From Salinicola aestuarinus (GTDB lineage: Bacteria; Pseudomonadota; Gammaproteobacteria; Pseudomonadales; Halomonadaceae): a stretch of DNA of 64,000 nucleotides. The stretch lies in assembly GCF_003206645.1 (NCBI RefSeq), contig NZ_PZJP01000008.1, forward strand, positions 169,512 to 233,511, written 5' to 3'. Both the position numbers and the translations under genes were made by a program. Numbering within the stretch: the stretch's first letter is position 1; every line of letters begins with the position of its first letter. The notes beneath the pieces are model-generated. The model ran no database searches. It saw only the letters and a program-made list of their open reading frames with translations, and was not told the DNA's origin. Shown in pieces: positions 1-64,000 of the stretch.

Positions 1-131
1 GCGGCCATTTCATGTGTCTCCCGCGCCCCGCGAGTGGCGGGCTCCACCTTGGACGGCGCCAGCTCGTCCCACCCGACCTCGAGTTAGCGGCGCGACGCGC
101 GGCATCGACAGCGCCCGCGCTCACAGTTTGA

Positions 132-731
132 CTAGCGCGCTTGCTCCACGCCCTGGGCGATCTCGTTGGCGACCTCACGCCAGGCATCGCCCAGGGTTCG
201 CACCAGCGCCGGATAACCATCCGCGGTCAACGGCCGGGTGACGTTGAACTCACGCTGGGCGATCAGCCGACCCTCGTCAAATAGCTGCCATTCTCCTGCC
301 GCGACGGCCTCGCCGTCGTAGCGTCCCTGAAAACGCTCGACGCTGACACTGAGCTCTACGGCACCGGGGACGGACTGGCCCGCTGCCACGACCGTGGTGC
401 CCGCCAAACGGCTGGAGAGGGACTGTCCCAGTCGTCGAGTCAGTTGTTTTCCCAGTGGCTCAGCCCACAGGTTTTGATTGGCGGCGTTGAGCTCGATATC
501 GCTCAACTGCATGACGATACCCTCCTGGTTCAGGTAGCTCGCTACCTGAACCGGGCGAATGACCAGTGCGGCGTCGGATGCATCGACCGCCCCGGCAGAT
601 GATCCCGGCGCTTCCGGCAACGTATAGCGGCTCGATGGCGTTGATTGGCTGGCGCAACCCGCCAGGGCCAGCGTACCCAGCGTGAATAATACGGCGGCGC
701 CGGTTCGGCGCCAGACAGTCGATGTCATCAT
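132..731 (-). CDS. pqiC: PqiC-like outer-membrane lipoprotein
   Basis: 199 aa. The N-terminus has an Arg pair, a hydrophobic stretch and a lipobox LALAGC, so Cys26 is the predicted lipidated residue after signal peptidase II cleavage. The mature protein fits the ABC-type transport auxiliary lipoprotein (PqiC/YmbA) family. In the family it sits on the inner face of the outer membrane and works with the PqiB MCE tunnel in lipid exchange between the membranes. It is the last gene of pqiABC: its ATG overlaps the pqiB stop by 4 nt (ATGA), a sign of translational coupling. Two consecutive ATGs make the start ambiguous by one codon. The family assignment rests mainly on lipobox, length and operon position. 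Confidence 0.88.
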   Translation of the reverse strand: MMTSTVWRRTGAAVLFTLGTLALAGCASQSTPSSRYTLPEAPGSSAGAVDASDAALVIRPVQVASYLNQEGIVMQLSDIELNAANQNLWAEPLGKQLTRRLGQSLSSRLAGTTVVAAGQSVPGAVELSVSVERFQGRYDGEAVAAGEWQLFDEGRLIAQREFNVTRPLTADGYPALVRTLGDAWREVANEIAQGVEQAR

Positions 732-2425
732 TGCGCGGCCCTCGGCATGGGATCGGTCTGCACTTCGCGGTTGAAAATCAGGGCGTTGGGTTTTTCGCTC
801 AAGGTGCGTGCGACGGGTTGAAGATCGCGCATCAGTACCTCGAGTTGCTCGAGGGTGTCATTGAGCTGTCGGTAGCTGCTGGAGCCCGACGAGAAGCCGT
901 TGAGCGTGCGCTGAAGCTCTTCCAGCGTATCGTTGACGCTGCTTGGCAGAGACTGTGTGGCAGGATCCGAAACCAGCGAGTTGATCGACTCGGCGATGTC
1001 GCGCACCTGATCCAGGGTCTGCTGCGACGTCTGCAGCGTCTCGTTAAGGCCGTTGAGAATCGGTTCCACCTCGAGGCCATTGAGCTTGTCGAGCAGGCTC
1101 GAGACCTTCTGCTCGATCTGCGCGAAGCCGCCCGAGATGGTGGGGAAAACATTTTTGCCGTCGAACTGCACGGGCTCGTAGGGTGCCACGTCGTCGTTGA
1201 AACTGAGATCGACGAAGAGGGCGCCCGTCAGCAGGTTGCCTGCCTTGAGCGTCGCGCGAAGACCGTACTCATCGAACATCTGCTCGAACCGTTCATGCAC
1301 GTCATGGTCGTCGATCTCCTCGTTGACATCGGCATCGCTCTCGAGCCGTTGCGGCTCGATGCGAATCAACACGGGAATCGCGAACTCCGCCAGCGTGTCC
1401 GGTTGCGGTGCCGTGAAGTGCCACGGCACTGCCACGACCGTGCCGAGTCTCACGCCACGGTATTCGACCGGGGCACCTCGACTGAGACCACGAACGGTAT
1501 CGTCGACCAGCAGCACGTACTCGATGTACTGATCATACGTGCCTTCACGGGCCGCCTCTTCATTGTTGTAGAGGGTATAGGTCGCATTCTGTCTGGCCGG
1601 ATTGCCGGAGGAGATATCCTCGGGCACGCCAAACGTCACCCCGCCGCTGATCAGCGTTTCGAAGGAGTCGAGATTCACGTTGACCCCTTCGGAATTCAGT
1701 TGCAGATCGATACCTGACGAACTCCAGAACCGCGTGGTGTCCGAGACCAGCGTGTCATAGGGTGCCTGAATGAAGATGCGGTGACGCATCTCCTTGTCGT
1801 CGGGGTCGAATTCGGTGCTTTCGACGCGGCCGACGGTGTAGCCCTGATAGGTCACAGGGTCGCCGGCGCTGAGGGAGTTACCCACCTGGCTGACCAGATT
1901 GATGCGCAGACCCGGTGCGTCCGGCGGCGCGACCGGTGGCTGTTCGAGCACGTCGAAAGTATCCTGGAAGGACTCGGCGCTGCCGGGTGCCAGCTGGATG
2001 TAGGCACCGGACAGGACTGTGTTCAGCCCGCTGATGCCCTCACGGCCGATGCGCGGTTTGACCACCCAGAAACGCGTCTCCTCGTTGAGCATGCGTTCGG
2101 CGTCGCTGTCCATGCGCGCCGTGACCACGGTGTGAGAGAGATCGTCTGAAAGACGCACTGCCTCGACCCGACCGACATCGACATTGCGTGTCTTGATCTG
2201 TGTCTTGCCCGCTTCGATCCCCTCGGCGCTGTTCATGTTGAGGTGGATCAGTGGCCCACGGCTGGAGAAGTTGTCCCATACCATCCAGGCGCCGATCAGG
2301 GCGGCGAGCAGGGGCACGATCCAGATCGGCGACAGCCGGGATCGTGAGAGACGCTTGGCGCGCTGCATCGAGGTCGCAATTGGCGACTCCGGTGGGGCTT
2401 CATCCGGTGTCTTCGAGTCAGACAT
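728..2425 (-). CDS. pqiB: PqiB-like MCE-domain intermembrane transport protein
   Basis: 565 aa, close to E. coli PqiB (546). A short cytoplasmic tail is followed by one membrane segment near residues 33-50 (WIVPLLAALIGAWMVW). Three MCE repeats follow (roughly 55-150, 170-260 and 300-410), each with the family pattern of a hydrophobic strand followed by G-xx-VGRVE or G-xx-LGTVV. A long helical C-terminal part (about 440-560) matches the region that forms the periplasm-spanning tube in E. coli PqiB. Known role: lipid passage between inner and outer membranes. The start overlaps the end of pqiA by 8 nt and the stop overlaps pqiC by 4 nt, so the three genes form one translationally coupled operon. 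Confidence 0.95.
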   Translation of the reverse strand: MSDSKTPDEAPPESPIATSMQRAKRLSRSRLSPIWIVPLLAALIGAWMVWDNFSSRGPLIHLNMNSAEGIEAGKTQIKTRNVDVGRVEAVRLSDDLSHTVVTARMDSDAERMLNEETRFWVVKPRIGREGISGLNTVLSGAYIQLAPGSAESFQDTFDVLEQPPVAPPDAPGLRINLVSQVGNSLSAGDPVTYQGYTVGRVESTEFDPDDKEMRHRIFIQAPYDTLVSDTTRFWSSSGIDLQLNSEGVNVNLDSFETLISGGVTFGVPEDISSGNPARQNATYTLYNNEEAAREGTYDQYIEYVLLVDDTVRGLSRGAPVEYRGVRLGTVVAVPWHFTAPQPDTLAEFAIPVLIRIEPQRLESDADVNEEIDDHDVHERFEQMFDEYGLRATLKAGNLLTGALFVDLSFNDDVAPYEPVQFDGKNVFPTISGGFAQIEQKVSSLLDKLNGLEVEPILNGLNETLQTSQQTLDQVRDIAESINSLVSDPATQSLPSSVNDTLEELQRTLNGFSSGSSSYRQLNDTLEQLEVLMRDLQPVARTLSEKPNALIFNREVQTDPMPRAAQ

Positions 2426-3830
2426 CCTCGGCTTCCTTGACGGGGGAGTAGGGCGAGTGGCGCTTGAGCGCTACGGGCATCTTTGGCTGCATGTCGCGGC
2501 TGTCCCAGATCAGTCTGGCATCGAAGGTGTTGGCTGCAAGCATGGTGATAACCACCACGGCGGCAAAGGCGAGCGCGCCGGGGCCGGGTGTGATCGACAG
2601 CAGCGATCCGGCGTGGACCAGCGCGACCAGAATCGCGACCACGAAGACATCGATCATCGACCAGCGGCCGATGAACTCGGTGATCCGATAGAGTTTCAAT
2701 CGTTTGTGGCGCCGATCTGCGCCGTCGCGGCGCCTCACCGCGAAACAGAGCCAGGCCAGCGAGATCATCTTGCCGATGGGAACCACGACGCTGGCGATGA
2801 AGATGATCAAGGCGATCGGCCAGTCGCCGTGAGCGATGAAGATCATCACACCGCCGACGATGGTCGAGGCCGTCTCATTGCCTAGCGAGGCCGTATTCAT
2901 GATGGGGTAGACGTTCGCCGGGATATAGAAGATGACCGCGGCCACCAGTAGCGCCCAGGTCTTCTGCACGCTATGCGGGCCGCGAAAGCGAAGGGCTTCT
3001 CGACAGCGTAGACAGCGGCCACGTCCAAAATGGCTGAGCCGATTGACCAGACCACAGGTGGGGCACCCCGTCACCCCCTGTTCCGCTGCCGGGCGGCCGG
3101 TTTCGCATCCCGCCGGCGCCAGAGGCTCGCTTTCGAGCGAGAACCACATCCAGTCCGTATCCAGCGAGCGCGTCGTCCACAGCAGCAGCAGGGCAAAGGT
3201 GCAGAACGACCAGAACGAGAGGCCGAGCTCTACCGACGCCATGCCGGTGATCTTGATCAGGCTGACCAGCGCGCCAATTACGAAGACGTCGGCCATCATC
3301 CATGGGGTCAGGTGAGCGAGTGCCCGCGCAATCTGACGGCTGCGGGGTAGCGGCGCGCGGCGTAGCAGGCCGATCTGTAGCCAGATAACGGCACTTAGGA
3401 AGAAGATCGGCAGCACCACGATGGTAAGCAGGACCAGAATGCCCACGAACGGCTCCCGGAAACCGATCAGGCTGCTGGCGGTATCGGTCAGCTGTATCGC
3501 GTTGCTGATCCCCCGAGCCTCGAAGCGTATGAACGGGAAGCTCACCGATGCCGCCAGGGCGATGAGAGCGGTGATCGCCAGGGCGAGACTGCGCTCCGCC
3601 GGCCGATAGTGTCGATGACTCAGGGTGTGATCGCAGCGGGGGCACTTCGCGCATTCGTGAGCACGCAGCGGTGGCAGCGCAACGAGCAGGTCACACTCCT
3701 GACAGGCACGTAGGCGTCGGCGGGTTCGACGGAATTGGGCGTCGGTTCGAGCGGGCGTGCTGGCATGAGTGCGGTCGTCAGATGGGGGCAAGCGGGCTTC
3801 CTTGAAAAAGCGGGACCTCCAAAGCGCCAT
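2418..3830 (-). CDS. pqiA: PqiA-like inner-membrane protein
   Basis: 470 aa from the chosen ATG. The open frame extends 22 codons further upstream, but the ATG at 3830 has an AGGGG upstream and starts MALWRSRFF, so it is preferred. The protein is built from two PqiA repeats. Each begins with a Cys4 zinc-ribbon-like motif (C43xxC46...C63xxC66 in the first, CPTC...CLRC in the second), followed by four predicted membrane helices. Family knowledge: PqiA is the inner-membrane partner of the PqiB MCE tube in envelope lipid homeostasis; the operon was first noted as paraquat-inducible in E. coli. It is the first gene of the operon and is divergent from the exchanger gene at 4113. No SoxR/S site was recognised upstream. 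Confidence 0.93.
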   Translation of the reverse strand: MALWRSRFFKEARLPPSDDRTHASTPARTDAQFRRTRRRLRACQECDLLVALPPLRAHECAKCPRCDHTLSHRHYRPAERSLALAITALIALAASVSFPFIRFEARGISNAIQLTDTASSLIGFREPFVGILVLLTIVVLPIFFLSAVIWLQIGLLRRAPLPRSRQIARALAHLTPWMMADVFVIGALVSLIKITGMASVELGLSFWSFCTFALLLLWTTRSLDTDWMWFSLESEPLAPAGCETGRPAAEQGVTGCPTCGLVNRLSHFGRGRCLRCREALRFRGPHSVQKTWALLVAAVIFYIPANVYPIMNTASLGNETASTIVGGVMIFIAHGDWPIALIIFIASVVVPIGKMISLAWLCFAVRRRDGADRRHKRLKLYRITEFIGRWSMIDVFVVAILVALVHAGSLLSITPGPGALAFAAVVVITMLAANTFDARLIWDSRDMQPKMPVALKRHSPYSPVKEAEDV

Positions 3831-4112
3831 GGTAGCTGAGCCCCTGAACTCTTGCATGTTTCCAAGAGACCGTGGTGTCGAGAGAGTCCACTGCATCGAC
3901 CAGCGGGATACGCCGCCATCGCGTTGGTGGATGCAGGCGTGGCTACCACCATTGTCCAGCGTCGGCCGTCGGTCACCATGACGGCCGCAAGCGGGGTTGA
4001 AGCGGAAATTCCGCTACATTGGGGGCAACTCTGCGGTCGGTTCCCTCGACGAAGGCCCTCAAGGACCGTTTTTCGATTTCGGGCGCATCAGTCGCTCTTG
4101 GGAGAGCTCAGC

Positions 4113-5093
4113 TTGATCATGGCAATCGCGGCCATCGTGGTCGGACTTATCATTCTGGTATGGAGTGCGGATCGCTTCGTCGATGGGGCCACGGCCACCG
4201 CGAGTCGGCTCGGGCTCTCCCCGCTTCTTATCGGCATGCTGGTCATCGGCTTCGGAACCTCGGCGCCGGAGATGATGGTATCGGCGCTCGCGGCGAGCCA
4301 GGGTAATCCCGGCCTGGCCCTCGGCAATGCCTACGGTTCCAACATCATGAATATCGCGCTGATCGTGGGGCTCGTCGCACTCCTCAGTCCTCTTAGCGTG
4401 GACTCTCAGGTGGTCCGGCGCGAACTGCCGATACTGGCGGGGGTCACCCTGCTCTCGTTTTGGGTACTACAGGATGGCGAGGTATCGCGACTCGATGCCG
4501 GCGGACTGCTCCTGGCCCTCGCCATCGTGCTAGGGGTGAGTATCGTGTTGTCGCAGCGCCAGAGCCGTCATCAGAATGAGCCCCTCGTAACCGGGGTTGA
4601 GCAGCAGCCGGCAGCGCAGACGATGTCACTGAAACGAGGGATAGCCTGGACCCTGATCGGTCTGGTGATGCTGGTCGTCAGCTCCCGAGCGCTGGTCTGG
4701 GGCGCGGTCTGGATTGCGTCGTCGTTGGGGGTGAGCGATCTGGTGATCGGCCTGACCGTCGTTGCGATCGGCACCTCGCTGCCGGAGCTTGCCTCGTCGA
4801 TCGCCGCCGTGCGCAAGCAGGAGCACGGACTCGTGCTCGGCAACGTGGTGGGTTCCAACCTATTCAACACGCTGGCGGTCGTGGGACTGGCGGGCGTCAT
4901 TGACCCTATCGACGTCGACCCCGTGGTGCTGGTTCGCGACTGGCCGGTGATGGCGGCACTGTCGCTGGTGCTGCTGGTGTGCGGCATCGGCGTCAAGGGG
5001 GCGGGACGAATCAACCGAATCGAAGGTGCTGTGTTGCTATTGAGCTTTGTTGCCTACACCGCGTGGCTATTGATGACGATCGTCGATGCTTGA
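4113..5093 (+). CDS. CaCA-family Na+/Ca2+ exchanger (YrbG-like)
   Basis: 326 aa. Both inverted alpha-repeats of the cation/Ca2+ exchanger superfamily are readable: GFGTSAPEMMVSALAA with GSNIMNIALIVG in the first half, and AIGTSLPELASSIAA with VGSNLFNTLAVVG in the second. The acidic (E) and Asn residues of these motifs line the ion site in the family. About ten membrane helices are expected. The frame is open from 3852, but the region before 4113 is not membrane-like. A TTG at 4113 with GGAGAG six bases upstream gives the same N-terminal length as E. coli YrbG, so it is preferred over the ATG at 4119. The gene is divergent from pqiA and convergent with the MFS gene (19-bp gap). Ion specificity cannot be read from sequence. 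Confidence 0.92.
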   Translation: MIMAIAAIVVGLIILVWSADRFVDGATATASRLGLSPLLIGMLVIGFGTSAPEMMVSALAASQGNPGLALGNAYGSNIMNIALIVGLVALLSPLSVDSQVVRRELPILAGVTLLSFWVLQDGEVSRLDAGGLLLALAIVLGVSIVLSQRQSRHQNEPLVTGVEQQPAAQTMSLKRGIAWTLIGLVMLVVSSRALVWGAVWIASSLGVSDLVIGLTVVAIGTSLPELASSIAAVRKQEHGLVLGNVVGSNLFNTLAVVGLAGVIDPIDVDPVVLVRDWPVMAALSLVLLVCGIGVKGAGRINRIEGAVLLLSFVAYTAWLLMTIVDA

Positions 5094-5112
5094 CGAGCAG
5101 CGTTGTGGCCGC

Positions 5113-6399
5113 TCAGGCCGCTGACGTTCGCGTTTCACGCACGTTGGGGTCGCAGTGTAGCGCGGTGCGCAGCGCCAATTGGCCGACGACGGCAGCCACC
5201 AGCAGAACGCTCGCTGCCGCCATCGCGGGATCGCTGCCAATGCCGGCGACCGCGGTACAGAGTGCGCCGATGCCCATTTGCGAGAAGCCATAGAGGCCGG
5301 CGGCGGAACCGATAACGCGGGGATTGACACCCACCGCCAGCGTCAACGCAGTAGGGCCGGTCATCCCCACCCCAAAGGTGAACAGCAGCATTGCCGCCTC
5401 CAGCGTGATCGGCGTCGCGGCACCTGCCAGGACGATCACGACCATGGCACTGGACCCGATCAGGCTCAGCCAGCTCGCAGTCATCATCAGTCTCACCATG
5501 CCGAGGCGCTTGATGGTGCGATTGGTGATGAGATTGCCCAATGAAATGCTCAAGATCAGCAGCGATAGATAAAAGGCGACGTGGCTTGCGGGCTCGTCGA
5601 GCTGCTCGAAAATGAACGGCGCCGAGGCCACGAAAGCGAACATCGCCGTGGTGACACAGCCGCCGCCGATGGCGTAGCCGATAAACGCCGGCGATTTCAG
5701 CAGCGTGCGGTATTCGACGGCGAGCGCGCGCGTATCGACCGCGCCACTGGGCTGCGCGGTCTCCGGCATCCAGCGCCAGACGAAGAGTAGATTCCCCAAC
5801 CCCATCAGGCAGAGCGCAAGCAGAATGGAACGCCAGCCCACCCAGTCTGCCAGCAGTGTTCCTGCCAGCGGTGCCAACGCCGGGCCGATTGCGACGACCA
5901 GGTTGAGTACGGCGAGTTTCTGCACGGCGCTGTCAGGCGGCGCGGTGTCGCGAATCATCGCCCGACCCAGGGCAAGGCCCGCACAGCCGCCAAAGGCCTG
6001 GAAGAATCTCGCCACGACCAGCGTCTCGATGCTCGCGGCTTGCCACGCCACCAGGCCCGCTCCGCTATAGAGCGCCATACCCAACATTAGCGCGGGCCGA
6101 CGCCCCAGCGCATCGGACAGTGGGCCATAGAACAGCTGCCCGACAGCCAGCCCCAGAATGTAGAGACTGATCGTCAGCTGCATCAGGCCGCTATCGGCGC
6201 TTAGCGCCTCACTAGCGATCGGGAGCGCTGGAACGAAGATGTGCATCGCCAGGGTCCCGGCCAGGGTGATCAGTACCAGCATCCATAGCGGCGGGGTGAG
6301 CGATTCGCCAGTAGCGCGATTCGCGTCGAGCGGTTGGGCAGGGTAGCGACGAGCGATCCTGATCTCCTTCAATCGATGGGCACTCAGACGGATGGACAA
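5113..6399 (-). CDS. Bcr/CflA-family MFS multidrug efflux transporter
   Basis: 428 aa with a 12-helix major-facilitator profile. After a 35-residue hydrophilic tail, helix 1 contains the Bcr/CflA-type segment AMHIFVPALPIASEAL. The loop between helices 2 and 3 carries MFS motif A (GPLSDALGRRPALMLG). The family expels drugs such as bicyclomycin, chloramphenicol or sulfonamides by proton antiport, but substrate cannot be assigned from sequence. The long N-terminal tail may be overcalled; no internal start has a clearly better ribosome site. It stands alone on the minus strand, upstream of the 545-bp gap before cioA. Confidence 0.88.
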   Translation of the reverse strand: MSIRLSAHRLKEIRIARRYPAQPLDANRATGESLTPPLWMLVLITLAGTLAMHIFVPALPIASEALSADSGLMQLTISLYILGLAVGQLFYGPLSDALGRRPALMLGMALYSGAGLVAWQAASIETLVVARFFQAFGGCAGLALGRAMIRDTAPPDSAVQKLAVLNLVVAIGPALAPLAGTLLADWVGWRSILLALCLMGLGNLLFVWRWMPETAQPSGAVDTRALAVEYRTLLKSPAFIGYAIGGGCVTTAMFAFVASAPFIFEQLDEPASHVAFYLSLLILSISLGNLITNRTIKRLGMVRLMMTASWLSLIGSSAMVVIVLAGAATPITLEAAMLLFTFGVGMTGPTALTLAVGVNPRVIGSAAGLYGFSQMGIGALCTAVAGIGSDPAMAAASVLLVAAVVGQLALRTALHCDPNVRETRTSAA

Positions 6400-6944
6400 G
6401 GGAGTCCAGCCCTCAAACTCACAATCGCAAGATAGGAGCGGTAAACGATAGCGGGCTAGTCATTGCTACCTTACCCGTCTGACCCGCGAGAAGACAGCTG
6501 ATCAAAGCGACTTTATCAGGTGCGCGCTCGAGTCAATCGCTCGATCGTGGTGTGAAAAGAAACAAAAGCTTCGGAGGCCACCGGCGTTTTGTCGCAGGCA
6601 TTGTTAGCAACAATCTTCACTCTTCTTAAGTTTAATGATGGATAGCGCTGAAACGCCTGATTTAATTGGCGGAAAAATGGCTCATTATTCTTCGCGTCGA
6701 TTAACCATTGCACTTTTTGTGGTGTCTATCGAGCCCTGCGACATTTGGACACTAGAGTGCGCGACAGCGGCCTGCTTATGATGATTACCGTGAAGTGATT
6801 GCAACGATCGCTTCATGATACTAGCCAAAAATAGAGGGTCTTCGTGTCGTCGTGGCGTGAGCCTGTCGATACGAGATTTCATTGAGGCGCCGTCGAGCGG
6901 ACGCAGGAGAGCCGGGGCGGCAAGTCGCATTCGAGGAGCCAGCC
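6400..6944. other. AT-richer intergenic region between MFS gene and cioA
   Basis: About 545 bp without a convincing gene. Two short minus-strand frames (about 65 and 95 codons) lack a family signal and a good ribosome site, so they are not called. Part of the stretch (about 6500-6840) is visibly richer in A/T than its surroundings. It should hold the divergent promoters of the MFS and bd-oxidase genes. I did not find a confident ANR/FNR box (TTGAT-N4-ATCAA). Confidence 0.5.
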
Positions 6945-8360
6945 ATGGCGTTAGATCCGATCCTTCTTTCACGATTGCAGTTCGCTTTCGTGGTTACTTT
7001 TCACGCGATATTCCCGGTGTTCACGATAGGACTTGCCTCCTATATCGCGTTGCTCCAGGGGCTCTTTGTTGCGACCGGCAATGATGTCTGGGATCGTCTG
7101 GGATATTTCTGGACCAAGATCTTCGCCGTGGTATTCGGCATGGGGGTCGTCACGGGCATCGTCATGGCGTTCCAGTTCGGCACTAACTGGAGCAACTTCT
7201 CTCAGTTTGCCTCGAATTTCATTGGCCCGATGCTCAGTTATGAAGTCGTCACGGCTTTCTTCCTTGAGGCGGGTTTTCTCGGCGTACTGCTCTTTGGTCG
7301 CCACCGGGTTTCGCCTTCAGTGCACTTCTTCGCCGCTCTCATGGTAGCAGTGGGGACGTTCGTGTCCGCGTTCTGGATTCTGGTCACCAACAGCTGGATG
7401 CAGACACCGGCGGGTGTCGAGATCCGAGAAGGCGCGGTTCACGTCGTTTCCTGGATTGATGCCATGTTCACGGCTTCGTTCCCGTATCGCTTCATGCACA
7501 TGGCGATGGCAGCATTCCTCACTGGTGGCTTCGTAGTTTGTGGTGTCAGTGCCTGGTTTCTGCTGCGTGGCCGGGATGTCGAGGTTCACAAACGGGCGCT
7601 GTCGATGACCCTGTGGCTGCTGCTGATCCTGACGCCGCTACAGGCCTGGATCGGGGACGAACACGGGCTCAATACACTCGAGCATCAACCAGCGAAACTT
7701 GCCGCGATGGAGGGCAACTGGGAAACCGGTTCCCATGTGCCGCTGCTGCTGTTCGCGTTGCCGGATCGTGATCTGCAGGCCAATCGGATGGAGATCGGTA
7801 TCCCCAACGGTGCCAGTCTAGTGTTGCGTCACGATGCCGAGGGTGTCGTACCGGGGCTCGATCACGTGCCCGAAAATGAGCAGCCCCCGGTATGGATGGT
7901 GTTCTATAGCTTCCGTGTGATGGTCGCCCTCGGTGTTCTGATGATCGCGTTTTCCGTGATCGGGCTCTTTCTGCGCCGGGGGGGAAAGCTCTACACCTCG
8001 CGCTGGTTCCTGCATGGTCTTCAGGCGATGAGCCTGTCGCCCTTCCTCGCAGTCACGGCAGGCTGGTTCGTCACCGAAATTGGACGTTCACCCTGGCTCG
8101 TCTTTGGCATTCTGCGCTACAGCGACGCCGTCACACCGTCACTGACCGGCGGCATGGTGCTGGCGACGTTGATCGGCTACGTCACGGTCTACGCGGTGAT
8201 CTTCTACGCCGGGGTCTACTACCTGTTCAAGGTGATCCGTCAGGGGCTCGATCCGCTCGACGCTGACGAAGAGATGACCGACGTCGATCGCCCGGCTCGC
8301 CCGTTCTCCGCCACCCACGTGCCGTTCGACGGCAACTTCTCGTCTTCGTCCAGGAGCTGA
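6945..8360 (+). CDS. cioA: bd-type quinol oxidase subunit I (CioA-like)
   Basis: 471 aa. The start at 6945 is fixed by GAGGAG six bases upstream and by the conserved N-terminus (MALDPILLSRLQFAF). His20 in TFHAIFPVF corresponds to the heme b595 ligand His19 of E. coli CydA. RFMHMAMAAFLTGG supplies the conserved His, and the WMVFYSFRVMVALG segment the Met, of the heme b558 site. The quinol-binding Q-loop is short, with no CydA-type insertion, so the protein is closer to the cyanide-insensitive CioA class. Role: terminal oxidase that oxidises quinol and reduces O2 to water in the inner membrane without pumping protons. It is followed by cioB after 3 nt and then cydDC. Confidence 0.95.
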   Translation: MALDPILLSRLQFAFVVTFHAIFPVFTIGLASYIALLQGLFVATGNDVWDRLGYFWTKIFAVVFGMGVVTGIVMAFQFGTNWSNFSQFASNFIGPMLSYEVVTAFFLEAGFLGVLLFGRHRVSPSVHFFAALMVAVGTFVSAFWILVTNSWMQTPAGVEIREGAVHVVSWIDAMFTASFPYRFMHMAMAAFLTGGFVVCGVSAWFLLRGRDVEVHKRALSMTLWLLLILTPLQAWIGDEHGLNTLEHQPAKLAAMEGNWETGSHVPLLLFALPDRDLQANRMEIGIPNGASLVLRHDAEGVVPGLDHVPENEQPPVWMVFYSFRVMVALGVLMIAFSVIGLFLRRGGKLYTSRWFLHGLQAMSLSPFLAVTAGWFVTEIGRSPWLVFGILRYSDAVTPSLTGGMVLATLIGYVTVYAVIFYAGVYYLFKVIRQGLDPLDADEEMTDVDRPARPFSATHVPFDGNFSSSSRS

Positions 8361-8363
8361 GTC

Positions 8364-9365
8364 ATGGAAATGTTCGATCTTTCACTCATATGGGCCGTCA
8401 TCATCGCCGTGGGGGTGATCATGTACGTGCTCATGGACGGGTTCGACCTGGGGCTCGGCATTCTCTTTCCGTTTGCGCCGGACGAGGATGCTCGCGATGT
8501 GATGATGAATTCGATCGCCCCGGTCTGGGATGGCAATGAAACCTGGCTCGTGCTGGGTGGCGCGGGTTTGATCGCGGCCTTCCCGCTGGTCTACACCATC
8601 CTGCTACCGGCACTCTACCTCGGCGTCTTCCTCATGCTGGCGGGGCTGATCTTTCGCGGTGTGGCGTTCGAATTCCGCTTCAAGTCCCGGCTCACGCGGC
8701 GCTGGTGGAATCGGGCATTCGCCGGCGGATCCTTCGTCGCGGCGTTCGCGCAGGGCTGTGTGGTCGGTGCCTACATTCAGGGTTTCGAAACCGCGGACGG
8801 TGTCTACACCGGTGGGGCTTTCGACTGGCTGACACCGTTCTCCATTCTGACCGGTATCGGGCTCGTCGTGGGTTACATGCTGCTCGGCGCCACCTGGCTG
8901 GTACTCAAATCGGATGGTCACGTACGTGACTGGGCGCGGCGGCTGGTTCCGAAGTTGCTGGTGGCGGTGCTGGCGGTGTTCGTGATCGTGAGCCTCTGGA
9001 CGCCCTGGATTGATGCCGGTGTCTCGGCCCGCTGGTTCGACCACCTCAATGTCATCTGGCTGCTGCCGTTCGCCACGCTGCTCTGCGCGTTAGGCATCTT
9101 CCTGGCCAACCGCCACAAGCGAGAAGGGTCCGCCTTTCTGCTCACACTGGGTCTGTTCATCTTCACCTACCTTGGGCTTATCGTGAGCCGCTGGCCCTAC
9201 GTGGTGCCGCCGGATTACACCCTGTGGGACGCCGCCTCGGCACCGGAGTCGCAGCTCTTCCTGCTGATCGGAGTGCTCTTCGTACTGCCCATCGTGCTGG
9301 CCTACACCGCCTGGTCCTACTGGGTGTTCCGCGGCAAGGTGCGCGTCGGTGAGGGCTATCATTGA
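8364..9365 (+). CDS. cioB: bd-type quinol oxidase subunit II (CioB-like)
   Basis: 333 aa, usual length for CydB/CioB. The N-terminal helix runs into the family segment VLMDGFDLGLGILFPF, and WDGNETWLVLGG is the hallmark motif of subunit II. About eight to nine membrane helices are expected. It pairs with subunit I to form the bd oxidase core. It starts 3 nt after the cioA stop, and its stop TGA overlaps the TTG start of cydD, so the four genes look like one translationally coupled operon. Confidence 0.95.
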   Translation: MEMFDLSLIWAVIIAVGVIMYVLMDGFDLGLGILFPFAPDEDARDVMMNSIAPVWDGNETWLVLGGAGLIAAFPLVYTILLPALYLGVFLMLAGLIFRGVAFEFRFKSRLTRRWWNRAFAGGSFVAAFAQGCVVGAYIQGFETADGVYTGGAFDWLTPFSILTGIGLVVGYMLLGATWLVLKSDGHVRDWARRLVPKLLVAVLAVFVIVSLWTPWIDAGVSARWFDHLNVIWLLPFATLLCALGIFLANRHKREGSAFLLTLGLFIFTYLGLIVSRWPYVVPPDYTLWDAASAPESQLFLLIGVLFVLPIVLAYTAWSYWVFRGKVRVGEGYH

Positions 9366-11092
9366 GCGCCGATAGCCAGAATCGCCGGTCCGCGAATCCC
9401 CCGCGAGCGTGGCTGAAGCAGCAGACCCATGGCGTCGAGCGCTGGTACCGCGGCGCTGTGGGCTGCGGCTTGATCGCCGGGGCGGCGACGCTCGCTCAGA
9501 TGGGGGGGCTGGCCTGGACGGTGGATCGTTTAGTGACTTACCACGCGTCGCTCGAGCAGACGTTCGGCGGGGTGGCGGTCATTGTGATCGCTGTCATGGT
9601 GAGAGCGATCGCGCAGGCGGGGCAGGAGCGGTGTGGGCTCGAGTGCGGCCTACGGGTCAAACAGCGTGTGCGCCGTCGTGTGCTTGAGACGCTGGCCGCG
9701 CTGGGGCCGGTTCGACTGGCATCGAGGCATAGTGCCGGGCTCGCGAGCCAGGTCGTGGATCAGGTGGAGGCGCTGGAGGGCTATTACGCGCGCTTTCTGC
9801 CGCAGATGGTCGTGGCCGCGCTGGTCCCGCTGATCTATCTCGTCGCCGTACTGTGGCTCGACTGGCTGGCGGGCATCTGGCTGCTTATCGCTGCGCCGGT
9901 GATTCCGCTGTTCATGGCGCTGATCGGGATGGGCGCGCAGCGGCTGAATGAAGCTCAGTTCCAGGCGGTGACGCGGCTCTCCGGACACTTTCTCGACCGC
10001 GTTCGCGGCATTACCACGCTCAAACTGTTCGGACTCGGCGAACGGAGTGTGACAGAGGTCGAGGCGGTCGCCCATGATTACCGACGGCGCAGCCTCAAGA
10101 CGCTGAGAGTGGCGTTTCTCTCTTCGGCGGTGCTGGAGTTCTTTGCCGCTGTCTCGGTAGCGGTCGTCGCGATCTACATCGGTTTTGGGCTGCTCGGCTA
10201 TATCAACTATGGGCCGGCCGGATCTTTGAATCTCTTCAGCGGGCTCTTCATTCTGCTGCTGGCACCGGAGTTCTTCCAGCCATTGCGTACCTTGTCCCAG
10301 CACTATCATGACCGGGCGTCGGCGCTGGGTGCCGCGGAGGGTCTGCAGACACTGCTCGCTGAAGGGGAATCTCTGACCCCGCAAGAAGAGGCTGGTCTGA
10401 CCTTGGCGGGCGATGAAGCGGTCCGGCTTGAACGCGTTGAGCTGCGTCACGCCGGTCGAGATCGTCTGCTGGGACCGGTGACGCTCAGCGTGAAGCGTGG
10501 TGAGGTGATCGCCCTCGTTGGTCCTTCGGGCAGCGGCAAGTCCAGCCTGTTGCAGCTGATGGCCGGGTTCGTCGCGCCGGATGGCGGCAAGCTGGCGGTG
10601 CAACGCACACCCGGCGTGGGCTGGATGGATCAGCGTGCGCTGATCGTTCAGGGCACGCTGGCAGAGAACTTGCGTCTGGTAGCACCCGAGGCCAGTGATA
10701 CCCAACTGCAGGAAGCACTGACGCAAGCGGGACTGGCTCGCTGGCTCGCGGCATCGGACCGGGGGTTGGAGACGCCACTGGGGGAGCGGGGCGTTGGGCT
10801 CTCCGGCGGCGAAGGGCAGCGGCTGGCGCTCGCCCGACTCTTCCTGTCGTCGGCGCCACTGCTGCTGCTGGATGAGCCGACCGCGGCTCTCGATGCGGTC
10901 ACCGAGCGGGAAGTGATCGCTGGGCTTCAGCGGCTGGTCGCCCACGGTCGTACCCTAATCGTCGCAACGCACCACAGCGAGATCATGGCGATGGCCGATC
11001 GGGTTTATGCCATTGAAGGCGGGACGCTGCATCGCGTCGCGTCGCAGGATCTGCGCGATCGGGTATCACACCACGACGAGGAGGTCTGCTAA
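9362..11092 (+). CDS. cydD: CydD-like thiol/heme ABC exporter, permease-ATPase fusion
   Basis: 576 aa. Six N-terminal membrane helices (about 30-320) are followed by an ATPase domain with Walker A GPSGSGKSS, signature LSGGEGQR and Walker B LLLLDEPT. CydDC exports glutathione and cysteine to the periplasm and is needed for assembly of bd oxidases. The start is a TTG at 9362 that overlaps the cioB stop (TTGA). No closer ATG is plausible because the permease domain begins soon after. The position directly behind cioAB supports the CydD assignment over other ABCB-type exporters. Confidence 0.93.
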   Translation: MSADSQNRRSANPPRAWLKQQTHGVERWYRGAVGCGLIAGAATLAQMGGLAWTVDRLVTYHASLEQTFGGVAVIVIAVMVRAIAQAGQERCGLECGLRVKQRVRRRVLETLAALGPVRLASRHSAGLASQVVDQVEALEGYYARFLPQMVVAALVPLIYLVAVLWLDWLAGIWLLIAAPVIPLFMALIGMGAQRLNEAQFQAVTRLSGHFLDRVRGITTLKLFGLGERSVTEVEAVAHDYRRRSLKTLRVAFLSSAVLEFFAAVSVAVVAIYIGFGLLGYINYGPAGSLNLFSGLFILLLAPEFFQPLRTLSQHYHDRASALGAAEGLQTLLAEGESLTPQEEAGLTLAGDEAVRLERVELRHAGRDRLLGPVTLSVKRGEVIALVGPSGSGKSSLLQLMAGFVAPDGGKLAVQRTPGVGWMDQRALIVQGTLAENLRLVAPEASDTQLQEALTQAGLARWLAASDRGLETPLGERGVGLSGGEGQRLALARLFLSSAPLLLLDEPTAALDAVTEREVIAGLQRLVAHGRTLIVATHHSEIMAMADRVYAIEGGTLHRVASQDLRDRVSHHDEEVC

Positions 11093-12810
11093 TGCCTGCC
11101 AAACCCCAGACGTCGCCATCGCCGGCGGACAGGCTTGCCGCGCTCCGGCCGTGGATCGGTGTCATCGGCGAACGGCGGAAGCGGCTTGTGCTTGGCGGTG
11201 TGCTGATGCTTGCCACCCTTGTCAGCGCGCTCGGGCTGCTGTCGCTTTCGGGATGGTTCATCACGGCAACGGCGGTTACCGCTGCCGTGGCGGGGTATAT
11301 CGATGTGTTTACGCCGGGGAGTGGCATTCGCTTCTTTGCCGTTTCGCGGACGGTGACGCGATATCTCGAACGTCTCTACAACCACGACACGGTGCTCCGA
11401 TTGCTGGCGGATCTGCGAGCGCGGGTCTTCGGTAACCTGCTTCGGCTGGACGCCACGACGCTGTCACAGAGTCGGGCCTCTCAGTGGCTCAACCGGCTGA
11501 CCGCAGATATTGATACGCTCGATTCGCTCTACCTGCGCCTGCTCGCGCCGCCGATTATCGCCTTGCTCGGAATTCTGGGGTTCGGGATTTTTGCCGGGTT
11601 CTTTCTACCCATGGTGGGCTGGACGCTGGGACTGATTCTGCTACCGCTCTGGTGTCTCGCAACGCTGGGCTGCGCGCGCTGGGGGTGGCACGCCAGCTAT
11701 CGCCGGGTCGATCGCCAGGAGCGACTTCGAGTGCGAGCGATCGAACAGGTCGAGGGATTGCCGGAACTGCTTGCCTATCAAGCCGTTGATCGTCATCGCC
11801 GCCTGTGGCGGGACGAAGAGGCAGCACTGACCCAAGACCAACGTACCCTGGGGTGCCGTCTGGCGGTGAGCAACGCCGTCGTCACGCTGGCGGTTCAGAT
11901 CACGACGCTGGCGGTGCTGTTACTGGGCGCCGTTGCGCTTCGCGATGGGGCTATATCCGGGCCGGTGATGGTGATGCTCGCGCTCGGCACGCTGGCAATC
12001 GGGGAGGGACTAGGCGGACTGCCGATGGCCTTTGGCCAGCTCGGGGCGACGGTGCGTGCCGCCGAACGCCTCAATCAGCAAACGCCGCAAACGGCAGAAG
12101 TCGAGTCTGATGATAGGCGCATGCCGAGCGGCGCCGCCCCGTCACTCGGCTACCACTCGGTGACCGTCATTCGCGGTACCCGCGTTACGCTCTCCGAGTT
12201 GTCACTTGCGGTTGCACCGGGTGAGCGGGTTGGCATCATCGGGCCGTCAGGCATTGGCAAGTCGACGCTCGCCCAGCTCGCCGTGGGCCTGGTGACGCCG
12301 TCGGCGGGGCGAGTCGCCTTGAACGGCGACGACCTCGCCGGTCTTGCCCCGGAGTCGCTGCGTGCGCGCATCGGCTATCTCACGCAGCGCAGCGAGCTCT
12401 TCCACGACACGCTGGCGGCCAATCTACGGTTGGGAGACCCGGAGGCGAGCGACGAGGCCCTGGCCTCCGCGCTGGAGCGCGTCGCCCTGAAGACGTGGGC
12501 AAGCTCGCTCCCGGAGGGTATGAACACCTGGGTGGGTGAACAGGGTCGCCAGCTCTCCGGCGGACAGGCTCGGCGCGTCGCGCTGGCTCGAGTGATACTT
12601 CGCAACTCCCCCCTGGTGATTCTCGATGAACCGCTTTCAGGGCTAGACACGGCAACCTCAGACGCTGTCAAAAGCGCCCTCGATGAGTGGCTGGGGGAGC
12701 GCACCGTCCTGGCGCTCGGCCATGCCAGAGAGGCATTGCCCCCTTGCGATCGCTACCTGCGGTTGACCACGAGAGCTGACGGTTGCATCACCTTGGAAGC
12801 CTTCGACTAA
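11092..12810 (+). CDS. cydC: CydC-like thiol/heme ABC exporter, permease-ATPase fusion
   Basis: 572 aa. The layout is the same as its partner: a membrane domain (about 25-310) with the SLSGWFITATAVT helix seen in CydC proteins, then an ATPase domain with Walker A GPSGIGKST, signature LSGGQARR and Walker B LVILDEPL. It forms a heterodimer with CydD that exports reduced thiols needed to mature the bd oxidase. Its ATG overlaps the cydD stop by one base (TAATG), with GAGGAGG just upstream. It is the last gene of the run. No strong terminator hairpin was recognised after it. Confidence 0.93.
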   Translation: MPAKPQTSPSPADRLAALRPWIGVIGERRKRLVLGGVLMLATLVSALGLLSLSGWFITATAVTAAVAGYIDVFTPGSGIRFFAVSRTVTRYLERLYNHDTVLRLLADLRARVFGNLLRLDATTLSQSRASQWLNRLTADIDTLDSLYLRLLAPPIIALLGILGFGIFAGFFLPMVGWTLGLILLPLWCLATLGCARWGWHASYRRVDRQERLRVRAIEQVEGLPELLAYQAVDRHRRLWRDEEAALTQDQRTLGCRLAVSNAVVTLAVQITTLAVLLLGAVALRDGAISGPVMVMLALGTLAIGEGLGGLPMAFGQLGATVRAAERLNQQTPQTAEVESDDRRMPSGAAPSLGYHSVTVIRGTRVTLSELSLAVAPGERVGIIGPSGIGKSTLAQLAVGLVTPSAGRVALNGDDLAGLAPESLRARIGYLTQRSELFHDTLAANLRLGDPEASDEALASALERVALKTWASSLPEGMNTWVGEQGRQLSGGQARRVALARVILRNSPLVILDEPLSGLDTATSDAVKSALDEWLGERTVLALGHAREALPPCDRYLRLTTRADGCITLEAFD

Positions 12811-13038
12811 GCTGGCGGCAAATAAGCGATAGCCGTTCCCGCGTCGGCGGCACGCTATCTGTTGCCGGTCGGGCCGTCCTCGCAACGCGCATGGCCCCGG
12901 CATGCCTTGATGCGTCTAGCAGAGCCCTCGCGTTTGATCCGAACCCAGTGCCGACTGCTCAATTCGACCAGTGACGAATGGTGTTTTTGTTCTAAAAAGC
13001 GCTACATCGGGTGTGGCTCGTCCTTTACGGAGACTGCC

Positions 13039-14247
13039 ATGCCGATGACCAGCTCTCGCGAGATCGCGCACCAAATCGACCGAATCGTGCAGTTCTATCA
13101 TCCCCGCTGCATCGATACCCACTCGGGCTTCTATCACTACTTCACCGATGACGGGCAGACCTACAATCCATTGAGGCGCCACCTGCTCTCGAGTGCAGGC
13201 TTCGTCTCTCTTTACGCTGATGAAGCTCGACGCAGCGGTAGCGGTGAGGCGTTGGGCTGGACACGTCATGGACTTCGTTATCTGGCGTCTGCGCATTTCG
13301 AGACTCGCACTCGGGACTACGCCTGGATGTTGGATCACGGCGAGCCCGTCTCGAAGACGCATCGGGCCACTGGCCTGGCAGCCGTGCTGGGCGCCTACGC
13401 GGCGGCTGCGAAGGCAGGCATCGAGGAGGCCGTCGCGATGCTCAAGCTCGAGCTGAGTCGTCTGCAGACTCGCTACTTCGACGGCTCTCAATGCCTTTAC
13501 GTCGACGAGACCGATGGCCTCGGGCAGTGGACGCTGCGACGCAGCGCGCGCACTCAGCACGACGTGCTCAAAGCGCTGATGGCTGCCTTCGAGGTGACGC
13601 GAGACCCGGCGTTGCTCGAACGGGCCTTGGCCGTGACGACGGTTGTCTGGCAGCGACTCGCGCCGGCCGGCGACGGTTGGTTATGGCCGCATTACGATGC
13701 CGAGTGGCATCCGGACTTCGAGTTTCATCGCGACGAGATCGATGACCGACTGCAGCCGTGGGGTTTTCAGATCGGCGAGCAGATGGCCTGGGCGCGTCTG
13801 CTCGCGACGCTGTTCTCGCATTTCCCTGGGAAAGGCTGGCTGCTGGAGTGCTCACAGCGGCTGTTCACCGAGTCGATGGCTGCAGGCTGGGACGCGCGAA
13901 ACGGCGGCCTCATCCAGAGTGTCAATTTCGATCGTACGCCGCTCGTGCGTGACAAGCTCTCTTGGGTCCAGGCGGAGGGCCTGGCGGCGGCCGCGGAATT
14001 ACAGGCATTGACGAATGAAGCCCGTTTCGGTCGCGCCCTCGATCGCTTGATGAGCACGGTCTGGCAACACTTCATCGATCATACGCACGGGGGGTGGTAC
14101 GACCGCCTGACGCCAGACAATCGGCGCTACTCTCGCGAGAAGAGTCGGCCACCCAAGGTGGACCAGGCACCGCTGGAGGCGCTCTTCGCGCTCTCAGTAC
14201 TGGCAGAGCGGCGGGAGTCAGGCGATACGCGAATCGCGCGTGTCTGA
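13039..14247 (+). CDS. AGE-family sugar epimerase/isomerase (N-acylglucosamine 2-epimerase fold)
   Basis: 402 aa, typical for the (alpha/alpha)6-barrel AGE family. The frame is open upstream to 12862, but an ATG at 13039 preceded by ACGGAG is the natural start. Family-like segments include GFYHYFTDDG near the N-terminus, DYAWMLDHGEPVSKTHRATG, a WLWPHYDAEWHPDF stretch and HGGWYDRLTPDN near the C-terminus, with several conserved His and Glu residues. Members interconvert aldoses and ketoses (mannose/fructose, YihS type) or epimerise GlcNAc/ManNAc. The YihS/mannose-isomerase branch looks more likely, but the substrate cannot be fixed. It is not in an obvious sugar operon and is convergent with the SulP gene (20-bp gap). 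Confidence 0.85.
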   Translation: MPMTSSREIAHQIDRIVQFYHPRCIDTHSGFYHYFTDDGQTYNPLRRHLLSSAGFVSLYADEARRSGSGEALGWTRHGLRYLASAHFETRTRDYAWMLDHGEPVSKTHRATGLAAVLGAYAAAAKAGIEEAVAMLKLELSRLQTRYFDGSQCLYVDETDGLGQWTLRRSARTQHDVLKALMAAFEVTRDPALLERALAVTTVVWQRLAPAGDGWLWPHYDAEWHPDFEFHRDEIDDRLQPWGFQIGEQMAWARLLATLFSHFPGKGWLLECSQRLFTESMAAGWDARNGGLIQSVNFDRTPLVRDKLSWVQAEGLAAAAELQALTNEARFGRALDRLMSTVWQHFIDHTHGGWYDRLTPDNRRYSREKSRPPKVDQAPLEALFALSVLAERRESGDTRIARV

Positions 14248-14267
14248 AGATCGATGATGAAAATACG

Positions 14268-16085
14268 TTAGCTTTCGCTGGTCATGTCGCCGTCCCTTGC
14301 ATCATTTTCGAGCCGATGACGAAGATCAGTCCAGGCGGTGTAGGTGCTCAGGTAAACCTCGCCGGTAAGCTCGTCGAGCAGGTCGCTCTTTTTCAGGCGG
14401 TCCATGACCGGCCCCTTGATTTCGGCCAGGTGGAGTGTGACCTGGGAATCCTTGAGGCGTGCATTGATCGACTCCAGCGTCTCGACCGCCGAAGCATCGA
14501 TCAGATTGATCGCTGACCCGATCAGGACCATGTGCTTCATCGACGGGCGGTCCGCGAGCAGCGCGTACACCGTGTCCTCGAGATAGCGCGCATTGGCAAA
14601 ATAGAGACTCTCGTCGATACGCAGCAGCGCGATCTCCTTGTCGATCTCCGTTTCATGGCGACGCACGTTGCGGAAATGCTCGGTGCCCGGCAGCTTGCCG
14701 ACCACGGCGGTATGCGGTCGACTGGTGCGATAGAGATAAAGCGCCAGAGAGACCGCGACACCGGCCATGACCCCCGCTTCGACCCCTTCGATGAACGTCA
14801 GCAGAATCGTGATCAACATCGCGGTGAAGTCGCTGCGCGAGTATTGCCAAGTCCGCCGCAGCGCGCTGATATCCACGAGTTTCATGGCGGAAACGATAAT
14901 GGTGGCGGCGAGGGTGGCCAGGGGCAGGTAGGCGATCAACGACGTGAGAAACAGGATCACCAGCGCAACGCCGAGCGCCGCGAAAGCGCCAGCCGCCGGT
15001 GTGCGCGCGCCAGCATCGAAGTTGATGACCGTGCGGGAGAGACTACCGGATACGGGCATGCCCGAGGTCATGGCGGCGGCAATATTGGCGGCGCCTTGGC
15101 CGACGAGCTCCTGGTCCGGCGAAATGCGTTCGCGCCGCCGTGCGGCCAACATCTGCGCCAGCGATACCGACTCAATGAAACCCACGACGCTGATCAGGAA
15201 CGCTGGTAGCAGTAGCTCTCGAAGTAGACCGGGATCGAACGAGGGAAGAGTGAGCGGAGGCAACTGCGCGGGAATGTCGCCGACTACGCTGACACCGCGT
15301 GCCGGTAGATTCAGCCACCAGGAGATGACGGTCGTGATGGCAACGGCCATTACGGGCCCCAGCCGGACGATGAAAGTGGCGGCGCCTGCAGGGCAGCCAA
15401 ACCGTCGTAACGTGGGCGCGACACGCCGCATCAGCACGAGGAAGACAAGAGAGGCGATGCCAAGAATCAGCGTGGGCGGGTGAAGGGTATCCAGGCGGCC
15501 AACGAGCTGGGTCAACTGATCGATCAGGGTGAAGCCGGATCCGCCGATGCCCATCAATCCTGCGACCTGGCTCGCGGCGATCAGCACGCCAGAGGCGGTC
15601 AGCAGTCCCGAGATGACCGGGTGGCTGAGGAAGTTGGCGAAAAATCCCAGGCGTAGCAAGCCCATGACGGCGAGCATCAGCCCTGAAAGCATCGCCAATG
15701 TCACTGCGCCTTGGCTATAGGCGGGAGAGCCGGGTGCAAACAAAGGAGAAAGCGCCGCTGCTGTCATTAGCGCCACGATCGCCATCGGTCCGACGGAGAG
15801 GGTCCGACTGGTGCCGAAGATCGAATACGCGATTAGCGGCAGCATGCTGGCGTAGAGGCCCGCCGCCGCCGGTAACCCTGCCAGGATTGAATAGGCGAGT
15901 GCCTGGGGGATGATCATGAGCGTGACGATGATCGACGCCACAAGGTCTTCGCTCAGCAGGTGCCGATTGTAGTAGGGCAGCCAGGTCGCTATTGGGAAAT
16001 AGCGCGCGAGTCGCGCGCGAAGATGAATCCGCTCACGCAACGCATCCTCGGATTCGCGCAGCTCTTCGCTCGGTTCTCCACTCAT
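14268..16085 (-). CDS. SulP-family anion transporter with C-terminal STAS domain
   Basis: 605 aa. The N-terminal membrane domain has the SulP signature region, with LLSEDLVASIIVTLMIIPQ followed by ALAYSILAGLP, and the segment SGMPVSGSLSRTVINFDAGA. The C-terminal STAS domain (about 470-585) contains the typical GSAINLIDASAVETLE strand-helix. The family transports sulfate, bicarbonate or dicarboxylates across the inner membrane. No neighbour (such as a carbonic anhydrase) points to a substrate. Monocistronic, with its own 5' region at 16086-16284. Confidence 0.93.
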   Translation of the reverse strand: MSGEPSEELRESEDALRERIHLRARLARYFPIATWLPYYNRHLLSEDLVASIIVTLMIIPQALAYSILAGLPAAAGLYASMLPLIAYSIFGTSRTLSVGPMAIVALMTAAALSPLFAPGSPAYSQGAVTLAMLSGLMLAVMGLLRLGFFANFLSHPVISGLLTASGVLIAASQVAGLMGIGGSGFTLIDQLTQLVGRLDTLHPPTLILGIASLVFLVLMRRVAPTLRRFGCPAGAATFIVRLGPVMAVAITTVISWWLNLPARGVSVVGDIPAQLPPLTLPSFDPGLLRELLLPAFLISVVGFIESVSLAQMLAARRRERISPDQELVGQGAANIAAAMTSGMPVSGSLSRTVINFDAGARTPAAGAFAALGVALVILFLTSLIAYLPLATLAATIIVSAMKLVDISALRRTWQYSRSDFTAMLITILLTFIEGVEAGVMAGVAVSLALYLYRTSRPHTAVVGKLPGTEHFRNVRRHETEIDKEIALLRIDESLYFANARYLEDTVYALLADRPSMKHMVLIGSAINLIDASAVETLESINARLKDSQVTLHLAEIKGPVMDRLKKSDLLDELTGEVYLSTYTAWTDLRHRLENDARDGDMTSES

Positions 16086-16284
16086 CGCCGGCTGATGCTC
16101 CCCAATTATTCATAAGCTTATCGTTTGCAGCCATAAATGTTGCGCGGGATTGGGGTAGGGTGCAAGCCGGTGTCAGCGCAGACGGAAGGATGGACCGTTC
16201 ACGACAGGTCATCGCTACCGGGTGGTAACGGTCTCAGTGTGTAAAAACGGAAGAGAGCCAGAGGCTTCGTCGCCACTCTACTGA

Positions 16285-16860
16285 TTAGCAGGTGCCGATC
16301 CTTAGATCGCCTCTGAGCGCGGCACCGGGCTCACAGCGTGCGGTGCTTGCTTGCAATGTGCCGGTGAACCTGGCGGTTGACGCAATATGAACCCGCTTTT
16401 CTACCACGATGTCGCCCGTTGCTTCCCCATGAAGCTCGAGATACGCGGCAGTGACCTGCGGGCCGGCGACGCCACTGTTTAAAAGCGTCAGTGGCTGGCC
16501 ATCAACGACGACTCTGCCGTTGATACGCCCCGCGATATGTATCGCATCGCCGGTGGTGATATCACCCTGGATGCGCAAGCGCGGGCCCAGGTAAGTCGGA
16601 GACATGTCAGTCTGAGCGGGTTTCGAGTCCAGCGCCGCGGTGACAGGCGTTGGTACCACCGCGGTGCCTCCGGCTTCGCGCGGGCTCGAGAGGCGCTGAA
16701 CGACGGCTCTTTGATCCTTGGGCGGATTGGTCGAATCGACTTGAGTGGGAGAAGGGTTATCCCGGATCTCCTTTTTCGGTAACGATCGGCGGTAGCCATC
16801 GATCAGCAGTATGCCGATCGCGACCAAACCGGCGAGAAGCCCCCAACTTGCGAGTCCCAT
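16285..16860 (-). CDS. Membrane-anchored bactofilin-domain protein
   Basis: 191 aa from the ATG at 16860, which has AGGAG five bases upstream; the frame is open 18 codons further but without a ribosome site. The N-terminal helix (about 4-22) ends LLIDGYRRSLPKK, resembling the membrane anchor of ZipA-type proteins, and is followed by a Pro/Ser/Thr-rich linker. The C-terminal half is a short beta-helix of the bactofilin (polymer-forming cytoskeletal) type: GDAIHIAGRINGRVVVDG and repeated G-x-I/V turns to the end. Bactofilins form non-nucleotide filaments that scaffold cell-wall or envelope processes. It is divergent from the second bactofilin at 17083. The anchor resemblance is by eye only. Confidence 0.75.
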   Translation of the reverse strand: MGLASWGLLAGLVAIGILLIDGYRRSLPKKEIRDNPSPTQVDSTNPPKDQRAVVQRLSSPREAGGTAVVPTPVTAALDSKPAQTDMSPTYLGPRLRIQGDITTGDAIHIAGRINGRVVVDGQPLTLLNSGVAGPQVTAAYLELHGEATGDIVVEKRVHIASTARFTGTLQASTARCEPGAALRGDLRIGTC

Positions 16861-17082
16861 TGCATCTCCTGCGAAGTGCAGTGACATTACACGTTCGGCT
16901 AAGTCGCGCCGCATGATGTTGCTATCGACTCTGTCTCGCTAATCTTGAGATCAGCGATGAGAGGACCGAACAGCGCATCAGCCCGGCCTGGTATCAAGAT
17001 GCCCTAATAGCCGCCGATCAACAAAGGATAGTACCGCCCGAGGTAAGGGCGGGCTCGACACCTGCGAAAGCGAGAAGACATC
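16861..17082. promoter_or_regulatory. Divergent promoter region between the two bactofilin genes
   Basis: 222 bp between divergent starts; it must carry both 5' regions. An AGGAG serves the minus-strand gene, and GAGAAG at about 17070 serves the plus-strand gene. No confident -35/-10 pair or operator could be picked by eye. Confidence 0.4.
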
Positions 17083-17610
17083 ATGTTCCAGAAAGCCCGA
17101 GGCGACGTTGCCACCGCGCCGGATGCCAGCGAGAGCCCAACCTCCAAGGGTAGCCATCCGAGCACGAAAGAGCGACTCACGGGGCCTTCGCGCATCGGTG
17201 CCGCGACCCTCGTCCGAGGTGAAGTGTCAGGCGAAGAAGATCTGTTTATCGAAGGGCAGGTGATCGGTGACATCACTATCCCCACGCATCTCATTAAGGT
17301 CGGCGCCGGCGGCAGCGTCGAAGGACAGGTAATCGGCGCGGAAATTACGATCGAAGGACGCATTGAAGGCAAGCTGATTGCGTCGCAGCGGATCACCTTG
17401 AAAGCCGGCGCGGTCGTGTACGGCGATTTACATTCGCCTAACTTGATGCTGGAGGAGGGTGCGATATTTCATGGAACCATCGATATGGATCCGGACCAGA
17501 AGACATTAAGTGATAGTTTTGCTAGTGACGTGCCTGAAAACATACCGTTCAATGTCGATAAATCTTCTCTCCCCACGTCTCGCGAGGGAGACTCTGAAGA
17601 CAGCGCTTAG
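17083..17610 (+). CDS. Bactofilin (soluble polymer-forming cytoskeletal protein)
   Basis: 175 aa. A disordered polar N-terminus (about 1-40) precedes a beta-helix core built from short G-rich repeats: LVRGEVSGEEDLFIEG, QVIGDITIP, SVEGQVIGAEITIEGR and EGKLIASQ. The pattern is that of DUF583/bactofilins (BacA, CcmA). A polar tail follows from about 145. Known members assemble into membrane-associated filaments that localise peptidoglycan enzymes or shape cell poles and appendages. The gene is divergent from the anchored bactofilin, which suggests the two may co-assemble. Confidence 0.9.
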   Translation: MFQKARGDVATAPDASESPTSKGSHPSTKERLTGPSRIGAATLVRGEVSGEEDLFIEGQVIGDITIPTHLIKVGAGGSVEGQVIGAEITIEGRIEGKLIASQRITLKAGAVVYGDLHSPNLMLEEGAIFHGTIDMDPDQKTLSDSFASDVPENIPFNVDKSSLPTSREGDSEDSA

Positions 17611-18390
17611 CGCATGTAGGCGGGTTAGCGGCGACGTGTTGTGGCTAAGTAACGGTGACGCCTAAAAAAATAGGTATTGCTTCGCGACGATGATCTTCTT
17701 TGTGCGGTTCGTTAATCGCAGTGTCGTTAATTTTCCCGAATCGCCGGTGCCTGTTCGAAACGACCCTCAAACCTAGCGCTTTCAGCCATAAACGGGTCGC
17801 AGGACCGGGGAAGTACGCAAGACGCAGGCGATCTCTACTTAGCGACGGCTACAATGAACCTGACTACCGTTTGACTCGGTTGCTTTGAATGCAATCATTC
17901 CTCTCGTTTCGTTGGTAGGGGCCATCGGTGCGGAAGCGGAGATTCATCCCGTTTTCGCCATGGCCCCGGCGTTCTGCAAGACAGCCATGTCTCGGTCGTC
18001 TATCAGGCCGTGTGATTCTGAAGTCGTGTCTGGAGCATCGATCGTGGTAGAGGCCGCCGACTCGCTATCGCGTTTCCTTCTACTCTTCTACTCTCGCGCA
18101 TGACGATGCTGCCCGACGTTTCTTTTAAGATCGACTATCACGCATTCGTTGGCGTCAACGAGCGACTTGATCTTGCGGTGGGAGAAGGGGCGAGGTCTGC
18201 GGATGATGACGATTAGCGATTAATCATACCATTGAAAAACGGACTAGAAAGCGAGCATTGACTCATGAAAAGCCGCTATTGGTGTCTGTTCCCCCTCTGC
18301 AAATTCCGATGATCGCAAGCACTCCGCCGCTGCTGTCGAGAGCATGCGGCGGAGTGCTTGCAATCCGTTGGAATCAGGTTGAAAGCGGTA
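17611..18390. other. 780-bp region without recognisable genes
   Basis: Located between the bactofilin stop and the C-terminal end of the glycosyltransferase gene. Short frames (about 60-72 codons) on the plus strand show no family features and no good ribosome sites. The composition is mixed, with AT-rich patches at about 17660-17760 and 18220-18300. The only structured element seen is the perfect 16-bp inverted repeat at 18315-18361. It may be a remnant left by acquisition of the neighbouring AT-rich sequence. Confidence 0.5.
18315..18361. terminator. Long inverted repeat downstream of the glycosyltransferase gene
   Basis: Perfect 16-bp arms (18315-18330 and 18346-18361; GCAAGCACTCCGCCGC and its complement). 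Four further pairs (TGCT/AGCA) after a one-base bulge leave a six-base loop. It begins 29 nt past the stop of the minus-strand gene at 18391, a normal terminator position. Neither strand has a T-run after the stem, so it is not a classical Rho-independent terminator. It could be an mRNA 3'-end stabiliser or a mobile-element relic. Confidence 0.5.
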
Positions 18391-21300
18391 CTACCTTTTT
18401 TTAAAGATATAGAAGTCCGCAAACGACGTGTTGTTGGGATCACTTGTCGCTGTCATGGGGTAGCGATTGGGAATAAATTTAAAAAGTGTCCAATCAGGGG
18501 CATGTTTTTCAATCCAGTCGGTAAACCTGCGTTTTTTTACATGCGCGTCTAATGTGTTTTTGTTCTCGTTGGCGGAGTATATGATGCAAAACCTTTCCGA
18601 TGATGAAAGCAATCTCTCCATGTATTCATGGTAAATTTTTTCATCGATCAAGTGGTATATGACATCCAGTGACAAAGTGAGGTCAGCGGATAGAGGGTGT
18701 TGATCAAAATGGTCTAACGTCATGAAGCTCTTTGAGCTGTCAAGCTCAAATTTTTGCCTGCACTTTTCAACGGCTTTTGATGAAATGTCTACCCCGGTAT
18801 AAGAGTCGTAACTAATGAGCGAAAGCTGGTTCCCGTCGCCACAGCCAAACTCGATGACATTGCCAACCTGGTTCTCTTTAACGAAGCCGTTGATGATCTC
18901 CGCCTTGAACATTGCTAAGCGCCCGTAGGAGCCTGCGCCAGAGTTTCCGCCACGCTGATAACGTTGTTCCCAATATTTTCCTACTGAAAAAGAGGGCGCA
19001 TTGCCACCCTGTTTTTGGTGGAGCCATGGCATCCCGTAGAAGCCTATTAGCCGGCTAATATTTTTGTCATTTCTACCATTCGTAATATTTTCGACCCACA
19101 AGCTTGAGGCGTTGAGATTGGGCCATTCTATGATGTCGAATCCTTTTCCCGAACTCCTGACTTTACTGCTGTTGAGAGATGCCATCCAGTATAGCCATAC
19201 ATCATCGGTGCCCGGCGATAGCTCCATGAATTTGTCAATGTCAGTAACGTCAGGATGAAACACGCCCGGTGGGTATAAAACACCGCCACAGCCGGTCGGG
19301 AAAGTCAAACCATCGACTTCCTCGTCTTTACTGACTTCCCATTGCCACTGGCGGTAAGGTGAGGGTTTGCCGCGCTTATCAAGAATAATTTTGTGCGCCC
19401 GATGCGCGATAATTGACTTTCGGTCCCCATCCCAGGAGTCAAGGAGTGATTCAAGCCATTCGGGGGAGTAGTAAACGTCATCGTCAGCCGTCACGACAAA
19501 GCTGTCAGGTCGCTCTTTCAGCGTGGGGATGATTTTTTTATATGATCGAATATTCTCGCAAAAACGAATTTCTACCCCGTAATTTCTTAGCTCCCACACC
19601 CTTGTAGGGAGCTCTTCTTTCTCTTCTTCGGCTATCCAGAGAATCAAAGCGTCCGGCTTTACCTTCTGCAGCAATAGACTGCGTAAGGTCAGATGAAGAT
19701 TTTCAAATCGCTTTGTGTACGACGTTAAGGACACCACCAGGTTGCCCGGCAGAGAATGACTGCTCTTGATTGCTGATAGCGGCGCTTTTTCTATTATATT
19801 CTTTAAATCATTGATGTCTTTAGCCGTGGTTTGGGAGCTTTTGTGGATCGACTTGGGCAAGTAGCTCTGGCCTTCGAGAAATGCTATTGCTTTCTCATGA
19901 TTCACGTCGGCCAGCAGCTCGAATGCCATATCATGCGCGGCAAATACGGCGCTTAAAATGAAAGCTAGTTTTACCTTCTCTTTGTCTGCGAGTGTCGCCA
20001 TACGTTCCTGGCTTGGCAAAAAGAGAATGTCGGCACTCTCTTGCTCGCTCGCACAGGGAGTGCGCTCGTTCAACTGATCGGGTAAATGGCTGTAATGTTT
20101 AATATTGTGAAAGCGATAAAACCGGAACCCGTTGCGGCTTGCCCAGTGCTGTAGTTCAGCCAGGCTGGGCTGCTTCTCGTGCGTTAATTGAAAGGGAATG
20201 CGGGCCTGAATTAGCAGGGTCTTTTCGAGGTACTTCTTGCCGTTTTCCAGAACGGCCATGGCATCGCTGAATTCGTCCAGAATCAACCAGTCGAGGCTTT
20301 CCAACCCCGTAATGCTATCCAGGGCGATCGAGTTGATCGGCAGCTCGGCGATTGCCTGGCTGCCAAGATGGTGGCGCTCAGGCAGCTTTTCCACCGGTAG
20401 CGGTTTGAGGGTACTGCTCATTTCTGGCGCAACGCAGGCGTGTAGCGTTGCCGGGCTTCCGTCGCCCAATAGGGCATGAGGAAAGACTTGAATAGTATCG
20501 CTGCCTTCGTACTGCTTGGGGTCCTTGACTTCGCTGGCCGGGTCAAAGGCGACGATACCGAACGCGCCTGTTTGGGCCATTTGCTCAGCCAGGCCAGTTT
20601 TGATCAGACTGGCTCGATTATCGAGGACGATGACTTTGCCCTTCAACTGCCATTTGAAGTCGTCGGTCAAGTGGAGGCGTGTGGCTGACGCTTCAGTTCG
20701 TGAGTCGTTACCCGCTTTGGATTGGATGAGGTGCTCCAGGGAGCGGTCAACTTTCAGCTCGGGTTTCATCGCACGGCTCGATAAGCGCTGTTGATGGCGC
20801 TTACGCTGCGATAGCGTGAAATCCTTATTGCCGGCTTTCCCACGAACGAGCGGGGTTAGGGCGTGCGTAAGACGCTCGGTGGCGCGGTCAATATGATGCT
20901 CCCGTTCCCCGATACTGAAAGCCTGGGCGACATACTTCTGATACAGCGTTGGGTCATCGAAGAAAGCCAGTACCGCGTCGAAAAGTGGCTGTAGCTCTTG
21001 CTCGCTAAGCAGGGGCTGGTAGGGCTCTTCGTAACATCTTTCAGGGAAATCAAAGGCGATACCTGCATCTCCGACCATCTCGGGCATGCCGCCGCGATTG
21101 GTGATGAGCGCCGGAATGCCGTTGAGCATGGCCTCTGCCAGTACTCGACCGGAGCTTTCCCACCACAGACTTGGCGCGATCAGCACACGGGCGCGGCTAT
21201 AGGGCCCGCGCATGTCACTGGTATTGGCCGTGACAGTCACGTTACTTAGCGTACTCCGCTGTTTGCCCATTTTGTGCGTGGTTTCGCGAAGCACGGCAGC

Positions 21301-22056
21301 CCAGTCGGCGCGGGCTTCCACGACTTCCAGCTCGATCTCTGGTCGCTCGCACTCTAACCGCTCTGCAAGCTGGACAAAGATGCTGGCGCCTTTCTGCCAG
21401 CTGGGGTTAACGAAGAGCAGCCGTCGGCGCTCGTGGGTCTCAGCGACGAAGCTAGCAGGCGAAATGAATTTGCCTACGGGTTTGGAGGCAAACCCTACCT
21501 GTTTACGGTACATATCAGCGGTAGCCTGGCTGTCGCACAGGATCAAGTCCACGTCACGGCACCAGCGGGACGACTTGTAATTCCCATTCGCTAAATAGGC
21601 AACAGTGGCAATGCCTCGGTCTCGCGCTTCGTCGGCGATTAGCATATCCAGCGTCTGGCCGCCGTAAAACCAGATTACGTCCGGCTTGAAGGTATCTAAC
21701 TCGTAGATGTACTGGCTATACCAGAGTCCCTCTTCATGGGTGGTGAAATGATTGCGGTTGTAGCTGTAGCTAACGACCAACTGATGGGTCAAGGGGCCAT
21801 CTTCTGCTTCGATGAGCTGATGCTGATGACTGTCAAGATCCGGGAACAGTTCCTTAAGACGACCCGTGCCTTTCGGATTGTCGAAAACCGTCGCTCCTAG
21901 AATCCGAATTTCGTAACCGCTGGCCGCAAGCTGCATGAGCATTTGGCGCACACTCATGCTGGCGCCGCTGGATGTATCCATCAGGCAGAATGGGTTAGCC
22001 CATAGTAGCCGGGGCTTACGCTTATCAGTGGCAGAAACAGCATTCTTCTTGACCAT
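18391..22056 (-). CDS. Multidomain glycosyltransferase/methyltransferase, probable flagellin-glycan enzyme
   Basis: 1221 aa with four readable parts. (1) About 15-415: a GT-B glycosyltransferase of the GT4 type, with WESSGRVLAEAMLNGIPAL (E-x7-E motif) and then NRGGMPE. (2) About 470-660: a Rossmann-like segment resembling FkbM-type methyltransferases (GAFGIVAFDPASE ... LDWLILDEFSDAMAVLENG), without a clear SAM glycine loop. (3) About 770-1010: a GT-A-like domain beginning LVVSLTSYTKRF, with a DDD metal motif at about 855 (TADDDVYYSPEW). (4) About 1030-1221: a class I SAM methyltransferase with motif I EFGCGDGNQ and GVDISSKAVEKC. Large glycosyltransferases beside fliC (for example Fgt1 of Pseudomonas syringae) glycosylate flagellin, and here the gene ends the flagellin array on the same strand. 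Parts 3 and 4 are visibly AT-richer than parts 1 and 2. The substrate is inferred from context only. Confidence 0.8.
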   Translation of the reverse strand: MVKKNAVSATDKRKPRLLWANPFCLMDTSSGASMSVRQMLMQLAASGYEIRILGATVFDNPKGTGRLKELFPDLDSHQHQLIEAEDGPLTHQLVVSYSYNRNHFTTHEEGLWYSQYIYELDTFKPDVIWFYGGQTLDMLIADEARDRGIATVAYLANGNYKSSRWCRDVDLILCDSQATADMYRKQVGFASKPVGKFISPASFVAETHERRRLLFVNPSWQKGASIFVQLAERLECERPEIELEVVEARADWAAVLRETTHKMGKQRSTLSNVTVTANTSDMRGPYSRARVLIAPSLWWESSGRVLAEAMLNGIPALITNRGGMPEMVGDAGIAFDFPERCYEEPYQPLLSEQELQPLFDAVLAFFDDPTLYQKYVAQAFSIGEREHHIDRATERLTHALTPLVRGKAGNKDFTLSQRKRHQQRLSSRAMKPELKVDRSLEHLIQSKAGNDSRTEASATRLHLTDDFKWQLKGKVIVLDNRASLIKTGLAEQMAQTGAFGIVAFDPASEVKDPKQYEGSDTIQVFPHALLGDGSPATLHACVAPEMSSTLKPLPVEKLPERHHLGSQAIAELPINSIALDSITGLESLDWLILDEFSDAMAVLENGKKYLEKTLLIQARIPFQLTHEKQPSLAELQHWASRNGFRFYRFHNIKHYSHLPDQLNERTPCASEQESADILFLPSQERMATLADKEKVKLAFILSAVFAAHDMAFELLADVNHEKAIAFLEGQSYLPKSIHKSSQTTAKDINDLKNIIEKAPLSAIKSSHSLPGNLVVSLTSYTKRFENLHLTLRSLLLQKVKPDALILWIAEEEKEELPTRVWELRNYGVEIRFCENIRSYKKIIPTLKERPDSFVVTADDDVYYSPEWLESLLDSWDGDRKSIIAHRAHKIILDKRGKPSPYRQWQWEVSKDEEVDGLTFPTGCGGVLYPPGVFHPDVTDIDKFMELSPGTDDVWLYWMASLNSSKVRSSGKGFDIIEWPNLNASSLWVENITNGRNDKNISRLIGFYGMPWLHQKQGGNAPSFSVGKYWEQRYQRGGNSGAGSYGRLAMFKAEIINGFVKENQVGNVIEFGCGDGNQLSLISYDSYTGVDISSKAVEKCRQKFELDSSKSFMTLDHFDQHPLSADLTLSLDVIYHLIDEKIYHEYMERLLSSSERFCIIYSANENKNTLDAHVKKRRFTDWIEKHAPDWTLFKFIPNRYPMTATSDPNNTSFADFYIFKKR

Positions 22057-22354
22057 GGGGCAACTCGCAGAAGGGTGGCAATGTGCCTAGTCTACTGCGG
22101 GCTTTTCTAATCCAAACTGGAGAATGCCCAGCGAATTCGCGAGGTATTCGCGGCATCGCATGTTGGAGGATGGTACTCGCGGTGGGGCAGAGGGGCGCAG
22201 GCCCGAGAGAAGTGGGCAGTAGGCGACTATCATAGGCCGCGTTGATGGCCTCAGTGTCCCGCCAAGGCAGGCCTTGCGAAACTAGCGTGCCATAATAGAA
22301 AACGGGGCCAATTGGCCCCGTAGGTCGTCTACGATGTTACTGGCTCTCTCACTA
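22057..22354. other. Intergenic region between glycosyltransferase start and first flagellin stop
   Basis: 298 bp. It holds the terminator of the flagellin gene at 22355 (22302-22321) and must hold the promoter of the minus-strand glycosyltransferase gene. No sigma-28-type motif was found here, so that gene is probably not transcribed in the same way as the flagellins. Confidence 0.5.
22302..22321 (-). terminator. Rho-independent terminator of flagellin copy 1
   Basis: Perfect 20-nt palindrome ACGGGGCCAATTGGCCCCGT. On the minus strand it is followed by TTTCTATTATG. It lies about 33 nt past the flagellin stop at 22355. Confidence 0.85.
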
Positions 22355-23212
22355 TTAGCCCAGCAGCGAGAGTACCGACTGCGGCGTCTGGTTCGCCTGG
22401 GCCAGCATGGAGGTGCCTGCCTGCTGCAGAATGTTGGCGCGCGTCATATTCGACACTTCCTTCGCGTAGTCCGCATCCTCGATCCGTGAGCGGGCCTCGG
22501 AAAGGTTGGTCGAGGTAGTGGAGAGGTTGTCGATCACTGAATCGAAGCGATTCAACGTCGCACCCAACGTTGCCCGGCTGGTGTCCAGGGTCTTGACGGC
22601 GCTATCAACCGAGTCGATCAGGCTCTGGAAGTTAGAGTGGGCGCCGCTGCCGCCACTGGACGCGAACGTGGAACCCGACATGCCGCCGCCGGAAAGGCCG
22701 AGGCCACTGACGGTTGCGTCCAGCTTGGTGACTGCGATGACATCGTTATCGGTCGTGTTGGAGCCGATCTGGATGTTGAGTGTAGCGCCGCCACTATCGT
22801 TTAGCAGGTTAGTACCGTTGAAATTGTTGCTGCCGGCGACACGGTCGATTTCTGCGAGGCGCTCGTTGATCTCGGTCTCGATAGCCGCACGGTCTTCAGC
22901 GGTGTTGGTGTCGTTGGCGCCCTGAACGGCGAGCTCACGGATACGCTGCAGGTTGTCGTTGACCTGGTCCAAGCCACCTTCCATGGTCTGGACGAGCGAG
23001 ATGCCGTCACTGGCATTACGGCTCGCCTGGTCCATCCCCTTGATCTGGGCCGACATCTTGTTGGCGATCGCCTGACCGGCTGCGTCGTCCTTGGCGCTGT
23101 TGATGCGCAACCCGGATGAGAGACGTTCCTGAGCCTGAGCCAGCATGCTCTGCGACTTGTTCAGGTTGTTCTGGCCGATCATGGAAGTGATGTTGGTGTT
23201 GATAACGGACAT
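22355..23212 (-). CDS. fliC: Flagellin, copy 1 of the array
   Basis: 285 aa. The N-terminal D0/D1 part starts [18 protein letters not shown] and includes [19 protein letters not shown]. The C-terminal D1/D0 part ends [13 protein letters not shown]. Both are almost identical to the four neighbours. Only about residues 140-205 differ; here this segment is rich in Gly, Ser and Thr. The protein is short, without a D3 domain. It is exported by the flagellar apparatus and forms the filament. SD GAGGATC precedes the ATG. The gene has its own sigma-28-type promoter (23287-23313) and terminator. Confidence 0.97.
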   Translation of the reverse strand: MSVINTNITSMIGQNNLNKSQSMLAQAQERLSSGLRINSAKDDAAGQAIANKMSAQIKGMDQASRNASDGISLVQTMEGGLDQVNDNLQRIRELAVQGANDTNTAEDRAAIETEINERLAEIDRVAGSNNFNGTNLLNDSGGATLNIQIGSNTTDNDVIAVTKLDATVSGLGLSGGGMSGSTFASSGGSGAHSNFQSLIDSVDSAVKTLDTSRATLGATLNRFDSVIDNLSTTSTNLSEARSRIEDADYAKEVSNMTRANILQQAGTSMLAQANQTPQSVLSLLG

Positions 23213-23286
23213 GAAAATGATCCTCGGTGTTTATTGGCCTGGGAAAAGGGGGCCGGGTCAGCGGCGCTCAGTCGCCGTTAGTATTA
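23213..23286 (-). other. Structured 5' leader of flagellin copy 1
   Basis: Two short hairpins can be drawn: CGGCG/CGCCG (23262-23266 with 23273-23277) and GGCC/GGCC (23236-23239 with 23251-23254), followed by the SD GAGGATC. The same order of elements occurs in copies 2, 3 and 4 with different loop lengths. Confidence 0.5.
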
Positions 23287-23313
23287 TTAACGGCCGTCTT
23301 GGTCGATTCTGTA
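23287..23313 (-). promoter_or_regulatory. Sigma-28-type promoter of flagellin copy 1
   Basis: Minus strand: TACAGAAT, 11 nt, GCCGTTAA. This compares with the enterobacterial FliA consensus TAAAGTTT-N11-GCCGATAA. Element order and spacing match the other flagellin copies. Confidence 0.8.
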
Positions 23314-23363
23314 GCTGCCGGTCGCTCTATATTTGTGACACTTTGTGTTCGCCAGAACTGAGA

Positions 23364-23383
23364 ACGGGGCCTGGTGGCCCCGT
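23364..23383 (-). terminator. Terminator of flagellin copy 2
   Basis: ACGGGGCC stem with a four-base loop, 34 nt past the stop at 23417. The T-tract is poor (TTCTCAGTTC on the minus strand), so termination may be weaker than for the other copies. Confidence 0.75.
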
Positions 23384-23416
23384 CTTTGACGTCACTGGCG
23401 GTAGCGCTAGTCGCGA

Positions 23417-24298
23417 TTAGCCGAGCAGAGACAGGACAGACTGTGGCGTCTGGTTCGCCTGTGCCAGCATGGAGGTACCGGCCTGCTGCAGGATGTTGGC
23501 GCGCGTCATGTTAGAGACTTCCTTCGCGTAATCGGCGTCCTCGATGCGTGAGCGGGCCTCGGAGAGGTTAGTCGTCGTTGTTGCGAGGTTGTCGATCACT
23601 GAGTCGAAGCGGTTAAGCGTCGCGCCCAGCGTTGCGCGGTTGGTATCCAGTGTCTTGACAGAGCCGTCGACTGCGTCGATCAAATTCTGAAAATCGCCGT
23701 GTGTGAGGGCGCCGGAGGCACCGGTGCCTGTCAGCACGCTCGAACCAGAGACCACGGTCAGGGAGCCATTTGAACCGCTGACCAGGCCGAGGTCGCCGTT
23801 GGTTGTCGCATCAACGGTTTTGACGTCGATGACGTCTTCAGTTTCGGTGTTGGAGCCTATTTGAATGCTCAAACTGCCGCTGGAATTCAGTAGGTCAGTA
23901 CCGTTGAAATTATTGCTACCTGCGACGCGGTCGATCTCGGCGAGGCGCTCATCGATCTCAGTTTTGATCGCTGCGCGATCTTCTGCCGTGTTGGTATCGT
24001 TAGCGCCCTGAACCGCCAGCTCCCGGATACGCTGCAGGTTGTCGTTGACCTGGTCCAGGCCACCTTCCATGGTCTGGACGAGCGAGATGCCGTCGCTGGC
24101 GTTACGGCTTGCCTGATCCATCCCCTTGATCTGGGCCGTCATCTTGTTGGCGATCGCCTGGCCTGCAGCGTCGTCCTTGGCACTGTTGATACGCAGGCCG
24201 GAAGAGAGACGTTCCTGAGCCTGAGCCAGCATGCTCTGCGACTTGTTCAGGTTGTTCTGGCCAATCATGGAGGTGATGTTGGTATTGATCACGGACAT
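23417..24298 (-). CDS. fliC: Flagellin, copy 2 of the array
   Basis: 293 aa from the ATG at 24298, which gives the shared [10 protein letters not shown] start with SD GAGGATC. An in-frame ATG five codons upstream lacks that spacing. The D0/D1 ends are the same as in the other copies. The central segment (about 140-210) is Ser/Gly/Thr-rich (GSNGSLTVVSGSSVLTG) and distinct. This is the longest copy. It is a filament subunit with its own sigma-28-type promoter at 24369-24395 and its own terminator. Confidence 0.97.
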   Translation of the reverse strand: MSVINTNITSMIGQNNLNKSQSMLAQAQERLSSGLRINSAKDDAAGQAIANKMTAQIKGMDQASRNASDGISLVQTMEGGLDQVNDNLQRIRELAVQGANDTNTAEDRAAIKTEIDERLAEIDRVAGSNNFNGTDLLNSSGSLSIQIGSNTETEDVIDVKTVDATTNGDLGLVSGSNGSLTVVSGSSVLTGTGASGALTHGDFQNLIDAVDGSVKTLDTNRATLGATLNRFDSVIDNLATTTTNLSEARSRIEDADYAKEVSNMTRANILQQAGTSMLAQANQTPQSVLSLLG

Positions 24299-24368
24299 GG
24301 AAATGATCCTCAATATTTATTGGCCTGGAAAAGGGCCGGTTCAACGGCGTCAGTTGCCGGTATTTCAA
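24299..24368 (-). other. Structured 5' leader of flagellin copy 2
   Basis: CGGC/GCCG (24345-24348 with 24356-24359) and GGCC/GGCC (24322-24325 with 24334-24337), then SD GAGGATC. It is a variant of the leader of copies 1, 3 and 4. Confidence 0.5.
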
Positions 24369-24395
24369 TTAACGGCCTGGCTTTTCGGTTCTTTA
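24369..24395 (-). promoter_or_regulatory. Sigma-28-type promoter of flagellin copy 2
   Basis: Minus strand: TAAAGAAC, 11 nt, GCCGTTAA. Its -35 element is among the closest to consensus (TAAA) in the array. Confidence 0.85.
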
Positions 24396-24440
24396 GCGTG
24401 ATCTTGACGTTCTTGCGCCTACGCTCGGTCGCCAGAACGT

Positions 24441-24466
24441 AAAACGGGGCCCTTCGGCCCCGTTTT
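24441..24466 (-). terminator. Terminator of flagellin copy 3
   Basis: An 11-bp stem AAAACGGGGCC/GGCCCCGTTTT with loop CTTC, 32 nt past the stop at 24499. It is symmetric enough to act on both strands. Confidence 0.9.
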
Positions 24467-24498
24467 CGGTTTGATCTTTGCGGCTTCTGGCCTAGAGA

Positions 24499-25377
24499 TT
24501 AGCCCAGCAGAGACAGAACGGACTGCGGCGTCTGGTTGGCCTGCGCCAGCATGGAGGTGCCGGCCTGCTGCAGAATATTGGCACGGGTCATGTTGGAGAC
24601 CTCTTTGGCGTAGTCCGCATCTTCTATCCGCGAACGCGCTTCAGAGAGGTTGGTCGAGGTGGTGGACAGGTTATCGATTACCGAGTCAAAACGGTTGAGC
24701 GTGGCACCCAAGGTAGCGCGGTTGGTATCCAGCTTTTCCGTAGAGGCATCGATGCCATCGATGAGGTTCTGGAACTCGGTGTGAGTCGCGCCACCTGAAG
24801 CATCGGCGACAATGAACTCACCGCCCGCTACCGCTGCGGCAGTACCACCCGACGTTGCAGCTTCCAGGCCGAGGCCAGAAACCGTCGAGTCTACGGTATC
24901 GACGGTGATGACATCCTCGGACTCGGTGTTGGAGCCGATCTGGATGCTCAGGCTGCCGCTGGCGTTGAGTAGTTCGGTGCCGTTGAAGTTGTTGCTACCT
25001 GCCACTCGATCAATCTCTGCCAGGCGCTCATTGATCTCAGTCGTGATTGCTGCACGGTCTTCGGCGGTGTTGGTGTCGTTAGCGCCTTGAACTGCCAGCT
25101 CACGGATACGCTGGAGGTTATCGTTGACCTGGTCCAGACCACCTTCCATGGTCTGCACGAGCGAGATGCCGTCGCTGGCGTTACGGCTCGCCTGATCCAT
25201 CCCCTTGATCTGGGCCGTCATTTTGTTGGCGATCGCCTGGCCGGCGGCGTCGTCTTTGGCGCTGTTGATGCGCAGCCCGGAAGACAGGCGCTCCTGAGCT
25301 TGAGCCAGCATGCTCTGCGACTTGTTCAGGTTGTTCTGGCCGATCATGGAGGTGATGTTGGTATTGATAACGGACAT
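24499..25377 (-). CDS. fliC: Flagellin, copy 3 of the array
   Basis: 292 aa. Conserved D0/D1 ends. The central segment (about 145-205) is Ala/Gly-rich (EAATSGGTAAAVAGG), and the rest is almost identical to copies 1, 2 and 4. SD GAGGAAC. Its upstream 201-bp intergenic unit is nearly the same as that of copy 4, pointing to duplication of a promoter-gene-terminator cassette. Filament subunit. Confidence 0.97.
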   Translation of the reverse strand: MSVINTNITSMIGQNNLNKSQSMLAQAQERLSSGLRINSAKDDAAGQAIANKMTAQIKGMDQASRNASDGISLVQTMEGGLDQVNDNLQRIRELAVQGANDTNTAEDRAAITTEINERLAEIDRVAGSNNFNGTELLNASGSLSIQIGSNTESEDVITVDTVDSTVSGLGLEAATSGGTAAAVAGGEFIVADASGGATHTEFQNLIDGIDASTEKLDTNRATLGATLNRFDSVIDNLSTTSTNLSEARSRIEDADYAKEVSNMTRANILQQAGTSMLAQANQTPQSVLSLLG

Positions 25378-25447
25378 GGAACTGTTCCTCAGTAAGGATC
25401 TGGCCTAGATGGCCGGCTAGGCGGCGCTTTCATCGCCGGTACTATTA
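25378..25447 (-). other. Structured 5' leader of flagellin copy 3
   Basis: CGGCG/CGCCG (25422-25426 with 25434-25438) and GGCC/GGCC (25402-25405 with 25411-25414), then SD GAGGAAC. Nearly identical to the copy 4 leader. Confidence 0.5.
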
Positions 25448-25474
25448 TTAACGGCCTCGCGTTGCGATTCTGTA
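25448..25474 (-). promoter_or_regulatory. Sigma-28-type promoter of flagellin copy 3
   Basis: Minus strand: TACAGAAT, 11 nt, GCCGTTAA. Confidence 0.8.
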
Positions 25475-25521
25475 GTGTCGATCTCGACTGTTTGATGAAA
25501 ATTAACGACTGATAGAACGTA

Positions 25522-25545
25522 AAATGGGGCCTTTCGGCCCCGTTT
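25522..25545 (-). terminator. Terminator of flagellin copy 4
   Basis: AAATGGGGCC stem with loop TTTC and GGCCCCGTTT (one T-G pair), 33 nt past the stop at 25579. Confidence 0.85.
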
Positions 25546-25578
25546 GTGATGCAGTCTGAATCGTTACCGAGCAAAAGC

Positions 25579-26421
25579 TTAGCCCAGGAGAGACAGAACG
25601 GACTGCGGCGTCTGGTTGGCCTGCGCCAGCATGGAGGTACCGGCCTGCTGCAGGATGTTGGCGCGGGTCATATTCGACACCTCCTTGGCGTAGTCCGCGT
25701 CTTCGATCCGCGAGCGGGCCTCGGAGAGGTTGGTAGTCGTCGTCCCCAAATTATCGATGACCGAGTCAAAACGGTTGAGCGTGGCACCCAGTGTTGCACG
25801 TTCGGTATCCAGCGTTTCGAGGGCGGTATCGACGTTATCGATCAGCGTCTGGAAGTTCGTGTGGGTCGCACCTGCGCCGGACAGAGCTGCTGCAGAACCG
25901 CTGACACCGAGGTTGCTGCTCGTGGCATCGACAGTGGTGACCGTGATGGTGTCGTTGTCGGTAGTGCCGGCGCCGATCTGAATGTTCAGGTTGGTGCCGC
26001 CGCCACTGGCTAGCAGGTTGGTACCGTTGAAGTTGTTGCTGCCGGCGACGCGGTCGATCTCGGCAATACGCTCATTGATCTCGGTGGTGATGGCCGCACG
26101 GTCTTCTGCGGTATTGGTGTCGTTGGCGCCCTGGACCGCCAGCTCGCGGATACGCTGGAGGTTATCGTTGACCTGGTCCAGACCACCTTCCATGGTCTGC
26201 ACGAGAGAGATGCCGTCACTGGCGTTACGGCTGGCCTGGTCCATGCCCTTGATCTGGGCCGTCATTTTGTTGGCAATCGCCTGACCAGCCGCGTCGTCCT
26301 TGGCACTGTTGATACGCAGGCCGGAAGAGAGACGTTCCTGAGCCTGAGCCAGCATGCTCTGCGACTTGTTCAGGTTGTTCTGGCCAATCATGGAGGTGAT
26401 GTTGGTATTGATCACGGACAT
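25579..26421 (-). CDS. fliC: Flagellin, copy 4 of the array
   Basis: 280 aa, the shortest copy. The conserved ends match the other copies. The central segment (about 140-195) is short and Ala/Gly/Ser-rich ([16 protein letters not shown]). SD GAGGAA. It has its own sigma-28-type promoter (26492-26518) and terminator (25522-25545). Filament subunit exported through the hook. Confidence 0.97.
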
Positions 26422-26491
26422 GGAGCTATTCCTCAGTAAGGATCTGGCCTAGATGGCCGACTAGGCGGCGCTTTCATCGCCGGTATTATTA
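26422..26491 (-). other. Structured 5' leader of flagellin copy 4
   Basis: CGGCG/CGCCG (26466-26470 with 26478-26482) and GGCC/GGCC (26446-26449 with 26455-26458), then SD GAGGAA. Confidence 0.5.
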
Positions 26492-26518
26492 TTAACGGCC
26501 TGGCGTTGCGATTCTGTA
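26492..26518 (-). promoter_or_regulatory. Sigma-28-type promoter of flagellin copy 4
   Basis: Minus strand: TACAGAAT, 11 nt, GCCGTTAA, as in copies 1 and 3. Confidence 0.8.
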
Positions 26519-26566
26519 GTGTCGATCTCGACTGTTTGATGAAAATTAGCGACTGTTAGAACGCAA

Positions 26567-26588
26567 AACGGGGCCTTTCGGCCCCGTT
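26567..26588 (-). terminator. Terminator of flagellin copy 5
   Basis: AACGGGGCC/GGCCCCGTT stem with loop TTTC, preceded on plus by AA so that the minus-strand transcript ends in T's. It lies 34 nt past the stop at 26623. Confidence 0.9.
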
Positions 26589-26622
26589 CGTAACGCAGTC
26601 TGAATTGTTGCCGCGCAGAAAA

Positions 26623-27492
26623 TTAGCCCAGCAGAGACAGGACGGACTGCGGCGTCTGGTTGGCCTGCGCCAGCATGGAGGTGCCGGCCTGCTGAAGGAT
26701 GTTGGCACGGGTCATGTTGGAGACTTCCTCTGCGTAGTCGGCGTCTTCGATGCGCGAACGTGCTTCGGAAAGGTTGGTCGAGGTGGTCGACAGGTTATCG
26801 ATGACCGAGTCGAAACGGTTGAGTGTCGCACCCAGGGTCGCACGGTTGGTATCGAGCGTCTTCGTCGCCTCATCAACGCCATCGATCAGGTGCTGGAAGC
26901 TATCGTGTGCTTCCGAACCACTCCCTGTGCCCACAGTGAAAGTAGTACCAGAGATTTCGCTACCGCTTGTGCTTTCTAAGCCAAGCCCCGATACCGTTGC
27001 ATCGATGGTTTTGACGCTGATGACGTCTTCGTCTGCAGTGTTGGATCCGATCTGAATGCTCAAGCTACCACTGTTGTCGTTGAGTAGCTCCGTACCGTTG
27101 AAGTTGTTGCTCTCTGCAACGCGATCAATCTCTGCCAGCCGTTCGTTGATCTCGGTAGTGATGGCCTCACGGTCTTCCGCGGTATTGGTGTCGTTGGCGC
27201 CCTGAACTGCCAGCTCGCGGATACGCTGCAGGTTATCGTTCACCTGATCGAGACCACCTTCCATGGTCTGTACCAGCGAGATACCGTCGCTGGCATTACG
27301 ACTGGCCTGGTTCATGCCAGTGATCTGAGCGGACATTTTGTTGGCAATGGCTTGACCGGCGGCGTCATCCTTGGCGCTGTTGATACGCAGACCGGAGGAG
27401 AGGCGCTCCTGGGCCTGGGCCAGCGAATCCTGAGACTTGTTCAGGTTGTTCTGGCCGATCATGGAGGTGATGTTGGTATTGATCACTGACAT
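26623..27492 (-). CDS. fliC: Flagellin, copy 5 of the array (most diverged, nearest flgN)
   Basis: 289 aa. Same fold and ends, but with changes in the otherwise invariant parts: SQDSLAQ for SQSMLAQ, SAQITGMNQ for [16 protein letters not shown] for VAGSNNF and DYAEEVSN for DYAKEVSN. The central segment (about 145-205) is Ser/Gly/Thr-rich. Its promoter has the most canonical -10 of the array, and its leader lacks the two-hairpin layout of the other copies. It may be the ancestral gene from which the others derive. Confidence 0.97.
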   Translation of the reverse strand: MSVINTNITSMIGQNNLNKSQDSLAQAQERLSSGLRINSAKDDAAGQAIANKMSAQITGMNQASRNASDGISLVQTMEGGLDQVNDNLQRIRELAVQGANDTNTAEDREAITTEINERLAEIDRVAESNNFNGTELLNDNSGSLSIQIGSNTADEDVISVKTIDATVSGLGLESTSGSEISGTTFTVGTGSGSEAHDSFQHLIDGVDEATKTLDTNRATLGATLNRFDSVIDNLSTTSTNLSEARSRIEDADYAEEVSNMTRANILQQAGTSMLAQANQTPQSVLSLLG

Positions 27493-27597
27493 TGTCGCTT
27501 TCCTTTTACTTCAAGAGGGCTATCTGGGCGTAACGCAGCGAGAGTGACGATGAGCTCATTGCGCATTACTGAAACGACACGGTTGCCGTTAGCCCCT

Positions 27598-27624
27598 GTA
27601 TCGGCGATCCCCTCGATCGCTTTA
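27598..27624 (-). promoter_or_regulatory. Sigma-28-type promoter of flagellin copy 5
   Basis: Minus strand: TAAAGCGA, 11 nt, GCCGATAC. The -10 is closer to the FliA consensus GCCGATAA than in the other four copies. The start codon is about 105 nt downstream, giving a longer leader. Confidence 0.88.
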
Positions 27625-27680
27625 ACCGAAAACGAAAAATTACCGTGATTTTTTCTAGGGTTATGAGGTGTTTAGACAAG

Positions 27681-27708
27681 CAAAACCCGCAGCGTGCTGC
27701 GGGTTTTG
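27681..27708 (-). terminator. Terminator of the flgM-flgN unit
   Basis: Perfect 13-bp arms (CAAAACCCGCAGC and complement) with a two-base centre, about 92 nt past the flgN stop. It separates flgMN transcription from the flagellin array. Confidence 0.85.
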
Positions 27709-27799
27709 AGGGGGAGGGCACTGTTCTTGCCGTATGACGCGTGACGGCTCGTTGATTGCGACACAGTGTTTGATGGTATCGCTCCGCTATCAAGCTTGG

Positions 27800-28252
27800 T
27801 CAAGCGCTGGAGCTGATGCCGCCAAACCCTTTATGCAGAGACTTACCCTTGGGCCCGTAGGTGCTGCCGCCAACCGCACGCTGTAGAAAATCGATCGCCT
27901 GCTGATTCTGCTCGAGACGTTGAGAGATGATATGTCCGTTGAGGAGATTGGCCCGGCGGATACTTTCGGCCAGCTCTCGAATGCGCTGCCATTGGTCGAC
28001 GGCATCAGCGGCGATGGCGAGCTCTTCGGCTCCCCGGCTATCTGTCCCCAGGCCCGCCTCGGCCTGGTGCGTCCGTCGCGATGCCTCGATAGCGTCCAGC
28101 GTGTTCAGCGCCATTTGCTTCTCTGAGGCTATCTGGCCCAGCCGCTCGCCATCGATCTCTCCCGCATTCAGATGTTCACGCTCATCTTCCAGAAGCTCAT
28201 TCAGGGCCTCGAGATGGCGTTGCTGTTCAGCGAGAAGGGAGGTAAGCGACAT
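27800..28252 (-). CDS. flgN: FlgN, export chaperone for hook-filament junction proteins
   Basis: 150 aa, almost entirely helical and rich in Leu, Glu and Gln (SLLAEQQRHLEALNELLEDE), as in FlgN. In Salmonella it binds the C-termini of FlgK and FlgL in the cytoplasm and delivers them to the export gate. It lies directly downstream of flgM, the enteric flgAMN order. The family is poorly conserved in sequence, so length, composition and position carry the call. Confidence 0.88.
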   Translation of the reverse strand: MSLTSLLAEQQRHLEALNELLEDEREHLNAGEIDGERLGQIASEKQMALNTLDAIEASRRTHQAEAGLGTDSRGAEELAIAADAVDQWQRIRELAESIRRANLLNGHIISQRLEQNQQAIDFLQRAVGGSTYGPKGKSLHKGFGGISSSA

Positions 28253-28294
28253 GGGGTGTTCCTCGTTACGTGATAGACGTGCCCGGTTTTCGAC

Positions 28295-28570
28295 TTACTC
28301 TTGGCCGAGCTGGGCCTTGACGTCCGCGATGAGACCGTCTGCGATCTTGCTCGTATCGAGTTCGAACTGACCGTCGGCAATCGCTTGACGAATTTCATTG
28401 ACGCGGGCGGTATCGATGTCGCCCTTGTCGTTCAGTCGGTCGATCTGGCTCAGCGTCGTCGTTGAGCTGGGCTGTGGCTGAGAGCCAGCCGCCGTCGCCG
28501 GGCTTTTCTTGGCCTCGACGTTGTCCTGCTGTGTCGGGCGGGTAAGCGACTGCGTGTGATCGATTTTCAT
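28295..28570 (-). CDS. flgM: FlgM, anti-sigma-28 factor
   Basis: 91 aa. The starting MKIDHTQSLTRP and a disordered Ser/Thr/Pro-rich first half are typical. The C-terminal sigma-binding part contains VNEIRQAIADGQFELD and DTSKIADGLI. FlgM holds FliA inactive until the hook is complete and it is exported, so it gates all the sigma-28-type promoters of this window. A sigma-28-type promoter (28711-28737) gives the usual feedback supply. Confidence 0.95.
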   Translation of the reverse strand: MKIDHTQSLTRPTQQDNVEAKKSPATAAGSQPQPSSTTTLSQIDRLNDKGDIDTARVNEIRQAIADGQFELDTSKIADGLIADVKAQLGQE

Positions 28571-28710
28571 CTCGTTGGCCTCTGGGCTATCCGCGGCGTT
28601 TTAATGACTCTTGCTCGTGTCGCGGCGGTGTATCCGGGAAGCGCGGGGTGGGTGTGACAGCATCAACTCCCACTCCAGCGCTCCCATCGGGTGCTGTTGA
28701 TCTGTACACC

Positions 28711-28737
28711 CTATCGGCATGGCCTACGAAAACTGAA
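28711..28737 (-). promoter_or_regulatory. Sigma-28-type promoter of flgM
   Basis: Minus strand: TTCAGTTT, 11 nt, GCCGATAG, 141 nt before the flgM ATG. Six of eight -35 bases and seven of eight -10 bases match the FliA consensus. Confidence 0.75.
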
Positions 28738-28815
28738 AGCTCGCGGCAAAATCTTTTGTTAAGAAAGGTTTCCTCCGCTCACCTTCCTCATGAGTCTCTT
28801 CGACCCATTCTGACA

Positions 28816-29604
28816 TCAAAATTCCACGGCCAATCTATCGGGACCGATGACCCGTCCCTGAAGGATCTGGTTGTTCTGCGTCTTCAGGCGGACGGAGCTA
28901 CCCAGCCCACCATTGTCCAGTGCCTCGACACTTCGGCTAATGCTGAAGCCGTCACCGCGGGCAACGAGGACGACGCTGCTTCCCCGCTCGACCAACCATG
29001 GCGCGCGAACCATCGCGTCGGTAAGTGTCGCGCCGGAAGGGATGCGTCGCGTCGCGACCTTCCCGGTGACCCGCTCCATGGAATCCAGGTAACCCCGCTG
29101 CAGCCGAGTGATGTCGGTCGTCGCCCAGGTGAGCGCGGCGGCATCGACCGGGTCACCGGGATCAAGGGTCCGCGCGGCGACGAGATGTCGGATCGTCGCC
29201 GACACAGTGGCTTGTACGTAGCGAGTTCTCGCACTCTCGCCGGCGCAGTGCAGCCCGACCGTCACTCGCCCTTTGGGTATGCCGGGGCGAGGAAGGAAGG
29301 GGTCCGGTGCGACGCACTCTCCGAGAGCGGAATCGCCGTCTCGAACGGTGATTTCGACGCTGTCCCCGAGCGATGCCGTCTCAGCCATCAGAAACTCTCG
29401 CACGGTCTGCTCAATAGTCGTCTCGGGCGCCTTTGTCGGCTCAAGTTCCTTGGCCATGGCGGTGAGCGTGAAAAGCGCGAGTACCGACCCGATGACGGCA
29501 CTTGCCGCATATCTCAGGGTGAGCAGAGCGAAGCGTACAGCCGGCATGGCCAGAATCAGAGGCCGTCGAGCACTCTGAGGTAACGGCTGGTGATCTCGTG
29601 GCAT
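28816..29604 (-). CDS. flgA: FlgA, P-ring assembly chaperone
   Basis: 262 aa from the ATG at 29604; the frame is open to 29721 and another ATG lies at 29547. None has a strong ribosome site, so the start is uncertain. After a basic segment comes a signal-peptide-like helix (ASAVIGSVLALFTLTAMA). The C-terminal SAF-like domain includes AARTLDPGDPVDAAALTW and ends with the FlgA segment QILQGRVIGPDRLAVEF. In the family it acts in the periplasm to help FlgI polymerise into the P ring. It is divergent from flgB, as in enterics. Confidence 0.9.
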   Translation of the reverse strand: MPRDHQPLPQSARRPLILAMPAVRFALLTLRYAASAVIGSVLALFTLTAMAKELEPTKAPETTIEQTVREFLMAETASLGDSVEITVRDGDSALGECVAPDPFLPRPGIPKGRVTVGLHCAGESARTRYVQATVSATIRHLVAARTLDPGDPVDAAALTWATTDITRLQRGYLDSMERVTGKVATRRIPSGATLTDAMVRAPWLVERGSSVVLVARGDGFSISRSVEALDNGGLGSSVRLKTQNNQILQGRVIGPDRLAVEF

Positions 29605-29831
29605 GGGCGGGCGTCTCGTGGCGCGTAGCGATGACTTTGTGGCGGTGAGGCCGCCAGTCCCTGTGATGGAAGACGATTGTAGGCAGAGGGGCTGACCGTC
29701 ATCGACGAAAATGACACGCAATCGAACGTCTATTTACGCGATTGGGCGTTGACGCTCACCGTTATTCTCCTCCCTGTCCAAAAACCTCCCGCCTCGAGAC
29801 GCTTTCCGAGGCAGTCGCAGGGTGGCTCAAC

Positions 29832-30248
29832 ATGTTCGATAAGTTGGAAAACGCGATTCGGTTTCAGCAGGAGGCGATCAATCTCCGAGCCGAACGACAG
29901 AAAGTGCTGGCGAACAACATCGCCAATGCCGACACCCCGAACTTCAAGGCGCGGGATTTTGATTTCGGTGCGGAGCTCGGGCGCGTGATGAATGAAGGTC
30001 GCGGGGATGGCGGTGGCATGTCCCTGGCACGAACGTCATCTCGACATCTCGCTGGGCAAGCGAGTGATTCGCTGGGGATTCGCGATTTGCGCTACCGCGT
30101 GCCGGAGCAGGCGAGCCTGGACGGCAACACCGTTGATATGGATCAGGAACGATCGGCCTTCGCCGACAACTCGCTGCGCTATCAGGCGGATACCACCTTT
30201 GTCAGTCGCCGTATTCAGGGGCTGAAGAAAGCGATGCAACCGGAGTAA
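29832..30248 (+). CDS. flgB: FlgB, proximal rod protein
   Basis: 138 aa, the same length as E. coli FlgB. The start at 29832 ([15 protein letters not shown]) is preferred over the upstream open frame. The rod/hook family motif [15 protein letters not shown] is at about 28-42. It forms the proximal rod with FlgC and FlgF in the periplasm. First gene of flgBCDEFGHIJ. Confidence 0.95.
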
Positions 30249-30252
30249 TCCC

Positions 30253-30663
30253 ATGTCGATGTTCAGTGTTTTCGATATTTCCGGGTCGGCGATGACCGCC
30301 AACTCTCAGCGCATGAACGTGACGGCAAGCAACTTGGCCAACGCCGACAGCGTTGCCGGTCCGAATGGCGAGGCCTATCGCGCCAAGCACGTGATGTTTC
30401 AGGCGCTGAGCCAGAACGGTGCGGGGCCGGGCGGTGTGAGAGTGGATAGTGTGGTCGAAGACAACGAGACACCCATGCGCTCCGAGTACCGTCCCGGGCA
30501 TCCGCTTGCAGACGATGAGGGTTATGTCCAGATGCCCAATGTCGACCCGGTCAACGAGATGGTCGACATGATCGCAGCGTCTCGCTCTTATCAAGCCAAT
30601 GTCGAGGTAATGAATACCGCCAAGTCATTGATGATCAAGACGCTGACGATTGGTGAGGGCTAA
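30253..30663 (+). CDS. flgC: FlgC, proximal rod protein
   Basis: 136 aa. The N-terminal rod motif [12 protein letters not shown] and the C-terminal helix [20 protein letters not shown] are diagnostic of FlgC. It starts 4 nt after flgB. It builds the proximal rod of the basal body. Confidence 0.96.
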
Positions 30664-30675
30664 GGTCCAGGCCAT

Positions 30676-30691
30676 CAGGGCGGCTGCCCTG
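30676..30691 (+). other. Small hairpin between flgC and flgD
   Basis: CAGGGC-GGCT-GCCCTG in the 123-bp gap. It has no T-run, so it is more likely an mRNA structure than a terminator. Confidence 0.4.
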
Positions 30692-30786
30692 GAGAGATGC
30701 CGATTCGCGGAGAGTCGGTTGAGTGGTCCGGTTGAGAGGCCGGCGAAATCGACGAGTTCGACGCGAGTCGACAGAGGAGAGTAACG

Positions 30787-31500
30787 ATGGCGAGTCCGGT
30801 GATAGGCAGCAGTACGCTTGCCAACATCAATGGATCGACGAAGGCGAGTGGTGCGTCCAACGCAACCGGGGCCGATACCGGTGCAGAGCTCAACGACCGC
30901 TTCATGACCCTGCTGGTCACTCAGTTGAAGAATCAGGATCCGACCAGTCCGATGGAAAACTCGGACATGACCGCGCAGCTGGCGCAGATCAACACGGTCA
31001 GCGGTATCGAGAAGCTCAACGACAGCCTTACCGCGATCACCGATCAGATCGACGCGGGACAGACACTGCAGGCCAGCGCGCTGATCGGTCAGGGCGTCAT
31101 GGTCCCCGGTAACCAGATTCTCGTCGGCAAAACCGATGACGTGACCGGTAAGGTCGCGACCACGCCGATCGGCGTCGATCTCGACGAGAGTGTCCAGAAC
31201 ATGGAGATCGCGATCAAAGGGGCCAACGGTGAAGTCGTCAGTACCTTTGAGACCGGCCCGCTGGGACCGGGCGTTCACAGCTTCACCTGGGACGGGAAAG
31301 TCGCCGACGGCAGCTACGCCTCCCAGGACACGACTTACAGCGCCTCCATGACGGCGATCAGCGGTGACGAAAGGATACCCAAGGGTTCCCTGAACTACGC
31401 GCTGGTCAACGGCGTGATCGCGCAGGCGGAAGGTCCGCTACTCGACCTGGGATACGCACAGGATCCCGTTTCGCTTGAGGCAGTGCGGCAAATTCTCTGA
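30787..31500 (+). CDS. flgD: FlgD, hook-cap scaffolding protein
   Basis: 237 aa. The segment RFMTLLVTQLKNQDPTSPME with MTAQLAQINTVSGIEKLN is the conserved FlgD N-terminal region. The C-terminal part holds the FLG/FN3-like domain (SFTWDGKVADGS). It caps the growing hook and is shed on completion. The SD GAGGAGAG is strong. A 123-bp gap separates it from flgC. Confidence 0.95.
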   Translation: MASPVIGSSTLANINGSTKASGASNATGADTGAELNDRFMTLLVTQLKNQDPTSPMENSDMTAQLAQINTVSGIEKLNDSLTAITDQIDAGQTLQASALIGQGVMVPGNQILVGKTDDVTGKVATTPIGVDLDESVQNMEIAIKGANGEVVSTFETGPLGPGVHSFTWDGKVADGSYASQDTTYSASMTAISGDERIPKGSLNYALVNGVIAQAEGPLLDLGYAQDPVSLEAVRQIL

Positions 31501-31565
31501 ATGAAGTCTCAATACCGGCAAACGAGCACTTTGCGCTCGAGTCATCAAAATCCTAGGGGGTAGTC

Positions 31566-32858
31566 ATGGGCTTTTCACAAGCACTCAGTGGTGTCAACGC
31601 AGCAGCGCAGCAGCTGGACGTCATTGGCAACAACATTTCGAACTCGCAGACGAAAGGCTTCAAGAGCGGTTCGGTCCAGTTCTCCGACGTCTTCGCGAAC
31701 AGCGCCGTTGGCCTGGGTACGCGCGTCAATGGCGTGCTTCAGGACTTCACCACCGGTAGCCTCGAGTCGACGGGGCGGAATCTGGATATCGCCATCAGCG
31801 GCGAAGGCTTCCTGCGCTTCAGCCAGGAAGGGGAAGTGGGTTACTCCCGCAACGGCCAGCTGACGATGACGTCGGATGGTTTCCTGGAAAATGCCCAGGG
31901 CGCCCGTCTGATGGGCTACGGCCTGGCTGACGCGACCGATGTCACCTCTGGCGTCGTGGTGGGCGGTCAGCCGCGCGTTCTGAACGTGCCGGCAGCCGAT
32001 ATGCCTGCGAGCGCGACCGGTGCCAGCGGCGTCGGCGTCAGCATGCAGCTGAACCTCAATGCGTCGGAAACCGTCGGGGAGACGACGAACGCCGTTCTGT
32101 ACAACAACCTTGATGCCAAGCTTGCTGAAGACACCACGCAGCAGACGAGTGTTGCGTACAACTACTCCACCAGCTTCTCCGTCTACGACTCACAAGGTGG
32201 GCAACACAATGCCACTTTGTATTTCGAGAAAGTCGGCAGTAACGACTGGAGTGCGCGTACGGCACTGGATGGTGTATTGACCAATCAAGAACTCGACGTG
32301 ACCTTTGATACCAACGGCAAGTTGGCCACGGTGGATGGTGAAGACGTCACCGCTAACCCGCCGACTTGGCCGACCCTGAGCTTTGGCGCTGATCAGCTCG
32401 GCGACGAAGTCAATCCGGTGAATGCCCAGTTCAGTCTGGCGGGCAGCACCCAGTTCGCCAACGATTCGACCGTGAAAAGTCTGGCGCAGGATGGCTATGC
32501 CTCGGGCGCACTGATCGGCATCAGCTTTGCTGACGATGGCTCGGTTGTCGGCAGCTACGCCAATGAGAAGACTGTGAACCTGGGCCAGGTGGCACTCGCG
32601 ACATTCCGCAACCCTGAGGGGCTGTCGCCGTCGGGTGGCAACCTGTTCTCCGCCACGGCGACCTCCGGAAACGAGTTGCTGGGCACGGCGGGCACTGGTG
32701 TGCTGGGCGGCATCGAAGCCGAGACACTGGAGGCGTCGAACGTCGACCTGACGACAGAGCTGGTCAACCTGATCATTGCCCAGCGTAACTATCAGGCGAA
32801 CACGAACTCCATCCGGACCCAGTCCGAGGTGATGGATCAGGTCGCGCAGCTGCGCTGA
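31566..32858 (+). CDS. flgE: FlgE, hook protein
   Basis: 430 aa. The N-terminal motif NNISNSQTKGFKSGS and the C-terminal ELVNLIIAQRNYQANTNSI are the two D0 arms of the hook subunit. The middle carries the FlgE domains (TGSLESTGRNLDIAISGEGF). SD AGGGGG. About 120 copies form the universal joint between rod and filament. Confidence 0.97.
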   Translation: MGFSQALSGVNAAAQQLDVIGNNISNSQTKGFKSGSVQFSDVFANSAVGLGTRVNGVLQDFTTGSLESTGRNLDIAISGEGFLRFSQEGEVGYSRNGQLTMTSDGFLENAQGARLMGYGLADATDVTSGVVVGGQPRVLNVPAADMPASATGASGVGVSMQLNLNASETVGETTNAVLYNNLDAKLAEDTTQQTSVAYNYSTSFSVYDSQGGQHNATLYFEKVGSNDWSARTALDGVLTNQELDVTFDTNGKLATVDGEDVTANPPTWPTLSFGADQLGDEVNPVNAQFSLAGSTQFANDSTVKSLAQDGYASGALIGISFADDGSVVGSYANEKTVNLGQVALATFRNPEGLSPSGGNLFSATATSGNELLGTAGTGVLGGIEAETLEASNVDLTTELVNLIIAQRNYQANTNSIRTQSEVMDQVAQLR

Positions 32859-32915
32859 TAGGGCAGGGTGCCGGTCGCGATGACCGGCACCGGTCTCGTC
32901 CTCTAGGGAGTAACC

Positions 32916-33680
32916 ATGGATCGCATCTTCTATACCGCGGGTGGTGGCGCCAGCCAGACCCTGTCGCAGCAGGCGGTAGTCAACAACAACCTCGCGAATG
33001 TCTCCACGCCGGGTTTTCGCGGGGAACTCATGGCTGTCCGTGCCGTGCCCGTCGAGGGTGACGCACGCCTTGCGACGCGCACCTCGTCGATGATGACGAC
33101 ACCGGGGGCTGACTTTACCCCGGGGGATATCAGCACCACGGGTCGCACTCTTGATGTGGCGATGCAGGGTGATGCCTGGCTTGCAGTGCAGGCGCCTGAA
33201 GGTGGTGAAGGCTACACCCGCCGCGGGGACCTCAAGGTTGACGCGACAGGGCTTCTGACGTCACTGGGCAATCCCGTGCTGGGCGATAATGGTCAGGCCA
33301 TCGTCATTCCGCCGGGTGGAGAAGTGAGCGTCGCCGGCGATGGGTCGATCAGTGTCATCGAGCCCGGCCAGAATCCTGATGCGATTGCGCCGCTGGCGCG
33401 ACTCAAGCTGGTTTCGCCGGGTAATGAGAATCTGGTGCGAGGTGAGGACGGCCTGTTTCGTCTGACGCCGCCGGACGGTGAGGATTTCGCAGCGCCGGTG
33501 CCAGCAGACGATACCCTGCGTCTCGTCTCTGGTGCGCTTGAGGGCAGCAATGTCACTCCCACCGACGCGATGATCTCGATGATCGACGCCTCGAGGCGCT
33601 ACGACATGAACATGAAGGTGATCGAAAGCGCTAACGAGAATGCGCAGCGCGCCAACAGCCTGCTGTCGATCAACGGTTAA
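32916..33680 (+). CDS. flgF: FlgF, proximal rod protein
   Basis: 254 aa. It begins MDRIFYTAGGGASQTL, with [16 protein letters not shown] in the rod motif position. The C-terminus has VTPTDAMISMIDASRRYD. Part of the proximal rod. SD AGGGAG upstream. Confidence 0.96.
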   Translation: MDRIFYTAGGGASQTLSQQAVVNNNLANVSTPGFRGELMAVRAVPVEGDARLATRTSSMMTTPGADFTPGDISTTGRTLDVAMQGDAWLAVQAPEGGEGYTRRGDLKVDATGLLTSLGNPVLGDNGQAIVIPPGGEVSVAGDGSISVIEPGQNPDAIAPLARLKLVSPGNENLVRGEDGLFRLTPPDGEDFAAPVPADDTLRLVSGALEGSNVTPTDAMISMIDASRRYDMNMKVIESANENAQRANSLLSING

Positions 33681-33710
33681 CGGGCCAATGCGGCCAATGA
33701 GGGTTTCATC

Positions 33711-34493
33711 ATGATCAAATCACTCTGGACAGCCAAGACCGGCCTGGAGTCGCAGCAAACCAAGCTGGATGTGATCTCCAACAACCTGGCCAACGTCTCG
33801 ACCAATGGCTTCAAGCGCTCGCGGGCGGTGTTCGAAGATCTGCTTTACCAGAACGTGCGCCAGCCGGGCGCGCAGTCGTCCGTTGTCAATACGTTGCCCT
33901 CCGGCATGCAGGTCGGTACCGGTGTGCGGCCAGTAGCCACCGAGCGCCTGCACACTCAGGGTGGGCTGCAGAACACCGAAAACTCGCGAGATCTGGCGAT
34001 CAACGGCAAAGGCTTCTTTGCGGTGCAGATGCCGGATGGCACCAGCGCCTTCACGCGTGACGGTAGCTTTCAGGTCAACGAGAACGGTCAGATGGTGACC
34101 GCCAACGGCTATCCCGTTGACCCGCCGATCGTGATCCCGCAGAACGCGCTATCGATCAGTATTGGTCAGGACGGCACCGTTTCCGTGACGCAGCCGGGCA
34201 CCACGCAGAGCAATGTGGTGGGGCAGATGATGGTGTCGACCTTCATCAATCCGACCGGGCTGCAGAGTATCGGCCAGAACCTCTATCTGGAAACTGACGC
34301 TTCCGGCCCGCGCGCGGATCTTAACCCGGGCCTGGACGGTGCCGGCTCGCTTTATCAGGGCTATGTCGAGACCTCCAATGTCAACGTGGTCGAGGAAATG
34401 GTCAGCATGATCGAGACTCAGCGGGCCTACGAGATCAACAGCAAGGCTGTCGAGAGCTCCGACGAAATGCTCGCGCGCATCTCTCAGCTCTAA
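33711..34493 (+). CDS. flgG: FlgG, distal rod protein
   Basis: 260 aa, exactly the enterobacterial length. The motif [16 protein letters not shown] and the C-terminal [19 protein letters not shown] are diagnostic. It forms the distal rod that crosses the peptidoglycan and outer-membrane rings. Confidence 0.97.
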
Positions 34494-34548
34494 TCCCGAC
34501 GCATTGGCTCAAACTCCAATGCCGACCGAAACTGCCAGGGAAACCGCG

Positions 34549-35271
34549 ATGCCGTCCGTTTGCCATACCGCTCTTGCCCCCCGCACTCGTCTGCGTCACG
34601 GCTTCTCGAGAAGCCCGCTGCTGCTGGCGCTGGCAGCGTTACTGGTCCTCGGGGGGTGCGCACAGATTCCCAGGCACTCGGTGGTCGAGAACTCGGACCC
34701 GGTGTCCGTGCCTTCGACGCCGCCGATCCAGGCCAACGGTTCGATCTACCAGGCGCGGTTTGGTTACCAGCCGCTGTTCGAGGATCGACGTCCGCGCCAG
34801 ATTGGCGACATCCTCACCATCGTGCTCGACGAGCAGGTCAGCGCCAGCAAGAGCTCGGCCGCCAATGCCTCGCGTAACGGGTCCGTTGGCCTCACGCTTA
34901 ACCAGATTCCGGACGTGCTCGATTTTCTCGAGGATTACAACGCCGACGTCGAAGGTGAGAACATTTTCAGCGGCTCCGGCGGAGCCAATGCCAACAATAC
35001 GTTCACCGGGACCATCACCGTCTCGGTCTTCGATCTGCAGGCCAATGGCAATTTGAAAGTGCGCGGCGAAAAGCAGATCGCCATTAATCAGGGAACCGAG
35101 TACATCCGCTTTTCCGGTGTGGTCAACCCAAGGGCGATTACCGGTAACAACACCGTGCAGTCGTCACAGGTGGCTGATGCCCGCATCGAATACATCGGTG
35201 ATGGCTACATCAACGAAGCGCAGACGATGGGCTGGCTGCAGCGCTTTTTCCTCAACGTTTCGCCTTTCTGA
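34549..35271 (+). CDS. flgH: FlgH, L-ring lipoprotein
   Basis: 240 aa from the ATG at 34549 with AGGGA eight bases upstream; the frame is open from a TTG at 34504, which lacks a ribosome site. The signal sequence ends in lipobox LVLGGC. The family segment [15 protein letters not shown] follows, and FTGTITVSV and the C-terminal [13 protein letters not shown] match FlgH. It forms the L ring in the outer membrane. Its stop overlaps the flgI start by one base. Confidence 0.95.
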
Positions 35272-36425
35272 TGCCTATGACTTCCTTACATCAATTGCTC
35301 GCTGTCCGCTTCGCGCATGCATCTCGACTCGCACAGGCTCTGGCACTGCTACTGGCGCTTGCCATGAGCGCTGGCGCCCAGGCTCAGCGAATTCAGGATC
35401 TCGCCGAGTTCTCCGGCGTTCGTGACAACCCGCTGGTGGGTTACGGTCTCGTTGTCGGGCTCGATGGCACAGGCGATCAGACGACTCAAGCGCCGTTTAC
35501 CGGGCAGAGCATCATCAACTTGCTCTCGCAGCTTGGCGTGACGATACCGCCCGGCACCAACATGCAGCTGCGTAACGTGGCGGCGGTCATGGTCACGGCG
35601 CAACTGCCCCCGTTCTCTCGGCAGGGTCAGGAGCTCGACGTCACCGTCTCGTCGGTGGGTAACGCCGATAGCCTGAGAGGCGGTACGTTGTTGATGTCGC
35701 CGCTCAAGGGCGCGGACGGGCGCGTGTACGCGCTGGCACAAGGTAATGTCTACGTCGGCGGGGTGGGTGCATCCGCGGCGGGAAGTAGCGTCGCGATCAA
35801 TCATCAAGCGGCAGGGCGAATTCCGAATGGCGGTATCGTCGAGCAGGAGGTGCCCATGAAGCTGGGCGACGTCGATGGATCTCTCGACCTGTTCCTCAAG
35901 CGTTCCGATTTCGAGAATGCTCGCCGCGTCGTGACCGCGATCAATCAGGAGTTCGGTGCCCCGGTCGCCGCCGCCCTGGACGGCCGCACTGTGAGACTCC
36001 AGATGCCGGCTGATGACAACTCTCGGGTCACCTTTCTGGCGCGGGTTCAAGGTATCGATGTCAACGCGGACCGCGGGCCCTCGAAAGTGATCATCAATTC
36101 GCGCACTGGCTCCATCGTGCTGTCGGATACCGTGACGCTGACGCGAGCGGCGGTCGCCCATGGCAACCTCTCTATCGTGATCGACTCCAACCCGCAGGTC
36201 AGCCAGCCAGGCGCATTCTCCGGTGGGGATACGGCCGTGGTGCCCGACGCCGATATCACCGTGCAGCAGGAAGGTGGTGCGTTGCAGGTTCTGCAAACCA
36301 GCGCCGATCTCATGGACGTGGTCAATGCGTTGAACGCACTCGGTGCATCGCCTCAGGACATGATGTCCATCCTGCAGGCACTCAAGTCTTCCGGCTCTCT
36401 CAACGCTGAACTGGAGATTATCTGA
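35271..36425 (+). CDS. flgI: FlgI, P-ring protein
   Basis: 384 aa. A Sec signal peptide (LALLLALAMSAGAQA) precedes the mature start QRIQDLAEFSGVRDNPLVGY, the highly conserved FlgI N-terminus. The C-terminal ALGASPQDMMSILQALKSSG is also typical. It builds the P ring in the peptidoglycan layer with help from FlgA. Its ends overlap flgH and flgJ by one base each. Confidence 0.97.
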   Translation: MPMTSLHQLLAVRFAHASRLAQALALLLALAMSAGAQAQRIQDLAEFSGVRDNPLVGYGLVVGLDGTGDQTTQAPFTGQSIINLLSQLGVTIPPGTNMQLRNVAAVMVTAQLPPFSRQGQELDVTVSSVGNADSLRGGTLLMSPLKGADGRVYALAQGNVYVGGVGASAAGSSVAINHQAAGRIPNGGIVEQEVPMKLGDVDGSLDLFLKRSDFENARRVVTAINQEFGAPVAAALDGRTVRLQMPADDNSRVTFLARVQGIDVNADRGPSKVIINSRTGSIVLSDTVTLTRAAVAHGNLSIVIDSNPQVSQPGAFSGGDTAVVPDADITVQQEGGALQVLQTSADLMDVVNALNALGASPQDMMSILQALKSSGSLNAELEII

Positions 36426-37564
36426 TGGCAATCGGTGGTGGCGCTTCGTCGATGGACCTGTCGTCGCAGTTCGCGTTCGACGTCAAGGGTATTCAGAAAC
36501 TGAAAGCCGGTGCTTCGCGGTCCGCTGAGGGTAGCCTCGAGGAAGCGGCGCGACAGTTCGAGGCCATCTTTCTGCAGACGATGCTCAAGAGTATGCGTGA
36601 TGCCTCGCCGCAGTCCGGGCTATTGCAGAGCCAGCAGCGCGACATGATGACGTCGATGCAGGATCAGCAGTGGGCCCAGCATCTTGCCGGCAAGGGCTTC
36701 GGCCTCGCCGAGCAGCTTGTCGCCCAGCTCGAAAGGAGCGGCCTGCCTGGCACGCAGCCATTGCCCAAGGCCAGTACCGGCGGAGACGATATTGCTGATC
36801 TCATCGCCGGTATTCCCCGCGGCGAGCCGAGACTGTTGCAGGACGGACTGCGCGTGCCCGGTAACGCCGCCGGCGAGTCACTGTTGAGCCGCCTTTCCAC
36901 TCAGGCTGACGCGACGGCCAAGCCAGGCGATGTCGCCGACGATGCAGAAACCGGACGTTCCTCTTTGGGTACGACGCTTGCGTCTCTTGCCGGCGACGCC
37001 GCGAAGTTTGCCGGTCGCGCCGCTCATGTTGCCGATTTTCTGACACAGTTGTCGGGCCCGGCGAAGCAGGCAGAAGCCGCTTCCGGCGTTCCTGCCGAGC
37101 TCATCCTGGCGCAGGCCGCGCTGGAGACTGGCTGGGGTCAACGCGAAATTCCGACGGCGAAGGGGGGCAACAGCCACAACCTCTTCGGCATTAAGGCCGG
37201 AAGCCACTGGGACGGACCGACGACGGCGGTCAATACGACCGAATACGTGTCGGGACGGCCGGTCAAGATGGTGGATAGCTTCCGAGTCTATGACTCCTAC
37301 GCCGATGCCTTCACCGATTACGCCAAGCTTATTGGTGACAATCCGCGTTACCGAGACGTCGTCGAGGCGAAGACGCCACAGGACGCCGCCGAAGCGATCC
37401 AGCGCGCGGGTTATGCGACCGACCCACGCTACGCCGAGAAGCTCGGCCAGATCATGCGGCAATTCGGCTCGTTGGACGGCGGGGGCGAGGATCTGGTCGT
37501 GGCTCAGAACGACCGGCCGGTCGATGCCTTTGCGCCGTCGCATTCCCCAACCACCATTTTTTAG
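36425..37564 (+). CDS. flgJ: FlgJ, rod cap and peptidoglycan hydrolase
   Basis: 379 aa, longer than Salmonella FlgJ (316) mainly through a low-complexity linker (about 115-215). The N-terminal rod-cap domain contains AARQFEAIFLQTMLKSMRD. The C-terminal GH73 glucosaminidase domain (about 220-360) contains LILAQAALETGWGQ, whose Glu is the expected catalytic acid, and NSHNLFGIKAG. It caps the rod and cuts peptidoglycan for rod passage. The dual-domain form is the beta/gammaproteobacterial type. Confidence 0.96.
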   Translation: MAIGGGASSMDLSSQFAFDVKGIQKLKAGASRSAEGSLEEAARQFEAIFLQTMLKSMRDASPQSGLLQSQQRDMMTSMQDQQWAQHLAGKGFGLAEQLVAQLERSGLPGTQPLPKASTGGDDIADLIAGIPRGEPRLLQDGLRVPGNAAGESLLSRLSTQADATAKPGDVADDAETGRSSLGTTLASLAGDAAKFAGRAAHVADFLTQLSGPAKQAEAASGVPAELILAQAALETGWGQREIPTAKGGNSHNLFGIKAGSHWDGPTTAVNTTEYVSGRPVKMVDSFRVYDSYADAFTDYAKLIGDNPRYRDVVEAKTPQDAAEAIQRAGYATDPRYAEKLGQIMRQFGSLDGGGEDLVVAQNDRPVDAFAPSHSPTTIF

Positions 37565-37667
37565 CGGCGGGACGCGCAACGGGTTGGGTCCAGCGTCAGC
37601 GCCATGCGAGATCGGATGCATGATGCCGCTACTTAACAAAACGTTTCGAAATCGGTGGCGTCAGGCG

Positions 37668-37694
37668 TCAAGTGCCGACAACTGTGGCCGATAT
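37668..37694 (+). promoter_or_regulatory. Sigma-28-type promoter of flgKL
   Basis: TCAAGTGC, 11 nt, GCCGATAT, 60 nt before the flgK ATG. It gives flgKL a late-class promoter separate from flgB-J, as in enterics. Confidence 0.75.
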
Positions 37695-37754
37695 AAAGAA
37701 TCAACTCCGTAATCACACCGCCAGGCAGACGATGGCGACAAATGGGAACTCGGT

Positions 37755-39380
37755 ATGAGCCTGTATTCGATCGGTCTCAGTGGTCTAAACGCTGCCCAGT
37801 CGGCGCTATCCAACACCAGCAACAACATCAGCAATGTCTATACCGAAGGCTACAACCGCCAGCTGATTCAGCTTGGGGAAAGTAGTTCCGGCGGTTCGAT
37901 GGGGTCTGGAGTCAGCGTCGACGGCATCCAGCGGCAGTACAATTCCTATATCGGCACGCAGCTCAATCAGGCCAACAGTCGGCAGTCTGCACTTGAGACC
38001 TACAGTCAGCAGATCAGTCAGATAGATGACTTGCTGGCTGACAGTGACTCGGGTCTCAACACGCTGATGCAGGATTTTTTCTCGAGCGTCGAAGATCTCA
38101 CCGGCTCGCCGTCGGATCCCGCTGCGCGAGAGGGGATGCTGGGCACCTCGCAAAGCATGGTGGCACAGTTCCGTGCTTACGATACCTACATCAATGACAT
38201 GCGTGACGGTTTGAATGGCCAAATCGATGGCGCCGTCTCCAGTCTCAATGATCTGAGCAGTCAAATCGCCGGCCTCAACAAAGAGATCGGCTTTGCGCGA
38301 GCCAAGACCGGTGAAGAGCCGAACGCGCTGCTGGATCAGCGCGATAAACTCGTTAGCCAGCTCAACGATATCGCCGACGTGAGAGTCACCGTGCAGGACG
38401 GCTCAAATTACCAGGTGTCTCTCAGCAACGGTCTGCCCCTTGTGGCGGGTAGCAAGTCCTTTGAACTCGCCGCCAGAGAGAATAGTGCGGATCCGGCCAA
38501 TTTGACGATCTCCTATCGCGATGGCAGCGGTAATCTGACCCCAATCAACGATTCGGTCATCAAAGGGGGCGAGATCGGAGGCATGCTGAGCTTCCGCAAT
38601 GAGACGCTGGATCGCGTCCAGAACCAGTTGGGTCAGCTTGCCGTGTCGCTGGCCGGTAGCTTCAACGAGCAGCATGAGCAGGGCGTCGATTTAGAAGGTC
38701 GCGAGGGAGAAGCCTACTTCGAGCTGGGAAACCCGACCGTCTTCACCAATCGTCAGAATGCGGGTGACGCGTCTTTCAGCGCGCGTTTCGATGATCCCAG
38801 TGCGGTGACCGCGGACGATTATCGTCTGACGTCCCAGGGCGGCGGCAGCTTCCAGCTTGAGAACTTGACGAGTGGTGAGAGCTCCACGATCACCGCGACT
38901 GACGGCAAGTTAACGTTCGGCGGCGTCGAGCTGACGTTGAACGGCACGCCCGCACAGAATGATACCTTCCTGGTACAGCCGACCCGCAACGCGGCCAAGG
39001 GCCTCGATGTCGCGCTGACAGACACCAGCAAGATTGCGGCGGCGGGGGGTGACAACGGCGGTGTCGGTGATAACCGTAACGCCCTGGCACTTCTTGACCT
39101 GCAGAACCAGAAGCTGGTGGGCGGTAAGGCATCGTTCAGCGGGGGCTTTGCTTCGATGGTGAGTGGCGTCGGTAATCGATCGTCGATTACCGATGCCAAC
39201 CTTGCGACGCAGACGGGTCTCAGTGAGCAGCTTTATACTTATCAGCAGGCTGACTCGGGGGTTAACCTCGACGAAGAGTACGCGAACCTGATGCGTTATC
39301 AGCAGTATTTTACCGCCAATGCCAAGGTGATCGAGGCAGGTACCTCCGTTTTAGACACCATTCTCGGAATACGCTCGTAA
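37755..39380 (+). CDS. flgK: FlgK, first hook-filament junction protein
   Basis: 541 aa. The N-terminal SLYSIGLSGLNAAQSALSN with NNISNVYTEGYNRQ and the C-terminal VNLDEEYANLMRYQQYFTAN are the two conserved arms. The middle contains EEPNALLDQRDKLVSQLN. It connects the hook to FlgL and is secreted with chaperone FlgN. It is the first gene of a two-gene late operon with flgL, 190 bp after flgJ. Confidence 0.97.
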   Translation: MSLYSIGLSGLNAAQSALSNTSNNISNVYTEGYNRQLIQLGESSSGGSMGSGVSVDGIQRQYNSYIGTQLNQANSRQSALETYSQQISQIDDLLADSDSGLNTLMQDFFSSVEDLTGSPSDPAAREGMLGTSQSMVAQFRAYDTYINDMRDGLNGQIDGAVSSLNDLSSQIAGLNKEIGFARAKTGEEPNALLDQRDKLVSQLNDIADVRVTVQDGSNYQVSLSNGLPLVAGSKSFELAARENSADPANLTISYRDGSGNLTPINDSVIKGGEIGGMLSFRNETLDRVQNQLGQLAVSLAGSFNEQHEQGVDLEGREGEAYFELGNPTVFTNRQNAGDASFSARFDDPSAVTADDYRLTSQGGGSFQLENLTSGESSTITATDGKLTFGGVELTLNGTPAQNDTFLVQPTRNAAKGLDVALTDTSKIAAAGGDNGGVGDNRNALALLDLQNQKLVGGKASFSGGFASMVSGVGNRSSITDANLATQTGLSEQLYTYQQADSGVNLDEEYANLMRYQQYFTANAKVIEAGTSVLDTILGIRS

Positions 39381-39466
39381 GCGCTGTTCCCGTGTTTTGT
39401 GCTTGCAGTGGCCGTTGGCCACTGTGAACCCGTTTTTAGCGGCCATCGGCCAGCCAGGAGATCACC

Positions 39467-40678
39467 ATGCGCGTTAGCACGGTCGTGATGTTCGAGCGAA
39501 GTGTCAGCTCGATGAACCGCCAGCAGGGCGAGTTCATGAAAGTCGGTGAGCAGCTCGCCGCGGGTAAGCGGGTCATTCGCCCCTCGGACGATCCACAGGC
39601 TGCCGCCCGTGCCGTGGGCGTGTCGCAGTCGATTGCCGCCAATTCGCAGCACTCGGATAGCCGTGTGACTGCGCGCAATGCCTTGAGCCAGGAGGAGAGC
39701 GTGCTCAACAGCACGACGGATTCGCTCTCCCGCGCCAAGGAGCTTCTGGTCCAGGCAGGTAACGGCACGCTGAATGATTCGGCGCGTCAATCGCTTGCCA
39801 CCGAACTTCGCGGTGTTTACGAGTCGATGATCGGTCAGGCCAACTCCGCTGATGGCGCCGGCAACTACATCTTTGGTGGCTATCAGGATGGGGCGGCACC
39901 GTTCACCCGTAACGCAACAGGCAACGTCGAATACGCGGGCGGTGACCAAAGTCGCCAGCAGAAGGTCGACTCTTCACGCCTCATGGAAGTCGGCAATACG
40001 GGGCAGGATATTTTCCAGAGGGTGGCTCCCGGCGCGGGCTACGTCGCCTCCGCAGGCACTGGCAATGCCGGCACGACAACCTTCTCCGGACCCCAGATCG
40101 CTGACACCGCCGAAGACGGTTATGGTGACGCGTTCAGCGTCCAGTTCACGGCAGGCGATCCTCGTGGTTATACCGTTACCAACGAAACCACTGGGCAAGA
40201 AGTTGACGCCGGCGATTACGAAAGCGGTCAGACGCTTGAATTCGGCGGTCTCCGGCTAACGTTGAGAGGCGAGCCCGAGCCCGGCGATCGTTTCGATATG
40301 GCCAAGGCACAAGATCGTGACCCTGATATTTTCAAGTCCTTCGAGGATATGCTCGCGGTACTGGAGAAGCCGATCGAGTCTTCACAGGACCAGGCTGCTT
40401 ACTCCAACCTGCTGTCGACGACCAGTCGCGAGATGGATAACGCCCTCGACAACGTGCTCACGGTGCGGGCTTCGGTCGGCGCGCGGCTCAACGAACTCGA
40501 CACGCTCGACAGCGTTGGCAGTGATCGCGCCCTCAGCTATACCCAGACCAAGAGTAACCTTGTCGATCTGGACTACAACGCGGCCATTTCGGACTACGTA
40601 CTGAGCCAGGTGGGTCTGCAAGCGGCACAGAAATCGTTCTCCAACCTGCAGGGCACATCGCTGTTCGACATGATCTGA
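39467..40678 (+). CDS. flgL: FlgL, second hook-filament junction protein
   Basis: 403 aa. The start MRVSTVVMFERSVSSMNRQQ is followed by LAAGKRVIRPSDDPQAAARA, the FlgL version of the flagellin D0/D1 motif. The C-terminal helix is LSQVGLQAAQKSFSNLQG. It joins FlgK to the flagellin filament. It is followed by a clear terminator at 40710-40737 and is convergent with fliR. Confidence 0.97.
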   Translation: MRVSTVVMFERSVSSMNRQQGEFMKVGEQLAAGKRVIRPSDDPQAAARAVGVSQSIAANSQHSDSRVTARNALSQEESVLNSTTDSLSRAKELLVQAGNGTLNDSARQSLATELRGVYESMIGQANSADGAGNYIFGGYQDGAAPFTRNATGNVEYAGGDQSRQQKVDSSRLMEVGNTGQDIFQRVAPGAGYVASAGTGNAGTTTFSGPQIADTAEDGYGDAFSVQFTAGDPRGYTVTNETTGQEVDAGDYESGQTLEFGGLRLTLRGEPEPGDRFDMAKAQDRDPDIFKSFEDMLAVLEKPIESSQDQAAYSNLLSTTSREMDNALDNVLTVRASVGARLNELDTLDSVGSDRALSYTQTKSNLVDLDYNAAISDYVLSQVGLQAAQKSFSNLQGTSLFDMI

Positions 40679-40709
40679 CTGTGTGGGAAGACAGGATTCT
40701 GTAACGCCA

Positions 40710-40737
40710 GCGCCCGAGTCAGCAATGACTCGGGCGC
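40710..40737 (+). terminator. Rho-independent terminator after flgL
   Basis: A 12-bp stem GCGCCCGAGTCA with loop GCAA, 31 nt past the flgL stop. TTCACGTT follows, so the T-tract is short. Confidence 0.8.
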
Positions 40738-40885
40738 TTCACGTTGACGCCTAGCGATAGTCAGGTTAGTCGTCGGCACGATCGACCCAGGTGCCATATC
40801 GATACAAGAGCGTTGGCGTGGAAAATCGACCGATAGGGGCAGGTTCGGTTCTATCGAGGGTAGCCTCAGGCTACGTCTGAAGAGG

Positions 40886-41680
40886 CTAGCCGGCCGTGCT
40901 GGCCATCTGCTCGATCAGGCCCTGCATGAAACGAAGATTCTGATCGAAGAGGTCGCCGAGAAAGCTGCCCAGGCGCGGCATCATCACGGTCATCAGGACG
41001 AGTCCGGATGTCAGCGTGATGGGAAAGCCGACCGAGAAGATCGATAGCTGAGGAGAGGCGCGGTTGAGAATGCCCAGCGACAGGTTAATCATCAGAAGGG
41101 CGGTGATGACGGGTATCGCAAACAGCAGTCCGGCACTGAAGATCGTGCCGCCCCAGCGCACGAGCGTCTCGGCAAAGCTGGCATCAATCGACACCAGCCC
41201 CACGGGCAGGGCTTGGAACGTCCAGGCGAGAATCTCGATGGAAATCAGGTGCCCATTGAGTGCCAGGAACATCAACAGGGTGATCATTTCCAGGAATCGC
41301 GACAGCACCATGGTGTTGGCGCCCGAGTCGGGCGTGTAGAAGCTCGCGAATCCTAGCCCCATCTGCATGCTGATGAATTCGCCAGCGGTCTGGATCACGG
41401 CGATCATGATGCGCAGCACCAGTCCCATCGCGATGCCAATCAGTAGCTGCTGCAGCGTCAGGGCAACACTCTCCAGCGAGAACAGCGGAATATCGGGCAT
41501 CGGGGGGAGCGTCGGGGCGATCGCGATCGTCATGGCGACGCCAAAGAGCAGCTTGAACTGGCGTGGCAGACTGGACCAACCCCACAGGGGAGAAGCCATC
41601 AGAAATGCCAGAATTCTCAGTAGGGGCCACCAAAGCAGTTGAATCCAGCTCTGCCACTGAGCGCTGGTGATGTCGATCAT
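40886..41680 (-). CDS. fliR: FliR, flagellar export gate protein
   Basis: 264 aa, about six membrane helices. Family segments include LPRQFKLLFGVAMTIAIAP, EFISMQMGLGFASFYTPDSG and the C-terminal cytoplasmic-side helix. With FliP and FliQ it forms the secretion gate inside the MS ring. Last gene of fliLMNOPQR; 61-bp gap from fliQ. Confidence 0.95.
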   Translation of the reverse strand: MIDITSAQWQSWIQLLWWPLLRILAFLMASPLWGWSSLPRQFKLLFGVAMTIAIAPTLPPMPDIPLFSLESVALTLQQLLIGIAMGLVLRIMIAVIQTAGEFISMQMGLGFASFYTPDSGANTMVLSRFLEMITLLMFLALNGHLISIEILAWTFQALPVGLVSIDASFAETLVRWGGTIFSAGLLFAIPVITALLMINLSLGILNRASPQLSIFSVGFPITLTSGLVLMTVMMPRLGSFLGDLFDQNLRFMQGLIEQMASTAG

Positions 41681-41741
41681 CGCAGAAAGGGCCTCGAAGC
41701 CGACGGTCTAGGGAGCGCCATCGCCTGTCTCACCAGCGTCA

Positions 41742-42011
41742 TCAGCCGACGAACTGCGGAATGCTCGTCAACAGCTCGACGGTGAAATTGGTGATCAGCT
41801 GAATCAGCCAGGCACCGGACAGAATCAGCATGCCGAACACGCCCAGAATCTTGGGGATGAAAGACAGCGTCATCTCGTTGATCTGTGTGGCCGCCTGAAA
41901 AAGACTGACCAGAAGACCGATCAGAAGGGCGGTCAGCAGCAGAGGCGCGGCCATCAGCAGCACCAGCTTCATGCCTTGGTAGGCAAGACTCATCACTGTC
42001 TCGGGGGACAT
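41742..42011 (-). CDS. fliQ: FliQ, flagellar export gate protein
   Basis: 89 aa with two membrane helices and the motif SLFQAATQINEMTLSFIPK, near-invariant in the FliQ/SctS family. Part of the FliPQR gate. It starts 48 bp after fliP. Confidence 0.96.
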   Translation of the reverse strand: MSPETVMSLAYQGMKLVLLMAAPLLLTALLIGLLVSLFQAATQINEMTLSFIPKILGVFGMLILSGAWLIQLITNFTVELLTSIPQFVG

Positions 42012-42059
42012 GGTTCACTCCCTGGGCCGCGGCGCGGCATCGACGAACCCGTGGCGGGT

Positions 42060-42821
42060 TCAGCCCATATAGAAACTCTGTGTCAGCGAGCCAATCAGCA
42101 ACTGCCAACCGTCAACCAACACGAAGAGCATAAGCTTGAACGGCAGCGAGATCGTTGCCGGTGGGACCATCATCATCCCCAGTGCCATCAATGTGCTCGC
42201 GACCACCAAATCGATGATCAGGAACGGGACGAAAATGGAGAAGCCAATCTGAAAGGCCGTCTTCAGTTCGCTGGTGGCGTAGGCGGGGATCAGAATGCGC
42301 ATCGGAATGTCTGCCGGGCCCTGCATCTCGCCAACCTCGGCAATCCGCGCGAACATCGCCAGATCCGCTTCTCGCGTCTGGGCGATCATAAATTCGCGCA
42401 GCGGCTGACTCCCTCGCTCGACCGCCACTTCCAGCGAGATCTCATCCGCCGAGAAGGGCTGCCAGGCTTCTTCGTAGATGCGATCGAGCACCGGCGACAT
42501 GACGAAGAAAGTCAGAAATAGTGCCAGCCCGAGCAGGACCTGTGTGGGGGGAGCCGAGGGTGTGCTCATCGCGGTGCGCAGAAGGCCCAGAACGATGATG
42601 ATGCGGGTGAAGCAGGTCATCATCAGCAGCATTGCCGGGAGAAAGGCCAGAGACGACAGGAAAAGCAGCGTCTGCAGGCTCAGCGACCACTGCTGGCCAC
42701 CGTCAGCCGTCGGCTCGCTGACGATACCCGGTAGCGCCTGGGCGAGGGCGGGTTCGCTGATCGCTAAGCCACCGATGATGAGTGCAACAGCCCCCAACAG
42801 CATGCGGAAACCGAACTTCAT
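42060..42821 (-). CDS. fliP: FliP, flagellar export gate protein
   Basis: 253 aa. An N-terminal signal peptide ([12 protein letters not shown] cleavage area) is followed by [35 protein letters not shown] and the C-terminal [20 protein letters not shown]. Core of the export gate. Its ATG overlaps the fliO stop by 4 nt. Confidence 0.97.
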
Positions 42822-43288
42822 GAAGACTTCTCATCTGGACGGGAAGTGGGCGTCGTAGGACGGCGTTCGGCGTCATCCACCGGAGAGCGTCGGGCAGCGG
42901 GCGTTAGATTATGCTTCATCGCCTGGCGTAGCCGCTGTGAAAAGCTGCCTGAAAGCGCGGGATCGTCGCTTGCGCCACCCGGTGGTATGGCAGGCGGGTC
43001 CATGCTGTCCAGTCTTGTGACCTGACCGCCGCCAACCCCCAGCACTAGCCAGCGGTCTTCGACCTCCACAATGACCACGCGTTCACGCTGGCCAACGGGG
43101 GTGCTGGCAACAACCCGTAAGTGTTGACTGCCGGCGCGACGGTTGGGGCCCACGCGCTTGAGGAGCCAAGCGCAGAGCAGGATGATGCCGACCACGACCG
43201 CCAGTGAGAGCGCGGTCTTGCCGAGAGCCATCAGACTCATGGCCTCACCGCCGCTGCCAATGCCGGTCGAAGGGATGTCGTCGTTCAT
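42818..43288 (-). CDS. fliO: FliO, export-gate assembly protein
   Basis: 156 aa. A short periplasmic N-terminus, one membrane helix ([16 protein letters not shown]), then a small cytoplasmic domain with [20 protein letters not shown], typical of FliO. It helps FliP assemble. Overlaps of 4 nt on both sides. Confidence 0.92.
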
Positions 43289-43821
43289 CGATTGAGTTTC
43301 TGCACGCGTTCTGACGGGGTGATGATTTCCGTAACGCGGATACCGTATTTATCTTCCACCACGACCACTTCACCCTGGGCGATGAGATAACCGTTGATCA
43401 GGATATCCATTGGCTCACCTGCCAGCCCGTCGAGCTCGACCACGGAACCCTGAGCCAGCTCCAGGAGCTGTTTGATGGTGATTCTGGTACGCCCGAGTTC
43501 AACCGAGAGCTTTACCGGAATGTCCATGATCATGTTCAGGTCGCGGGTTTGACCCGAGTCGCTTCCCTCGTCAAACGAGGGGAAGACCCCAGCATCCGCG
43601 GCAGCCGGCGTCGCCTGCCGGGCCGGTGCTTCAGGCTTCGCGGCCGGGGCACGTGCCGGCTCCGGTGCTGGCGCTGGAGCTGGCGTCGGTTCGGGCTCGG
43701 GCTCCGGTTCGCTTGTCACGCCCTGCTCGGCCATCGCCGCGGCCCACAGATCGTCGGGATCCGGGTTGGCCGACTGCGCGGCATCGTCAGACTGAGAGGT
43801 GGGTTTGTTGTCGTCACTCAT
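43285..43821 (-). CDS. fliN: FliN, motor switch protein with long linker
   Basis: 178 aa. The C-terminal SpoA domain (about 95-175) contains DIPVKLSVELGRTRITI and ILINGYLIAQGEVVVVEDKY. It is preceded by an acidic and Pro/Ala-rich tail (about 1-90) with an EPEPEPTPAPAPAPEP stretch. The tail is longer than the enterobacterial form (137 aa in total). FliN forms the C-ring base with FliM and docks FliH. Overlaps fliM by 8 nt. Confidence 0.95.
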   Translation of the reverse strand: MSDDNKPTSQSDDAAQSANPDPDDLWAAAMAEQGVTSEPEPEPEPTPAPAPAPEPARAPAAKPEAPARQATPAAADAGVFPSFDEGSDSGQTRDLNMIMDIPVKLSVELGRTRITIKQLLELAQGSVVELDGLAGEPMDILINGYLIAQGEVVVVEDKYGIRVTEIITPSERVQKLNR

Positions 43822-44839
43822 TATCGAAGTCCTTCATGGCGGAGTACGTACCATGGTCGATGAGATGCTTGACACGCAGTGCGCGGTGGCTCTGACGTGT
43901 GCCGTATTCGCAGGCCATGACAGGCACACCGTCGACGCGAACGTCGATGGTGCGCGGTAGCTCAATGGGGAGAATGTCACCGACGTTCAGCGACAGCACG
44001 TCACTGATACTCGACTTGATCTCGGCAAAATCGGCGATCAGCTCGACCTCTGTCTGCCGAATCTCGCCGGCCATGCGCGCCTCCCACTGAGTGTCTTCGC
44101 TGTCGTGCACGCCGATCGGGCTGGAGAGCACGTCGCGGATCGGCTCGATCATCGAAAACGGAATGCAGATGTTGAATTCGCTCGCCAGGTTGCCCACTTC
44201 CAGGTGGAAGGTGCTGTTCACCACGATCTCGTTGGGCGAGTTGGTGATGTTGGCGAAGCGCACTTGCATCTCAGAGCGCATGAAGTCGATTTCAACCGGA
44301 TAAACCGACTTCCAGGCGTCGCTGTAACCCTCGAGCGCCAGCGACAGCAGCCGCTGGATGATTCGTTGCTCTGTCGCCGTGAACTCACGGCCGTCCGACT
44401 TGGTCAGAAATCGTCCGTCACCACCGAAGAGGTTGTCGACGACCATGAAGACCAGGCTCGGCGGGAATACCAGCAGCGCGGTGCCCTTCAACGGTTTCAT
44501 GCTGATCAGGTTGAGGTTCGTCGGCACCGGAAGATTGCGCGCGAATTCGCTATAACTCTGATAGCGCACGCCGCCGACGGTGATGTCGGCGCTGCGGCGA
44601 ATCAGGTTGAACAGGGCGACTCGGAAAAGCCTAGCGAAACGCTCGTTGATGATATCGAGCGTCTGCATCCGTTCCCGAATGACCCGGCGCTGATTGGCGG
44701 GGTCGAATGCGCGCGTCTTGCGTTCGTCGCCGGCCGGTCCGCCGGACTGGCCGCCGCTCGATGCCGCGTCCTCGTCGCCGCTGACGCCATTGAGCAGGGC
44801 GTCGATCTCTTCCTGCGACAGCAAATCGTCTTGAGACAT
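43814..44839 (-). CDS. fliM: FliM, motor switch protein binding CheY-P
   Basis: 341 aa. The N-terminal CheY-P-binding peptide DDLLSQEEIDALLNG is intact. The middle CheC-like domain follows, with the C-terminal SpoA domain (EIKSSISDVLSLNVGDILPI). It is part of the C ring and sets rotation direction. It lies 18 bp after fliL. Confidence 0.97.
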   Translation of the reverse strand: MSQDDLLSQEEIDALLNGVSGDEDAASSGGQSGGPAGDERKTRAFDPANQRRVIRERMQTLDIINERFARLFRVALFNLIRRSADITVGGVRYQSYSEFARNLPVPTNLNLISMKPLKGTALLVFPPSLVFMVVDNLFGGDGRFLTKSDGREFTATEQRIIQRLLSLALEGYSDAWKSVYPVEIDFMRSEMQVRFANITNSPNEIVVNSTFHLEVGNLASEFNICIPFSMIEPIRDVLSSPIGVHDSEDTQWEARMAGEIRQTEVELIADFAEIKSSISDVLSLNVGDILPIELPRTIDVRVDGVPVMACEYGTRQSHRALRVKHLIDHGTYSAMKDFDNE

Positions 44840-44857
44840 GGTCGGTAGGGGCGCCAG

Positions 44858-45361
44858 TTACTGGACGATGAAATCGGAAAACAGCACGTCGTCGATGGAC
44901 AACGTTGGCTGAGGCGTTGTGATCGGCTCGTCAAACAGTGCCAGTATTTCACGCTTGAGTTCGATCTTGCCTTCGGGACTGATCAGCTCCTCGGCGCTTT
45001 TGCCCGACATCAGCATCAGCAAGCGGCTGCGAACTTCGGGCATGTGCTGATTGAGGAAGTCGCCGGTCTGTTGATCGTTCACACGAAGCGAGAGACCAAC
45101 GTACAGCAGGCGGTCGCTATAGTCGCTCTGAAGATTGACCGTAAACGGCGAGACCGTCACGAAGATCGGCACCGGCGGTTCGGCCGGCGGCTCTTCGGCC
45201 GCGATCTCCGCGTCCCCCGACTGACCGCTACTACGCGAGTCGAGATAGAAAAAGGCGGCTACCGAACAGGCGATCGAGAGCAGCACGATCAGCAGGCCGA
45301 TTAGTATCATCGAACGTTTCTTACCGGAAGCGGCTTTAGGTGCGGCCGTTGCATCTGCCAT
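44858..45361 (-). CDS. fliL: FliL, basal-body protein near the stator
   Basis: 167 aa from the ATG at 45361 (MADATAAPKAASGKKRS); the open frame to 45481 is not flagellin- or FliL-like. One membrane helix (ILIGLLIVLLSIACSVAAFF) is followed by a periplasmic domain with LSLRVNDQQTGDFLNQHMP and a C-terminal FSDFIVQ. It supports stator function under load. First gene of fliLMNOPQR. Confidence 0.94.
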   Translation of the reverse strand: MADATAAPKAASGKKRSMILIGLLIVLLSIACSVAAFFYLDSRSSGQSGDAEIAAEEPPAEPPVPIFVTVSPFTVNLQSDYSDRLLYVGLSLRVNDQQTGDFLNQHMPEVRSRLLMLMSGKSAEELISPEGKIELKREILALFDEPITTPQPTLSIDDVLFSDFIVQ

Positions 45362-45636
45362 AGCGAGGAGTCCCTGGAAATTGCAGAGGATTATGGGGGC
45401 GAGATCGCGATGACGATCGATGGAAAAGACCCTAAACGGTTGGTCAACTTCGCCTTTCGTTGGTCCTGCAGCGACGTCCACGCATCACCAACCCGGCAGT
45501 CGTCGCCTTTTGACAATTGACGCCAACGCGTCCGAATCGGTCATCGTGGCTACGCGGCGTGCGTGCCCGCGATGGCACGTCGAGCTAACGCCTCCGGGAA
45601 AGTGGCGCTGGCTCGACGCATCATTGGTCCCGCAGG
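45362..45636. promoter_or_regulatory. Gap between fliK and fliL, likely promoter region of fliLMNOPQR
   Basis: 275 bp in an otherwise tight run, in the place where enterics start the fliLMNOPQR operon. No confident promoter motif was found by eye. Confidence 0.45.
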
Positions 45637-47139
45637 TCAGGCATAGAGGCTGATATTGCCGTTATCGTTCAGCGTGACAGTTCGGGTCGGTGACTCGCCG
45701 AGCGGCTCTTCCCCACCAATGCCGACATTACCGCCGGCACCACCCGCGAACTTGGCACCGCCATCACGCTGCTCGGACTGCTCGCGAGGTTGCCCCTGAT
45801 CGCCGACCGTGGCTTCGCCCAGGGCGATACCGCTCTGGGCGAGCGCTTCGCGAAGCTGAGGAATCGCGGCTTCTACCGCGGCACGGACGTGGGCGTGTGC
45901 GGAGACGGCTTGCATCTGCGCTTGCTGATCGTTGACGGTCAGCGTCACGCTCACGGGCCCTAGATCACGCGGGTTGAGGTGCAGCTCCATGCGGTTTTCG
46001 CCGCGCTGATGCAGTTGCAGGACCTGTTGACCGAAAGCGCCAGGCCACTGCGGCGAGTTCACCGCGACCGGTATGGTAGCACCCGCAGCGGCAGTCCCCG
46101 TTGGCGTTACGCCGGGCGCGCCAGTGCCGGTCGCCGAGGGATTGCCAGGAATAGTCATGCCATTGCCGTCCGGTGCATCCAGTGAGAAGGCCGTGCGGCC
46201 ATCACCCTGGGGCTGTCGGTCGGTGGTGGACGCGGCATGAAGCGCTGCGAGCGCTGCATTCGAGGGTGTCGACGTTGCCGCGTTCCCCGAGCCATTCTGG
46301 CTGACGCCAGCGGCGAGTGGGTCAATCGCCGCTTTTGGGTCGTTCGCCGTCGCCCCAGCCAATGATAGCCCGGGGACACGGCTTTGCGTGTCGTCGCCGG
46401 CGTCAGTAAAAGGCTGACCGTCGGCCGGTAGTGATCGACCGGAGCCGTCAGCGACTGTCGCTCTGGGTGCGGCCTGCGCCTGCAGCAGCAGGTTGCCGGC
46501 GCCAGACCCGGTGATCGCTGCCGCTTGCCCCTGAGCCATGCCTGGCCCGGCACCCGTGTTGACGTTCGCTCCATCCTTCGAGAGTGGCTGAAAAGCCGGG
46601 AGCGCCGAGAGCAGGGCAAGCAGGGCGTCAGGACTGTCTTCGGCGCCGAATTCATCATCCTGGGTCAATGATGTCTTGCGGCTGTCGGTCAACGTGGAGG
46701 CTTTCGATAGCAGTGCCTCGATAGCCGTCTCCGGCGTTGTCTGCAACGTGTCCTTCACTGTCTGTGTTGCTGTCTGCAACGTGTCCAGTGTCGCCAGGGT
46801 GCTGGTCCTCGACTGGCCCGGCGCCGAGCGTAAATCGCCGGCGCCCTGGGTCCCGGGCAGCGTCTTTGTCTGCGAATCGGCAGTCGCGGGGCCGTTGGTC
46901 ATCTGTGTGACGCCGGAGTCGCCGGATTTAACGGACGTCTGCTGCTGACCGCGGGCCGCCGGATCCTGAGAAATCGGTGATGTCGTCGGTTCCCCCGTCG
47001 ACGACTGAGTCCCCTTGGCGCGAGACATGGCGTCGGCAAACGGGCTGGCGTCGACGGTGTTTCCCGAGCGGGTGGAGGCACCACTCGCGGGGCGATCACT
47101 CGCACTCGCCTTTAGCTGTGTAATCTGGGAAAACTCCAT
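45637..47139 (-). CDS. fliK: FliK, hook-length control protein
   Basis: 500 aa. A long Ser/Thr/Ala/Gly/Asp-rich, low-complexity N-terminal ruler (about 1-370) is followed by the conserved C-terminal domain with GENRMELHLNPRDLGPVSVT and the substrate-switch region. It measures hook length and switches export from hook to filament subunits through FlhB. The gene ends the fliFGHIJK run. Confidence 0.93.
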   Translation of the reverse strand: MEFSQITQLKASASDRPASGASTRSGNTVDASPFADAMSRAKGTQSSTGEPTTSPISQDPAARGQQQTSVKSGDSGVTQMTNGPATADSQTKTLPGTQGAGDLRSAPGQSRTSTLATLDTLQTATQTVKDTLQTTPETAIEALLSKASTLTDSRKTSLTQDDEFGAEDSPDALLALLSALPAFQPLSKDGANVNTGAGPGMAQGQAAAITGSGAGNLLLQAQAAPRATVADGSGRSLPADGQPFTDAGDDTQSRVPGLSLAGATANDPKAAIDPLAAGVSQNGSGNAATSTPSNAALAALHAASTTDRQPQGDGRTAFSLDAPDGNGMTIPGNPSATGTGAPGVTPTGTAAAGATIPVAVNSPQWPGAFGQQVLQLHQRGENRMELHLNPRDLGPVSVTLTVNDQQAQMQAVSAHAHVRAAVEAAIPQLREALAQSGIALGEATVGDQGQPREQSEQRDGGAKFAGGAGGNVGIGGEEPLGESPTRTVTLNDNGNISLYA

Positions 47140-47174
47140 GATCCATCCCGTTGTAATCGGGCGCTTGGGCTTTT

Positions 47175-47633
47175 CTAGAACCCGCGACCGTTGTCCTGTT
47201 GGCGACGGCGCAGCTGCGCCGCCATCTCGTCGCTCTGACGCTGTTCGTCCTTCGCCTGTCGGTGGCTGCGTTCGTGCAGGCCGCGGGTGTGCAGCATGTC
47301 GTAGGCGTTGAACTTGCGCTGCTCGCCTTGCCAGCGATGCATGCCGCCCTCAACGCGGGCCTGCTGCTCGCCGAGCTGGCGCCGTTGCTGCTCGATGGCC
47401 CGATCGAGCGAGGCCAGGAACTGCTGATAGTCGCGCCACTGACTCGACGACACGCCAGCGGATAGCGCGTCATGGAGTTTCTGACGATACTCGTCCCGAT
47501 ACTGTTCGAGCTGGGTGAGACGCGCTTCGGCATCTTGATGCTGACGTCGCAGATGACCGAGATCCTCAACCGCCTTGTCGCTCTGGCGTTTGGCGAGATC
47601 CCGCAGCATTTCCATCGACTCAACGTTGGCCAA
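47175..47633 (-). CDS. fliJ: FliJ, export apparatus coiled-coil protein
   Basis: 152 aa, almost wholly coiled-coil with many Gln, Arg and Glu (LEQYRDEYRQKLHDAL), as in FliJ. It fits into the FliI hexamer and links it to FlhA. It begins 152 bp after fliI, an unusually large gap inside this operon, and ends 35 bp before fliK. Confidence 0.9.
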   Translation of the reverse strand: MANVESMEMLRDLAKRQSDKAVEDLGHLRRQHQDAEARLTQLEQYRDEYRQKLHDALSAGVSSSQWRDYQQFLASLDRAIEQQRRQLGEQQARVEGGMHRWQGEQRKFNAYDMLHTRGLHERSHRQAKDEQRQSDEMAAQLRRRQQDNGRGF

Positions 47634-47785
47634 GACTACCTCCTTAGAAGACGGTCCTTATCATCGTCGCCAAACCGTCGCCGGCGACTTTTTCTGTTTC
47701 GCATTGTCACGCGTTGCACAGAAGACAAAGCCTCGAATAGGGCCTAAGCCGGCGAGCTATTTGTGGATTGTGATCCATCAGTCGC

Positions 47786-49210
47786 TCAATTGGCTTCCGG
47801 GACCAGCCGCTCAAGGTCACTGAGCGTGTGCGGCATGTCGGCGACATCGTCCATTCGCTGCTGAAGGAACGCCTCCAGTCTCGGATAGAGCAGCACTGCC
47901 TGGTCGAGCTGCGGATCCTGCCCTTTGACGTAGGCGCCGACGTTGATCAAATCCCGATTTCGCTGATAACGAGAGATCATCTGCTTGAACTGCTGGGCCT
48001 GGCGCAGGCGCTGGCCCGGTACCACCGCCGGCATGGCGCGACTGATCGACGCCTCGATGTCGATGGCGGGGTAATGGCCGCTCTCTGCGAGATGACGCGA
48101 CAGTACGATGTGACCATCGAGAATTGCCCGCGCCGAGTCGGCGATCGGATCCTGCTGATCGTCACCCTCGGCAAGTACGGTGTAGAACGCGGTGATCGAT
48201 CCGCCACCGCGCTTGCCGTTGCCGGCGCGTTCCACCAGCGCCGGAAGCTTGGCGAAAACCGAGGGGGGATAGCCCTTGGTTGCGGGGGGTTCCCCGATCG
48301 CCAGGGCGATCTCGCGAGCCGCCATCGCGTAACGCGTCAGAGAGTCCATGATCAGCAGCACGTTGCGGCCCTGGTCGCGAAAATCCTCGGCGAGGCGCGT
48401 TGCGTAGGCAGCGCCCTGCATGCGTTGCAGCGGCGAGACGTCAGCAGGGGCGGCGACCACCACGGCACGCTCGAGCCCTGCCTTGCCCAGTATGTTCTGA
48501 ATGAAGTCCTGCACCTCGCGGCCACGCTCGCCAATCAGTCCAACGACGATAACGTCGGCATCGGTAAATCGAGCCATCATCCCGAGAAGTACACTCTTCC
48601 CGACGCCGGAGCCGGCGAAAAGCCCCATACGCTGGCCACGGCCTACGGTCAGCAGCGCGTTGATCGAGCGGATGCCGACATCGACGGCCGTATCGATCGG
48701 CGCCCGCGCCAGGGGGTTGATGGGCGGGGTATCCAGCGGCGCATGTCGGCTCTGCTCGAGCGGACCAAGATCGTCCAGAGGGCGGCCGTTGCCGTCGAGA
48801 ACGCGGCCCAGCAGGGTGTCCCCCAGCGGGAAGCGCCGGGCGCTGGCGACATCCAGGCGGTTGCCACTGAGCGCAAGCACGCGAGCCCCCGGCAGCAGAC
48901 CGCTGGTCGCGCCAAGCGGCATCAGAAAGAGCTTTTCCGCCGCAAAACCTACGACTTCGGCCTCGGCGTAGCGTTCTTCGCTCTGAGCGGAAAGTTCAAT
49001 CAGGCAGGCACTGCCCAGCGGCAGTCGCAGCCCGACCGCCTCGAGCACCAGCCCTGTCGCCCTGACGACGCGCCCCTCATGGCGATAATGTGAGAGCGCT
49101 TCGACGCGGTGGGAAACCTTGTCCAACGTTTCTCGCCAGCGGCTGGCGTGCGAGTCCGGGGCGGGATCGCTATCGGCGGGTTGCCGTGCGTCTAGAGCGT
49201 CAGACGTCAC
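47786..49210 (-). CDS. fliI: FliI, flagellar export ATPase
   Basis: 474 aa from a GTG at 49210 with GGAGAG seven bases upstream. The frame is open to 49387, but that part is the antisense-like tail of fliH. Walker A is [32 protein letters not shown] and [19 protein letters not shown] are typical FliI segments. It forms a hexamer energising type III export. It overlaps fliH. Confidence 0.95.
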
Positions 49211-49979
49211 CGTCACTCTCCGGCGGCGTCGCCTGCGACTTACGCCGTGCGCGGCGTTGATCCAGTATGGCTTGCCACTGCGTGGATAGGCTGGCATCGA
49301 GGCCGCCGGCCGCACTGGTCGCGCGGCAGCCGCCTCGCTCGAGCGAGGCGTCCTCCTGGCACTCCCAGCCCGCCTTGACCAGCGCATCCCCGAGCGTCGA
49401 TTCGACCAACGCCAGATCTTCTGGGTGCAGCCAGAGGCGAGGACGTCCCGTCAGGCTGGTGTCAGCATCCAGCAGTTCACGGACGACGGAGAGTACATGA
49501 TCCGGGTTGGCCATCAGCGACTCGCCCGCAAGCTTGCGGCCGGTGATCAGGGCCAGCTCGACGAGCTGGTTGCCAACCTGATCATCCAGCGCGGCGAGCG
49601 CCTGCTGGAAAGCCTCTGCCAGACCGGCTATCGGCGTGAGAGACAGGTCGAGGCGCTTTTGAAACTCGAGCTCGGCGACCGCGTTCGCCTCCTTGAGACC
49701 CGCCTCGTAACCTTCCTGCCGACCCGCTTCGTAACCTTCGGCACGACCCGCTTCGAAGCCTTCCTGCCGTGCCTGTTCGCGCGTGGCTTCGAGAGCTCCG
49801 CGCTCGCGCTCGACCTGTGCCTCCCGCGCCTGGTCTCGCTCGCGATCGTTGCGAGAACCGCGCGTCGCGCGGTGCTCGGCATCTTCGCGTTCCAGGTCGT
49901 TCATCTGCCAGCGGTGCCAAGTGTCGGCGGAGAGCAGGCGGCTGCTCGGCGAATTCGCCCCGTGCTCAGACATAGCCAT
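49200..49979 (-). CDS. fliH: FliH, negative regulator of FliI
   Basis: 259 aa. A charged N-terminal half with an [18 protein letters not shown] repeat (GxxxG-type helix packing) is typical for FliH. The C-terminal part binds FliI. Two ATGs (49979 and 49973) are possible; both overlap the fliG stop. It tethers FliI to FliN and controls ATPase activity. Confidence 0.93.
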
Positions 49980-50964
49980 CGTCCCCGCCGCTTAGTGCAA
50001 TCTCGCCGGAGTCGGCCAGGCGACGCACGACCCCAAGAATCGCCTTCTGCTCGTTTTCGACCTGCGACAGCCGTACCGGACCGCGGTTCTCCATGTCCTC
50101 GCGCATGAGCTGAGCCGCACGCTGGGACATATTGCGCATGAACTTGTCGATGAGCGCCTCGTCGGAACCGCGCAGGGCGATGACCAGCGAGTTGGTCTCG
50201 ACCTCCCGCAGGACGAGTTGGATACCCCGGTCGTCGATGTCGAGCAGGTTCTCGAAAAGGAACATCTCGTCGATGATGCGCTGCGCCAAGTCTTCGTTGT
50301 GGGCACGCACGACACCGATGACCTGCTCCTCCTGGGCGGAGTTCATCAGGTTGAGAATTTCGGCCGCGGTTCTCACGCCGCCCATCTTGCTGCGTTTGAG
50401 GTTGGTCCCATCGAGCATCGATGTGAGGACCTCTGTCAGCTCCTGAAGTGCGGCGGGCTGAACGCCGCTGAACGTCGCAATACGGAGCATGACGTCATCG
50501 CGGCGCTTTTCTTCAAACAGCTCAAGAATATTGGCCGCCTGGCCTCGCTCGAGATGGACCAGGATGGTCGCAATGATCTGCGGATGTTCGTCACGAATCA
50601 GCTCGGCGACCATGGACGCATCCATCAGGTTGAGCGAGTCGATGCCGTTCTCGGTGTTGTTGGACTCGAGGATGTCCTCGATCAGGCTGCTCGCGCGCTC
50701 ACTTCCCAGTGCCTTGGTCAGAACGGTCCGTATGTGGTCGCTGGTATGGAGGTTGATCGCCGTGAACTGTTCGGTTTCGGCGTGGAATTCACGCAGCACG
50801 GCTGCCATCTCCTCGTGGGAGACCTGGCCGAGCTTGGCCATTTCCTGGCTGATCTCCTGAACCTCTTGAGTCGAGAGGTACTTGAAGATCTCGGCGGCGC
50901 TGTCCTCATCCAGCGAGAGCAGCAGGATCGCGCCGCGGCGGGCTCCACTCATTGGTACCGTCAT
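49966..50964 (-). CDS. fliG: FliG, motor switch protein interacting with MotA
   Basis: 332 aa. Conserved segments are EHPQIIATILVHLERGQAA and the C-terminal torque helix SDEALIDKFMRNMSQRAAQL. It bridges the MS ring and C ring and carries the charged residues that meet MotA. Its start overlaps fliF by 4 nt and its end overlaps fliH. Confidence 0.97.
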   Translation of the reverse strand: MTVPMSGARRGAILLLSLDEDSAAEIFKYLSTQEVQEISQEMAKLGQVSHEEMAAVLREFHAETEQFTAINLHTSDHIRTVLTKALGSERASSLIEDILESNNTENGIDSLNLMDASMVAELIRDEHPQIIATILVHLERGQAANILELFEEKRRDDVMLRIATFSGVQPAALQELTEVLTSMLDGTNLKRSKMGGVRTAAEILNLMNSAQEEQVIGVVRAHNEDLAQRIIDEMFLFENLLDIDDRGIQLVLREVETNSLVIALRGSDEALIDKFMRNMSQRAAQLMREDMENRGPVRLSQVENEQKAILGVVRRLADSGEIALSGGDDGYV

Positions 50965-52751
50965 GACTTTTCCATCCAGCTTCTGACTACCATGGCGACA
51001 AGGCGGGGATCTTCCTGAGCGATTTCACGCGCATCCTTGAGATCCTGTTCGTAGCCCGACGAGCGCCGCTTGCCGCGTTCGCGGGAGGAGAGTGCATTTT
51101 CCTCGCCACCCCCCGTGGTGTCGTTGATCTCCTGGTAGCTCGCAGCGCCGGCGGCGGCACTGGCGCCGGACTGAGGCGCGTTGGGAGCCATGGCGGGCTG
51201 CTGAGCAGGCTGCTCTGTCTGGCGACGCAGTAGCGGCTTGATCACCTTGAACCAGAGGAAAAGGCCGACCAGTGCGAGCACCAGGTACTTCAGCAGACCA
51301 GAGGCGAGGCGCCAGGCATCCGGCGTTTGCCACCAGGGTGTGGGTTCGAAATCGTTCTTTTCGATCTGAAACGGGGTGTTGACCACCTCGATATCGTCTC
51401 CCCGGGCCTGAGAGAAGCCCATGGCCTGACGAACCAGGTTACGGATCTGCGCCATCTCGGCGTCGTCGAGCGCAACCATTGTCGGATTACCCTCATCGTC
51501 GACGCCATTGCGATAGTTGACGACGACAGCGGCAGAAAGCCTTTCCAGACCGCCAACCTGTTGCTTGACATGCTCGACGGTGCGATCGACCTCGTAATTA
51601 ACGGTGCTGTCGCGGCGTCCCTGGGCGTTACCACTCTCCGCGGTATCTCCGGCGTCCGCTTGGGCGTCGGCCTGGTCCTGCGCGCCTTGGTCACCGCCGT
51701 CATCCTGCGTATCGGCCTGGGTGCCTTCGGCATTGATTGGGGAGGGCGCGGTGCCCGGGGGCTGATTGCTGAGCGCGCCGGGGATGCCCATGGCAAGATC
51801 CGCGTCGCCCTGGTAGGACGCGCTCAGCTGCTCGCTGCGCACCGCGGCCTGGTTCGGCCCCTGATTGGGTCCGTAGCGCTCGTCGGTACGTTCCCGCTGA
51901 GCGAAATCGACCTGAGCGGTGACTTGGGCCTGAACGTTATTCGCGCCAACAATCGGTGCAAGGATCGACTCGATGCGATTGGCGTAGCTACTTTCGAGGG
52001 TGCGAACGTAATCGAGCTCGGTACCGTCGAGTCGGGAGTTGGCACCCTGTGACTGCGTCAGCAGCGTGCCGTTCTGGTCGATCACGGTCACGGCGTCGGC
52101 AGGCAACCGCGGGACGCCGCTGGAGACCATGTGAACAATCGCGCTCACCTGGCCGGCGCCGAGCACACGGCCGGGCTGCAGGTCCAGTACGACGGAAGCG
52201 CTGGCTGGCTGACTCTCGCGCACGAAGACCGAGTCTTTGGCCATGGCCAGGTGAACGCGCGCGTTCTGGACGCTACCAAGCGCAGCGATCGTTCTGCCGA
52301 GCTCGCCTTCGAGTGACCGTTGATAGTTGATCTGCTCGGCGAACTGACTGATGCCGAAGGCCTGGTCGTCCATCAGCTCGAAGCCGACGCCGCTGGCCTG
52401 GGGTAGGCCCTGTTCGGCGAGCTTGAGCCGCACGGGATGTACTTGCTCTGCCGGCACCAGGAGGGCACCGCCGCTATCGCTGAACTGGTAGGGCACGCCC
52501 ATGGAGTCGAGTTGACTCATGATGCGGCCACCGTCGGCTTCCGTCAGCGTGGAATAGAGCACGCGATAATCGGGACTGCGCGCCCACAAGAATATCGCGA
52601 CGAGGATCGCAAGGGCCGCAGAGCCGCCGATGATCAGCGGTATCAGCGGATTGCTTTTGAACTTGGCCATCCAGTCGCGCCCTGAGGACGCGGAGGCGCC
52701 CCGGGACGATCCGGTGTTGGCGGTGTCATTGGACGTGGTAGCCGAACTCAT
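50961..52751 (-). CDS. fliF: FliF, MS-ring protein
   Basis: 596 aa. A first membrane helix is near 33-55 (IPLIIGGSAALAILVAIFLW) and the second near 480-505. The YscJ-type domain has YRVLYSTLTEADGG and VPYQFSDSGGALLVP. The C-terminus (DPRLVAMVVRSWM) is the FliG-binding tail. It forms the membrane platform of the basal body. It is the first gene of fliFGHIJK and divergent from fliE. Confidence 0.97.
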   Translation of the reverse strand: MSSATTSNDTANTGSSRGASASSGRDWMAKFKSNPLIPLIIGGSAALAILVAIFLWARSPDYRVLYSTLTEADGGRIMSQLDSMGVPYQFSDSGGALLVPAEQVHPVRLKLAEQGLPQASGVGFELMDDQAFGISQFAEQINYQRSLEGELGRTIAALGSVQNARVHLAMAKDSVFVRESQPASASVVLDLQPGRVLGAGQVSAIVHMVSSGVPRLPADAVTVIDQNGTLLTQSQGANSRLDGTELDYVRTLESSYANRIESILAPIVGANNVQAQVTAQVDFAQRERTDERYGPNQGPNQAAVRSEQLSASYQGDADLAMGIPGALSNQPPGTAPSPINAEGTQADTQDDGGDQGAQDQADAQADAGDTAESGNAQGRRDSTVNYEVDRTVEHVKQQVGGLERLSAAVVVNYRNGVDDEGNPTMVALDDAEMAQIRNLVRQAMGFSQARGDDIEVVNTPFQIEKNDFEPTPWWQTPDAWRLASGLLKYLVLALVGLFLWFKVIKPLLRRQTEQPAQQPAMAPNAPQSGASAAAGAASYQEINDTTGGGEENALSSRERGKRRSSGYEQDLKDAREIAQEDPRLVAMVVRSWMEKS

Positions 52752-53030
52752 GGCTTACCTCGTCGGATGCACGGAGTGTGACTCGATGACATGGCGGTCT
52801 TCCGCTCCTGCGATGCAGCGACTCGTCCGCGGTATGTCCGAAAGGATTTCGGACCCAAGGCGGCATGAGATAAATGTGACGGCGGCTATTATCTGTCGGG
52901 CTTGCCAGCGTGAAGGTAGGAAAAGCCGCTGTTTTAACGCGCATTTGGACCAATGGCGTTGAGGGCGACCTTGATAGGCTGCGCTCGTCCAATGCCGTTT
53001 GGCATTTCACCGTTCTCCACAGGAACCGAT
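52752..53030. promoter_or_regulatory. Divergent fliF/fliE promoter region
   Basis: 279 bp between the two starts. No sigma-54 (TGGCAC-N5-TTGCA) or sigma-28 motif was found. One AATAGCCG-like element (minus strand, 52883-52890) resembles part of an FlhDC half-site, but a full site cannot be drawn. Confidence 0.4.
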
Positions 53031-53366
53031 ATGAGTGCACCCGCCATTCAAGCCGCGCTTGCGCAAATGCAGGCACTTTCGACGCAGGCTGCAGGCCAGT
53101 CCGGAGCGGCTGCCGCGCCATCCGAGATGCAGGGCGAACAGGGCGGCGGCTTTGCCGGCGAGCTCAAGGCGTCTCTCGGAAAAATCAACGCGATGCAGCA
53201 ATCGGCGAAACAGCAGGCGATGTCGTTCCAGGCGGGAGACGCCAATGTCGCGCTCAACGACGTCATGATCGACATGCAGAAGGCGAGCGTCGCCTTCGAC
53301 ATGGGGGTCCAGGTGCGCAACCGGATGGTGACCTCATACAAGGAGATCATGGGCATGCAGATCTGA
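53031..53366 (+). CDS. fliE: FliE, basal-body adapter between MS ring and rod
   Basis: 111 aa from the ATG at 53031 with AGGAA nearby. The conserved C-terminal half is LNDVMIDMQKASVAFDMGVQ followed by VTSYKEIMGMQI. FliE links FliF to the rod. It is transcribed alone, divergent from fliF, as in Salmonella. Confidence 0.95.
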   Translation: MSAPAIQAALAQMQALSTQAAGQSGAAAAPSEMQGEQGGGFAGELKASLGKINAMQQSAKQQAMSFQAGDANVALNDVMIDMQKASVAFDMGVQVRNRMVTSYKEIMGMQI

Positions 53367-53397
53367 CCGCAAGCGATTGCGGGGCTGATCGGCTCGG

Positions 53398-53411
53398 GCA
53401 CTGGATAGTGC
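53398..53411. terminator. Weak hairpin between convergent fliE and rarD
   Basis: GCACT-GGAT-AGTGC followed by TTCTT on the plus strand, 31 nt past the fliE stop. The 5-bp stem makes this only a candidate. Confidence 0.35.
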
Positions 53412-53425
53412 TTCTTCAGGGCGCG

Positions 53426-54388
53426 CTATTGTTGCGTCGAGCGGCCGACATGCGTCGTGCGGTGATGCGTTTGCCAAGTCGACAGCGAGTAGATTACCAG
53501 CCCGATCCAGATCAGCAGGAAAGTCGCTAGCTGGGCGTGATTCAGCGGTTCGCCGAACACCACCAGCGCGATGAAGAGTTGAAGGCTCGGGTTGAGATAC
53601 ATCAGAAACCCCAGGGTTGCCAGACGTAGCCGCCGAGCGGCCCCCGCGAAGGCCAGTAGCGGGAGCGTGGTGATGATACCGCTCGCCATGAGCAGGGCCC
53701 CGGTGGAGAGGCTCTGCGTAAAGTGGGAAGTTCCCGTCGTCGTTAACCAAAGAAAGGCGCCCAGTGTCACGGGTGCCAGCAGTGCAGTCTCGACGAGTAG
53801 TCCCGAGAGCCCGTCCAGCACGACCTTCTTGCGTAACAGGCCATAGGTACCGAAGCTTGCGGCCAGACACAGGCTGATCCAGGGCAGTCGCCCCAGCCAG
53901 ATCAGTTGCAGCACGATCCCCGCCACGGCGAACAGTATCGCCATCGCTTGCCACCGCCCCAAGCGCTCTTGAAAAGCCACCATTCCCAGCGCCACGTTCA
54001 CAAGCGGCGTGATGAAGTAGCCCAGACTCGCCTGCAGGACCCTTGCCGTTTCCACCGCATAGATAAAAAGCCCCCAGTTCGCTGCGATCAGGACCGCGCA
54101 GCCCGCGACGGGCAGCAGCGCACCCGGGCGACGGATGCCCGCCAACACGGCCTGCCAGCGTCCGAGTAGTGTCACGATCATGATCAGGAAAACGCAGGAC
54201 CATAGAATACGGTGAACCAGTACCTCCAGAGCCGGCACGCCATCGAAAAGGGCAAAGAACAGTGGGAAACAGCCCCACAGGCTGTAGGCGAGAATCCCCA
54301 GGCCGACGCCGTCGCGCGCTGATTTCGCCTCCGATTCAGACGGCTCCGGCGGGCGTGGTGGGTCGAGCGGGCGTGAGCGGACTGTCAT
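53426..54388 (-). CDS. rarD: RarD-like EamA-family permease
   Basis: 320 aa with ten predicted helices in two EamA repeats. Helix 1, GVGLGILAYSLWGCFPLFF, and the loop VPALEVLVHRILWSCVFL are characteristic of RarD. Function in the family is poorly defined (the chloramphenicol-sensitivity annotation is historical). The first 25 residues are polar and the start could be later. Convergent with fliE. Confidence 0.9.
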   Translation of the reverse strand: MTVRSRPLDPPRPPEPSESEAKSARDGVGLGILAYSLWGCFPLFFALFDGVPALEVLVHRILWSCVFLIMIVTLLGRWQAVLAGIRRPGALLPVAGCAVLIAANWGLFIYAVETARVLQASLGYFITPLVNVALGMVAFQERLGRWQAMAILFAVAGIVLQLIWLGRLPWISLCLAASFGTYGLLRKKVVLDGLSGLLVETALLAPVTLGAFLWLTTTGTSHFTQSLSTGALLMASGIITTLPLLAFAGAARRLRLATLGFLMYLNPSLQLFIALVVFGEPLNHAQLATFLLIWIGLVIYSLSTWQTHHRTTHVGRSTQQ

Positions 54389-54494
54389 TCTTGTAGCTAC
54401 CGGCTTCGGGTTGGCGAGCTAATCTATCATGACCGATAGCGTGACTGGCCGTGCTTGCCAGGTCATATCGCAGCTGCCGCCGCGGAGACGTTTC

Positions 54495-55301
54495 ATGAGT
54501 GATCTACGTATCAGCCTGGTTCAGACCGACCTTCACTGGGAGGACCCTGGTGCCAACCGAGAGAAGATGGAAGGGTGTCTTGGCGAACTCGGTGACGGCC
54601 AGACCGACTTGATCGTCCTGCCCGAGATGTTCGCCACAGGCTTTACCATGCGCCCGGAGCGTTTTGCCGAGCCGGCGGGTGATGGCCCGACCCTTGAGTG
54701 GATGAAGGCGCAGGCGGCGGCGCGTGGCTGCGTCATCACCGGCAGTCTGGCGGTCGATGACGGCAGACGCTGTTACAACAGGCTCTACTGGGTCACACCC
54801 GATAGGGCAGTGACGCACTACGATAAGCGACACCTTTTCCGCATGGGGGAAGAGCCGACGCATTACACGGCTGGCAGTGACCGTGTTGTGGTGACGCTCA
54901 ACGGCTTTCGCATTTTGCTGAGCATCTGCTATGACCTGCGATTTCCGGTCTGGCTTCGTCAGCAGCCGATCTCTGGTGCACCTTTCGAATACGACGTTCT
55001 GCTGTGCGTCGCCAATTGGCCGGGGGCTCGCCGGCGGCCATGGCGCACGCTACTTCAAGCGCGGGCGGTCGAGAATCTGAGCTACGTCGTTGGCGTCAAC
55101 CGTATCGGTGACGATGGCAATGGACTGCAATACACCGGCGATTCACTGCTTGTCGACTTCAAAGGCGAGCCGCTGATCGATGGCGAGGCGGGCGGGGCCT
55201 TCGTCGAGACTGCGACATTGTCGATAAACTGCCTGAATCGGTTTCGCGATAAGTTCCCCGCGTGGCAAGATGCCGACCGTTTTCAACTGGATAAATCATG
55301 A
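54495..55301 (+). CDS. YafV-like omega-amidase (nitrilase superfamily)
   Basis: 268 aa from the ATG at 54495 with GGAGA upstream; the frame is open 22 codons further. The nitrilase triad is visible: Glu44 in LPEMFATGF, Lys in YDKRHLF and Cys in LSICYDLRFP. The EMF and CYDLRFP contexts are those of the YafV/Nit2 omega-amidase group, which hydrolyses alpha-ketoglutaramate and alpha-ketosuccinamate. The stop overlaps the start of rsuA, suggesting co-transcription. Confidence 0.9.
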   Translation: MSDLRISLVQTDLHWEDPGANREKMEGCLGELGDGQTDLIVLPEMFATGFTMRPERFAEPAGDGPTLEWMKAQAAARGCVITGSLAVDDGRRCYNRLYWVTPDRAVTHYDKRHLFRMGEEPTHYTAGSDRVVVTLNGFRILLSICYDLRFPVWLRQQPISGAPFEYDVLLCVANWPGARRRPWRTLLQARAVENLSYVVGVNRIGDDGNGLQYTGDSLLVDFKGEPLIDGEAGGAFVETATLSINCLNRFRDKFPAWQDADRFQLDKS

Positions 55302-56002
55302 TGCGTTTGGATCGATTTTTGAGCGAGTCCACGGAGCTGACACGCAGTCAGGCCAAGCAGGCGCTGAAACGCGGGGAGGTGAGTGTCGACGGCGAGCCTG
55401 TGCGCAGTGGGGCGCTGCATGTCGATGACGAGCAGAAGGTGCTGTGGCAGGGAAAGGCCATTGCCAGGGTGGGCTTTCGCTATCTGATGATGCACAAGCC
55501 CGAGGGGGTCGAGTGTTCGTTGAAGCCGACGCACTACCCGTCGGTTTTGAGCCTTATCGAGATCGAACAGCCGGAGCGGCTGCACCCGGTGGGGCGCCTG
55601 GATGTCGAAACATCGGGGCTGCTGCTGATCAGCGATGACGGCCAGTGGACCCATCGCGTGACCACCCCCAATCGTGACTGCCTGAAACGCTATCGCGCTA
55701 CGCTCATTGAGCCGATGGATGAAGCGAGTGCTGAGCGCGTCGAACGCCGTTTTGGGCAGGGCATTGCCCTCGACGGTGAAGAGAAACCGACTAAGCCGGC
55801 CACGTTCCAGCGCCTCGACGACCATGACGTCGTGATCGGTGTCACCGAAGGCCGTTACCACCAGGTGAGGCGTATGATGACGGCGGTGGGCTATCCGCTC
55901 GCGTCACTGCATCGTGAAGCGATCGGTCCGCTCGAGCTCGATCCCGATCTCGAACCCGGGGAATGTCGCCATCTACGACCGGAAGAGATTGCGGCTTTCT
56001 AA
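55298..56002 (+). CDS. rsuA: RsuA-like 16S rRNA pseudouridine synthase
   Basis: 234 aa. An N-terminal S4 domain (RSQAKQALKRGEVSVDGE) is followed by the synthase domain with HPVGRLDVETSGLLL, whose Asp102 corresponds to the RsuA catalytic Asp, and EGRYHQVRRMM. E. coli RsuA makes pseudouridine 516 in 16S rRNA. Two consecutive ATGs overlap the stop of the amidase gene. Convergent with the yej operon. Confidence 0.92.
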   Translation: MMRLDRFLSESTELTRSQAKQALKRGEVSVDGEPVRSGALHVDDEQKVLWQGKAIARVGFRYLMMHKPEGVECSLKPTHYPSVLSLIEIEQPERLHPVGRLDVETSGLLLISDDGQWTHRVTTPNRDCLKRYRATLIEPMDEASAERVERRFGQGIALDGEEKPTKPATFQRLDDHDVVIGVTEGRYHQVRRMMTAVGYPLASLHREAIGPLELDPDLEPGECRHLRPEEIAAF

Positions 56003-56062
56003 AAAGCGTCGCTTTGTCGCCTTAATGTTTATACCGTTATCTTTTACCGGAAACTTAACAGC

Positions 56063-57643
56063 TCATATGCCCGCGGCTTCGATCAAACAACGTGTATAAG
56101 CCGAGCGAGGAGCATCGAAAACCGTCTCGCTCGTCCCGGTTTCGACCACGGCGCCATCCTTAAGCACGATCAAACGATGCGACATGGCCCTAACCACGGC
56201 AAGGTCATGACTGATAAAGAGATAGCTGATTCGGTGACGTGCTTGAAGCTCACGCAGTAGCTGCACTAGCTGTTTCTGCACGGTGCGATCCAGCGCCGAC
56301 GTGGGTTCGTCGAGGACGAGTAGGCGGGGTTTGAGAATCACGGCCCGCGCAATGGCAATACGCTGTCGCTGGCCGCCGGAAAACTCATGCGGATAGCGAT
56401 CGCCACAGTGAGCGGGCAGACCCACTTCGGCCAACGCTTCCCCGACATGCGCGTCGATCTGCGCGTTAGAGAGCCCCGGCTGGTGGAAGCGTAATCCCTC
56501 ACTGACAATGTCAGCGACCGACATTCGTGGGGATAACGAACCGAAGGGGTCCTGAAAGACGATCTGAAACTGTCGCCGGCGCTGACGAAAAGCACGGCCG
56601 TTCAAGCGGTCCAGGCGCTCGCCGTCAAAGGTGATCCTGCCATGCGCCCTGACCAGCCGTAGGAGCGCGAAAGCAAGGGTGGATTTACCCGAGCCGGATT
56701 CCCCCACGACCCCCAGTGTTTCACCTTGTCGTAACGAGATCGACAGCGGCTCGAGCGCGACAAAGTCGAGCGGCCGACGCCGTAGCAGTGGCTTGGGCCG
56801 AGGAAACTGCACGCCGAGTCGATCAATTTCCAAGAGTATTGGGGCTTCATCGACTACCGGCGGCGGATGGCCGTCGGGGACCGCCGCAATCAGCTCTCGG
56901 CTATAGGCCGTTCGTGGCGCGGTGAACAGCGCCGATGTCCTCGCCGTTTCGATCACGCTTCCGGATTTCATTACCACGACTCGGTCGGCGTGGGACTTAA
57001 CCAGATTCAAGTCGTGGCTGATAAGCAGTAGACCCATTCCCTCTTCTCGCCGCAACGTGTCGAGGAGCCCCAGAATTTCGCGCTGCACCGTGACATCGAG
57101 CGCAGTAGTTGGCTCGTCGGCGATCAGGAGCGCCGGCGCGTTGGCAATCGCGATGGCGATCATCACACGCTGTCGCTGCCCGCCTGAGAGCTGATCGGGT
57201 CTCGCCCCGAGCATGTCGTTGACGCGGGGCAGGCGGACCCGGTCGAGCAGTTCGCGGCTACGCCGCTTCGCTTCGCGACCGCGTAGCCCTTGATGCAGCC
57301 TTAATGTCTCTTGTAGCTGCCTGCCGACGGTATGAAGCGGGTTCAGCGAGGTCATCGGCTCCTGGAAAACGAAGCCGATTCTTCCGCCACGCAGCGCGTT
57401 CCAGGCGCGTTTCGACAGGCTGTTAAGATCACGCCCTTCGAAGCGCCTTTCGCCCCCGACTTCGGCGCCGGGCGGTAGCAGCCCCATTGCCCCTAGCACA
57501 CTGACCGACTTACCCGAGCCGGACTCGCCGACGATCGCCACGGTTTCGCCGCGGTGGACTTTTAGATCCAGCGTCTCCACAGCCCGGTAGTCCGCAAAGC
57601 GAATCGAAAAGTCGTGCAGCTCAAAAACCGGTACATCGCTCAT
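56063..57643 (-). CDS. yejF: YejF-like dual ATPase of a peptide ABC importer
   Basis: 526 aa with two ATPase domains. Domain 1: Walker A GESGSGKSVS, signature LSGGQRQR. Domain 2: GESGSGKSTL, FSGGQRQR and LLVLDEPTSALD. The tandem form is that of YejF. In E. coli and Salmonella YejABEF imports peptides and contributes to antimicrobial-peptide resistance and microcin C uptake. Last gene of the operon; 4-nt overlap with yejE. Confidence 0.95.
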   Translation of the reverse strand: MSDVPVFELHDFSIRFADYRAVETLDLKVHRGETVAIVGESGSGKSVSVLGAMGLLPPGAEVGGERRFEGRDLNSLSKRAWNALRGGRIGFVFQEPMTSLNPLHTVGRQLQETLRLHQGLRGREAKRRSRELLDRVRLPRVNDMLGARPDQLSGGQRQRVMIAIAIANAPALLIADEPTTALDVTVQREILGLLDTLRREEGMGLLLISHDLNLVKSHADRVVVMKSGSVIETARTSALFTAPRTAYSRELIAAVPDGHPPPVVDEAPILLEIDRLGVQFPRPKPLLRRRPLDFVALEPLSISLRQGETLGVVGESGSGKSTLAFALLRLVRAHGRITFDGERLDRLNGRAFRQRRRQFQIVFQDPFGSLSPRMSVADIVSEGLRFHQPGLSNAQIDAHVGEALAEVGLPAHCGDRYPHEFSGGQRQRIAIARAVILKPRLLVLDEPTSALDRTVQKQLVQLLRELQARHRISYLFISHDLAVVRAMSHRLIVLKDGAVVETGTSETVFDAPRSAYTRCLIEAAGI

Positions 57644-58743
57644 GGCGCATCCTTTTCCACGCGGACGGACGTCGATGCTGGAGCGTTGATTCGCGGGTCG
57701 AAGGCATCACGCAGCCCTTCACCGATGAAAACCAGCAGTGACAACATGACACTCAGTGTGACGAAAGCCGTAATGCCAAGCCATGGTGCCTGCAGGTTGT
57801 TTTTGCCCTGGGCAACAAGCTCGCCCAGGGAGGGGGAGCCTGGGGGTAGCCCGAAACCCAGAAAATCGAGCGCCGTGAGTGTCGTGATGGCCCCGGTAAA
57901 GAGAAACGGTATGAAGGTGAGCGTCGCGACCATGGCATTGGGCAGCACGTGGCGCCACATGATTAGCCGCGAAGGCAGACCCATGGCGCGAGCGGCACGG
58001 ACATAGTCCAAATTGCGCGCCCGAAGGAATTCGGCGCGTACGATATCCACCAATCCCAGCCAGGTGAAAAGCAGCATGATCCCGAGTAGCCACCAGATAT
58101 TCGGCTCGACCAGACTCGCGAGGATAATCAGTAGAAAAAGTACCGGGAGGCCGGACCAGATTTCGATGAAACGCTGGCCGATGAGATCGATCTTGCCGCC
58201 GTAGTAGCCCTGAAGTGCACCGACGCCAACGCCAATGACGAGCGAGCCCGTGGTCAGGGCGAGAGCGAAAGCCACCGAGAGGCGAAAACCGTAGACCACG
58301 CGAGCGAAGACGTCACGACCCTGATCGTCCGTTCCGAGCCAATGTCGGGCGCTGGGCGGCGAGGGCACGGGACCGCCAACATCTCGATCCAGCGTCTGAT
58401 AATCAAAGGGAACCGGCGGCCAGATCGCCCAGCCGTGAGCGTCTATCTGCGATTTGACGAAGGGGTCATGGTAGTCGGTGGTGGTTGGCAGGAAACCGCC
58501 GAAAGTCGTTTCCGGATAGTCTATCGCCACCGGTATATACCAGTCTCCCTGATACTGCATGACCAGCGGCTTGTCGTTACTGATCAATTCTGCGGCGAGG
58601 CTCAGTGCAAAGAGCACGCCGAAGAGCCAGAGAGATACGACGGCACGCCGGTTATGGCCAAAGACGCGTAGCCGCCGACGGGTGATCGGTGACAGCTTGG
58701 ATCTGACGGTGGCGGCCTGAAACAGCGACGAGACGCGCATCAT
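57640..58743 (-). CDS. yejE: YejE-like permease of a peptide ABC importer
   Basis: 367 aa. The long periplasmic loop after helix 1 with [14 protein letters not shown] and [18 protein letters not shown] is characteristic of YejE/OppC-type permeases. The ABC loop EAA-like motif is [19 protein letters not shown]. The second subunit of the membrane pore. 4-nt overlaps on both sides. Confidence 0.95.
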
Positions 58744-59813
58744 GCCTCCCGACTCTCGAAGTCGATTCGGGGATCGACCCAGACATAAGTGAGGTCGGAA
58801 AGCAGTTTCAGCAACAGCCCCATCAGCGTGTAGAGATAGAGCGTGCCGAAGATCAACGGATAGTCTCTCTGCATTACCGCCTCGAAACCCAAAAGCCCCA
58901 GCCCATCGAGGGAGAAAATCACCTCGATCAGCAGTGAACCGGTGAAAAAGATCCCGATCAGCGCAGCCGGCATCCCCGCAATGATGATCAGCATCGCATT
59001 GCGAAACACATGACCATAAAGAACACGCTGTTCTGAGGCACCTTTCGATCGTGCCGTCATTGCGTACTGCTTGTGAATTTCATCGAGAAAGCTGTTCTTG
59101 GTCAGCATGGTCAACGTGGCAAAGCTGCCCACCGCCGATGCCACTACCGGCAGTGCGATGTGCCAAAAATAATCTTGAATCTTGTCCAGCAAGCTCAGCT
59201 GGTCGAAGTTCGTCGAGGTCAAACCCCGCAGCGGAAACCAGTTCAGATAGCTGCCGCCGGCAAACACGACGATCATCAGGATGGCGAAGAGGAAGCCGGG
59301 AATCGCGTAGCCCACGACGACGACCCCCGATGACCAGACGTCAAAAGCGCTGCCGTGACGCAGCGCCTTGCGAATGCCGAGCGGAATGGAGATCAGGTAA
59401 ACCAGCAATGTGGTCCAGAGACCCAATGAGATCGAAACCGGCAGGCGATCGATGATGAGGTCGATGACCGGTCGTCCGCGGAAGAGGCTTTCGCCGAGAT
59501 CGAAGCTCGCATAGTTTTTGAGCATCACCGCGAAGCGCTGCCACGCGGGTTGATCGAAGCCATATTCCTTGTTGAGCGCCTCGCGCAGCTCATCGTTGAT
59601 GCCCTGCAGGCGCTGCGCGCCACTGCCGCCGACGCTATCACCGCCACCCCCCTCGAGACCGGTGCTCGCGCCACTGCTCAACCCCTCGAAACGGGCCATC
59701 ATCTGATCGATGGGGCCGCCTGGCGCGGCCTGCACGATGACAAAATTGAGCAGCAGAATCCCGAACAGCGTCGGGATCATGAGCAGCAGACGTCGCACCA
59801 GATAGCTCGCCAT
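58740..59813 (-). CDS. yejB: YejB-like permease of a peptide ABC importer
   Basis: 357 aa with about six helices. The start [19 protein letters not shown] and the segment [19 protein letters not shown] (EAA loop) are typical of YejB. A Gly/Ser-rich insert (about 45-70) lies in the first periplasmic loop. It starts 9 nt after yejA. Confidence 0.95.
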
Positions 59814-59822
59814 GTTTGGCCC

Positions 59823-61715
59823 TCACTCCTCTCCGCGCTGACGGGAACGCACCTGGGCCGCTCGCTCCGGATCCACCCACCAGATGCTGAGGTCCCGCGT
59901 ATAGCGAGGGAAGGGCTGCGGGTAGTCGAACTTGTCCCAGACAGCGATACGAGTGCCCTCGAAATTCCACTGCGGAACAACGTAGAAGCCCCAGCGCAAG
60001 ACCCGATCGAGGGCGCGGGCAGCGGCATCCAGCGCATCGCGTGCGTCCGCGGCGATCAGATCGTCTACCAGCGCATCGACCACGGGGTCGCGTACTCCAG
60101 CCAGATTTCGGCTCTGCGGTGCATCGGCGTAGTCGCTTTGCCAAAAATCCCGCTGCTCGTTGCCCGGGTTGGCGGACTGAGGAAAACTGCCGACCACCAT
60201 GTCAAACTGGAACCGCCGCAGTCGATCGAGATACTGATTGACGTCGACCAAGCGGATACGCGCGTGAATGCCCAGGCGCTCAAGATTCCGCACGTAGGGC
60301 TGCGTGATGCGTTCCCACTGGCTGTCGTACAGCAAAAATTCCAGCGTGAAAGGGCGCCCGGTATCGCGATCGACCAGAGCATCGTTGCGAACCTCGTAGC
60401 CTGCCTCACGCAGCAGCGTGAGTGCTTCCCGCAGGCGAGGGCGTAGGCCCTCCGGCTGCGGAATCGGCAGGGCCTGATCAAGGACACCCTCCGGGAGTTT
60501 GTCTGCAAAGGGCGCCAGCAGGGCGGCTTCCTCGCCCACGGCTAACCCCGTTGCTGCCATCTCCGAACTCTCGAAGTAGCTGTGCGTGCGTGTGTAAACA
60601 CCGTAGAACAGGTGTTGATTGAGCCACTCGAAATCGAACGCGAGCGAGAGTGCCCGGCGCACGCGTGGATCCTGAAGCTGGGGTCTGCGCGTATTGATGA
60701 CATACCCCTGCATGCCGGCAGGCTGGCCGTCGGGAATGACCAGTTGCTCGATGGCGCCGTCGTGTACCGCGGGCGTCTCGTAGGCCGTCGCCCAGTTCTT
60801 GGCGCTGCCCTCGAGCCGCAGGTCCAGCGCGCCGGCAAGAAACGCCTCCAGTGCCACCGACTGATCGCGAAAATAGTCATAGACCAGACGGTCGATATTG
60901 TAGCGCCCACGATTGATCGGCAGATCACGCCCCCAGTAATGCGTCACGCGCCGATAGACGATCTGCCGTCCGGGGTCGATGCTGGCGACTTCGTAGGGAC
61001 CCGAGCCGAGCGGTGCTTCCAGCGTCGGCCGCGTGAAGTCTCGATTTGACCAGTAATGCTTGGGCAGGACCGGGAGTTGGCCAAGGATCAGTGGTAGCTC
61101 CCGCGACTGGTTATCGGGGAACGCGAAGCGCACTGTCCTCTCATCAACTGCCGTGACACTCTCGACGCCGGCGTAGTAGGCCCGGTAGAAAGGCTGCCCT
61201 TTCTCCCGCAGGAGCTGGAAGCTGAAGATGACGTCGTCCGCGGTCACCGGCGTGCCATCATGAAAGCGTGCCTCGGGGCGAAGATCGATCTCCATCCAGT
61301 GGCGTTGGGTGTCGAGACGAATCCCACCGGCCAGCAGGCCATACATGGTGAATGGCTCGTCAGCGCTCGACTCCATCAACGTGTCGTAGAGTTGGGCGAG
61401 TCCGTCGGCGGGCGACCCTTGGATGATGAAGGGATTGGTGGAGTCGAAGCTGCCGCTGGCGGCACGACGAAGTGTACCGCCTTTCGGCGCGCTGGGATTG
61501 ACGTAAGGGAGCTGGTCAAAATCCTCGGGGAGGGCGGGATCGTCGTAGAGCGCCAGGGCATGAACGGTGGCCACCCGGGGCGGTGAAGAGTCGGTGCGAG
61601 CGGCTGCCTCGCTCTGGGACAGAGTATCGGCGAGACCGCGAGTCGGCGTTGCCATCGAGACGAGAAGGCCGCAAATTAGCGTGAGAAGCGCGGCATTCCA
61701 GGAACGATTCGTCAT
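59823..61715 (-). CDS. yejA: YejA-like periplasmic peptide-binding protein
   Basis: 630 aa from the ATG at 61715 with GGAGAA seven bases upstream; an in-frame TTG five codons earlier is less likely. Signal peptide MTNRSWNAALLTLICGLLV with a TRGLA cleavage area. The SBP family 5 features include GGTLRRAASGSFDSTNPF and the C-terminal GFYVVPQWNFEGTRIA. Binds oligopeptides for the YejBEF importer. Confidence 0.95.
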   Translation of the reverse strand: MTNRSWNAALLTLICGLLVSMATPTRGLADTLSQSEAAARTDSSPPRVATVHALALYDDPALPEDFDQLPYVNPSAPKGGTLRRAASGSFDSTNPFIIQGSPADGLAQLYDTLMESSADEPFTMYGLLAGGIRLDTQRHWMEIDLRPEARFHDGTPVTADDVIFSFQLLREKGQPFYRAYYAGVESVTAVDERTVRFAFPDNQSRELPLILGQLPVLPKHYWSNRDFTRPTLEAPLGSGPYEVASIDPGRQIVYRRVTHYWGRDLPINRGRYNIDRLVYDYFRDQSVALEAFLAGALDLRLEGSAKNWATAYETPAVHDGAIEQLVIPDGQPAGMQGYVINTRRPQLQDPRVRRALSLAFDFEWLNQHLFYGVYTRTHSYFESSEMAATGLAVGEEAALLAPFADKLPEGVLDQALPIPQPEGLRPRLREALTLLREAGYEVRNDALVDRDTGRPFTLEFLLYDSQWERITQPYVRNLERLGIHARIRLVDVNQYLDRLRRFQFDMVVGSFPQSANPGNEQRDFWQSDYADAPQSRNLAGVRDPVVDALVDDLIAADARDALDAAARALDRVLRWGFYVVPQWNFEGTRIAVWDKFDYPQPFPRYTRDLSIWWVDPERAAQVRSRQRGEE

Positions 61716-61775
61716 ACCGCGTTTCTCCAACGGGCGTGGGCACCCCGTTCTGATTGTCGTCGGGCAAGCGAGAGA

Positions 61776-62987
61776 TCAATGCCTGCTGGCTAGCGCTTGC
61801 GCGGGCACGACCAGAGTCTGACCGGGTCGGATAATGTTCCCCGAGATTCCGTTGCTCCGGCGAATTTCGGCGACGCTTGCACCAAAATGCGCAGCGATTG
61901 CCGAGAGCGTGTCCCCTCGCTTAACCACGTACCGATTCATAACGCTGCGCTCGGAATCGGGTACGGCATCGAGATTAGCCAGAAACCGTGATTTTGCCGA
62001 GATCGGCAGTACCAGGCTGGCGTCATCACGCGGTCGCGTGGCGCTGCGCTTGAATCCTGGATTGAGTGTTTTCAATTCCTCGGCGTCGATGCCCGAGAGT
62101 TCAGCCGCCATCGAGAGCGTCAGCGGGCCGGCGGTGTCGACTTTAACAAACTCGGTGCGGTCCGGAATCGACGGCAGAGCGACACCGTAACGCGCCGGGT
62201 GGGCGACCACTTCCGACAGCGCCAGCAGTCGCGGCACATAATCCATCGTCTCCGACGGCAAACGAAGGTGCCAGTAGTCGATCGGCTCTCCCCGGTTGGC
62301 GGCGGCACGGCGAGCGGCATTCACGGTGCCGGCGCCGGCGTTATAGCCGGCAAGACTCAACAGCATGTTGCCGTCGTACCAACGATCGGCGAGCTGTCGC
62401 AGATAGGAGAGCGCGGCATCCGTTGCCGCCAGCACGTCGCGGCGGCCGTCATACCAGTCGGTGCGTTCCAGCCCCATGGCATCGCCGGTACGCGGCATGA
62501 ATTGCCAAAGCCCAGTGGCACCGCTGGGGTTGGCGGCCGTGGGATCGTAGCCGCTTTCGATGAACGGCAGCAGGGCGATCTCTCCCGGCATGTCTTTCGC
62601 CTCGAGTCGCTTGCTGATCCAGTGAAGCCAGGGACGTGCTTCGAGCGCAACGCGCTCGACGTGATGCGGATGCTCGCGGTACCACTCCAGCCACTCCGCG
62701 ACGCGAGGGTTTTCGATCTCGTGAGACAGTGCAAAGTCGTCGCGAAGCCGGCTCCAGGCATCCGGAATGGGCTGCCTCTCCAGAACCAGTTGGGACCAGA
62801 AAGTGGCGCTTCGCGGCAGTGCCGACACCGGACCGCCGCTGGCGTCCGGCGAGGCGTGCGTGGCAGCGCCGTCAGTGTCGGCGGCGAGGGGGGCGGCGTG
62901 AGCCGCCGCGAAAGTCGGTGTGGCGAGCAAACAAATACCGCTCGCGAGACTCAGCAGGGCCCGATAGCGGCGCAAAGGGAACATCAT
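61776..62987 (-). CDS. mltD: MltD-like lytic murein transglycosylase with one LysM
   Basis: 403 aa. Signal peptide to about residue 30 (LLATPTFAAAHA). The SLT domain contains LLPFIESGYDPTA (catalytic Glu) and GATGLWQFMPRTGDAMG. A single LysM at the C-terminus (VVKRGDTLSAIAAHFGAS) binds peptidoglycan; E. coli MltD has two. No lipobox Cys is seen, so it may be periplasmic rather than a lipoprotein. It lies upstream of yejA on the same strand (60-bp gap). Confidence 0.9.
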   Translation of the reverse strand: MMFPLRRYRALLSLASGICLLATPTFAAAHAAPLAADTDGAATHASPDASGGPVSALPRSATFWSQLVLERQPIPDAWSRLRDDFALSHEIENPRVAEWLEWYREHPHHVERVALEARPWLHWISKRLEAKDMPGEIALLPFIESGYDPTAANPSGATGLWQFMPRTGDAMGLERTDWYDGRRDVLAATDAALSYLRQLADRWYDGNMLLSLAGYNAGAGTVNAARRAAANRGEPIDYWHLRLPSETMDYVPRLLALSEVVAHPARYGVALPSIPDRTEFVKVDTAGPLTLSMAAELSGIDAEELKTLNPGFKRSATRPRDDASLVLPISAKSRFLANLDAVPDSERSVMNRYVVKRGDTLSAIAAHFGASVAEIRRSNGISGNIIRPGQTLVVPAQALASRH

Positions 62988-63160
62988 GAACTCTCTATCT
63001 CTTCCGTACTCGGTTCTGTAGGTCAGTCGTCGGGACGAGCGCCCACGTTTCAGACATGGGTCGATGTAGCAGCTTGTCCTACAGAACGTCAGTCTTGATC
63101 CTACCGGTCCTCGATTCAGCGCTCCCTGCTGTATCGGCGGTCGTGAGGGGCTCGCCCTCT
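62988..63160. other. Intergenic region between gloB and mltD
   Basis: 173 bp between the gloB stop and the mltD start. Nothing distinctive seen; it may hold the mltD promoter. Confidence 0.4.
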
Positions 63161-63928
63161 TTAAAAGCGGTCCTTCCAGGCCCGCAGCGTTGCGAACGCC
63201 GATGTCTCGTCGCCGCTTTCACCCTGTGACGCCAATGTCTGACGAAGCCCGGGCTGGTCGAGACGCAAGAACGGGTTGATCTGGCGTTCCCGGCCGAGCG
63301 TCGTGGGTAGCGTGGGTCTGCCTGCATCGCGCGCGGCTTCGCATTCGCGTCGATAGTCATCACGAACCGCATTGTCCGGCTCGGCGGCGGCGGCGAAAGC
63401 CAAATTGGACAGTGTGTATTCATGGGCGGCAAATACCTGCGTGTCGCCGTCCAGCGGCGCAAACTTGGCAAGCGATGCCTGCATCTGGGCTGGCGTGCCC
63501 TCGAAGAGCCGACCGCACCCGCCGGAGAACAGCGTATCGCCAGCAAACAGCAGCCCTGGCGTGCCGGCGGCGTGGAAGGCGATATGGTCCAGCGTGTGAC
63601 CGGGGACGGTGTGGACCTCGAAACGCTGGCCCAGAACATGACACTCGTCGTCCTGCCGCATTACCTGCTGGACGCCTTCGATTGCCGGGTTGTCCGGGCC
63701 GTACACCACGGGCGCGTAGCGTTCGACGAGCTCGGCCAGGCCACCGGTATGATCCTGGTGATGATGCGTGATCAACACGGCTTCAAGCGTCGCGTTCTCC
63801 CGCTCGAGCCACTCGACCACCGGACGTGCGTCGCCGGGGTCGACCACCGCGACGTTGGGTGTGGCTTCCTGACGAAGCACCCAGATATAGTTGTCCTGAA
63901 GCGCGGGGATGGGTATGACGGTCAACAT
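63161..63928 (-). CDS. gloB: Hydroxyacylglutathione hydrolase (glyoxalase II)
   Basis: 255 aa. The metallo-beta-lactamase metal motif is at 54-60 (THHHQDH). The N-terminal PALQDNYIWVL and PGHTLDHIAFH segment are typical of GloB, and the C-terminal REREINPF-like segment (RQINPFLRLDQP) also fits. It hydrolyses S-lactoylglutathione to D-lactate and glutathione. SD GAGGAT precedes the ATG. The region beyond (63929-64000) holds no callable gene. Confidence 0.95.
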   Translation of the reverse strand: MLTVIPIPALQDNYIWVLRQEATPNVAVVDPGDARPVVEWLERENATLEAVLITHHHQDHTGGLAELVERYAPVVYGPDNPAIEGVQQVMRQDDECHVLGQRFEVHTVPGHTLDHIAFHAAGTPGLLFAGDTLFSGGCGRLFEGTPAQMQASLAKFAPLDGDTQVFAAHEYTLSNLAFAAAAEPDNAVRDDYRRECEAARDAGRPTLPTTLGRERQINPFLRLDQPGLRQTLASQGESGDETSAFATLRAWKDRF

Positions 63929-64000
63929 AGGATCATCCTCGTTGGGTGAGCGTTCGGCATCATCTCAAGAACATCGATAGCCTGGATGCTACTGGGGATG

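Follow-up and report, generated by a model that had tools for sequence, protein, structure and literature searches.

A four-domain glycosyltransferase/methyltransferase beside the flagellin genes of Salinicola aestuarinus and its degenerate FkbM module

What does a long multidomain glycosyltransferase gene do when it lies directly behind an array of flagellin genes? The window (the whole stretch of DNA analysed, 64,000 nucleotides of Salinicola aestuarinus) holds such a gene, for which the original prediction had proposed that one polypeptide builds and methylates a short glycan on flagellin. Its coordinates and single frame of 1221 residues had been given correctly; the strand, which had been left out, is minus, and the plus-strand reading of 18391-22056 contains many stops. 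The gene and its four domains (D1 to D4) are located as follows.

18391..22056, minus strand: four-domain flagellin-side glycosyltransferase/methyltransferase gene, 1221 aa (single open reading frame and ortholog L003/L107)
20767..22056, minus strand: D1, GT4 glycosyltransferase, residues 1-430 (Pfam PF00534; structure match 2jjm)
19843..20715, minus strand: D2, degenerate FkbM methyltransferase homologue, residues 448-738 (hhalign; signature loss)
19018..19794, minus strand: D3, GT-A glycosyltransferase, residues 755-1013, DDD at 858-860 (profile and structure matches)
18394..19002, minus strand: D4, class I SAM methyltransferase, residues 1019-1221 (Pfam PF08242; structure match NodS)

The frame is real and not a chance one, because the Salinicola avicenniae ortholog (L003/L107) has four matching domains and 84 % identity across residues 3-1221, with a dN/dS of 0.08 across the aligned codons. 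A flagellin gene lies directly upstream of that ortholog as well. Of the matches listed from 201 family genomes, only those in the window and this sister covered all four domains, and the exact four-domain order is thus rare. The Pfam scan assigned residues 219-332 to GT1/GT4 and 1068-1140 to a methyltransferase, and no family to residues 440-740. No TPR family was found in the window enzyme (12 Pfam families at E <= 0.1), which is therefore not a TPR plus GT41/GT-B protein of the FlmG type.

All motifs quoted for the enzyme were located, and the assignment of GT4-like, GT-A-like and SAM methyltransferase domains was borne out by Pfam, profile and structure comparison. D1 matched PF00534 (Glycos_transf_1) at 1.5e-11 and 44.6 bits (cut-off 26.4), and has a GT-B fold aligned to the GT4 enzyme 2jjm with a VIA Z of 28.4 (rmsd 3.1, 330 residues). 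Its E-x7-E motif (ESSGRVLAE, residues 300-308), of generally known function in GT4 enzymes, keeps E300 and E308 in 25/25 D1 rows, duplicates included. Among the structural neighbours of D1 is the GT4-type enzyme SdgB, whose substrate is a peptide.

D3 was matched by Pfam GT2 over residues 853-907 at 5e-4, under the family cut-off, and by profile search, with weak E-values, to heparosan synthase B (2.6e-4) and KfiA (2.8e-4). Its nearest solved relatives are the heparosan GlcNAc-transferases PmHS2 and KfiA, whose fold it shares (VIA Z of 20.4 to the GlcNAc-T part of PmHS2 and 17.2 to KfiA). Enzymes of this group transfer GlcNAc onto a glucuronic acid acceptor, and this distant fold and profile similarity suggests that the sugar added by D3 is perhaps of HexNAc type. 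D4 matched PF08242 at 1.3e-7 over residues 1068-1140, and its EFGCGDG loop (E/DxGxGxG, residues 1069-1075) is invariant except for the F in 15/15 rows, duplicates included. The best structural match of its Rossmann fold was NodS (3ofk, VIA Z 18.5), with others close behind, protein N-terminal methyltransferases among them. Since D3 and D4 are separate adjoining genes in Telmatospirillum and Jiella (L051, L039, L064), they are likely a functional pair; these three stretches hold no flagellin gene.

The FkbM-like segment, D2, was confirmed as a homologue of FkbM methyltransferases but is probably not a second methyltransferase. It was compared by hhalign with canonical FkbM copies, mostly fused within sister proteins, at E 3.5e-37 and 99.9 % probability over 265 columns. 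Alignments comprised 20 hand-picked rows for D2, 10 rows for canonical FkbM (L220 left out) and 24/28 rows for D3. PF05050 was matched by 3/20 D2 members, at E 0.016 or worse, and not by the window member. A profile search of D2 against solved structures gave two matches, both at chance level, and the same type of search with the canonical copies gave 2py6 (named FkbM) at E 0.24.

The FkbM signature (D-x-G-A...G, F-E-P, K-I-D-x-Q-G-x-E and T-E-V), whose residues have functional roles, was scored as 13 columns defined from the 10 canonical copies. Four are kept in the window D2 (D479, A482, P506 and D594), the others being R481, K486, D505, I592, L593, F596, S597, A599 and R619. The D2 set had 97 rows, 96 of true D2 plus the canonical copy of a split gene (L166). 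The K, Q, G and E of KIDxQGxE and the later Glu are present in 10/10 canonical copies versus 0, 0, 2, 0 and 1 of the 96 true D2 rows, and the FEP Glu in 0/96. On account of this loss, we reject D2 as an ordinary active FkbM enzyme. The first Gly of motif I is present in 59/97 rows (Arg in the window copy), and the members that keep it could bind SAM. Despite the signature loss, D2 is under purifying selection (dN/dS 0.045) and has invariant residues of its own in 54 rows (D505, G531, G533, D589 and P681). Several D2 family proteins carry an extra canonical FkbM copy (L136, L141, L144, L147, L159 and L162).

Whether flagellin is the target was approached through the surroundings of the gene, which lies downstream of five fliC copies with a gap of 298 bp to the nearest.

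22302..22321, minus strand: intrinsic terminator-like hairpin between the last fliC copy and the enzyme gene
22355..23212, minus strand: flagellin copy nearest the enzyme, 285 aa (Pfam PF00669 3.5e-44, PF00700 1.6e-30)
23417..24298, minus strand: flagellin copy, ATG start adopted (listed ORF: TTG at 24313) (sequence)
24499..25377, minus strand: flagellin copy (sequence)
25579..26421, minus strand: flagellin copy (sequence)
26623..27492, minus strand: first flagellin copy of the array (sequence, Pfam scan)

The enzyme gene stands behind the hairpin, so that co-transcription with fliC is not a given. A similar hairpin was judged by eye to be present in L107, L109, L111 and L112, with a variant in L114. 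The sole window site fitting the generally known sigma-28 pattern is at 27624, upstream of the first flagellin copy, and there were no sigma-70-type sites in 22000-28400. On one side the scanned neighbours are bactofilins and a SulP transporter, on the other flagellins and flgN; none is a polysaccharide gene. At E <= 0.001 the own genome has no match to GT41, MptE-like (PF01973), PF05050 or NeuB, and hence no rival modifier of these kinds. A nonulosonic acid donor is unlikely, as there is no NeuB match; RmlD is present.

For the relatives, 91 family stretches were fetched, of which 87, from genomes other than the own, have a D2 ORF (one, L166, scored on the canonical copy of a split gene). The remaining four (L129, L140, L209 and L210) lack a 150-bit D2; in L209 a TPR-GT41 protein carries a canonical FkbM domain and the 20 kb hold no flagellin gene, and L210, at the end of a contig, is a fragment of D1. 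In 79/87 a flagellin gene on the same strand lies no more than 500 bp upstream of the start of the D2 ORF (median gap 164 bp among the 79). A flagellin gene lies upstream within 5 kb in 86/87, the remaining ORF starting near a contig end, versus 0/17 at control loci (D3-only, D4-only and ordinary FkbM). The link to flagellin is thus strongly supported, and homologs sited away from flagellin and beside O-antigen genes, which would have spoken against the original prediction, are not the pattern found.

In the rest of the order, 5/9 D2 ORFs are within 500 bp of flagellin, and 2/9 are divergent, with distances of 239 and 249 bp. Beyond the order D2 is rare, yet present in Bordetella (L010, 86 bp from flagellin), Achromobacter (L012, 218 bp) and an Enterobacteriaceae isolate (L011, 131 bp); in Marinobacter (L008) the distance is 1657 bp. 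A class-level search of 369 genomes, own included, matched 11, two of them strongly and both within the family. The other nine held 10 weak places, and the three opened (L220-L222) all score as canonical FkbM.

The partner of D2 varies at these loci. In the family it is GT41 (57), GT4 as in the window (18) or a sulfotransferase (6), and in three cases a solo D2 gene stands beside a TPR-LicD-type gene. TPRs occur on many D2 proteins and are missing from the GT4 type. We read the D2-bearing proteins as a plug-in family of flagellin modifiers. The further idea that D2 is a dead FkbM serving as a flagellin-specific adaptor, which admits unrelated chemistries on one acceptor while the tails extend or cap, and that GT4 replaced TPR-GT41 in the window lineage, is put forward tentatively, as less probable than not. 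The chemistries would be GT41 or GT4 glycosylation, TPR-sulfotransferase sulfation and TPR-LicD-type phospho-alcohol transfer, the last with D2 encoded by its own adjoining gene. D2 is not indispensable, since two flagellin-side GT41 enzymes (L140 and L009) lack it. Moreover, the TPRs of FlmG bind flagellin (PMC7591256) and many D2 proteins have TPRs, so that the acceptor could in general be read by the TPRs and not by D2. The D2 tree was a quick version with SH-aLRT support only.

For the window gene itself, we consider it likely that it encodes a cytoplasmic modular flagellin-modifying enzyme in which D1 initiates, D3 elongates and D4 methylates the glycan, with D2 as a non-catalytic adaptor. 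In the predicted substrates, order of steps, sugars and role of D2, D1 would place the first sugar onto Ser/Thr within the short central part of all five flagellins, D3 would add the second, and D4 would methylate the D3-added sugar. D2 would methylate nothing itself but act as an adaptor, structural or for acceptor recognition, that holds the catalytic domains to flagellin.

It is highly improbable that the enzyme instead serves O-antigen or exopolysaccharide assembly and lies near flagellin by chance. Clusters of that kind commonly hold GT4, GT-A and methyltransferase domains, and single-domain D3 relatives and the D1-only L129, which adjoins sugar-nucleotide genes, are sited away from flagellin; against this stand the position of nearly all D2 ORFs downstream of flagellin and the window neighbours free of polysaccharide genes. 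With flagellin as the target, D2 could still be an active methyltransferase or altered-site enzyme, all four domains being catalytic. Its strong conservation, its own invariant residues and the first Gly of motif I would fit, but the near-complete loss of K, Q, G and E of KIDxQGxE and of the later Glu, and the extra canonical copies, as if D2 were unable, make this unlikely.

We also give a low probability to D4 methylating the flagellin protein and not a sugar, with D1 and D3 on separate sites and no assembly line. Flagellin methylation is known from FliB islands (PMC4875605), and protein N-terminal methyltransferases are among the D4 fold neighbours. The pairing of D4 with D3, fused or adjoining, also in flagellin-free stretches, points to the D3 product as the D4 substrate, an argument countered by D4 without D3 in L156 and L194-L197.

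Glycan building and methylation by one polypeptide is plausible and has a precedent in Clostridioides difficile GT2 (CDR20291_0242), which mutants showed to be needed for adding two rhamnoses and for which rhamnose methylation was proposed (PMC5207246). It too is a glycosyltransferase-methyltransferase fusion downstream of fliC, but is of GT2 type, has two domains, belongs to another phylum and works with a separate GT1 for the initiating GlcNAc. Such fusions beside fliC are already published, and the window enzyme varies a known theme. The enterobacterial flagellin glycosylation islands, strain-variable and sited between fliC and fliA, contain GT41 enzymes into which AdoMet methyltransferase domains are fused (De Maayer and Cowan 2016, PMC4875605). 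The window differs by its GT4 initiator without TPR and its tail of KfiA-like GT-A and methyltransferase, and the portion of their description consulted does not set a degenerate FkbM module apart. FlmG of Caulobacter is likewise soluble and modular, an O-glycosyltransferase that modifies several flagellins and binds its acceptor through a separate part, but it consists of TPR plus GT-B in 596 residues and uses a pseudaminic acid donor (PMC7591256), in contrast to an enzyme without TPR match in a genome without NeuB match. The Pseudomonas syringae flagellin glycosyltransferases Fgt1, Fgt2 and VioT, near fliC, produce a short glycan whose terminal sugar is methylated, a likeness by description; there the methyltransferase, VioM, is a separate gene (PMC3927599).

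The locus bears on how cytoplasmic O-glycosyltransferases choose flagellin without a sequence motif, for which FlmG uses its TPR part (PMC7591256). It resembles a natural swap experiment, with D2 constant and the chemistry varying at the same place (TPR-free GT4, GT41, sulfotransferase and LicD-type). From the family, sulfated and phospho-alcohol flagellins are predicted; our literature search found no paper on them, nor one linking Halomonas with a flagellin glycosyltransferase and glycosylation. If D2 reads the acceptor, it might be used to direct modification in harmless halophiles. Flagellin lengths beside the GT4 and GT41 types have medians of 293 and 338, with overlapping ranges and no clean separation.

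The frame at 18391-22056 on the minus strand of the window is genuine, with 1221 codons from its ATG, in a genome of 3.87 Mb, and its closest named relative is a Salinicola avicenniae protein (84 % identity across residues 3-1221). It is preceded by five flagellin genes on the same strand, encoding flagellins with a short central region (Ser+Thr 24-29 %); flgN was located past the far end of this array by Pfam scan, and a flgM-like ORF behind flgN by eye. Two bactofilin genes and a SulP-type transporter lie on the opposite side of the enzyme gene. A terminator-like hairpin at 22302-22321 separates the enzyme gene from the last flagellin gene; by eye, five relatives have a similar one. A short AGTAGACTAGGCA-like stretch immediately ahead of the enzyme start was found again in L107 (an ortholog with 84 % identity) and in two stretches from other genomes, L111 and L112.

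Window 16285-17610: two divergent bactofilin genes (209 aa, minus strand; 175 aa, plus strand), between the enzyme gene and the SulP-type transporter

A whole-protein search of 201 Halomonadaceae genomes (own genome included) gave matches in 140. Up to 20 kb was fetched around the listed matches to D2, the degenerate FkbM homologue at residues 448-738, and around a sample of matches to D3 or D4 only; these loci carry L-numbers. At a D2 score of 150 bits or more, the family set comprised 87 ORFs, one in each of 87 loci. A same-strand flagellin gene was present less than 500 bp upstream of the start in 79/87 (median gap 164 bp), and 86/87 start less than 5 kb downstream of one. The eight ORFs outside 500 bp were L110, which begins 1.3 kb away from the end of its contig; L136 and L166, apparently the rear portions of split genes, the front portions being 188 and 82 bp from flagellin; L188, at 3.1 kb with an intervening same-strand ORF of 982 aa; L137 (2.8 kb), L155 (1.6 kb) and L208 (0.6 kb), separated from flagellin by short ORFs; and L164, at 0.9 kb with no intervening ORF of 100 aa. 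A search of the same type supplied the control loci (13 D3-only or D4-only, 4 FkbM-type), and a flagellin gene was present in the stretch of 0/17. In the Pseudomonadales, 18/390 genomes matched: eight Halomonadaceae (own included), eight others strongly and two weakly. Outside the family, nine D2 ORFs were found in eight loci, five of them less than 500 bp from flagellin; the remainder were one tandem second gene at 3.8 kb, two divergent from flagellin (239 and 249 bp) and one at a contig end.

L136:7254-11808: flagellin-side GT41-D2 gene split over two frames in the assembly
L166:7975-13464: flagellin-side GT41-D2 gene, likewise split
L216:7872-14909: tandem GT41-D2-sulfotransferase gene pair behind a single flagellin gene

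D1 (residues 1-430) was assigned to GT4 by Pfam and by structure, with a VIA Z of 28.4 against a GT4 enzyme in a model of residues 1-745 (mean pLDDT 84), and its Foldseek matches included SdgB, with entries binding SD peptides. D3 (755-1013) and D4 (1019-1221) were taken from one model of residues 746-1221 (mean pLDDT 90). Structurally, D3 was closest to Pasteurella heparosan synthase 2, in its GlcNAc-transferase half (Z 20.4, rmsd 3.2, 229 residues), with KfiA at Z 17.2, and a profile search of solved structures independently placed the same two on top (E 2.6e-4 to 2.8e-4). Across 24 D3 rows the DDD motif was invariant, as were the S and last K of SYKK and both D and the W of DDVW. D4 is a class I methyltransferase (Z 18.5 against NodS, an N-methyltransferase), and its substrate class is not fixed by the fold, because many other methyltransferases score within 2.6 Z units of NodS.

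Flagellin glycosylation is described as cytoplasmic, ahead of export (PMC7591256). D1 would add the first sugar and D3 the second, and D4 would then methylate. The occurrence of D3 and D4 as separate adjacent genes in Telmatospirillum and Jiella argues that the D4 substrate may be the D3 product; counter to this, some proteins have D4 but lack D3 (L156, L194-L197). In L194-L197 the D4-type methyltransferase lies within proteins of about 1130-1150 aa, which could be polysaccharide chain-capping enzymes; L194, when scanned, contained a methyltransferase, a coiled coil and a GT, and a flagellin gene was absent from its stretch. Among candidate genes searched for in the own genome, RmlD was present, and GT41, PF01973, PF05050 and NeuB gave no match. 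Published work describes GT41-methyltransferase fusions in flagellin islands of Enterobacteriaceae (PMC4875605) and a GT-methyltransferase fusion near fliC of C. difficile, examined with mutants (PMC5207246), so the general kind of the enzyme is already known. Our literature search turned up no paper on Halomonadaceae members of the D2 enzyme family, none on the degenerate FkbM module, and none on sulfotransferase or LicD forms.

The window D2 had no Pfam match. Several relatives (e.g. L136, L147) carry a second copy behind D2 which Pfam recognised as FkbM (PF05050). When 20 D2 rows were compared by profile with 10 canonical FkbM rows (eight fused copies and two stand-alone genes), E was 3.5e-37 over 265 columns. 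The FkbM signature was counted over 13 columns, each uniform in at least 8 of the 10 canonical rows and presumably the cofactor and catalytic ones, and scored on 97 D2 rows, of which L166 is really a canonical copy. In motif I the Asp was kept in 94/97, the first Gly in 59, the Ala in 55 and the last Gly in 3; in FEP the Glu was kept in 1 (Asp instead in 95) and the Pro in 94; in KIDxQGxE the counts were K 1, I 2, D 94, Q 1, G 3 and E 1; and the later TEV Glu was kept in 2. The sole K, Q, E and FEP Glu all come from L166. The window D2 keeps 4/13 columns, and 94/97 rows keep 3 to 5. D2 is not in decay, since between the window and S. avicenniae dN/dS was 0.045 (dN 0.088; dS 1.9, close to saturation). 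From its constancy, lost signature and occurrence as a solo gene, we infer that D2 may serve as an adaptor.

The domain ahead of D2 was GT41 in 57 family ORFs, D1 in 18 and neither in 12; no family D2 ORF had D1 and GT41 together. Pfam identified TPRs in 4/4 intact family GT41-type members checked (L125, L130, L147, L157) and in L008. A sulfotransferase precedes D2 in six of the 12 "neither" ORFs, five of them with TPRs and one (L155) with the sulfotransferase part alone; L137, L155 and L164 are those 0.9-2.8 kb from flagellin. Sulfated flagellin or glycan is possible for the TPR-sulfotransferase-D2 fusions. Two more (L163, L167) have TPRs and a stretch matching no identified domain, three (L171, L174, L208) consist of D2 alone (302-345 aa), and the last is the split L166. 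The gene after solo D2 is homologous across the three loci (about 400 aa, 39-49 % identity). All three copies have TPRs, those of L174 and L208 also match LicD, and the next gene in L171 and L208 is CTP-transferase-like. Phospho-alcohol modification of flagellin is possible for these loci.

TPR-sulfotransferase-D2 fusions by flagellin, some with a methyltransferase tail:
L137:7308-11195
L145:6247-11235
L154:7713-12698
L161:7577-11386
L164:7453-11220
Solo D2 loci by flagellin:
L171:9029-11580
L174:411-4142
L208:9602-12325

Behind D2 were found no tail, GT2 domains, GT56, KfiA-like D3 with or without D4, canonical FkbM, sulfotransferase or other methyltransferases. The GT41-type protein of Halomonas denitrificans (L007) has a window-like D3-D4 tail (58 and 62 % identity), and tails are therefore common to different initiator types. 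In a quick D2 tree, 17/19 GT4-type rows formed one set (support 100), an 18th being added at 93, and this set grouped with 14 GT41-type rows (support 95); L124 was not placed. The simplest reading of these sequences is that GT4 took over from TPR-GT41 in the window lineage, once or twice.

D2 is frequent but not required where TPRs are present, because two flagellin-side proteins have no D2 by the D2 model: L140 (GT41-D3-sulfotransferase), 138 bp from flagellin, and L009 (GT41, FkbM Pfam match, D3, D4), with flagellin 1.2 kb away, downstream. One contrast favours D2, namely L209, which combines TPR-GT41 with canonical FkbM and lies away from flagellin; it appears to be another protein glycosylation system, and its genome also has two D2 loci. 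L129, the single full-length D1 protein that lacks D2, has no flagellin gene within 16 kb and may glycosylate another surface protein. L198 and L199, partial generic GT4 matches to D1, also lie away from flagellin.

L209:9404-12514: TPR-GT41 protein with canonical FkbM domain; no flagellin gene within the 20-kb stretch
L129:4286-13971: D1-like tandem GT4 gene by SapC, a 1485-aa DUF4214 protein and nucleotide-sugar genes (GDP-mannose dehydratase-type)
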